DNA from: a virus
Strand: one strand, 5' to 3'
DNA length: 28,373 nt
Virus record (IMG/VR): IMGVR_UViG_3300025127_000193
Coordinates: 1-28,373 of that record
Position 1 is the stretch's first letter; each line of letters begins with the position of its first letter. This document shows positions 1 to 28,373 of this stretch, piece by piece. The notes under the pieces were generated by a model. That model ran no database searches. It saw nothing but the letters and a program-made list of their open reading frames with translations, and was not told the origin of the DNA. The position numbers and the translations under genes were made by a program.

Positions 1-627
1 GTCTGTGCCATTATGATAAATTTGTAAATCCGAACCTGAGCCAGCTATAAATTTATTATTGTCATCTAGAAAAACATGACCACTTGCTTTTACACCTGTC
101 GATAGTGTTTCAAATTTTTTAACATTATCATAATATAACTCTACGGCTCCATCATCAATAAATTTAGCAAAAGTTTCGCCTGCATTATTGCTAGTCAAAT
201 GAATAGTATTATCACTCTGCAAATATAAAGCTCCAGTTGTACTTGTTATTTTCAAATATCCATCACTTGAAGAAATAACACTATTTCCATCGTGATAAAG
301 CTCCAGATCATCACCTGTACCTAAACGAATTTTTACATCATCATTAAAGTCAACATTTCCAGTGAAAGTCGCTCCAGTAAGTGCAGCTAATCCTAAATTT
401 ACAGATCCAATACCACCAACAGCCGAAACATTTACAAACCCATCATTTGCTGCATTTCTAATTTTTAAGGTGTTATCTCCTGTATCTGCATAAAATTGAT
501 AGGCATACGTTGTACTAGGATCTGATGCACCAGAATTATTAGAATTTATTGCAGCAAGAGCATTATTAATGTCTGTTCTTACGGCATTTCCCGTTCCATT
601 ATCAATTACTCCATCATGTTGTGCCAT
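1..627 (-). CDS. Tail fibre / receptor-binding-type structural protein, C-terminus cut by the window edge
   Basis: Open frame from ATG at 627 to the window edge (209 codons, no stop), so the protein is partial. Residues 1-65 resemble the N-terminus of the protein encoded just upstream (628-1308), with shared features DN..G...RT.IN...AAINS.NSG and KIRNAAN. After that come repeated beta-type units with the pattern LGTGDDLELYHDG and, near the edge, GSGSDLQIYHNG. This pattern is familiar from tail-fibre-like proteins of marine phages. The start codon directly abuts the stop of the upstream gene (stop 628-630), so the two are translationally linked. I infer a fibre whose N-terminus docks on the tail and whose repeat body extends outward. 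The receptor and full length cannot be judged from the window. Confidence 0.75.
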   Translation of the reverse strand, partial: MAQHDGVIDNGTGNAVRTDINNALAAINSNNSGASDPSTTYAYQFYADTGDNTLKIRNAANDGFVNVSAVGGIGSVNLGLAALTGATFTGNVDFNDDVKIRLGTGDDLELYHDGNSVISSSDGYLKITSTTGALYLQSDNTIHLTSNNAGETFAKFIDDGAVELYYDNVKKFETLSTGVKASGHVFLDDNNKFIAGSGSDLQIYHNGTD

Positions 628-1308
628 TTAGCTCACCGTTAATCTATAGCCGTAAAACCAGGTTTCAGCCGTAACTGTATTTTGGTTGTTGCCTTCATTG
701 TGTTCAACATATTGTGCCACAGTATCTCCAACTGATAAATCTAGTATAAGTTGAGCATGAACTGATGTAAACACATCAGCCGCAGAACAATAAGCCCTTG
801 AAACCTTCCCATATGCCGTAAGCTGTGCATCATTTACATAAAAGGACATTTGTATGGCATCACCATCTTGCAAGTCATCAATGCACACCTGACCGCCAAT
901 AACGTACTTTCCAGCCTTGGCTGTTGGTACTGTAAATTTATAAGTTGAAGTATTGTATGCACTATCTGTATCTAAAATTTCTGTATTGTTACTGACAATA
1001 GTAAAAGTAGTATTAGCTATTGCTTGTGCTGCACTTGGCCTGACTGCAAAAGCTGGTTTATTTATACCAAAATTTGTATCTATATAGCCTAACTGTACAA
1101 ATGCGTTATTAGCACCATTTCTTATGGATAAGATATCGCTATCAGAATTAATTGATGGCTGATAAGCAGTTGTAATTGATGGATTACCAGAACCAGAATT
1201 TAATGAGTTTATCGCAGCAAAACACTGATTTATTTTTGTTCTAAAAACAGATCCAACATTATTATCGACTGTAAAGCCACTTCCTCCTGTATCGTCAACT
1301 CTTGCCAT
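628..1308 (-). CDS. Short tail-fibre protein with a C1q/TNF-like C-terminal domain
   Basis: 226 residues, ATG start. Residues 1-65 form an N-terminal module also present in the next gene (1-627), which suggests a common docking site on the tail tip. From about residue 85 (PAFAVRPSAAQ) to the end (WFYGYRLTVS) the sequence has the look of a C1q/TNF-like jelly roll: it opens with a short F.V..S, has alternating hydrophobic strands, a GKYVIGGQV core strand and a final strand ending in YGYRL. Phages often use such domains as trimeric receptor-binding heads. It lies between the tail-tip protein J and the longer fibre, in the classic location for receptor-recognition genes. The fold call is by eye. 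An inner capsid or decoration protein is less likely given the neighbours. Confidence 0.7.
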   Translation of the reverse strand: MARVDDTGGSGFTVDNNVGSVFRTKINQCFAAINSLNSGSGNPSITTAYQPSINSDSDILSIRNGANNAFVQLGYIDTNFGINKPAFAVRPSAAQAIANTTFTIVSNNTEILDTDSAYNTSTYKFTVPTAKAGKYVIGGQVCIDDLQDGDAIQMSFYVNDAQLTAYGKVSRAYCSAADVFTSVHAQLILDLSVGDTVAQYVEHNEGNNQNTVTAETWFYGYRLTVS

Positions 1309-1355
1309 TAGGTTTTATTTAATAATTTAAGTTTACAGTAAAAAAGAAGATATGC

Positions 1356-4300
1356 CTATGATGTATCACCTTTTCCGAAACCTGTAGCAGTAAATGTAAA
1401 AAGTACTGATGTAACTGAATCACTACTATCAATAAATCTTAAAGTAAAACCTGTTTCAGTCACTTGTACTGGTTGATAATAAACTGTATTTGCTCTTGAA
1501 CTAGCTCTAGGGAAAATATTAACTGTAGGTGGTGTTTTAAATCGTTTAGAAAATACTACATTAACGCCAGTTGAACCGCTTGCAATATAACCTTCAGAAT
1601 CAGGGGTAACAGTATTACCACTTACAATTTCAGTTATAGTTGCATCCCTCTGTGTTTCTGTTCTAGGTGCAAGTGATCCTGTAGCTCTTAATGTACTTAT
1701 CTTAATATTTTCATCTGGCTTTGTTGAAGTAAATACAGCCCTAAATTTATATCCACGACCTTTGAAAGTAGCATTACTAAACTTTTCAAATGCAGTAAAT
1801 GTAGGACTGCCAGAACTAGGGTCATCATCAGTAGTGGCAACAAATAAATCAACTTTTGGTTCGTCTACCTTTGTACCATCAATATCAGAAAATGTATCAA
1901 TATTATTTCTTGTATCTATATTTGTATTTTGTAAAAATGTAGTTGCTGCAATATTTTTTATAAAATGTGTAGGCATTTTATTATTTGCACCAAGATCTCC
2001 AGTAGTTGTAAATTCATAAGTTGCAGTTGTGGCAACATTACCAATCTGATCTAGATTTGGTGTTAACGTATCAAAATCTGTTATCTCATCAAATATTCCA
2101 TCACCTACTAAAGTCATTTCTAAACCATTTCCATCTGGGGAAATTGTACAGCCTGTTTTTGTACCGCCAAAACTAGCTCCATCTTCATTTATATTTGTGA
2201 TTGCATCTTCATCTTCTGCTTCTGAATCATCTAAATTGAATTGAACTGTTTGTTCACCATCAGAAAAAGTATCTTTTACATCTCTAGCTCTTACAACATA
2301 AGTTCCAGCTAATTTCGGAACTACGGCATCTGTAGACGTACCAGGTATGGCTTCAATTATTGGGGTTGAGTTTTGAAAATTACCACCACTTGTAAGGTTT
2401 GTATGTTTTATATAAATTCGACCTCCATTTACAACAGTGGCATCTTCTGATTTATTCCAAGCTAATTTTACAAAGTTTTTATCTATTGGTTCTACTGTTA
2501 AACCAGTTAAATCATCTGGTGGCGTTTGTTTACCTAATACCGCTACTGAAATAAACGAGCCAGTGCCTGATTTTTCTCCATCTCCTTTCATAGTAAAAAC
2601 TTCAATTTCATATACATCACCTGGATCACTTTCGGCTGTCGTTTGTTCAGCATCAAAAATTTGAAAACTTGTTGCTTGAGTCATCACTTCTACCTCGTCA
2701 GCAGAAGGTGAACTGTATTGAATAATATATCCAGAAGCACCTAACACAGGTTGCCATTGAATATCTAATTTATTTTTTAAAACTCCATTTTCTACATAAT
2801 GTATTTCTTGAACCTCTAAGCCTTTTGGAGATGGTAAAGGATCATTTAAAATAGTTATTTTTTGTTGGGGTATCTCATTAATTATTCCCTCTACAAAATC
2901 ATATTTTGCGGAGTTATAAGTTATAGCTGAAATTGCATAAGAATTGTCTGAGTTTTCGGTAACTGAAATTACTCTGAAAGACTGATTTTGAAGGGTTGTA
3001 TTTTCTATTGTGAATACGCTATTAGGATTAGGTGCTGTATTTACATCGTTACCATTTGCATCTTTTATTGTAAAGTGCTCATTTGAAGCAAGTGTTATTG
3101 TTGACCCAGAAACTCCTGATGAAGAATCTATATTTTTTGTTGATACAGTTCCGTCAGGCATTACAACACTTATCGTTGCACTATTGATTTGAGGTAAATC
3201 AGTCGATTCTGTATTGTCTACAACAACAGTGTTACTTGTTGCAGAAACAATTCTTCCACCTCTTCTCAATCCAGCTTTTAATGGATCTTGAATTTCAATT
3301 AATGAACCTACCCTTACAATTACACCAGCTTCTAATGTCGTTGTAAAATTTACTGTCTGCGTAGCTCGCTGTTCATCAAATAAAAGCATCCTTGCTGCTC
3401 TTATTGCCTGACCTCTAGAAGTACAACCAAAAGCAGCAGTTCTTTCATGTATCTCTCCTAATGATTCTTTAGCTGTTGTATCAGCAGAAGAACCAAACAG
3501 ATCTTGTAAATCTACCGTTTCAACATCATTTTTCAAAGTAGCTGTATTGAAATAAGTTACTGTAACTCTTGTAGCTCTTTCTCTTAGATCTGTTCCTATG
3601 TATGTAAATCCTGCTGGTGTTACATTGCTTAAATTAAAAATATAATCAGGCGTTGTTTTTGGACTATCTTGGTTAAGTTTTACAGTTCCTTCACCATAAA
3701 AAGGAATACCTCTAAATACAGAACAAATATCTTTTATAACTTTATAAGCATCTTCTCTTGTATTTAAAGTTGTATTCAAACTAAATCTAGGTTCTTTTTC
3801 CCCACCAACTATCAGATTTTCAACTAAAGTTGCACAATATTCTGATGCATTAAAAAAAGAATATTGATCCAACTGTGATTCAGAAATATAATCACCTAAT
3901 CCCATAGTACTGTTTGTTAACAACTCAAAAAGTATCCACGCTGGATCGCTGGTCCATACTTTTGTAGTAGTTAATTGACCATTAAAAATATAACCACTTG
4001 GATAGACTATCCTGCCTGTTTCATTATCAACGGTAGGAGACCCAGTATTATCTGCTCCTGCTCCTGGTATTCTTACTTTAATACCTCTAACCTTGTAAAT
4101 TCTTTTTGGTAATCCTTGAAATTGCGAAGAGTCAAATTTAAACGAAGTATGAGCAAATTTTGGATATGTTTGTACTTCATTAACTATTGTACTCATCGCT
4201 AAAAATTTAATTATATTCTTATTTTTTCCTCCTGTTGCTGGATTCTCACTCATTCTTGTTACTTTTATTGAAACAGGAAAATTATATGAAGGGGGTATTT

Positions 4301-5222
4301 CTATAATATGATCTCTAGTAAATTTTTTTGTTGTTTTTCCTATAATAAATAGTTGGTCAAAATTCTTTTTTTGCTTACCTGGTTTTTTAACGTACTGCTT
4401 ATCTTCAACAAGAGTTTCAGTACCATCGTTTTGGACTATTCTTATTCTATATTTCACTTTTGTTGACTTATTATTCCCTTTGAAAAAAGCATCAGCACCA
4501 ATAGTAATTCTTACAGCATCTATAGGATTATTAGGATCATGCGGAACTTGAATTGATACACCGACATTTGGATTTGCATTTTCAATTACTGACCCAAAAA
4601 GAACATTATTTACGGGGGTTTCTGCACCTATTTGCATAGGTATTGTAGTCTGTCCTTTTCTAGTTACGGAAACAGTATTAGTACCAGTAATAGTCGCAGA
4701 ATTACTTGCTTCAACGGTAAATTGGTTTGTTAAATTAGAAGTTTTAACAACAAACGTTCCATCGACACCAGCTCCAGAAGTAAAGTCTATAACTAATGTG
4801 TCTCCGACATCAAAACCATGATCTGTGATGGTGATAGTAACAGTCTTTCCTGCCTGTGTATAATTTCCAGTTTTTGTGACATCTTGGTCAGTATTACCCT
4901 CTCTAAAATCAAAACCTAAACCTTGATAATTAAAATCACTATCTTGCAAATCAATTAATCCGTCTGCGTCTGTAACTGACAAATCCGCAGTAGGTTTTAA
5001 TATCGGTGTGTTATCAAAAAATATATCCTTAAGACAAGCTAAATTGTAATTATATGTTCCTTTTGCAAACCCAGTATCATTAGCACTTTTAAATCCTTCA
5101 ATCTCACCTTCAGAAATTAAATCAATAAAACTAGCAAATTGAACTGTTGTTAAAAATTGACTACTCTTTTTCTTTAACTTTTTTGGTATTTTAAATTCAC
5201 TGTTAAATCCAGACTGTTCCAT
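1356..5222 (-). CDS. J: Tail-tip / host-specificity protein J homologue
   Basis: 1288 residues, about the size of lambda gpJ, and the last of the lambda-order tail-tip series H-M-L-K-I-J. The N-terminus has the gpJ-like stretch FASFIDLISEGEIEG (residues about 30-43), followed by the KDIFFDNTPI region. A lysine-rich strand region (about 250-350) and the conserved LGDYI...EYC area follow, then two fibronectin-III-like segments (about 796-895 and 900-1000). The C-terminal beta domain is built around FKTPPTVNIFPRASS and ends FTATGFGKG. Residues about 117-191 are an extra beta-rich insertion that also occurs in the M homologue. gpJ-type proteins form the central tail fibre and contact the outer-membrane receptor. 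ATG start, 6 nt downstream of gene I's stop. Family assignment is firm; receptor unknown. Confidence 0.92.
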   Translation of the reverse strand: MEQSGFNSEFKIPKKLKKKSSQFLTTVQFASFIDLISEGEIEGFKSANDTGFAKGTYNYNLACLKDIFFDNTPILKPTADLSVTDADGLIDLQDSDFNYQGLGFDFREGNTDQDVTKTGNYTQAGKTVTITITDHGFDVGDTLVIDFTSGAGVDGTFVVKTSNLTNQFTVEASNSATITGTNTVSVTRKGQTTIPMQIGAETPVNNVLFGSVIENANPNVGVSIQVPHDPNNPIDAVRITIGADAFFKGNNKSTKVKYRIRIVQNDGTETLVEDKQYVKKPGKQKKNFDQLFIIGKTTKKFTRDHIIEIPPSYNFPVSIKVTRMSENPATGGKNKNIIKFLAMSTIVNEVQTYPKFAHTSFKFDSSQFQGLPKRIYKVRGIKVRIPGAGADNTGSPTVDNETGRIVYPSGYIFNGQLTTTKVWTSDPAWILFELLTNSTMGLGDYISESQLDQYSFFNASEYCATLVENLIVGGEKEPRFSLNTTLNTREDAYKVIKDICSVFRGIPFYGEGTVKLNQDSPKTTPDYIFNLSNVTPAGFTYIGTDLRERATRVTVTYFNTATLKNDVETVDLQDLFGSSADTTAKESLGEIHERTAAFGCTSRGQAIRAARMLLFDEQRATQTVNFTTTLEAGVIVRVGSLIEIQDPLKAGLRRGGRIVSATSNTVVVDNTESTDLPQINSATISVVMPDGTVSTKNIDSSSGVSGSTITLASNEHFTIKDANGNDVNTAPNPNSVFTIENTTLQNQSFRVISVTENSDNSYAISAITYNSAKYDFVEGIINEIPQQKITILNDPLPSPKGLEVQEIHYVENGVLKNKLDIQWQPVLGASGYIIQYSSPSADEVEVMTQATSFQIFDAEQTTAESDPGDVYEIEVFTMKGDGEKSGTGSFISVAVLGKQTPPDDLTGLTVEPIDKNFVKLAWNKSEDATVVNGGRIYIKHTNLTSGGNFQNSTPIIEAIPGTSTDAVVPKLAGTYVVRARDVKDTFSDGEQTVQFNLDDSEAEDEDAITNINEDGASFGGTKTGCTISPDGNGLEMTLVGDGIFDEITDFDTLTPNLDQIGNVATTATYEFTTTGDLGANNKMPTHFIKNIAATTFLQNTNIDTRNNIDTFSDIDGTKVDEPKVDLFVATTDDDPSSGSPTFTAFEKFSNATFKGRGYKFRAVFTSTKPDENIKISTLRATGSLAPRTETQRDATITEIVSGNTVTPDSEGYIASGSTGVNVVFSKRFKTPPTVNIFPRASSRANTVYYQPVQVTETGFTLRFIDSSDSVTSVLFTFTATGFGKGDTS

Positions 5223-5228
5223 AATAAA

Positions 5229-5939
5229 TTAACTATCCTTTCCTTTTCCAGTAAGCTGTGCAGTATCTAATGCTGCTGAAATTACGATAGATCCTGTATA
5301 AGCTTCTCCAAGACAAATTGGAACGGCAACACCAGCATTTATAGTATTAGATATTCCATTAAATGATGCGTTAAAACTTTTGTCCTTTGCAGCAGCAGAA
5401 GAATTAGATGTATCTGTAGGTTTAGGTTGAGGATTTAAAAAATTCTGTACTTGATTGTCTAAATATGATAAGGCATAAGATGTTGCTATATCAGTAATAG
5501 CTTGTCCAAAATTAAATCCTTGGTTACTAGGGGATACACTGGAAGGAGAAGGAGAACTACCAACAGAATATGTATAACTAAAATCCATTTGTGAAGGTGT
5601 ATAACTATAGTTTATTTCATATTGATTACCGTAAGATGAATATTCTTCAAAAGAACTACCGCCAATGGGTGTATCAAAGCTAAAACTGGAACTTGAACCT
5701 GTCGCAATAGGAATTAATCGTAAAATTTTATTTCCGATAGGATTTTCCATTTGTATATTATTTATGTATTTATCATTTACTTTTATTGCATAGGTCATTC
5801 TTAGTATTTTTTCTGATACTTGTGGATAATTGACACTTAAAAAACTAAAAACCTGTTTTGCACTATTCAATTTAGCTTCAAATTGTTTTCTACCTAATAA
5901 TTTTCTTAATTTCCCATAAATAATTATTTTTGTGAGCAT
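5229..5939 (-). CDS. I: Tail assembly protein I homologue (tail tip)
   Basis: 236 residues, ATG at 5939. The N-terminal about 75 residues look like the ubiquitin/beta-grasp fold of lambda gpI (MLTKIIIYGKLRKLLG..., ending NKILRLIPIATG). A low-complexity Ser/Tyr/Gly linker (about 78-145) replaces the usual Gly/Ala hydrophobic stretch. The C-terminus has the conserved ending around residues 205-225, AGVAVPICLGEAYTGSIVISA, which in the family precedes J. In lambda, gpI is needed for tail-tip assembly but is not retained in virions. The gene overlaps the K homologue upstream by 16 nt and precedes J by 6 nt, so the three are probably co-translated. The extended serine/tyrosine linker is the unusual feature. 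Confidence 0.85.
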   Translation of the reverse strand: MLTKIIIYGKLRKLLGRKQFEAKLNSAKQVFSFLSVNYPQVSEKILRMTYAIKVNDKYINNIQMENPIGNKILRLIPIATGSSSSFSFDTPIGGSSFEEYSSYGNQYEINYSYTPSQMDFSYTYSVGSSPSPSSVSPSNQGFNFGQAITDIATSYALSYLDNQVQNFLNPQPKPTDTSNSSAAAKDKSFNASFNGISNTINAGVAVPICLGEAYTGSIVISAALDTAQLTGKGKDS

Positions 5940-6271
5940 TTTTTTAACTCCTTTGGATTAAAAATTTTATAATTTTTATCTTCTACACTAACTATATAAT
6001 ACGGATAATCTAGCTGAATACAATTATTTTTATCATTTTGACTCAACTCTGCCGAACCAGTTGGATGACTATGGACAATACCAATAACTTCAGCCTTATC
6101 TTCTATTTCTATCCAATCATCTATAGAAATTTTAAAATTGTTCCTTTTATCTTTTGCTACATTTTTACATTTAAAAAATTTTACTTGTTTTTCAACAGAA
6201 GCTAATAATCCACAAGATTCTTCTGGCATACAATTTATTGCATAATCTATAATTTCTTTCTGCCAAGTCAT
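5924..6271 (-). CDS. K: JAMM/MPN metalloprotease-only K homologue (tail assembly)
   Basis: 115 residues. A complete JAMM zinc-protease signature is visible: Glu18 in PEESCG, His67 and His69 in HSHP, Ser77 and Asp80 in SQND, which matches HxH-x7-SxxD. Lambda gpK has this JAMM domain followed by an NlpC/P60 cell-wall peptidase; here the protein ends after the JAMM domain (KELKKCSQK), so the peptidoglycan-hydrolase half is absent. The role inferred from the family is maturation or assembly of the tail tip. It starts with ATG at 6271 inside a TAATG overlap with the L homologue's stop and overlaps gene I by 16 nt. Position and motif make the identity secure. Confidence 0.9.
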   Translation of the reverse strand: MTWQKEIIDYAINCMPEESCGLLASVEKQVKFFKCKNVAKDKRNNFKISIDDWIEIEDKAEVIGIVHSHPTGSAELSQNDKNNCIQLDYPYYIVSVEDKNYKIFNPKELKKCSQK

Positions 6272-6882
6272 TAAACATAACCTCCAATACCAGGAAATTC
6301 TTTTTTTGTAGCTATTCTTTTTGGTAATTTTACATTTGCTAAATCTAATGTGCTAATTAACTCATAAGATACAAGTTGTCTAGTTTCAAAAAGTTTCTTA
6401 CTTAAAACAAATATCTCTCTCGGCAACTCCTGTGTAGAGTCACCAAGCCCATTTGTAGAAAAAGGATTAATATTATTTGGAAAGTTTTCTTCATCTATAA
6501 ACTCTAAAAGCGTTCTAATTCTTGTAAATTTTGCACCAACAAGATCGTTACCTATATTAAAAGCATTTACCGTAGAAATTAAAGCAGTAAATAAATTCAA
6601 AGCATTACTTATCTGAAATTGTGGTCTTGGTAAAGCTCCTGCTCCAATAAACGTAAATCCACTGGCTTCAACAGGGTATCTTAAATAATCTTTATTAGCC
6701 CACTTTACTTTGCCATTAGTGTTTAAAGACGTTCCACTATGGAAATAGTAAATGCCAGAAGAATCCTCTGAATTAGGTGGGTTACCTGTTGCAAAATGAA
6801 TGTTTTCAAGTAGTTCTAATTGAAATAATTCAATCACAGTATCAGGATGTTTGGATTGAAGCTCTGATATTGGTATTGGCAT
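6271..6882 (-). CDS. L: Minor tail protein L homologue lacking the cysteine domain
   Basis: 203 residues, ATG at 6882 overlapping the M stop by 1 nt, and ending in a TAATG overlap with K. The N-terminal half has the gpL signature: VIELFQLEL near residue 16, YYFHSGTS near 45, and a YPVEASGFTFIGAGALPRPQF segment at about residues 69-89. The middle contains LVGAKFTRIRTLLEFID. Lambda gpL is about 30 residues longer and is known to carry an iron-sulfur cluster bound by C-terminal cysteines. Here the chain stops at LPKRIATKKEFPGIGGYV and contains no cysteine at all. It should still form part of the tail-tip complex between M and K/I/J. Function by family and synteny; loss of the metal site is directly visible. 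Confidence 0.88.
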   Translation of the reverse strand: MPIPISELQSKHPDTVIELFQLELLENIHFATGNPPNSEDSSGIYYFHSGTSLNTNGKVKWANKDYLRYPVEASGFTFIGAGALPRPQFQISNALNLFTALISTVNAFNIGNDLVGAKFTRIRTLLEFIDEENFPNNINPFSTNGLGDSTQELPREIFVLSKKLFETRQLVSYELISTLDLANVKLPKRIATKKEFPGIGGYV

Positions 6883-7460
6883 TAAGGTTCAAATACTTGT
6901 CTGAAACTTGTACGAATAGTTGCTCTATTATTATACGGAATTGTTTTACTCCATGATTCGCAAACATATTTTCCTTGTCCAGATTTAACGATTGTAACTG
7001 CTGCGTTGTCTCCTGAAGTCACATCAGAACCCGAAGAATCAACAGTCAGTGTAAATTGAGTATCACTTGTGTCATTTTTAACTGTATAAGAACCAGTAGC
7101 AGGATTGTTACTGGTAAAAGTTCCTGTAATGACATCACCGATTGCTAAACCGTGACCGCCTGAAATCGTAACAGTTACATTACTACCAGTTTTAGTGTAT
7201 GTTCCTGTTTTATTGATGCCCTCCCCTGGAGGTGTAAAATCAAAGCTGGAATTATCAAAACATCTACTTTCTAAAAATGCTTCTATAATATCAGCTTCTG
7301 TTTCAGAAACATTAAATTCTAGCTCATATAGCTTTGGAGATTGATTCAATCCAAAGGTGGTACGATGCTCATAACCATCTCCCAATCGAACTATTACTTG
7401 TCTCGGTCTAGTTCTTTTACGAAATGAGTAAGTTGGTGTGATTGAAGGGAAAGTAGCCAT
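6882..7460 (-). CDS. M: Minor tail protein M homologue with an inserted beta-rich domain
   Basis: 192 residues, ATG at 7460, with a 1-nt overlap with H upstream and L downstream. The gpM core is recognisable on both sides of an insertion: residues 10-45 include YSFRKRTRPRQVIVRLGDGYEHR, and the C-terminus is GKYVCESWSKTI...TSFRQVFEP. Normally FxFTPP and KYVCESW lie close together. Here about 80 residues (84-162) intervene, resembling residues 117-191 of J. gpM joins the tape-measure initiator complex to L and the tail tip. The family assignment is strong; the role of the inserted domain (surface adhesion, or stabilising contacts between tip proteins) is unknown. Confidence 0.88.
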   Translation of the reverse strand: MATFPSITPTYSFRKRTRPRQVIVRLGDGYEHRTTFGLNQSPKLYELEFNVSETEADIIEAFLESRCFDNSSFDFTPPGEGINKTGTYTKTGSNVTVTISGGHGLAIGDVITGTFTSNNPATGSYTVKNDTSDTQFTLTVDSSGSDVTSGDNAAVTIVKSGQGKYVCESWSKTIPYNNRATIRTSFRQVFEP

Positions 7461-9916
7461 TATGCAAGGAGTCCTCCTGATCTTTGTTGTCTGCGTATTT
7501 CAGCTTGCACAGCAACGCCTATTTCTTCTCCTAATCGCCTTGCGTTAGAATTTCCTCCAGACATTTCTGATCTACCTGTACTGAGATTAACATTAACTAC
7601 TACATTATTTGTTGATCCTTTTAAAGCACTATTTGATGTAACTTTTCCCGATACACTTGGTGTAAATAATTCTGGTCCTTTTTCTCCGACCATATATGAT
7701 TTTCCTGCCATTGCGGGTCCGCCATTAGCAAGAAATCCACCAAACAAATTACCGAATATACCTTTACCTTTATTAAGATCTCCCTGTATATTTCCAAATA
7801 AAGCCCTATTGAAAAAAGCAGTAGATATTTTATTAATAACATTACTCAGTAAATCACTTAAAGTAGATGTGCCACGGATCATGCCCTGTATTCCCTGAGA
7901 CAAGTCGGTTGCTATTGTCTGAGCCATTCGTTCAAATGCTGCTGCTGTTTCGTCAGCTAACTGTCTCTCTTTTTGTAAATTTTGTAAATGTTTAAGTTTG
8001 TTGCGTATTTCAGCTTCGTCTTTTATTTCACCATCTTGTTTCATTTGCATTATTTGTTTTTCTATTTCAAATTCATCTGAAGTCAATCCAAAACTTTTTT
8101 CGAGTAATACTATTTCATCGGTTATATTTTTTACCCTTTGTTTCTGTATATCTGCTAATAGTTTTTCAACAGCAGCCTCTTCATTATTTTTATTAACTGT
8201 CCTTTGTCTTTCAAAAATAGCATCTCTAGCTTGATTAGCACTGGTTATTCCTGGAAACTCTGCTAATAACGCTTTTTCTTCTTCGCTTCTAAAGAAAGGA
8301 GCCTTCATCAGAAGGTCCCGTGCTTTGAGTAATTTTTGAGTCTCTAGATCATCTGATACTTCAGCTTGTCTCATTAAATTAGCGTTACTTACTGTTCTAA
8401 GTAACCCTGCACCTAGGCCACTTGACTTTAAGAAAGATGCAAAACCTGCTCTCATTTGGGTCATTGCTATTGTAAATTGATTTGCTAGTTCTGTAGTTCC
8501 TTTACCAAATCTTTGTAGAGCGTCTACACCTTCTTTACCTACGAGATTAATCATCTTTTGTCTGGCTGCTTCAAATGCTGCTTCTTCGTCACCTAGTTTT
8601 TGCAGAGTTTTGAGGTTCTTTTCAAATTCCGTTCCAGTAATTCCTAATGCTGCTGATACTGCCTCTACATCTTTTGTTGCATCATTTAAAGCTGCTCCAA
8701 GTTTTCCTGTTTCTACTGTAAACGATTGGATGGTTTGAGCTATTGTGGTAGCTGCTATACCTCCTGCAAATCCACCCATTTGTCCAAAGGATCCACCAAT
8801 ACCGCCACCCAATGCACCAGCAGCACCAACAAAAGGACCTTGACCAAATAATAGAGGGAAGCCACCACTTATTAACGCACTCTGGAAGTCAAATCCTCTG
8901 CCTCTGGCTGGACCAGGTAACAGTTGTCCGTCTGGTCCAAAATTTAAAGGACTGCTGGCTCCCATTGGAAACTTAAACGATGCTCCTCTTTTACGGGTTT
9001 TATTTTGTTCTTGTATAAGTTTTAGTCTATTTTGCTCTTTAGTTATGCCGTTAGTAAGTTCATTATTTATACGCTGTATGGAACCAAATTGCTTCCTGTT
9101 TTGAGCGTCTACCAATTCACCCATCTTTGCTCTTAACTTCGTGGTTTTCACTCCCTTTAGTTCAAGCATATTTAGATCAAACTGGAACTTTAATCTTCTT
9201 CGCTGCTGTGCAAACCTAGAGTCTATGCTCATAGCTGATGCACCTGTACCAAATTGTTCTAACTGTTTAGCTGTAGCAATTTGCGGTCCAAAAGGAACAC
9301 TTGTCTGTTGTCTGCCCTGAGTACCTAAATCTAGTATTTTTATACCTCTTGTACTAGGCTTAAGCATTTCTGTGCTCGGTAAACCTAATAGATTGTTTGG
9401 ACCGACTCCTCTACGCTGACTATCCATAAACGCAGCAGTTCTACCTGATGTTCTATTTAGTGCTGCTTCTGTTCTTTTTAAACCAATTATTTGTTGAAGA
9501 GTTTTTACTCTATTATTATCAACACCAGCATTTTTAATATTTTCTTTTAACTTTTTTTGTTCTAGATCAAGCTCTTTAGCAATAGTTTTGTTTATACTTT
9601 CTGCTGCTATAAACCTTTGCTGCTGATTTAAAAAAGCACCTTGCCTTAAACTTTTTCGTAATTTATCGAGTTTTAATCCTCTAGATTCCAGATCGTTTAG
9701 TTGAGTTTTTAACCTTTTAGTTATAAAAGCATTTCTAGTTCTTCTATCATCGTTTTGTAATCTTTGCTTTTCTATTATCTGTGCTCTACTATCTATTTTT
9801 ACAGGGGTCTTTAAGTTTCTTCTAAGTTTATTTACACGTTTTTCTAATTTCTCTAGTTCAGTTCTAGCTGCTTTAGTATCTAATTTTATATTTACGCTGT
9901 AATTTGACGCTGCCAC
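7460..9916 (-). CDS. H: Tape measure protein
   Basis: 818 residues. The start is GTG at 9916-9914: an in-frame TAA lies immediately upstream and no ATG follows for a long way. Domains in order: a positively charged helical/coiled-coil region (1-300); a Gly/Ala/Phe-rich hydrophobic segment around residues 350-400 (SGGFPLLFGQGPFVGAAGAL and following) that fits a membrane-active tape-measure stretch; more coiled coil (about 400-680); and a C-terminal motif NGGPAMAGKSYMVGEKGPE typical of lambda-type tape measures. The protein sets tail length and is ejected during DNA entry. At the usual 0.15 nm per residue the tail would be about 120 nm, which is an inference. It follows the G/G-T chaperones, as in lambda. 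Confidence 0.93.
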   Translation of the reverse strand: MAASNYSVNIKLDTKAARTELEKLEKRVNKLRRNLKTPVKIDSRAQIIEKQRLQNDDRRTRNAFITKRLKTQLNDLESRGLKLDKLRKSLRQGAFLNQQQRFIAAESINKTIAKELDLEQKKLKENIKNAGVDNNRVKTLQQIIGLKRTEAALNRTSGRTAAFMDSQRRGVGPNNLLGLPSTEMLKPSTRGIKILDLGTQGRQQTSVPFGPQIATAKQLEQFGTGASAMSIDSRFAQQRRRLKFQFDLNMLELKGVKTTKLRAKMGELVDAQNRKQFGSIQRINNELTNGITKEQNRLKLIQEQNKTRKRGASFKFPMGASSPLNFGPDGQLLPGPARGRGFDFQSALISGGFPLLFGQGPFVGAAGALGGGIGGSFGQMGGFAGGIAATTIAQTIQSFTVETGKLGAALNDATKDVEAVSAALGITGTEFEKNLKTLQKLGDEEAAFEAARQKMINLVGKEGVDALQRFGKGTTELANQFTIAMTQMRAGFASFLKSSGLGAGLLRTVSNANLMRQAEVSDDLETQKLLKARDLLMKAPFFRSEEEKALLAEFPGITSANQARDAIFERQRTVNKNNEEAAVEKLLADIQKQRVKNITDEIVLLEKSFGLTSDEFEIEKQIMQMKQDGEIKDEAEIRNKLKHLQNLQKERQLADETAAAFERMAQTIATDLSQGIQGMIRGTSTLSDLLSNVINKISTAFFNRALFGNIQGDLNKGKGIFGNLFGGFLANGGPAMAGKSYMVGEKGPELFTPSVSGKVTSNSALKGSTNNVVVNVNLSTGRSEMSGGNSNARRLGEEIGVAVQAEIRRQQRSGGLLA

Positions 9917-9946
9917 TTACACAAAAAATTACTAGATAACACAAGT

Positions 9947-10147
9947 TTAGCGTACTTTGCGTGTCTGGGCTTGTCTTTTTGCTTTTTCGTAGGCTTCTTC
10001 TTCTCGTTCAGATTTTATTTCAAAATATGCGTTCCATGCGTATAGCTCTTGCGTCGACATTTTTTCTCTTATCTCTCTATGGGTGTAGCCTAGTTTTTCC
10101 GCAATAAAAAATTGCAAGTAGACGAAATTGTTTTTACTTAGTTTCGC
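9947..10147 (-). CDS. T: gpT-like C-terminal part of the G-T tail assembly chaperone, made by a +1 frameshift
   Basis: This open segment is in the +1 frame relative to gene G and ends at TAA 9949-9947. It reads ...FVYLQFFIAEKLGYTHREIREKM then STQELYAWNAYFEIK..., the typical gpT/tail-chaperone extension (helical, EL.AWNAYFE.K.ERE). No good start codon precedes the conserved part, and an in-frame stop lies at 10153-10151, so the shift must occur between 10150 and 10136. The only clean slip is Lys AAA on A-AAA at 10151-10148 within GTA AAA AGC. The predicted fusion is 120 residues of G plus 66 of T, 186 in total. In lambda, G and G-T bind the tape measure and tube subunits during assembly. The frame and homologous sequence are seen; the recoding mechanism is inferred. 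Confidence 0.8.
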   Translation of the reverse strand, partial: AKLSKNNFVYLQFFIAEKLGYTHREIREKMSTQELYAWNAYFEIKSEREEEAYEKAKRQAQTRKVR

Positions 10148-10508
10148 TTTTTACGGCATCGGGGCTTTCCTCCTCGCCCATGCTCTGCATTTTAGTCATA
10201 ATATCAAGCAATACTGCTAGAGGTATTTCTCTTCTTAGAGATGGTAAATCTGCTGGTACAAATAGTTTTGCACCTGACTCATCTTCGGCTTTCGTAACAA
10301 TTACCTGAAGAGCAAAGTCCAAACTTCCTTCTTCCTGACCTTTGTTCATAGCCAGTAATGTATTGTTTATTGTGTCTCTATCAGCTATTGTAAGAGGCGA
10401 CCAGAATATTTTTAGGATTAGTTCTTCCCCTTTTAAAATAGAGTAGCTACTACGTTCTTCAACACTAAAGGCTTGCTTTAGCTTGTCGATTGCTCTTACT
10501 GTTGCCAT
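10134..10508 (-). CDS. G: Tail assembly chaperone G homologue
   Basis: 124 residues, ATG at 10508. The size, position directly upstream of the tape measure and the overlapping T-type frame identify it as the gpG-like chaperone. Visible features are an N-terminal beta-rich region (SILKGEELILKIFWSPLTIADRD), a central conserved helical part (TINNTLLAMNKGQEEGSLDFALQVIVTKAEDESGAKLF) and an acidic tail MGEEESPDAV just before the frameshift site. gpG coats the tape measure and recruits tail-tube protein through the T extension. The product is not expected in mature virions. Expression ratio of G to G-T would be set by the recoding site at 10148-10154. Confidence 0.82.
   Translation of the reverse strand: MATVRAIDKLKQAFSVEERSSYSILKGEELILKIFWSPLTIADRDTINNTLLAMNKGQEEGSLDFALQVIVTKAEDESGAKLFVPADLPSLRREIPLAVLLDIMTKMQSMGEEESPDAVKSETK
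10148..10154 (-). promoter_or_regulatory. Candidate +1 programmed frameshift site (GTA AAA A)
   Basis: On the minus strand the G frame reads GTA AAA AGC GAA ACT AAG TAA. A P-site tRNA-Lys on AAA can move forward one base and re-pair perfectly with AAA. From there the ribosome reads GCG AAA CTA AGT AAA AAC into the T frame. The minus-2 alternatives in the permitted interval would not keep codon pairing, and a minus-1 shift leads to the wrong frame. No CCC or GGG slippery heptamer of the lambda kind is present. Confidence 0.6.
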
Positions 10509-10544
10509 AAAAAATTGTATCTATTCTTGTAGTATAGCTTATTA

Positions 10545-11141
10545 CTAATAATCAACACTAAAACTTATATTTTTAGCTTTGAATGTTTCAGCTAATGCTA
10601 ACGCTATAGCATCGTTGTACCGCTCAGTTTGCATATAAACTTTGTACCAATCGGGATTTTTACTAGGAGGTGTTATTTCATCAACTATCTGTGAGTGCTC
10701 GTAATATGTTATTCCTCCTGCTTCTCCCACAGGTGCAGTAGCTCCTGGATTATTTATAGCGAATCCAGCATATTCGGCTTCGTTACCAACATATAGATCT
10801 TTCTCTAAAGGTACTTTTTTGGGCCGTTTTCTCTTTGGTAGTGAACGAGTTACTCTTATTTGATCGTAAACACTGCCTGTATAATCAGGATCTTCCATGA
10901 CTTCAAGTAATGAAGCATCATATCCCTCTATATCTCCTTCGCCAATTTGTGCTCTTTTTCTTGATTCTTTAACTGGTTGCACTGGAGTTTCACTTATCTT
11001 CCAACTTGTAGCAAAATGACCTGTCCACCATGGACCAGCAGCCTGTAAATCCTGTACCATTGCCGAGGCAACTTTACCTCTAAGTCTTATCATGTCTTGC
11101 TCTAAATCGTTAGCAAGCTGTGAAATGTCTTTGTTAGGCAT
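10545..11141 (-). CDS. Tail completion / head-tail joining protein (lambda Z or HK97 gp10 type)
   Basis: 198 residues, ATG at 11141, overlapping the stop of the tail terminator gene by 8 nt. The pattern is that of the gpZ/HK97-gp10 family: an N-terminal helix (ISQLANDLEQDMIRLRGKVASAMVQDL), then the sheet segment GPWWTGHFATSWKI, which corresponds to the family's T-G-x-L/F-x-x-S-W signature. Further on is LYVGNEAEYAGFAINNPG, the usual IGN..-YA...E region. The C-terminal helix is NDAIALALAETFKAK. Such proteins complete the tail end that docks with the head. The neighbours, terminator and stopper upstream and G downstream, agree. Confidence 0.75.
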   Translation of the reverse strand: MPNKDISQLANDLEQDMIRLRGKVASAMVQDLQAAGPWWTGHFATSWKISETPVQPVKESRKRAQIGEGDIEGYDASLLEVMEDPDYTGSVYDQIRVTRSLPKRKRPKKVPLEKDLYVGNEAEYAGFAINNPGATAPVGEAGGITYYEHSQIVDEITPPSKNPDWYKVYMQTERYNDAIALALAETFKAKNISFSVDY

Positions 11142-11562
11142 TGGCAGTAAAAGTGCAACTAACTACAGATAGAAAATGACTTTCTCTTTCTGTACTGACA
11201 GAAGTTGGTCCAGCTATCTGACCAACACGGGGAGAAGCAGAAAATGTGTCCGAGTAACCTGATGCGTTTACAGAGATCAATCCATCTATAACAGCTTCGG
11301 CTATTGCTGCTCCATCTGCTGTTCCTTTATTTTTGGGAGTCATAACTCCACAGGTTATTGATCCTCCATAATAATCCAGTGCTCCTCCCTGTGGTTGGAT
11401 TGTTGATTGTGTGAAATCAAGACTTACCATTACATACTTTTTATTTTTACCTGGAGTTGTAAAAGGCATATTGTCGAACACAACTGTCACTGTATTGTCA
11501 GCAGCAGTTACGGCAGTTTTAATTGCGGTTTCAAATGCTGCTCGTGCGTTTACTAAAGTCAT
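11134..11562 (-). CDS. U: Tail terminator protein (lambda U-like, DUF4128 type)
   Basis: 142 residues, ATG at 11562. It begins with a helix typical of U-like proteins (NARAAFETAIKTAV), followed by the strand pair TVTVVFDNMPFTTPGKNKKYVMVSLDF and a QPQGGALDYYGGSITCGVMTPKNKGTADG segment, then a helix AAIAEAVIDGLIS. The central G.....YYG.i..gv.tP...G pattern and the helix-sheet order match phage tail terminators that cap the tube at its final length. It sits between the stopper-like and tail-completion genes and overlaps both (1 nt and 8 nt). The symbol is by analogy to lambda. Confidence 0.72.
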   Translation of the reverse strand: MTLVNARAAFETAIKTAVTAADNTVTVVFDNMPFTTPGKNKKYVMVSLDFTQSTIQPQGGALDYYGGSITCGVMTPKNKGTADGAAIAEAVIDGLISVNASGYSDTFSASPRVGQIAGPTSVSTERESHFLSVVSCTFTANA

Positions 11563-11945
11563 TAGAAAATAACGTCAACTCTGAATAAATATTCCTGACC
11601 ACCACGCAAAGTTCTCACATCTGTAATCTTTGCAACTCTGGTAGATCCAGAAAATGTAAGAGTGATCTCATCTGATAATAAAGGCTGACTGTCTCCTATG
11701 AGATCGGGTGTTATAAAAATTCTAGCTGTGTTTTCCTGGAATCCTGTTTCTTCACTGGATCGTATAAATTCTATAGGAACTTTTATTGTATAGCTTGTAT
11801 CGCTACTGGTTACTGCACCTGTTGAAGTGTTATACGAAGCAGATAGTTTTCTGGTGTAGATAATTGTTGTGTCTAATGAGTCTCCTAGTTGAGACACTAC
11901 CTGTTTGGCTACGTTTTTTAGTAGTGAGTCTAGTTGTCCTGCCAT
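11562..11945 (-). CDS. Head completion / stopper-type connector protein
   Basis: 127 residues, ATG at 11945, in 1-nt overlaps with both neighbours. It has an N-terminal helix (MAGQLDSLLKNVAKQVVSQLGDSLD) and then beta strands: TTIIYTRK, YTIKVPIEFIRSSEETG, ARIFITPDLIG, DEITLTFSGSTRVAKITDVRTLRGGQEYLFRVDVIF. The order and length resemble head-closure proteins of the HK97 gp7/SPP1 gp16 type, where a small barrel plugs the portal channel. No catalytic motif is visible. The assignment relies mainly on this fold-like pattern and on its place between the DnaT_2-like connector and the tail terminator. Confidence 0.6.
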   Translation of the reverse strand: MAGQLDSLLKNVAKQVVSQLGDSLDTTIIYTRKLSASYNTSTGAVTSSDTSYTIKVPIEFIRSSEETGFQENTARIFITPDLIGDSQPLLSDEITLTFSGSTRVAKITDVRTLRGGQEYLFRVDVIF

Positions 11946-12475
11946 TATCCTCTAACTGCCCGTAGTTGGAAACTGCCAGCACCGCCTAGCATATATGCTC
12001 CAAGATAACTTTGCAGCCACGGGTAAACATCTAAAATGTTATTTATAGATCCAGTTCCCTGACTCGCAGTGTTGTACTTAACTTGAATATCTCCTAGTTT
12101 TACTTCGGAGAAATTACCATCTTTACCAGTAGTACCAGTAATAGCATCTGTATCATTTGCTAAAGCATTAGCTAATTCAAATTGTGCATATTTAATACCT
12201 TGAGGAATTAAATCGCAAGAAAGTTCTACCCCATCTACCTGATAATTATTTCTTGGAAATTTTAACGCCTGTCCATCATCACATCTATCTCCGTAATAAA
12301 CAAAACTATCAATCCATCTTGTAGCTGATATTAATGCACGATTCTTTTTATCATCCTGTTTATTATCCCATTGCGTAGAACTTGGGACAGTTTCAAAGTA
12401 TGCGTCTGCTTCAGCTAATGTGACATAGCTATTAGCATTTGCTCCTTTTATTGTTGCGTCTATAGTAGCTGCCAC
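11945..12475 (-). CDS. Head-tail connector, DnaT_2-like (adaptor) protein
   Basis: 176 residues. The start is GTG at 12475-12473, 24 nt after a promoter-like -10 box. The N-terminal ANSYVTLAEADAYFETVPSSTQW, the stretch KNRALISATRWIDSFVYYGDRCDDGQALKFPRN and the following IPQGIKYAQFELANAL match a phage family annotated as putative DnaT-like. These proteins sit in head-tail connector positions and are best viewed as adaptor rings under the portal. The C-terminal LDVYPWLQSYLG helix is also usual for it. It is the first gene after the capsid terminator. Function as adaptor is inferred from position. Confidence 0.75.
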   Translation of the reverse strand: MAATIDATIKGANANSYVTLAEADAYFETVPSSTQWDNKQDDKKNRALISATRWIDSFVYYGDRCDDGQALKFPRNNYQVDGVELSCDLIPQGIKYAQFELANALANDTDAITGTTGKDGNFSEVKLGDIQVKYNTASQGTGSINNILDVYPWLQSYLGAYMLGGAGSFQLRAVRG

Positions 12476-12498
12476 GATTATTAAAGTAATTTAGTTTT

Positions 12499-12527
12499 AT
12501 TGTAGCGTAAAGAAAAAACCCCACCAA
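12499..12527 (-). promoter_or_regulatory. Promoter for the connector/tail genes
   Basis: Minus strand reads TTGGTG, 17 nt, TACAAT. The -35 (12522-12527) lies inside the capsid terminator hairpin and the -10 is 12504-12499. It points at the GTG start at 12475. The arrangement would restart transcription of connector and tail genes independently of the capsid message. The -35 is only partly consensus. Confidence 0.5.
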
Positions 12528-12544
12528 TATTTGATGAGGTTTTT
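12511..12544 (-). terminator. Rho-independent terminator after the capsid gene
   Basis: On the minus strand the 9-bp stem ACCTCATCA / TGGTGGGGT (with G-U pairs; plus-strand coordinates 12518-12526 and 12532-12540) with loop AATAT is followed by six Ts (12518-12513). It lies 22-50 nt past the capsid stop. The opposite strand also has four to five Ts after the stem, so it may act both ways, but no plus-strand gene needs it here. Confidence 0.85.
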
Positions 12545-12565
12545 GATGACCACTTTCTAATACTA

Positions 12566-13654
12566 TTAAGAAATATTAGTTGTATCAAGGGGTGAGTTAA
12601 CAATTATCTCAACGATGGGGATTAAATCAGCATCGTATGTGATACCCCAGTTATTTGAGTTGCCTAACTGAGCATTTGTTGGGTTGTCAGTAGCAGATGT
12701 CCACTTAGTTCCCATAACGTGATAAGCACTGTGATAATCAACAGACATAACATCCTGCTTGGAGAGAATGTTTCTATCTGATTCAATACCCAATGGTGAT
12801 TGCTCTCCTTCAAGGATTGTGCCTGACTTAATTAAGAAGCAACGGAACTCAGTCTGATGACCAGAAGAACCAGGAGCAACTGTATTAACCTGAGAGTCAA
12901 TAACTACATTCATGCCAGCAAATTGTCCGATGCTTGTTTCACTAACACCGACACCACCGCCACCCCAAGTTACTGCACCACCAGTTGATAGAGCAGATGT
13001 TGAGAATGTAAGCATACCAACTTGATATAAGTAGTAAGCAACAGATGGGTGAACAACTAAAGTGTCTAACTCATCTCCTCTTGATCCAAGAAGTGATCTT
13101 CCTCTTGCAACAGTGGAAGCTGTTAGGAAGTTTGCTTCAACAGCACTTGTACCAGCTTTAGCTACGTCAAGTGAGTTTGCACCTAATGGACCAGTACCAG
13201 AAGCAAATAAACCATCTAGCAAGCTGAATAATCTTGCAGAGTTTAGTTTGTTGATAGCATCTGCAATTTGGTTTCTGATGTGACCCATTGGATCTTCACC
13301 AGCAGCCAATACAGCTACATCATCAACAGCATACGCAAAACCCCTATGACAGATGGTTGCGATCTGTGTATCTGTACCAATCTTCTGTGGTGTCAAGTGA
13401 CCTTGATTACTTGTACCCCATGTTGCTGTACCATCTAAGATTTCCTCAGTTGGTGTGATTGGGTTAAATTCTGGAACTTGTATTCTTGTTCCACCTTCTG
13501 TTGCGTCAAGAAGTGAGTTTCTTACAACAGCCCCAGATTTAATAAACGCACTACGCTCCTTGATTGCTTCGGAAACGTATGTGCTGAGATTATTTCTCTT
13601 AACGATATCCGCTAATAGGACACCGCCAGAGTAATTCTGAAACGGAGCAGCCAT
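12566..13654 (-). CDS. Major capsid protein
   Basis: 362 residues, ATG at 13654. It follows the scaffold gene and is itself followed by a strong terminator, which is the usual setting for the most highly expressed head protein. The N-terminal half has ADIVKRNNLSTYVSEAIKERSAFIKSG and a loop region rich in charged residues (GGTRIQVPEFNPITPTEEILDG). The core has the helix NQIADAINKLNSARLFSLLDGLF, and the later part carries DTLVVHPSVAYYLYQVGML and GMNVVIDSQV, segments typical of HK97-fold coat proteins of the phage coat family. No prohead protease is encoded next to it; a separate scaffold is. The HK97-fold assignment is by pattern. Codon usage looks more GC-rich than in the neighbouring genes, consistent with high expression. 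Confidence 0.88.
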   Translation of the reverse strand: MAAPFQNYSGGVLLADIVKRNNLSTYVSEAIKERSAFIKSGAVVRNSLLDATEGGTRIQVPEFNPITPTEEILDGTATWGTSNQGHLTPQKIGTDTQIATICHRGFAYAVDDVAVLAAGEDPMGHIRNQIADAINKLNSARLFSLLDGLFASGTGPLGANSLDVAKAGTSAVEANFLTASTVARGRSLLGSRGDELDTLVVHPSVAYYLYQVGMLTFSTSALSTGGAVTWGGGGVGVSETSIGQFAGMNVVIDSQVNTVAPGSSGHQTEFRCFLIKSGTILEGEQSPLGIESDRNILSKQDVMSVDYHSAYHVMGTKWTSATDNPTNAQLGNSNNWGITYDADLIPIVEIIVNSPLDTTNIS

Positions 13655-13706
13655 TCAGATTACCTATAAAAAGTTTTTTGCGATACCCTAATCACAGATA
13701 AGGGAA

Positions 13707-13725
13707 TTAGTTTCACAGAAACTAA
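13707..13725 (-). other. Hairpin directly after the scaffold stop codon
   Basis: A perfect 8-bp stem TTAGTTTC / GAAACTAA with a three-base loop begins at the base following the scaffold stop (13726-13728). No T-run follows on the minus strand, so it is not a classic terminator. It may set the ratio of scaffold to capsid message by partial termination or RNA processing; that is a guess. The remaining bases to the capsid start (13655-13706) show nothing else clear. Confidence 0.5.
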
Positions 13726-14448
13726 CTATTTTTGAGCCTCTTGCTTGAGCACTGCTGCAAGCTGCGGATCTTGTTCTAATAGTAGCATTTGTTGTGTGAG
13801 ATTGCCCGTTTTCCAAGGGTTTACAGGTCCTCCACCAGCATTTGCCACGGGGCTAGGTCTAGCACCCATTCCTGCTGCTGAACTTGGTTTAAAATGATGT
13901 TCCCAACCACTTCCAGGGTTTTTGAGACTACTGATATAAGTATTTAAATCTTGCTCAACTCCACCATTAAGAATAACTACTTTACCTTCAGCGTTCTTTT
14001 GTAACTTATTTTGTAACAATGATAAAGTTTGTTCTGCATTTATAGCTCCAAGATTACTGATAGCTGCTAGGGCTGCTGTTTTTGTGGAGGCTACTTCGTG
14101 AGAGTTTTTCATCTCCTCTAGTTGTTGAGACAAGCTAGAGATTTGCTGATCTTTTTCCTGTGCTGTTTTATTAGCTTCCTCCCAAAGAGTTTTCCATTGA
14201 CCCTGTTCTTCTAAATCTTTGGTACGTTTTTCTTCTTTCTGCTTATAGACATCATCCAGTTTTCCCTTGATGCCTTTAAACTTTTCCTGTAATTCAGCAG
14301 CTTCTTTACGGGCAGCAGCTAATTTTGCTTCGTATTCTGCTTTTACAGAACTGAGATCAGGTGCTTGTGGTTGTGAAGGAGTGTCAGCCACGGGCTGTTC
14401 AGCAGGAGTCACGGAGTCAGGCTGAATGACTTTTTCTTCGATTGCCAT
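13726..14448 (-). CDS. Capsid assembly scaffolding protein
   Basis: 240 residues, ATG at 14448. The composition is typical of scaffolds: a Pro/Gln-rich N-terminus, a long charged coiled coil (about 33-130; SSVKAEYEAKLAAARKEAAELQEKFKGIKGKLDDVYKQKEEKR and onward), then a flexible Gly/Pro/Ala section (about 190-215, AAGMGARPSPVANAGGGPVNPW) and a C-terminal helix QQMLLLEQDPQLAAVLKQEAQK that would bind coat. It lies immediately upstream of the major capsid gene and downstream of the portal, as in most tailed phages. No protease motif is present. Confidence 0.85.
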   Translation of the reverse strand: MAIEEKVIQPDSVTPAEQPVADTPSQPQAPDLSSVKAEYEAKLAAARKEAAELQEKFKGIKGKLDDVYKQKEEKRTKDLEEQGQWKTLWEEANKTAQEKDQQISSLSQQLEEMKNSHEVASTKTAALAAISNLGAINAEQTLSLLQNKLQKNAEGKVVILNGGVEQDLNTYISSLKNPGSGWEHHFKPSSAAGMGARPSPVANAGGGPVNPWKTGNLTQQMLLLEQDPQLAAVLKQEAQK

Positions 14449-14451
14449 TAA

Positions 14452-14622
14452 TTATTCGGAAAGTGGATTGGTAGTTTTCTTTTTTGAGGTCTTTTTCTTG
14501 TTTTCTTTTGGTTCAGGAGCAGGACAAACTTCAGCAACCTTTTGTGCTTCAGTTTTAGGCTCCACTACTTCCCATTTATAAGTTCCGTCAGATTGCAGAA
14601 CTTTATCAATAGATCCAGCCAT
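14452..14622 (-). CDS. Small protein (56 residues) between portal and scaffold
   Basis: ATG at 14622, stop TAA at 14454-14452, 3 nt before the scaffold ATG. The N-terminus is SIDKVLQSDGTYKWEVVEPK, then a lysine-rich tail (KENKKKTSKKKTT). The compact spacing on both sides (34 nt after the portal stop and 3 nt before the scaffold start) supports it as a real translated gene. Its function is unknown. A DNA-binding or capsid-associated role is possible from the basic tail. Confidence 0.65.
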   Translation of the reverse strand: MAGSIDKVLQSDGTYKWEVVEPKTEAQKVAEVCPAPEPKENKKKTSKKKTTNPLSE

Positions 14623-14645
14623 GAAAATGTGTGTACTTATCTACT

Positions 14646-14654
14646 ATTGTATCA
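14646..14654 (-). promoter_or_regulatory. Possible extended -10 promoter upstream of the 56-residue gene and scaffold
   Basis: The minus strand has TGATACAAT (TG-n-TACAAT), 24 nt before the start at 14622, in the short gap after the portal. No matching -35 is seen, so the element would rely on the extended -10. The same TACAAT box is used by other promoters in this window. Confidence 0.4.
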
Positions 14655-14656
14655 GA

Positions 14657-16099
14657 CTATTCAGATTTGGCCTCATTTGCTGAAGGCAGTACTTCTCCCT
14701 GTACTAAAATATCTCGAAACTCCTCTCTATCAATGACCTGTTGATCGAATAATGATGTTAAAGCTGTAATATCCTGACCAATTAACCTTTCAATATCAAA
14801 GTCTCTACTAATTTTTACTTCTGGTGGTTCGATTCCAACATATTCGGCTGAGAGATTGAAGGCTTTTTGTAGTTTTTGTTCTAATTCCATTGATACCATT
14901 GCGAGCATAGAATTGGTATCTACACGATCTAACCTACGAGCATCTGCTGATTCTGCAACAAATTTCTGTTGTGATAATGTACTGATACCTAAAGTAGCCA
15001 TTTGCATTTGTAGCTCTTTTATTTCAGCAGATTGAGCTTCAAAAGCACTGGAAGCTGGTTCTACATAGTATATTTTGTTACCAGGTTGAGTTGCCATTGC
15101 GTAGTTTACACTGATAGCAAGGTCTTTGGTCTGGTCGTCATATCCTTCCATTACAAGCATTGGTTGAGATGCAACGTGCAAACTATGAATCAAATCAGCT
15201 TGTCTTTGAAAATGTGCAAGATTTAAGTAAGCAATATCAAGCAAAGGTGGTTTGCTTACTAAATTATCGGTTTTACCAGAATAAATAGTAACTAAAGGTA
15301 TTTCACCAAGAGAAAATTCACCAGACTCAACTTGTTTATAGTCTTTATCAGATGATCCAGCTTCAAAACTGCCGACAGAACTTCCATCTGATACGTCATA
15401 CATCTCTTCTATCTGTTCTTTTTTACGAAATACTCTATAACTTCCTGGTTCGATTACTCTTACTTGGTCAAATACTTTTTCTCCAAACTGTCCATCTGGG
15501 AGCACAGCTTTCTCACCGAGTCTCACCTGTATCAAGTTCCCGTAATTTGATTCTCTATCTAGTCTCCAGCCATAAAGATTATTTGGGTCAATTTCGATCC
15601 AGTAAGGTCTGCGATTCTGTTGACGTTCTTCGGCTAGGCTTACTGCTCCTGATGGTGCAGGGTAATCTACAAGAATGTGGCTTTGGCCATATGTGAGAGA
15701 ACACATTAATAATCTTCTAGCGTATTCATCTAAATCGGACTTTCTACCATCAACATCCATCTTGAACATTTCGGTCCAGTAAGGATCTCCTGTAAGTGCT
15801 ATTGGTTTTCTTAATACAAGACCTGTGGCTGCTCTGATTAGTCTTTGGGTAAATGGAGAAAATACTGCACGATTTACTCTGGCTAGGTAAGCATCGTAAT
15901 CTTCTCTTGGCTCTAGTGGTAGGAATGTTTCGCTGTTTGTTCGGAGGTAATCTGTTCCTTCGGTTACGGCTTTCATTATTTCCCATCCTTTCATCATGTC
16001 TAGGACAGCCCTCGTGCGAGTAAAAGGACTGTCTATCCCACCTACAGAAGTAGATGAGATAATGTTTGTTCTAATTGGTCCAGGTACAGCGTAAGTCAT
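14657..16099 (-). CDS. Portal protein (DUF4055 family)
   Basis: 480 residues, ATG at 16099. It has an alpha/beta N-terminal part from about residue 20 (FTRTRAVLDMMKGWEIMKAVTEGTDYLRTNSETFLPLEPRE), the helical rim region (LIRAATGLVLRKPIALTGDPYWTEMF) and the conserved SLTYGQSHILVDYP followed by a PYWIEIDPNNLYGWR stretch. The later helices LLDIAYLNLAHFQRQADLIHSLHVASQPMLVMEG and MATLGISTLSQQKFVAESADARRLDRVD are typical of DUF4055-type portals. Portals form the dodecameric DNA channel at the vertex and bind the terminase. It is next to TerL and the scaffold/capsid genes. The start is 4 nt after the upstream gene's stop. Confidence 0.9.
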   Translation of the reverse strand: MTYAVPGPIRTNIISSTSVGGIDSPFTRTRAVLDMMKGWEIMKAVTEGTDYLRTNSETFLPLEPREDYDAYLARVNRAVFSPFTQRLIRAATGLVLRKPIALTGDPYWTEMFKMDVDGRKSDLDEYARRLLMCSLTYGQSHILVDYPAPSGAVSLAEERQQNRRPYWIEIDPNNLYGWRLDRESNYGNLIQVRLGEKAVLPDGQFGEKVFDQVRVIEPGSYRVFRKKEQIEEMYDVSDGSSVGSFEAGSSDKDYKQVESGEFSLGEIPLVTIYSGKTDNLVSKPPLLDIAYLNLAHFQRQADLIHSLHVASQPMLVMEGYDDQTKDLAISVNYAMATQPGNKIYYVEPASSAFEAQSAEIKELQMQMATLGISTLSQQKFVAESADARRLDRVDTNSMLAMVSMELEQKLQKAFNLSAEYVGIEPPEVKISRDFDIERLIGQDITALTSLFDQQVIDREEFRDILVQGEVLPSANEAKSE

Positions 16100-16102
16100 T
16101 GT

Positions 16103-16387
16103 TTACCATTTAGTGCGGTGTGACCAGTATCTAGCTGTAAAAAATCCTGGGTTGGGATCTTGTGCATTGTGTCTGGCATAATACGATTTTCTTCTGGCTT
16201 TATCCTTTTCGGACTTAGGGTTTTTACCAGCACCAGTAACTCCCTGTTGACCAAATCGTATTAGTTTTATTTTATCGCCTTTTTTAGCCAGTACCACATG
16301 AGATTTAGTAGGGTGACTAGGTGTTTTCTTTGGTTTATTGAATCCTTCTAATCTATTTTTTGTAAGTCTAGGATCTTTTTTACTCAT
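16103..16387 (-). CDS. Small basic conserved phage protein (94 residues)
   Basis: ATG at 16387 inside an ATGA overlap with the stop of the upstream 49-residue gene; it ends 3 nt before the portal start. The conserved-looking core is KIKLIRFGQQGVTGAGKNPKSEKDKARRKSYYARHN and then FTARYWSHRTKW, a pattern I recall from hypothetical phage proteins with IRFGQQGv.G and kARRkS..ARH elements. Very rich in Lys/Arg. No enzymatic motif is visible. It may bind nucleic acid or act in head assembly, to judge from its neighbours; this is an inference. Confidence 0.75.
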   Translation of the reverse strand: MSKKDPRLTKNRLEGFNKPKKTPSHPTKSHVVLAKKGDKIKLIRFGQQGVTGAGKNPKSEKDKARRKSYYARHNAQDPNPGFFTARYWSHRTKW

Positions 16388-16533
16388 TTTCCCACCTTTG
16401 CCTGGGCCTTTTTATGGGCTTGTGTAAAAGTATCTCCTGCTCTCATTCGCCTTTTCATAAACTCCATGTGCTTGGCACTATGATGCTCAGAGTGTTTTTC
16501 AAGGAGATTCTTCTGACGAGTGGTAAGTTTCAC
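16384..16533 (-). CDS. Small basic protein (49 residues), GTG start
   Basis: The start is GTG at 16533-16531, overlapping the preceding gene's stop (GTGA); it ends with ATGA overlapping the next start. The sequence has LTTRQKNLLEKHSEHHSAKH, then MRAGDTFTQAHKKAQAKVGK. Several evenly placed His/Lys residues and the AH..A...VGK ending look like a small conserved family. The tight overlaps on both sides are the main support. No function is recognised. Confidence 0.7.
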   Translation of the reverse strand: MKLTTRQKNLLEKHSEHHSAKHMEFMKRRMRAGDTFTQAHKKAQAKVGK

Positions 16534-16652
16534 TTCTTCTTCCTCTTTTTCTTGGATCGTAGCTTCTTTAAGTCGGCAGCAGTAATCTTATCCCGTGGGG
16601 GAGCAACAGCAGCGAGTCTACGTTGCTTTGCTGAATAAGATCCTTTAGGCAT
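16530..16652 (-). CDS. Tiny basic protein (40 residues)
   Basis: ATG at 16652, in a TAATG overlap with the tail-tube gene's stop, and TGA at 16532-16530 overlapping the next GTG start. It begins MPKGSYSAKQRRLAAVAPPRD and ends in a Lys/Arg run (LRSKKKRKKK). The reading frame between the two coupled junctions makes it very likely translated. Function unknown; the basic tail suggests nucleic-acid contact. Confidence 0.68.
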   Translation of the reverse strand: MPKGSYSAKQRRLAAVAPPRDKITAADLKKLRSKKKRKKK

Positions 16653-17068
16653 TAGACAGCGTTGGTTATAGCACCGTTAGTTATAAAACTAACGCTAACT
16701 GTTTCTAAATCGCCTGTTGTTGCAGATAAACTTGTTCCTGTAACAATTCCACTAAAACTTACTTTTTTAGCACCAGTTGTGTCTAAAAATAATTCAAATT
16801 GTGCATCACCAGCATCTTCTGTTGTTAAAACATCAGCTAATAAGTTTGCAGTTTCATTACCACTGGCTGCTGTATATAAAAAATCAATAGTACCAGAACC
16901 AGAAATTAGTCCACCTACAAAGTTTCTTGTGGTGTTGCCGTGTGCAGTTACGTCTAGTGTTTCTTTTGTAGTATCTAAAGTCCAACCTGTAGTTGAAACT
17001 ACTGCCTCAGTAGTACCAGAAGAATTCTTAAATTTAACAGAACCTTCCTCTCCACGAAAAAATGCCAT
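16652..17068 (-). CDS. Tail tube (major tail) protein candidate
   Basis: 138 residues, ATG at 17068. The sequence alternates strand-forming residues and has the tube-protein pattern: an N-terminal GEEGSVKFKN, then TTGWTLDTTKETLDVTAHGNTTRNFVGGL, which corresponds to the family element T.W.l....e..dvTa.G...r.f..gl, followed by SGSGTIDFLY and a final strand pair. Tail tube proteins stack in hexameric rings around the tape measure. Its position between portal-side small genes and terminase-side small genes, far from the tail block, is unusual. No other tail-tube candidate is seen next to G/H, which strengthens the call. Confidence 0.72.
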   Translation of the reverse strand: MAFFRGEEGSVKFKNSSGTTEAVVSTTGWTLDTTKETLDVTAHGNTTRNFVGGLISGSGTIDFLYTAASGNETANLLADVLTTEDAGDAQFELFLDTTGAKKVSFSGIVTGTSLSATTGDLETVSVSFITNGAITNAV

Positions 17069-17100
17069 TGTCCTAAGAAAAAAGAGTATTTATAAATAGT

Positions 17101-17241
17101 TTAACTTGTTGTTGACTTTTTTACAGTACCTTTTGACATTTTTGCTTGATATTGTTCACATCTGGGATCCCAAAGTGCAGGATTACGCTTGCCTTTTACT
17201 TTTTCAATGATGTCTAGCATCTCATCAGTGATTTCTGTCAT
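17101..17241 (-). CDS. Small protein (46 residues)
   Basis: ATG at 17241 overlapping the upstream gene's TGA (ATGA) and TAA at 17103-17101. The sequence has TEITDEMLDIIEKVKGKRNPALWDPRCEQYQ in its first two thirds and a Lys/Ser/Thr-rich tail. The LWDPRC...Q stretch looks conserved rather than random. No function recognised. The overlap supports translation as part of the small-gene chain before the tail-tube gene. Confidence 0.68.
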   Translation of the reverse strand: MTEITDEMLDIIEKVKGKRNPALWDPRCEQYQAKMSKGTVKKSTTS

Positions 17242-17492
17242 TTTTTCTTGGATTTCTTTCTAAGTATATCAGCATCAGCCTTTCTTGCACCTCCTTTCCC
17301 ACTGATAAAGCTGTTTACTCTGCCCATTGCCCATGCTGCCATTGGTACATTGCGAGATCCAGAGGATAAGTATGCTCCCTGCCCTCTGCGATACACCTGG
17401 GCAAGCTGTCCGTAGGTAAAACGGCTTTTATCTGCCTTTTTTCTTAGTGTTTCTTTTGTTTTTTCGCTTAGTGGTTTTCTTTTTGGTTTCAT
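17238..17492 (-). CDS. Small basic conserved phage protein (84 residues, DUF5824-like)
   Basis: ATG at 17492, TGA at 17240-17238. The core FTYGQLAQVYRRGQGAYLSSGSR followed by AAWAMGRVNSFISGKGGARKADADIL is a pattern I recall from an uncharacterised phage family (DUF5824). Both ends are Lys-rich. It overlaps the upstream 79-residue gene by 65 nt in another frame. Both frames carry conserved-looking stretches, so I keep both. Role unknown. Confidence 0.78.
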   Translation of the reverse strand: MKPKRKPLSEKTKETLRKKADKSRFTYGQLAQVYRRGQGAYLSSGSRNVPMAAWAMGRVNSFISGKGGARKADADILRKKSKKK

Positions 17493-17667
17493 CTTGGGCA
17501 GATCGTGACTTGTTGATGGCTTTTATATCAATATATTCGCCTCTTTTGTATTTTTCGGCTGTTTCTTTGATCTCTTTTGCCTTTGCAGCCTTATTTTTCG
17601 CACCAGCAAGGTATTTACTAGGCACGTTTGTCTTTTTGTCTCGTCTTACTCGCCTAAATTTTCTCAC
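17428..17667 (-). CDS. Small basic conserved phage protein (79 residues), GTG start
   Basis: GTG at 17667-17665 overlapping the previous TGA (GTGA). The region VPSKYLAGAKNKAAKAKEIKETAEKYKRGEYID, followed by INKSRSAQDE, matches a phage family with the pattern vPkkYL.GaknpaareaEIk.Ta..Yr.G....... .i.k.Rs. The last 25 residues (KKKTTKRKNKRNTKKKGR) are nearly all basic and lie over the 84-residue gene. That tail may be a product of the overlapping frame; the conserved core lies before it. No function known. Confidence 0.7.
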   Translation of the reverse strand: MRKFRRVRRDKKTNVPSKYLAGAKNKAAKAKEIKETAEKYKRGEYIDIKAINKSRSAQDETKKKTTKRKNKRNTKKKGR

Positions 17668-17726
17668 TTCTTCTTGGTTTTTGTCTTTTTCTTCTTCTTT
17701 TTCTTCTTCATGGAGGAATGGTACAT
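17664..17726 (-). CDS. Possible 20-residue Lys-rich peptide
   Basis: ATG at 17726, TGA at 17666-17664 overlapping the GTG of the next gene. The peptide begins MYHSSM and is then almost all lysine (8 in a row, then TKTKKK). It fills the only gap between TerL and the small-gene chain and follows the same overlap style. At this length chance cannot be excluded, so the call is tentative. Confidence 0.4.
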   Translation of the reverse strand: MYHSSMKKKKKKKKTKTKKK

Positions 17727-17744
17727 AGTGGAAAAAAGAAACTC

Positions 17745-19001
17745 TTAGTATATTCTAAACGAAGTTTGCCCTAATGTCTCTGGCTTGGCAAGGTTGAATT
17801 GTTGGAGGCAGAGGTAGCCGAAAGCGTCAAATGCGTGGTCAACTCCAAGGTTTTTGTTTGGCATACCTGTGTTTGGAGCGTAAGTCAGGGTGCGAAGTGA
17901 TTTTATAAGTTCTTTGCAGCGTGGGTGGATCAGGGTTCTGCGTTCTCCCATTGCGTCATATAGTGCGGTGTTTATTGCGGTTACTTTGTCACGGACTTTC
18001 CAGGGAGCTCTGGGAGATGACACAGTAAATCCGCTTCTGCGTAGGATAGTGTGGTCTGTTGAGCCTACTCCTGATGTTTTTCTGGCAGATCCCGTTGGGT
18101 CAGGACAAGCGATAATTCTTCTATCGACTCCGTAACGATTTGTAACTTCCTCGGCAAAGTCCCAGGTTGTTGCACCGCCCGTCAAAATTATCTCGTCAAA
18201 GACGTAAAGTATGTCTCGGTAGCGGACTGCACATATACCGCAAAGTGGATCTACGTTAAAATCGACCCCTAATAAAAGTGGGGCGATGGATATGTCCTCC
18301 GCTTCGGTAGAAATGTTGGAATCTGAAAAGGAGACTGCAACGAGACCAGTGAGATTCTCGAAACTTGCCTCAAACTCTTGCTTAAATGTTCTGGTATCTA
18401 GTTGGGCCTTGGCTGCTTCGACTTCTTCTTCTGGAACGTTACCCCCGTCTATTGTTGTGAAACTCCAGCGTTTCCAATCGCCTGTTTCATCATCTGGAAC
18501 GTAACACCACAAATCGTAGAACCATGAGGCTGTGCCATCTGGTGTGGATATGAAGAGTGCCCAACCCTGTTTATCTGCGAGGGCTGGTCTAATTACTTGG
18601 AACCAGACTTCGGAATCCATGAAGGCTGCTTCGTCAAGTACTACTCCAGCTAGGCTTCGGCCACGCAGGGTTGTTGCGTTTTCGGTTCCTTTGAGTTCGA
18701 TTAGCGATCCATTTATTAGTTCGATTTTGAGGTCGGTTTCGTTTTTGGAGGCTATCCATTCTCGTGGGATTAGTTTCTTTATTTCTTTCCATGCGATGTC
18801 TTTTGCCATGCGGTAGGTGGGGGCACAGTAGAAATATGTTTCGCCAGGGCGGTCTATTGCTGCTTTGAGTAGTTCTATGCAGGATAAATAGGATTTTCCG
18901 AATCTTCTACCAGCGACCAGTACCCTAAATCTTTGCTTTGCGTTAAACACCTCCCCCTGTGCCCATCGGAGGGAGAGATTTTCGGCTATTTTTGTACTCA
19001 T
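17745..19001 (-). CDS. terL: Terminase large subunit (TerL)
   Basis: 418 residues, ATG at 19001. Motifs are complete. The ATPase has Walker A AGRRFGKS (residues 30-37), a Walker B with VVLDEAAF (Asp123, Glu124) and coupling-motif residues ISTPDG (about 151-156). The nuclease has acidic residues Asp247 (GVDFNVD), Asp301 (CPDPTGS) and Asp388 (GVDHAFDAFGY). It packages the genome into the head through the portal. The length is in the range of the shorter terminases of the phage-terminase-6 type. The packaging strategy is not readable from this alone. Its start is 100 nt from the divergent small-terminase candidate. Confidence 0.95.
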   Translation of the reverse strand: MSTKIAENLSLRWAQGEVFNAKQRFRVLVAGRRFGKSYLSCIELLKAAIDRPGETYFYCAPTYRMAKDIAWKEIKKLIPREWIASKNETDLKIELINGSLIELKGTENATTLRGRSLAGVVLDEAAFMDSEVWFQVIRPALADKQGWALFISTPDGTASWFYDLWCYVPDDETGDWKRWSFTTIDGGNVPEEEVEAAKAQLDTRTFKQEFEASFENLTGLVAVSFSDSNISTEAEDISIAPLLLGVDFNVDPLCGICAVRYRDILYVFDEIILTGGATTWDFAEEVTNRYGVDRRIIACPDPTGSARKTSGVGSTDHTILRRSGFTVSSPRAPWKVRDKVTAINTALYDAMGERRTLIHPRCKELIKSLRTLTYAPNTGMPNKNLGVDHAFDAFGYLCLQQFNLAKPETLGQTSFRIY

Positions 19002-19101
19002 GTAGTAAAGAATAGCTTAAATATTGACGGATTTCCGTGATTTTCTCGACTAAATCATGTTTTTAGGGTTATTATTCAAGTATTAACAACAATTTTAGTC
19101 C
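19002..19101. promoter_or_regulatory. Divergent TerL/TerS intergenic region with a 12-nt palindrome
   Basis: This 100-nt gap separates TerL (minus) from TerS (plus). It contains a perfect palindrome ACGGATTTCCGT at 19027-19038. A TTGACG hexamer lies directly beside it at 19024-19029 on the plus strand, without a convincing -10 at normal spacing. I see no clear Shine-Dalgarno for either gene. A repressor or terminase cos/pac-binding site is possible; neither is shown. Confidence 0.4.
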
Positions 19102-19554
19102 GTGGCTGATTCTGTTCTTCGTAATTCAAATGGTCAATTTACATCTGAGCGAGCACGCAAAGATGGGAGAGTATGTGGAAAAAGACAACCTGATGCAGTT
19201 ATAGAAGCTAGAAGGCAAAAATTGTACTCAAGGCAGTTAACAGGTAAAACTACAAGACAACTTGTACTGGAGCACGCATCCAGGGAACAAATTGGCGTTG
19301 AAACTGCATGGAGTGATTGGAGAAAGGTCAAGGAATGGAACGATGAAGATTGGGAAAAGGATAGAGAAAAAATGATCTCACGACTCCAGGGGATGAGAAT
19401 GAGGCTTTTTGAACAGGCAGTGAGGAAGGGCCAGTTGCAAACGGCTGCTCAGATACTAGATTCTCTTGGTAAAGTAGTAGGGGAAAGTGTAGAGAACATC
19501 AATTTAAACACTCCACAGCTATCAATTTCAGTAGAACCTAAGAAAAATAGTTGA
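19102..19554 (+). CDS. terS: Terminase small subunit candidate (TerS)
   Basis: 150 residues from GTG 19102; an in-frame TAG at 19096-19098 fixes the start. The middle part, about residues 40-85, has a DNA-binding look (LYSRQLTGKTTRQLVLEHASREQIGVETAWSDWRKVKEWNDEDW), then a basic helix EKMISRLQGMRMRLFEQAVRKGQLQTAAQILDSLGKVVGE, which suits an oligomerising helical region. These features and the place beside TerL suggest TerS, which recognises the packaging site. The gene is transcribed away from TerL, which is uncommon. Alternatives are a transcription factor or other DNA-binding protein. Confidence 0.62.
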   Translation: MADSVLRNSNGQFTSERARKDGRVCGKRQPDAVIEARRQKLYSRQLTGKTTRQLVLEHASREQIGVETAWSDWRKVKEWNDEDWEKDREKMISRLQGMRMRLFEQAVRKGQLQTAAQILDSLGKVVGESVENINLNTPQLSISVEPKKNS

Positions 19555-19579
19555 CACTAGAGTAATATTGTAGTATTAT
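19551..19579 (+). promoter_or_regulatory. Strong sigma70-like promoter with no gene behind it
   Basis: TTGACA at 19551-19556, 17 nt, then TATTAT at 19574-19579, overlapping the end of TerS. The region downstream up to the minus-strand terminator (19555-19707) has no convincing gene. The transcript would start near 19586 and run into the antisense of 19757-20956. It contains a CCCC...GGGG hairpin (near 19667-19686). The element ACTAGAGTAATATTGTA (19556-19572) recurs with one change at 23416-23432. Confidence 0.65.
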
Positions 19580-19708
19580 TGTATTGTAGTACATTTATCG
19601 CTTATGCTTTGATTTGTCAGAAGGTTCAGGGGTAGTATAAAAATTTAAAAAAATTTTGCAATGTGTCCCCGTCTGCTTGTGTGGGGTAGAAAAATAAAAA
19701 TTAGCAAT

Positions 19709-19735
19709 AAAAAACCTCCCGAATTTGTGGGAGGT
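19709..19735 (-). terminator. Rho-independent terminator of the 19757-20322 minus genes
   Basis: On the minus strand CCTCCC, 8-nt loop, GGGAGG (stem 19715-19720 / 19729-19734, extended by one A-T) is followed by six Ts. It lies 22 nt past the stop of the membrane-peptide gene. Confidence 0.85.
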
Positions 19736-19756
19736 AGTAGAAAAGTCTGGAGCTCC

Positions 19757-19960
19757 TTAACCTAAGTGCAGCTTTTCACATTCTGTCGCTGTGTAGGTTT
19801 TAGCTGCTAGACAATTTTTAAATCCTTTGTCTGTGAGATAGCACGCCAGAATAAAAGAAACAGTAGCCAGAATAAAAACCATAGTATTAAGTCTGGAGCG
19901 GTTTAAGTTGTTGGTAGCTAACCTGTAAACTTTTATTCGGTTTGGGTTGGATTGGATCAT
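19757..19960 (-). CDS. Small single-pass membrane protein (67 residues)
   Basis: ATG at 19960, TAA at 19759-19757. The chain is basic at the N-terminus (NPNRIKVYRLATNNLNRSRLN) and then has one membrane segment at about residues 27-43 (MVFILATVSFILACYLT), with three further short polar stretches ending in CEKLHLG. Two cysteines (Cys50, Cys60) flank YTATE. It is followed directly by a terminator. It could be a phage-encoded inner-membrane factor or lysis-related protein; nothing in the sequence decides it. Unrecognised. Confidence 0.6.
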   Translation of the reverse strand: MIQSNPNRIKVYRLATNNLNRSRLNTMVFILATVSFILACYLTDKGFKNCLAAKTYTATECEKLHLG

Positions 19961-19995
19961 TTGCGGAAGTGATACGGGAAAGAGAATAAAAAGAA

Positions 19996-20322
19996 TTAAT
20001 TGATTTCTAATTTACTAGGTTTGTAAAAACTCTCATATTCTTCTTTTTTTAGTTTGATAGAAATTTGATTCTTTAAATTTTTATACTGAAAAAAACTTCT
20101 CATAGTTGTAGAAAATGAGATCACGTCTCTGTATTTCATACAGCAATTAATTTCTGATGTTCTGGAATCATCAGTAAATATTGTGTATCCAGTATCAGAT
20201 CTTTGAATTACTAAATTTGTTCCGATAGTTTCATTTAATCTAGCGATTTCATATTCTAGATAATTTTTTGAAGCAATAGGCATGGTTTTAAATTTGGGTG
20301 ATTTACTCCCTAATTTTAACAT
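19996..20322 (-). CDS. Hypothetical protein (108 residues)
   Basis: ATG at 20322; a second ATG at residue 14 (20283) is possible, because a TTGCTA hexamer followed by TTAAAA suggests the promoter may lie over the first codons. Basic N-terminus; a central alternation of strands (LVIQRSDTGYTIFTD, then INCCMKYRDVISFSTTMRSFFQYKNLKNQISIKLKKEEYESFY). No known family comes to mind. It precedes the membrane-peptide gene by 35 nt and shares its terminator. Confidence 0.6.
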   Translation of the reverse strand: MLKLGSKSPKFKTMPIASKNYLEYEIARLNETIGTNLVIQRSDTGYTIFTDDSRTSEINCCMKYRDVISFSTTMRSFFQYKNLKNQISIKLKKEEYESFYKPSKLEIN

Positions 20323-20593
20323 ATTTTTCTACTAGATAGCAACACTAAAATATCACAATAATCAGCACTAAAAAACCAAAAAATTCTATCAATTCTCTGT
20401 AATCTCACAGAATAAGACTTTAAACCCTTTGATATAACTAGAGAATCTCAAACGTAAGAATCCTATAATTTTAAAAGTTAACCTATGCAATAGCACATTA
20501 ACAGATCTAAAATCATTCAATTCTTAAACATTAAAAAAGCTAGACTCGAATAAGAATCTAGCTATATTTTTTTAGTTCCTGATCTAATTTAAT
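20323..20593. terminator. 270-nt noncoding gap holding a bidirectional terminator (20533-20570)
   Basis: AGCTAGA (20538-20544) pairs with TCTAGCT (20557-20563). Seven Ts follow on the plus strand (20567-20573) and six on the minus strand (20538-20533). It ends the 20594-20956 message. The remaining AT-rich DNA (20323-20530) shows no gene; TAGATAGCAAC at 20334-20344 (minus strand GTTGCTATCTA) recurs at the promoter of the DUF932-like gene. Confidence 0.8.
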
Positions 20594-20956
20594 TTATTCT
20601 TCCTGATCCAATAAATATTTACAGTAATCCTTGTCAATTCCATTTCCTGATTTTATTGTTTCTTTCATATGTTTTGTAAATCTTTCTGTTTTTTCAATTT
20701 CCTTTTCTAAATTTTTGATATACATTTTATAATCTTCTATCTGTTTTTTCATTTTAAAAATATTTATATCCTGAGATTCTAAGAATTTAAAATCCCCAGT
20801 ATCATATCTTTCTAAATCTGAATGGGTACAAATAAGGTTATCATCTTCTTGAATGATTTTTCCCTGATTCCTTAGATCATAATATTCTGAGAGAACATCA
20901 TCAACAATTTTGAATGTTTTTTCTGCTTGTCTTTTGTAAGTTTGGTAAGTTGCCAT
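20594..20956 (-). CDS. Hypothetical charged coiled-coil protein (120 residues)
   Basis: ATG at 20956; AT-rich region with no clear Shine-Dalgarno. A long stretch of heptad-like charged residues (FKMKKQIEDYKMYIKNLEKEIEKTERFTKHMKETIK, about residues 67-100) predicts a coiled coil. It ends 30 nt before a bidirectional terminator. Not recognised. Its partner genes (159 residues upstream) do not reveal its function. Confidence 0.6.
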   Translation of the reverse strand: MATYQTYKRQAEKTFKIVDDVLSEYYDLRNQGKIIQEDDNLICTHSDLERYDTGDFKFLESQDINIFKMKKQIEDYKMYIKNLEKEIEKTERFTKHMKETIKSGNGIDKDYCKYLLDQEE

Positions 20957-20992
20957 AATAATTAATTGAATGAATTTTAATAAGTGAATGTT

Positions 20993-21472
20993 TTAAGAAT
21001 GTTTTTCAATCCATTCTCTAGTAGGTTGAAATCTATCGTTAGCTGATAATTCATGCCCAAGTGCGAATAATCTATTAATTGATTTTTGATCTTTATTAGA
21101 TCTAGCATGATTCAAACATTCATTTATAGCTTTAGAAACTGATCTTTTATAATTTCTCATCTGTTCCTGATACTCTAATTGTTTCTTATAATCATCTAGT
21201 GATAGTTGATGATTTCCCTTAACATCTAAATGTTTTGGTTTCTCTGGTAGAAAATAATCAAATATCCAATATTCATAATCTAATACAACAGACTTAAAAA
21301 CATCAGAACATTCTTTTAATGTATGTTCGTGAATACTTGGACAATCCATAACTTCACAGTTGTAAGGCCATTCTAAATAAATCCAATAATCTAAAGTATC
21401 GTTGTATTCTTGATGGATACTTGAAACCCTTGGATCATTTTGAAAATCTTTTAATGTTCTTGGATTTTTCAT
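20993..21472 (-). CDS. Hypothetical protein (159 residues)
   Basis: ATG at 21472, 20-30 nt after a promoter of the TTGACT-18-TACAAT type. The N-terminal half contains TLKDFQNDPRV and DYWIYLEWPYNCEVMDCPSIHEHTLKECSDVFKSVVLDYE, and a basic helix follows (KSINRLFALGHEL). Cysteine and histidine residues at about 39, 44, 48 and 55 could bind metal, but the spacing is not a recognised finger. No family identified. First gene of a two-gene transcript with the coiled-coil protein. Confidence 0.6.
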   Translation of the reverse strand: MKNPRTLKDFQNDPRVSSIHQEYNDTLDYWIYLEWPYNCEVMDCPSIHEHTLKECSDVFKSVVLDYEYWIFDYFLPEKPKHLDVKGNHQLSLDDYKKQLEYQEQMRNYKRSVSKAINECLNHARSNKDQKSINRLFALGHELSANDRFQPTREWIEKHS

Positions 21473-21500
21473 AGTAATAAAGATGGTTAACTACTCTTCT

Positions 21501-21530
21501 ATTGTAGTATCTAACAAATAAAAAAGTCAA
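21501..21530 (-). promoter_or_regulatory. Promoter TTGACT-18-TACAAT of the 21472 gene
   Basis: The -35 is at 21530-21525 and the -10 at 21506-21501 on the minus strand; the expected start is near 21494, 22 nt before the ATG. The -10 lies in TACTACAATA, a box also found at the SSB promoter (26360-26369). Confidence 0.7.
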
Positions 21531-21560
21531 ATAATATATTGATATAATTACATTTTTTAA

Positions 21561-21576
21561 AGGTATAAACATACCT
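21561..21576. promoter_or_regulatory. 16-nt palindrome, candidate operator or activator site
   Basis: AGGTAT-AAAC-ATACCT is perfect in its 6-nt arms. It lies about 31 nt upstream of the -35 box of the 21501-21530 promoter, in a noncoding gap (21473-21675). It might bind a dimeric regulator. No second copy was noticed. Confidence 0.4.
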
Positions 21577-21624
21577 AAAGGATCATTAAATTATTACAAT
21601 CTCACTTAGACTCATTGAGACTTA

Positions 21625-21657
21625 ATAAAAAATCCTGACGTTTTTAGCATCAGGATT
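21625..21657 (-). terminator. Rho-independent terminator of the DUF932-like operon
   Basis: On the minus strand AATCCTGA / TCAGGATT (21650-21657 and 21631-21638 in plus coordinates) with an 11-nt loop is followed by a run of six Ts. It sits 19 nt past the stop of the 21676-21963 gene. Confidence 0.85.
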
Positions 21658-21675
21658 AATAAATTTTAATTTCTG

Positions 21676-21963
21676 TTAGACAGTTTCTAATTTTTCAATA
21701 CTGGTAAATGAGCATGCCATATTAGACATTGCTAATGAGAGAAAATTTGAATCAGGACGATAATAAAAATAATACTTACATGAATGTCTACAAACCGATC
21801 CATCTTTATTAAGTTGATGTAATGTTAATTTCTCAACATTGTACTTTTTTGAATGGGATCTTCTACCAACTGAAAGTAATTTTTCACGTTTACCGATTAG
21901 GGCATCTGTGAGAGATACCCTTATTAAATCGTTATTTTTAAGTGTTTTGAATGTTTCTATCAT
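21676..21963 (-). CDS. Hypothetical protein (95 residues)
   Basis: I choose the ATG at 21963 because AAGGAG lies 10 nt upstream (right after the stop of the DUF932-like gene, TAAGGAG). An earlier ATG at 22002 would overlap that gene by 25 nt without a Shine-Dalgarno. The protein starts IETFKTLKNNDLIRVSLTDALIGKREKLLSVGRRSHSKKY and ends with CSFTSIEKLETV; three cysteines and several histidines (CRHSCKYYF around residues 58-66) stand out. Not recognised. It is co-transcribed with the DUF932-like gene and closed by a terminator. Confidence 0.68.
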   Translation of the reverse strand: MIETFKTLKNNDLIRVSLTDALIGKREKLLSVGRRSHSKKYNVEKLTLHQLNKDGSVCRHSCKYYFYYRPDSNFLSLAMSNMACSFTSIEKLETV

Positions 21964-21977
21964 TTTGAATAATCTCC

Positions 21978-23045
21978 TTAAACTGTAGTTAGTCTTAAAC
22001 ATTCTTTTCTGGCTTTTTGTATTCTCTCAGCACATCTACCCCTTATAAGACTTTCAAAACGTATTCTTGCTGATTCGGTAGAATCTATCCTACTTGACTC
22101 TGAATGAGTCTCATATTCGGTTATAGCGTTAAATGCATTAAACAGATTAGGTTGATTCCCATTAGCTTCGATTTTAAAGTTTCTTTTTACATCGACCCAT
22201 TCTTTATTAATATCTTTAAATTCTTTATTTCTTTTTTCTTTAGTATCTTTATCTGTTATCTGACCGATTAACTTATCTTGGAAGCTATGCAAGAATAAAT
22301 CCTTTAATAATTCATCACTGCATTTAGTATTCTTCATTGCTTTAAATTCTTCAATAGAATTTGCTAGATCAGCACGTTGAAATTTCAACCACGCTGGTAG
22401 ATTCTGAAGATACTGGTTAACACCTTTTGAATGTTTGAACACCATCTTATTTTTAGAATTTTGTATAGATCCCATCTGATTGAAGCACCATAGTCTTACA
22501 TCTGATTGAATAACTTTAAAGCTATACGATCCATCCATTGAGTTAACAAAAATCATTCTTCGGCGGATAGCATCTCCAGTAGAAACTTCCATATCAGAAT
22601 TTTTTATTGCACATATAATGAATACTCTTGCAGTGTTATTCATTGGGATAATATGCTCTACTTCTAAAAAATTTAAGTTTGGTTGGATAGCATCCAAAAT
22701 AACATCATGCTTTACTAACTCATAAGTGTTAGATACTGTAGATAAGACTTTCCCTAACCTATTAGAAAAAACTGCTTTAGTATTAGGACACTCATAAGAA
22801 ACATCATCTACTTTTGTAAATGTTGGTTTAAGTTCGGGATCATTCAAAACATTAGTTTTAAATAAAATAGTCTCTAAATCATCATTCTTATTAAATGCTG
22901 TAGAGATTTGATCTTCATTCCCTTTACGTTGATAACCTAGATTCGTTCTAGTGAAGTTTTCGTTTCGATAGTGACTATCCACTCTTAAATCTGTTTCTGT
23001 AAATGAAACAAGAGAATCAATTTTGTTTGAGTTGTAATTTTTCAT
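21978..23045 (-). CDS. DUF932-like protein (phage/plasmid family)
   Basis: 355 residues, ATG at 23045. The central section (about 97-200) matches the DUF932 pattern: GKVLSTVSNTYELVKHDVILDAIQPNL, then a strand region ending MEVSTGDAIRRRMIFVNSMDGSYSFKV and ..VRLWCFNQM. Family members often show v...Y..v.n.e....., Gd..... and N.hDGs elements, with RI.C.N. later. Their role in phages and plasmids is not known. It is driven by its own promoter and ends 15 nt before the next gene. The C-terminal part is helical and charged. Confidence in family is fair; function is open. Confidence 0.75.
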   Translation of the reverse strand: MKNYNSNKIDSLVSFTETDLRVDSHYRNENFTRTNLGYQRKGNEDQISTAFNKNDDLETILFKTNVLNDPELKPTFTKVDDVSYECPNTKAVFSNRLGKVLSTVSNTYELVKHDVILDAIQPNLNFLEVEHIIPMNNTARVFIICAIKNSDMEVSTGDAIRRRMIFVNSMDGSYSFKVIQSDVRLWCFNQMGSIQNSKNKMVFKHSKGVNQYLQNLPAWLKFQRADLANSIEEFKAMKNTKCSDELLKDLFLHSFQDKLIGQITDKDTKEKRNKEFKDINKEWVDVKRNFKIEANGNQPNLFNAFNAITEYETHSESSRIDSTESARIRFESLIRGRCAERIQKARKECLRLTTV

Positions 23046-23075
23046 GGGTGTTGTAAAAATTAGATTACATTTAAA

Positions 23076-23104
23076 ATACTACATTAATCTGTATTAGATA
23101 GCAA
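23076..23104 (-). promoter_or_regulatory. Promoter of the DUF932-like operon
   Basis: Minus strand TTGCTA (23104-23099), 17 nt, TAGTAT (23081-23076); transcription start near 23069, 24 nt before the ATG. It lies immediately after the stop of the 62-residue gene. Confidence 0.65.
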
Positions 23105-23105
23105 C

Positions 23106-23294
23106 CTATTTTTTCATTTCTATATTAATTAATATTTTATCAATTAATCTATCTGCTCTATAACATAGATTCTCAGAAAATTGATTATTATAATTATTTG
23201 ATATTTTTTGAAGAATAATTAAAATAAAAAATAAATCCTGTATAGGTATAGAAACATGACTATGCCTAAAAAATTTATGAATGTGGGAGGACAT
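23106..23294 (-). CDS. Possible small protein (62 residues)
   Basis: ATG at 23294, stop just before the DUF932 promoter. Begins SSHIHKFFRHSHVSIPIQDLFFILIILQKI, with a short hydrophobic stretch (LFFILIIL) that could be membrane-associated, then NNYNNQFSENLCYRADRLIDKILI. Low complexity and AT-rich; no Shine-Dalgarno. The neat fit between the control region and the next promoter speaks for it. I do not recognise it. Confidence 0.42.
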   Translation of the reverse strand: MSSHIHKFFRHSHVSIPIQDLFFILIILQKISNNYNNQFSENLCYRADRLIDKILINIEMKK

Positions 23295-23413
23295 AATGAA
23301 TGAAAAATAATGAATGAACGATCCAACATTACCTAGTCAGCTATGAATGTCAAATTCTGAGAATTATCACTGAGAATAATGAATGAGAATTTTAATAAGT
23401 TGCATTATGAATG
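23277..23413 (+). repeat. Repeat-rich control region: ATGAATG repeats and 13-nt iterons
   Basis: ATGAATG occurs at 23277, 23296, 23310, 23343, 23379 and 23407. ATAATGAATGAA is repeated exactly at 23293 and 23307 and with one change at 23376. TGAGAAT begins at 23358, 23371 and 23384, exactly 13 nt apart, giving three 13-nt direct units. GAATTTTAATAAGT at 23387-23400 recurs at 20972-20985. The region lies between the 62-residue minus gene and the plus operon promoter. It could bind a repressor or initiator protein; it is not identified. Confidence 0.65.
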
Positions 23414-23428
23414 GAACTAAAGTAATAT
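23400..23428 (+). promoter_or_regulatory. Promoter of the short plus-strand operon
   Basis: TTGCAT (23400-23405), 17 nt, TAATAT (23423-23428); transcript start near 23435, 20 nt before the ATG at 23455. The last iteron adjoins the -35 box. The shared 17-mer with the 19551 promoter is at 23416-23432. Confidence 0.65.
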
Positions 23429-23454
23429 TGTAAGGCACATTAACCACCCTAATT

Positions 23455-23673
23455 ATGGCTGTCGATCCATTAGATCAAAGTAGTGATAGACATTTAACTG
23501 TCACTATGAATGAAATTAAAATCTTAGTCGGTATGATGACTAAGTTGAAAGAACTGTTCCCGATTGAAGGGCATTACTATGTTCATAAAGCTTGCAACAT
23601 CTTTATTAACATATGCAGAAAACAGTTGTCTGAAGAAGATTTAGAAGAATTAAGGGAGAGATATGGAATATAA
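23455..23673 (+). CDS. Small early protein (72 residues)
   Basis: ATG at 23455, first gene after the control region. Sequence AVDPLDQSSDRHLTVTMNEIKILVGMMTKLKELFPIEGHYYV begins with a short polar part, then predicted helices; the C-terminus RKQLSEEDLEELRERYG is highly charged. Overlaps the next gene by 11 nt, with a good Shine-Dalgarno (AGGGAGAG) just before that start. Not recognised. Expected to be expressed early with the five following genes. Confidence 0.7.
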   Translation: MAVDPLDQSSDRHLTVTMNEIKILVGMMTKLKELFPIEGHYYVHKACNIFINICRKQLSEEDLEELRERYGI

Positions 23674-23857
23674 ACAGATGCACCCAGAATTTCCGTTAGA
23701 TAGTGCGTGGAACGATCCAGATAAAAGACATGATTTTATTGGACAAGTTTCTGATCTAGCTTTTGGTGATGATACTATCCAACGTGGTTTCACTATGGAA
23801 GAAGTTATTGCCAGATTAAAACTTTACTGCCAATTATCTATTGATGAGTATGACTAA
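23663..23857 (+). CDS. Small early protein (64 residues)
   Basis: ATG at 23663 preceded by AGGGAGAG. Sequence EYKQMHPEFPLDSAWNDPDKRHDFIGQVSDLAFGDDTIQRGFTMEEVIARLKLYC is mostly helical and acidic, without a known motif. Its stop (TAA 23855-23857) overlaps the possible starts of the next gene. Unrecognised. Confidence 0.7.
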   Translation: MEYKQMHPEFPLDSAWNDPDKRHDFIGQVSDLAFGDDTIQRGFTMEEVIARLKLYCQLSIDEYD

Positions 23858-24197
23858 AGAAGAAGCTGAAAACTTTATCTATAAATGTCTGGTAGATAAC
23901 GAAGAAAAAACCGATCCAAAGGATAAATTAACTCGTTTGGATATTTGTGATATATTGCACACTGATTTTCAAATTCCTAAGTCTACGGCATATAGATACT
24001 ATAAGGACTCCTTTAATCTTTATAAATGGGAGCAGGCTAAACCCGATCCAGATAAAAAGATTAAAGATAATAAAGATGCCATACTAGATAGTGTGTTAGA
24101 CGAAGCTGAAAGTTTATTAGCTGAAGGCAGGTCTACAGAATATTTTAAAGGTATCGAACTATATTCAAGATTACTAAAGAGGTTTAACAAAGTATGA
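23850..24197 (+). CDS. Putative HTH DNA-binding protein (115 residues)
   Basis: I choose ATG 23850, which overlaps the previous stop by 8 nt; ATG 23844 and TTG 23841 are possible. The segment at about residues 30-55, LDICDILHTDFQIPKSTAYRYYKDSFNLYKWEQ, reads as a helix-turn-helix with SIPKSTAYRYY-like recognition helix. The C-terminal half is charged and helical (DSVLDEAESLLAEGRSTEYFKGIELYSRLLKRF). It may regulate this operon or bind the iterons upstream; this is inference. ATGA overlap with the next gene at 24194. Confidence 0.65.
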   Translation: MTKEEAENFIYKCLVDNEEKTDPKDKLTRLDICDILHTDFQIPKSTAYRYYKDSFNLYKWEQAKPDPDKKIKDNKDAILDSVLDEAESLLAEGRSTEYFKGIELYSRLLKRFNKV

Positions 24198-24343
24198 TTT
24201 TACACGGTACACCGTGCGATTCATTTATGCACGAACATCAATCTGCGTTGGATAGCCAGCGTGAAGATGATGCGATCCAATATCTACAGGATACTGGGGT
24301 TTACCCCGATACTGATGATAGGGAGGAAGAAAATTATGAGTAA
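24194..24343 (+). CDS. Small early protein (49 residues)
   Basis: ATG 24194 overlaps the previous stop (ATGA); TAA 24341-24343. Sequence ILHGTPCDSFMHEHQSALDSQREDDAIQYLQDTG, then acidic (DTDDREEENYE). The last codons overlap the Shine-Dalgarno and start of the next gene. Not recognised. Acidic small early proteins can bind host factors, but nothing shows that here. Confidence 0.65.
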   Translation: MILHGTPCDSFMHEHQSALDSQREDDAIQYLQDTGVYPDTDDREEENYE

Positions 24344-24494
24344 CCAGCAAAACACTGAACTTCTTGAAAATTTATTTGAAGAAGAGAAAGCATCCCTAAT
24401 TAAAAAAGGGATGCACTTAATTTTTTCTACTGAAGAAATTGAAAATTGTGCTGCTAAGATAGCACGTTCCAAGTTTGAGGATTTATTGCAATGA
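24336..24494 (+). CDS. Small early protein (52 residues)
   Basis: ATG 24336, with AGGGAGG 10 nt upstream, is clearly better than an upstream ATG at 24261 that would run through the previous gene. Sequence SNQQNTELLENLFEEEKASLIKKGMHLIFSTEEIENCAAKIARSKFEDLL is helical, alternating charged and hydrophobic. No motif recognised. ATGA overlap with the following gene. Confidence 0.65.
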   Translation: MSNQQNTELLENLFEEEKASLIKKGMHLIFSTEEIENCAAKIARSKFEDLLQ

Positions 24495-24712
24495 TTAAAA
24501 AAGTTTTAGTAACTCTGTTAGTTACAGTGGACACTGAAGACGAAGAAATTTGTCCTACTGGCGATCCACTATCTGAGAATGTTGTTATCAACGCACTAGA
24601 TGACGGGTTCTTTACTGATCCTGTAGAAGAAATTATTACCTCGCATTTATCAGATTACGTTGACCATACAAAACGCGTTCAAATGAGAATAGACGATTTA
24701 TACAACGGCTAA
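24491..24712 (+). CDS. Small acidic protein (73 residues)
   Basis: ATG 24491 overlaps the preceding TGA (ATGA). Sequence begins IKKVLVTLLVTVDTEDEEICPTGDPLSENVVINAL, a strand-rich start, followed by acidic helices (VEEIITSHLSDYVDHTKRVQMRIDDLY). It converges with the nuclease gene and overlaps its 3-prime end by 15 nt. Not recognised. Confidence 0.65.
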   Translation: MIKKVLVTLLVTVDTEDEEICPTGDPLSENVVINALDDGFFTDPVEEIITSHLSDYVDHTKRVQMRIDDLYNG

Positions 24713-25540
24713 TTCTTTAAGGTTTTTGTGGTAGCGATCCACTCTATCTAAAAATATACTCTCTGATCCTCGCAATTCTAAATTGTTGAGGATTTTTATT
24801 TGAGGTTTTCCGCTTCTGCGAGCTACCACAACTGCACCGTATTTTGGTTTTATGCCTGTGAGATGCTGTAGACCTAGACTATACGCTCCAAGTTGATGAC
24901 AGAATTGTTCGATCATATCATCAGACCTTACTTCTTTAGCTGTTTTCCAGTCAACTATGAATGGCCCGTCTCCATCAATATCTAATAGAGCGTCTGCTGT
25001 ACCAGCAAATCCGTAGCCTGGTTTGTACACGGAGAACTCAACTGCATGAATGGCCGTTACACGATCCAGTATGAATGATCGTAAACCTCTGGCGTAGCCT
25101 GACGCACTCCAGCTAACACGCGGTGCGGATTCAACTGCTTTTTGTAGACCCCATTGAGTGACTTTTTTCGGACAGCGTTCCAGTCCATCCGATCCAGTCC
25201 TCCATAGGCCTCTTTTGTTTGAGTTTTGCCTTGCAAATTTTGCTGCAAGTTTGAGAATAAATTCTGCGTGACTGTGTGCGAGCTTGCCTCTTTCGCAAGC
25301 AATATCACGCTCCACAATAGAATCGGACCTTTTAAGCCAATTTTCAAGGGCATCTTTTGTATGTTGGGGTGCGGTTTCTTTTAATATGTGTGTAACTGAG
25401 TGATATATGTTGTCTTCATCATCGCGGTAGACTCTGTACGGTCCACTATTATCTTGAATTAGGTTCCATGTTCTGAGTGATGCTAGGGCATTTTGTTTGT
25501 CTAGCGTTCCCATGAATGGATAATAAATACACGTTCCCAT
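24698..25540 (-). CDS. PD-(D/E)XK exonuclease, RecB/Cas4-like
   Basis: 280 residues. The nuclease pattern is complete: an early ACERGKLAHSHAE (His89, Glu93), VEF (Glu168), the catalytic GFAGTADALLDIDGDGPFIVDWKTAK with Asp183, Asp197 and Lys199 (D-x-K), and HQLGAY with Gln216 and Tyr220. Such nucleases process DNA ends for recombination, replication or packaging. The start is uncertain: ATG at 25540 and another at 25513, both beginning ATGGGAACG, a curious duplication. It lies next to SSB, consistent with a recombination module, and converges on the plus-strand operon (15-nt overlap). Confidence 0.88.
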   Translation of the reverse strand: MGTCIYYPFMGTLDKQNALASLRTWNLIQDNSGPYRVYRDDEDNIYHSVTHILKETAPQHTKDALENWLKRSDSIVERDIACERGKLAHSHAEFILKLAAKFARQNSNKRGLWRTGSDGLERCPKKVTQWGLQKAVESAPRVSWSASGYARGLRSFILDRVTAIHAVEFSVYKPGYGFAGTADALLDIDGDGPFIVDWKTAKEVRSDDMIEQFCHQLGAYSLGLQHLTGIKPKYGAVVVARRSGKPQIKILNNLELRGSESIFLDRVDRYHKNLKELAVV

Positions 25541-25554
25541 AATTAATATACAGC

Positions 25555-25584
25555 AAAATAAAAGAGAGTCAAGGTAGACTCCCT
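25555..25584 (-). terminator. Rho-independent terminator after the 43-residue gene
   Basis: The minus strand folds as AGGGAGUC (25584-25577) with GACUCUCU (25570-25563), loop UACCUU, with one G-U pair, followed by TTTATTTT. It ends the SSB message and separates it from the nuclease. Confidence 0.75.
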
Positions 25585-25588
25585 GTGT

Positions 25589-25720
25589 TTAAAAGATATG
25601 GGTGCATAACTGCTGTACCTTATTACACGCAGATTTGTTCCACCTTACGATGTCACCGCCTTCACAGAATAAATACAGATCGCACTGTTGATCAGGCAGA
25701 CTCTCCGTAACTGCACCCAT
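25589..25720 (-). CDS. Possible 43-residue cysteine-rich protein
   Basis: ATG at 25720-25718, TAA at 25591-25589. The translation begins MGAVTESLPDQQCDLYLFCEGGDIVRWNK and ends CNKVQQLCTHIF; four cysteines in 43 residues. It starts 9 nt after the SSB stop and 6 nt before the terminator stem. The start region ATGGGTGCA is the reverse complement of TGCACCCAT at its own 3-prime end, so the mRNA could fold with the start codon blocked. No Shine-Dalgarno is evident. Real gene plausible but not certain. Confidence 0.5.
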   Translation of the reverse strand: MGAVTESLPDQQCDLYLFCEGGDIVRWNKSACNKVQQLCTHIF

Positions 25721-25729
25721 GAATGGGGA

Positions 25730-26323
25730 TTATTCTTCTTCTTTAAAGGGATTACCACCTTTAAGAAGTCGTTCGAGATCGAACTCTTTTTCTGCTTCCC
25801 ATGCTTCATCTACAGCTTTAGCCATAGCTTTTTTCAGTGGGGCAGCTTGCACAGTGTACTTTGTATCTGTACCTTGTCCTTCACGAGATAAGTAGAAGTC
25901 ACATTCAGTCATATCTTCGTAATCTTCTAACTGACTGATTACGTCAAACTGTTGAGTGATTGTTTTTTGGGTCCAAGAAAATACCTGTACACGTTCCAAG
26001 TCGTAGTTATATACGGGAACTGCGTGAGCTATCTTGCAAGGCTCGTTAATCTTGCCATCTCTGGAAAGTGATCTAACGTAGTCATCACCAAGTTTTTCTG
26101 TTATATCCTCTGCGGTAGGATCTTCAGCAAAACGGAATGGCTTACGTCTTTCTGGATCGTTAACTTCGTTACCCCATAGTTCGTAGAACATGAAAGGCTC
26201 TTCAGCTAACAATTTGAAACGAACTTTTTGTCCGCTTTTGATACTTGATGGATTCAAGTAATCGTCTTTTGTGCTACTTGAAGATGCAGCATCTTCTCTA
26301 GCAAGTGTTGAAATGAAAGGCAT
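25730..26323 (-). CDS. Single-stranded DNA-binding protein
   Basis: 197 residues, ATG at 26323, 30 nt from the start site of a strong promoter. The central part matches phage-type SSBs with an OB core: SIKSGQKVRFKLLAEEPFMFYELWG, then a HAVPVYNYDLERVQVFSWTQKTITQQ strand section and TECDFYLSREGQGTDTKYTV. The C-terminus is acidic (GGNPFKEEE), the usual partner-binding tail. It coats single strands at replication forks and recruits the replication or recombination proteins; the neighbouring primase-helicase and nuclease fit. No Shine-Dalgarno is evident. Confidence 0.85.
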   Translation of the reverse strand: MPFISTLAREDAASSSSTKDDYLNPSSIKSGQKVRFKLLAEEPFMFYELWGNEVNDPERRKPFRFAEDPTAEDITEKLGDDYVRSLSRDGKINEPCKIAHAVPVYNYDLERVQVFSWTQKTITQQFDVISQLEDYEDMTECDFYLSREGQGTDTKYTVQAAPLKKAMAKAVDEAWEAEKEFDLERLLKGGNPFKEEE

Positions 26324-26360
26324 AATGCGTGTTGGCTATGAAAGCCTGAGTTGCATTACT

Positions 26361-26389
26361 ATTGTAGTACATAGACAAATCATTGTCAA
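26361..26389 (-). promoter_or_regulatory. Near-consensus promoter of SSB
   Basis: Minus strand TTGACA (26389-26384), 17 nt, TACAAT (26366-26361). The -10 is in the box TACTACAATA. It is interleaved with the opposite promoter at 26372-26400. Transcript start near 26354. Confidence 0.85.
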
Positions 26390-26400
26390 TGATATATAAT
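26372..26400 (+). promoter_or_regulatory. Promoter of the primase-helicase gene
   Basis: TAGACA (26372-26377), 17 nt, TATAAT (26395-26400). The transcript would begin near 26407, at the foot of a hairpin. Its -35 lies between the -10 and -35 of the SSB promoter, so the two cannot be used at once. Confidence 0.7.
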
Positions 26401-26404
26401 AAGA

Positions 26405-26436
26405 AAACCCTAAAGGGTGGAGTTCCTTCAGGGTTT
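26405..26436 (+). other. Hairpin at the 5-prime end of the primase-helicase message
   Basis: AAACCCTAAAGG (26405-26416) pairs with CCTTCAGGGTTT (26425-26436) with a single A-C mismatch and an 8-nt loop. No T-run follows on the plus strand. On the minus strand the mismatch becomes G-U and TTTTCTT follows, so it could terminate antisense RNA. Confidence 0.55.
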
Positions 26437-26468
26437 CAACATATAGTCTACAGTAGGTATTGTAACAC

Positions 26469-28373
26469 ATGAGTAACATAAATTTCATCCCCGAAATTCC
26501 ATTGACATGGTTGACTTGTCCAATATATGCCGAGGGTGTATTACTGCCAAAAAGAAACGAATCGAGTCCAGATAGATACTCTGATGGGAAAGTTCCCTTT
26601 GGTAGAGCGTGGAAAGAAGAACTTACAGTAAATGACTCTGCTCTGATGATTGAGAGAGAGCCTGAAAAGTTCAAAGCTATCGGTGTATTCACAGGTCAGA
26701 AATCAGACGGTCTTGTGATATTTGACGTAGATAGGAACTTGGGTGTTATTGAAAAGAAATGGGGTAAAGATCTCAAGAAAGCACCAAAAGTTACATCACT
26801 TAGAAAAAATGCTGCTAAGTTCCTTTTCAAAGTTCCACAGGATCTTGTAACTGAAGTTGCTTCTATCTCACAGACTGCTGCTGGACAGGAAGGTTGGGAA
26901 GTTTTATGGGGAGGACAGGGTGTAATAGCTGGTGAATACCATAAAAAAGGAGTTGGTAAAGGCAAATATAAATTAGAAGGTGATCTGTTCGATGTGCCAG
27001 TTGCTCCAGAATGGCTGCTGTCTCGCATGAAAGATCAATACAAAAAGAATAATCAAGATGTCGATATTAAATACGTTGATAACAGGTGGAGTAAACGTAC
27101 CAAAGAAGAAAGAATCGCTATCGTTAGTGGTTGCTTAAGTGTTATCGGACACAAAGGACCTAACCAAGAACATTACTGGTGGGAAATAGGTGCGATGATA
27201 AACAACGAGCTACCAGGGATTGAAGGTTTAGAACTCTGGAGAGAATGGTCTAAGAAAGATCCTGACTATGAACATTGTTGGGAAGATGGTGAAGATCCTT
27301 GTGCTGCTAGATGGTATGCAACTTGGAGAAATGATGGGGCTAGGTACAATATGGCTCATCTTATAGATTTAGCAGATAGGGTCGATCCAGATAGAAAAAG
27401 ATTTAGACAGGTTGGTTTAGACAAACTTATAGATGAAGTGATGGCTATACCGCTTAGATATAAAGAAGAAGTGTTAGATGGTGAGGATCTTATTCAGAAA
27501 TACATGGATATTGACAATGATCCTAAGAATGAGAACCCTGCACTACATAACCAAGCGGTCCATAAATTAGCTATTGAAGCTAAACGTGGTAATGCTGCTG
27601 AGATTGAAAGATTGGTTGATACTCACGAAATGTTCAATAGAACTAAGGGTCAGAAACCTTTAGCTATTGATGAGCTAGACGATACACCTTTTGAATACCT
27701 GATTCCAGGATTGCTACCTAAACCTTGGACTCTGCTAGTTCATGCAGATGGCGGTACAGGAAAGACTGCTATGTGTCAGACAGTAGCTAAACATATTGGA
27801 CATGGAAAAGCGTTTAATGTTTATGGTGCTTTAGTTAACGTGCCAGTGGGTAAGGTGCTTTGGTTGAATGGAGATCAGAACGAGAGGATATTGCGTAGGC
27901 AGATGAAACTTATCGGATGCGATAAGAATGTTCGGGTAGTTACTGAGTGGGATATGCAGTGGTATAGCAGATTTAAAAAAATGCAGAATAAATATGCTTA
28001 CGATCTAGTGGTTATTGATAGTTTGGATGGTTGTAATGACAGCAACCCATACGAAGAAAATAGAAGAGAGTATGCGTTACCTATCAAGAAACTTGTTAGA
28101 CGAAATGGACAGGATTTTCCTGCTTGTTCGATAATTATTATTCATCACAACACCAAGGAAGGAAAGTTTAGAGGAACTACTGCGATTAAAAATGCGGTGG
28201 ATGAAACTTGGAATATGAAGAAGTTGTCAATGAATGATGCTGCTGAGATGGGTCTTACAGCAAATAGCAGATTAGTTAGCGTTGAGAAGTCCAGAGAGGA
28301 TCGTGAAGGGCTTCGGATGATATTTACCCTACTACCTGATTACACATACTCTATAAGCCCTGCACCAGATCGT
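26469..28373 (+). CDS. Primase-polymerase/helicase, C-terminus cut by the window edge
   Basis: 635 codons open from ATG 26469 to the window edge. Residues 1-180 resemble a bifunctional primase-polymerase: FDVDRN (Asp86, Asp88) is the metal-binding DxD, followed by a TSLRKNAAKFLFKVP strand and EVLWGGQGVIAGEY. Residues 213-303 look like a PriCT_2-type domain. From about 400 there is an AAA-type helicase with Walker A HADGGTGKT (Lys432, Thr433), Walker B YDLVVIDSLDG (Asp517) and HH at 559-560. The protein would prime and unwind DNA during phage replication. It is the only replicative enzyme in the window and is read divergently from SSB. Confidence 0.9.
   Translation, partial: MSNINFIPEIPLTWLTCPIYAEGVLLPKRNESSPDRYSDGKVPFGRAWKEELTVNDSALMIEREPEKFKAIGVFTGQKSDGLVIFDVDRNLGVIEKKWGKDLKKAPKVTSLRKNAAKFLFKVPQDLVTEVASISQTAAGQEGWEVLWGGQGVIAGEYHKKGVGKGKYKLEGDLFDVPVAPEWLLSRMKDQYKKNNQDVDIKYVDNRWSKRTKEERIAIVSGCLSVIGHKGPNQEHYWWEIGAMINNELPGIEGLELWREWSKKDPDYEHCWEDGEDPCAARWYATWRNDGARYNMAHLIDLADRVDPDRKRFRQVGLDKLIDEVMAIPLRYKEEVLDGEDLIQKYMDIDNDPKNENPALHNQAVHKLAIEAKRGNAAEIERLVDTHEMFNRTKGQKPLAIDELDDTPFEYLIPGLLPKPWTLLVHADGGTGKTAMCQTVAKHIGHGKAFNVYGALVNVPVGKVLWLNGDQNERILRRQMKLIGCDKNVRVVTEWDMQWYSRFKKMQNKYAYDLVVIDSLDGCNDSNPYEENRREYALPIKKLVRRNGQDFPACSIIIIHHNTKEGKFRGTTAIKNAVDETWNMKKLSMNDAAEMGLTANSRLVSVEKSREDREGLRMIFTLLPDYTYSISPAPDR

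Follow-up and report, generated by a model that had tools for sequence, protein, structure and literature searches.

The window analysed here is the whole stretch of DNA, 28,373 nt in length, of a 28.4 kb virus record. Within it, a short repeat-rich control region separates a minus-strand gene, which lies upstream of a DUF932 gene, from a plus-strand operon of small genes. An exonuclease gene and a primase-helicase gene follow. The features discussed below are these:

23106–23294, minus strand: divergent gene of 62 aa, upstream of the DUF932 gene, recognised by conservation at the protein level
23277–23413, plus strand: six ATGAATG words, whose number and place differ by clade
23319–25445, plus strand: field of CGNWCCA / CGNTCCA heptamers, between the array and the exonuclease gene's 5' end
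23319, 23463, 23713, 23912, 24044, 24273, 24562, 24735, 25062 and 25190, plus strand: CGATCCA
24884, 25176, 25308 and 25439, plus strand: one-letter variants of CGATCCA
23348–23353, minus strand: TTGACA (reverse complement of TGTCAA), abutting palindrome 1 and conserved in the clade of the window
23353–23365, no strand: palindrome 1, AATTCT-G-AGAATT, containing the first TGAGAAT (23358–23364)
23363–23377, no strand: palindrome 2, ATTATCA-C-TGAGAAT (7-1-7), interlocked with palindrome 1
23384–23390, plus strand: third TGAGAAT, the unit nearest the plus promoter
23400–23428, plus strand: promoter-like pair, TTGCAT (23400–23405), 17-nt spacer, TAATAT (23423–23428), recognised by conservation
23455–24712, plus strand: operon of small genes (72, 64, 115, 52 and 73 aa), whose make-up differs between relatives
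23850–24197, plus strand: p115, a predicted helix-turn-helix (HTH) protein of 115 aa and candidate array-binding regulator, from sequence pattern and helix layout
24698–25540, minus strand: PD-(D/E)XK exonuclease gene, with the densest antisense heptamers
24957, 25046, 25071 and 25512: ATGAATG in the exonuclease gene
26472–28373: primase-helicase gene (PriCT_2-like and AAA_25), running past the end of the window

The open reading frame at 23106–23294 looks like a real gene, with 726, 432 and 232 changes on codon positions 3, 1 and 2, respectively, among 44 distinct relatives. Because it behaves as a gene, the non-coding interval shrinks to 23295–23454. The preliminary description had placed all repeats between a minus gene and the plus operon promoter, but the ATGAATG at 23277 lies inside the minus gene, and the copy at 23296 stands just ahead of its start codon. 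Before the DUF932 gene, a promoter-like TTGCTA-N17-TAGTAT at 23081–23109 on the minus strand appears conserved when the alignment is inspected.

The phages of this group are uncultured and marine, and probably cyanobacterial. A nucleotide search with positions 20–28 kb of the window against 50,697 phage records found nothing, and a scan of genome contigs with the window's primase as query returned no relatives. The window's terminase reaches at most about 43% identity to those of cultured phages, among them cyanophage S-2L and pelagiphages. Closer terminases occur in a SAR202 bin (96% identical) and in a Prochlorococcus single-cell genome (80% identical); the second of these lies on a contig of 41 kb and has 81% identity by a second search. 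The host is presumed to be a picocyanobacterium. An Rfam search of 20000–28373 yielded two sub-threshold matches and none above the curated gathering score. By inspection, the tail genes and small genes are present twice, with strain differences, in the 51 kb contig of one relative (G001). This repetition suggests a genome of about 38 kb, around which the contig seems to wrap.

The repeats first recorded in the control region are all where the preliminary description had put them: TGAGAAT at 23358, 23371 and 23384, with a constant step of 13 nt; ATAATGAATGA at 23293, 23307 and 23376; and six ATGAATG words within 137 nt, at 23277, 23296, 23310, 23343, 23379 and 23407. Among 5000 dinucleotide shuffles of 23277–23454, an equally spaced 7-mer triplet arose in 1, an 11-mer present three times in 3, and a 7-mer present at least six times in 6; elsewhere in the window, no stretch of 178 nt holds such an equally spaced triplet. 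The clustering of repeats is beyond chance. It is therefore very hard to credit that they have no function beyond coding or base composition and arose by chance or drift. AT-rich sequence does favour repeats, and some ATGAATG words lie in genes, but the shuffles, the codon shuffles given below and the fixed spacing across divergent clades argue against this explanation, which the conserved spacing already contradicts.

Among relatives taken from IMG/VR, the conserved core proved to be the TGAGAAT array and not the ATGAATG words. Its most conserved element, AAATTCTSAGAATTMTYASTGAKAATWA, consists of two interlocked palindromes followed by the third TGAGAAT. These palindromes, AATTCT-S-AGAATT and ATTATCA-S-TGAKAAT, are centred at 23359 and 23370, 11 bp apart, and the second TGAGAAT (23371–23377), which forms part of palindrome 2, is TGATAAT in other clades. 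Conservation of the spacing in relatives, whose absence was named earlier as a ground for refutation, was found: of 38 non-redundant arrays, 37 keep the 13-nt spacing between units 1 and 2, and units 2 and 3 are separated by 13 (n=22) or 14 nt (n=13). The centres of the palindromes vary mainly between G and C (for palindrome 1, G in 23, C in 13 and A in 2 non-redundant arrays) while their arms are constant, as expected of dyad recognition. Each of the seven genomes scanned contains the array once.

A Fur/Zur-type transcription factor of the host could use these palindromes as its operator, which would tie the phage operon to the metal state of the host. In some clades palindrome 2 contains TGATAAT/ATTATCA, the heptamer of Fur-type boxes, and the Prochlorococcus single-cell genome with the related phage contig has a Fur-family gene pair. 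However, the arms diverge (ATTATCA-N-TGATAAT), unlike the usual order of TGATAAT-N-ATTATCA, so that no converging 7-1-7 box was found, and the lone exact match to the core in that single-cell genome falls inside a coding frame. Fur-type 7-1-7 boxes, such as the cyanobacterial Zur box NTNANAATGATNATCATTNTNAN (PMC9337993), share with the array the heptamer TGATAAT/TGAGAAT and overlapping palindromes, but the Zur box differs in sequence, and the array departs from such boxes in its opposite arm polarity, its different offset and its phage-specific distribution. Control by a host factor of this kind is improbable.

Immediately downstream of the array, TTGCAT-N17-TAATATTGTA is conserved: the hexamers and the 17-nt spacing are kept, and the spacer sequence varies. 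Other clades carry TTTACA or TTGATA, N17 and TATAAT at the same place, and an 11/12 match to the consensus occurs there in 4 of 30 non-redundant relatives, compared with 0.3% of shuffles. Because the pair in the window matches the consensus at only 7 of 12 positions, its status as a promoter rests on this conservation and on the better-matching relatives, which suggest that 23400–23428 is a working plus promoter. A consensus promoter scan of the window did not single out the pair, and the number of hits was not above that in shuffles. On the minus strand, TTGACA at 23348–23353 is a possible -35 element of a divergent promoter; no good -10 was found for it, and it is absent from other clades.

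Among 2.9 million viral contigs scanned, 78 carry the array pattern. In 67 of these, p115 lies 341–1571 nt downstream on the same strand, and the other 11 end no more than 517 nt after the array; every array is thus followed by p115 wherever the contig is long enough. The genes between the array and p115 differ among clades, and p115 is the sole protein of the plus operon present in all seven genomes. Its model comprises five predicted helices (pLDDT 89) with a helix-turn-helix at residues 29–51, whose invariant residues are R29, P43, T46, Y48, R49 and Y50; this motif suggests that p115 binds DNA. The protein has no Pfam, PHROG or fold match, fold searches against the PDB and BFVD giving nothing at E ≤ 0.001, and a weak fold match to 4xvn was discarded (rmsd 12.6). 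Its identification as the terminase small subunit was also rejected, as a separate candidate at 19102–19554 adjoins terL. The strict linkage to the array, the invariant HTH core and the confident five-helix model make p115 the leading candidate and most likely ligand of the array, as the first reading of the sequence had guessed.

The control region is probably, with modest confidence, an operator/promoter site bound by an HTH protein that the phage itself encodes, p115 being the likeliest. Repeated and palindromic sites with conserved spacing were found next to a probable promoter, in one copy per genome and linked to p115. Of the two possibilities first proposed, an iteron origin or a multi-site operator, the operator is the one that these observations sustain, and positive evidence for the origin was not found. 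A gene switch is more likely than a replication origin because compact sites of a protein-binding type precede an operon that always carries p115. In this model, p115 dimers would bind the interlocked palindromes at 23353–23377 and cooperatively occupy the third unit (TGAGAAT at 23384), immediately ahead of the plus promoter at 23400–23428. Binding would set the transcription of the plus operon, which codes for p115 itself, and the divergent minus genes (the 62-aa gene and DUF932) would probably also come under its control. Since the array lies upstream of the -35 and not over the -10, activation or a two-way switch would be as likely as repression.

Early divergent promoter-operator regions, such as phage lambda OR, combine tandem dyad-type sites by divergent promoters with a linked gene for a phage DNA-binding protein. 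The array likewise has tandem dyad-type sites beside one or more promoters and a linked gene for a candidate DNA-binding protein, but its palindromes are interlocked, with centres 11 bp apart and 13-nt units upstream of the -35, and p115 belongs to no known repressor family. Several points speak against the operator model. As p115 matches no known regulator family or fold, its HTH assignment comes from a sequence pattern and the helix layout, and the operon promoter alone might account for the linkage of p115 to the array, whose ligand would then be a different protein. In addition, the second unit is degenerate in the G005-type clade, and many contigs of a sister clade retain just one TGAGAAT, adjoining the promoter; the 7/12 match of the window promoter and the scan count given above also weigh against the model. 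Operator arrays as such are known; the novelty here is that the candidate regulator linked to the array belongs to none of the known families. A control site shared by a widespread group of uncultured marine phages, with picocyanobacteria as their probable hosts, is thereby defined together with its candidate regulator, and both are small enough for direct testing.

At an iteron-type replication origin, an initiator would bind the TGAGAAT and/or ATGAATG repeats and load the replisome, as in iteron plasmids and phage P4. The initiator might be, for example, the primase-helicase, through a winged-helix-like C-terminus, or p115; that C-terminus, past the end of the window, is a probable winged helix, and the AlphaFold model of the primase-helicase (pLDDT 56) is too poor to classify. 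Tandem direct repeats at fixed spacing, an AT-rich setting (GC about 0.28–0.29 around the site) and a one-strand heptamer field beginning at the array agree with an origin, as does the proximity, within 3 kb, of genes for an exonuclease, SSB and the primase-helicase. However, the TGAGAAT array is conserved and the ATGAATG array, the most iteron-like part, is not: several clades with the TGAGAAT array have few or no copies of ATGAATG in the control region, and there are none in two of the related genomes (G004 and G005). The array also sits against a promoter, and GC skew, suggested earlier as a check, tracks gene strand with no unique switch at the control region. An origin at this site is unlikely. 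Phage P4 alpha is an iteron origin with a primase-helicase initiator. In the pRN1 replicon, a small DNA-binding repressor is paired with a primase-polymerase (PMC4234260). The window resembles these systems, as far as sequence goes, in its tandem repeats near a primase-helicase gene, but the unconserved number of ATGAATG words and the abutting promoter set it apart.

The array is also the point at which the heptamer field begins. No 7-mer is more over-represented in the seven related genomes than CGATCCA (133 copies against 10.8 expected, with 37 on the other strand). On the plus strand, CGNWCCA rises from about 1 to 4–5 per kb exactly at the array and holds this level as far as the exonuclease gene, however far that gene lies from the array (56 distinct distances, 2.1–4.3 kb). 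Within the exonuclease gene, where the words run antisense, it climbs to 5–12 per kb, and it drops to 0.4 per kb beyond the 5' end of that gene; the other strand has about 0.1 per kb through most of the field. Compared with codon shuffles, the exonuclease gene contains 7 heptamers against 0.7 expected and 4 ATGAATG words against 0.7, and the plus genes hold 6 heptamers against 1.9 expected. The plus-strand enrichment of CGNWCCA exceeds codon constraint. ATGAATG preferentially starts 9 nt after CGATCCA. The plus-strand heptamers were noted over 21796–25190 of the window, with the field itself at 23319–25445. Of 37 distinct relatives, 35, 37 and 32 retain the antisense ATGAATG words at 24957, 25046 and 25071 in the exonuclease gene, respectively, and most of the codons that these words cover have no or low synonymous variation.

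Tentatively, and with low probability, the array may mark the start of a one-strand field that consists either of oriented DNA signals (for priming, recombination or directional loading) or of signals in a long plus transcript running antisense through the exonuclease gene. To our knowledge, no dispersed, directional phage signal of this kind has been described, and the field is the part of the system most likely to be new. In phage NrS-1, recognition by the primase is sequence-specific, involving TTTGGTTA and GTG sites (PMC8718748). This offers an analogue, in which a phage replication enzyme reads short one-strand words, but the window's primase is linked to CGNWCCA by analogy only, and T7 primase words, used as a control, form no comparable strand field. 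Because of this negative control, and because a sister clade with a 33–37% identical primase retains the field, a role of CGNWCCA as a primase site is only possible. A host Chi-like role of CGATCCA is not favoured, since there is no enrichment in the Prochlorococcus single-cell phage contig, which has the 81% identical terminase and no close match to the window's primase. The signal is strong, and it could reveal how replication starts in these phages or how they use antisense transcription.

In the window and six related genomes, palindromic hexamers are very strongly avoided (CAGCTG, for instance, occurs 5 times against 121 expected), which is perhaps a form of restriction avoidance.
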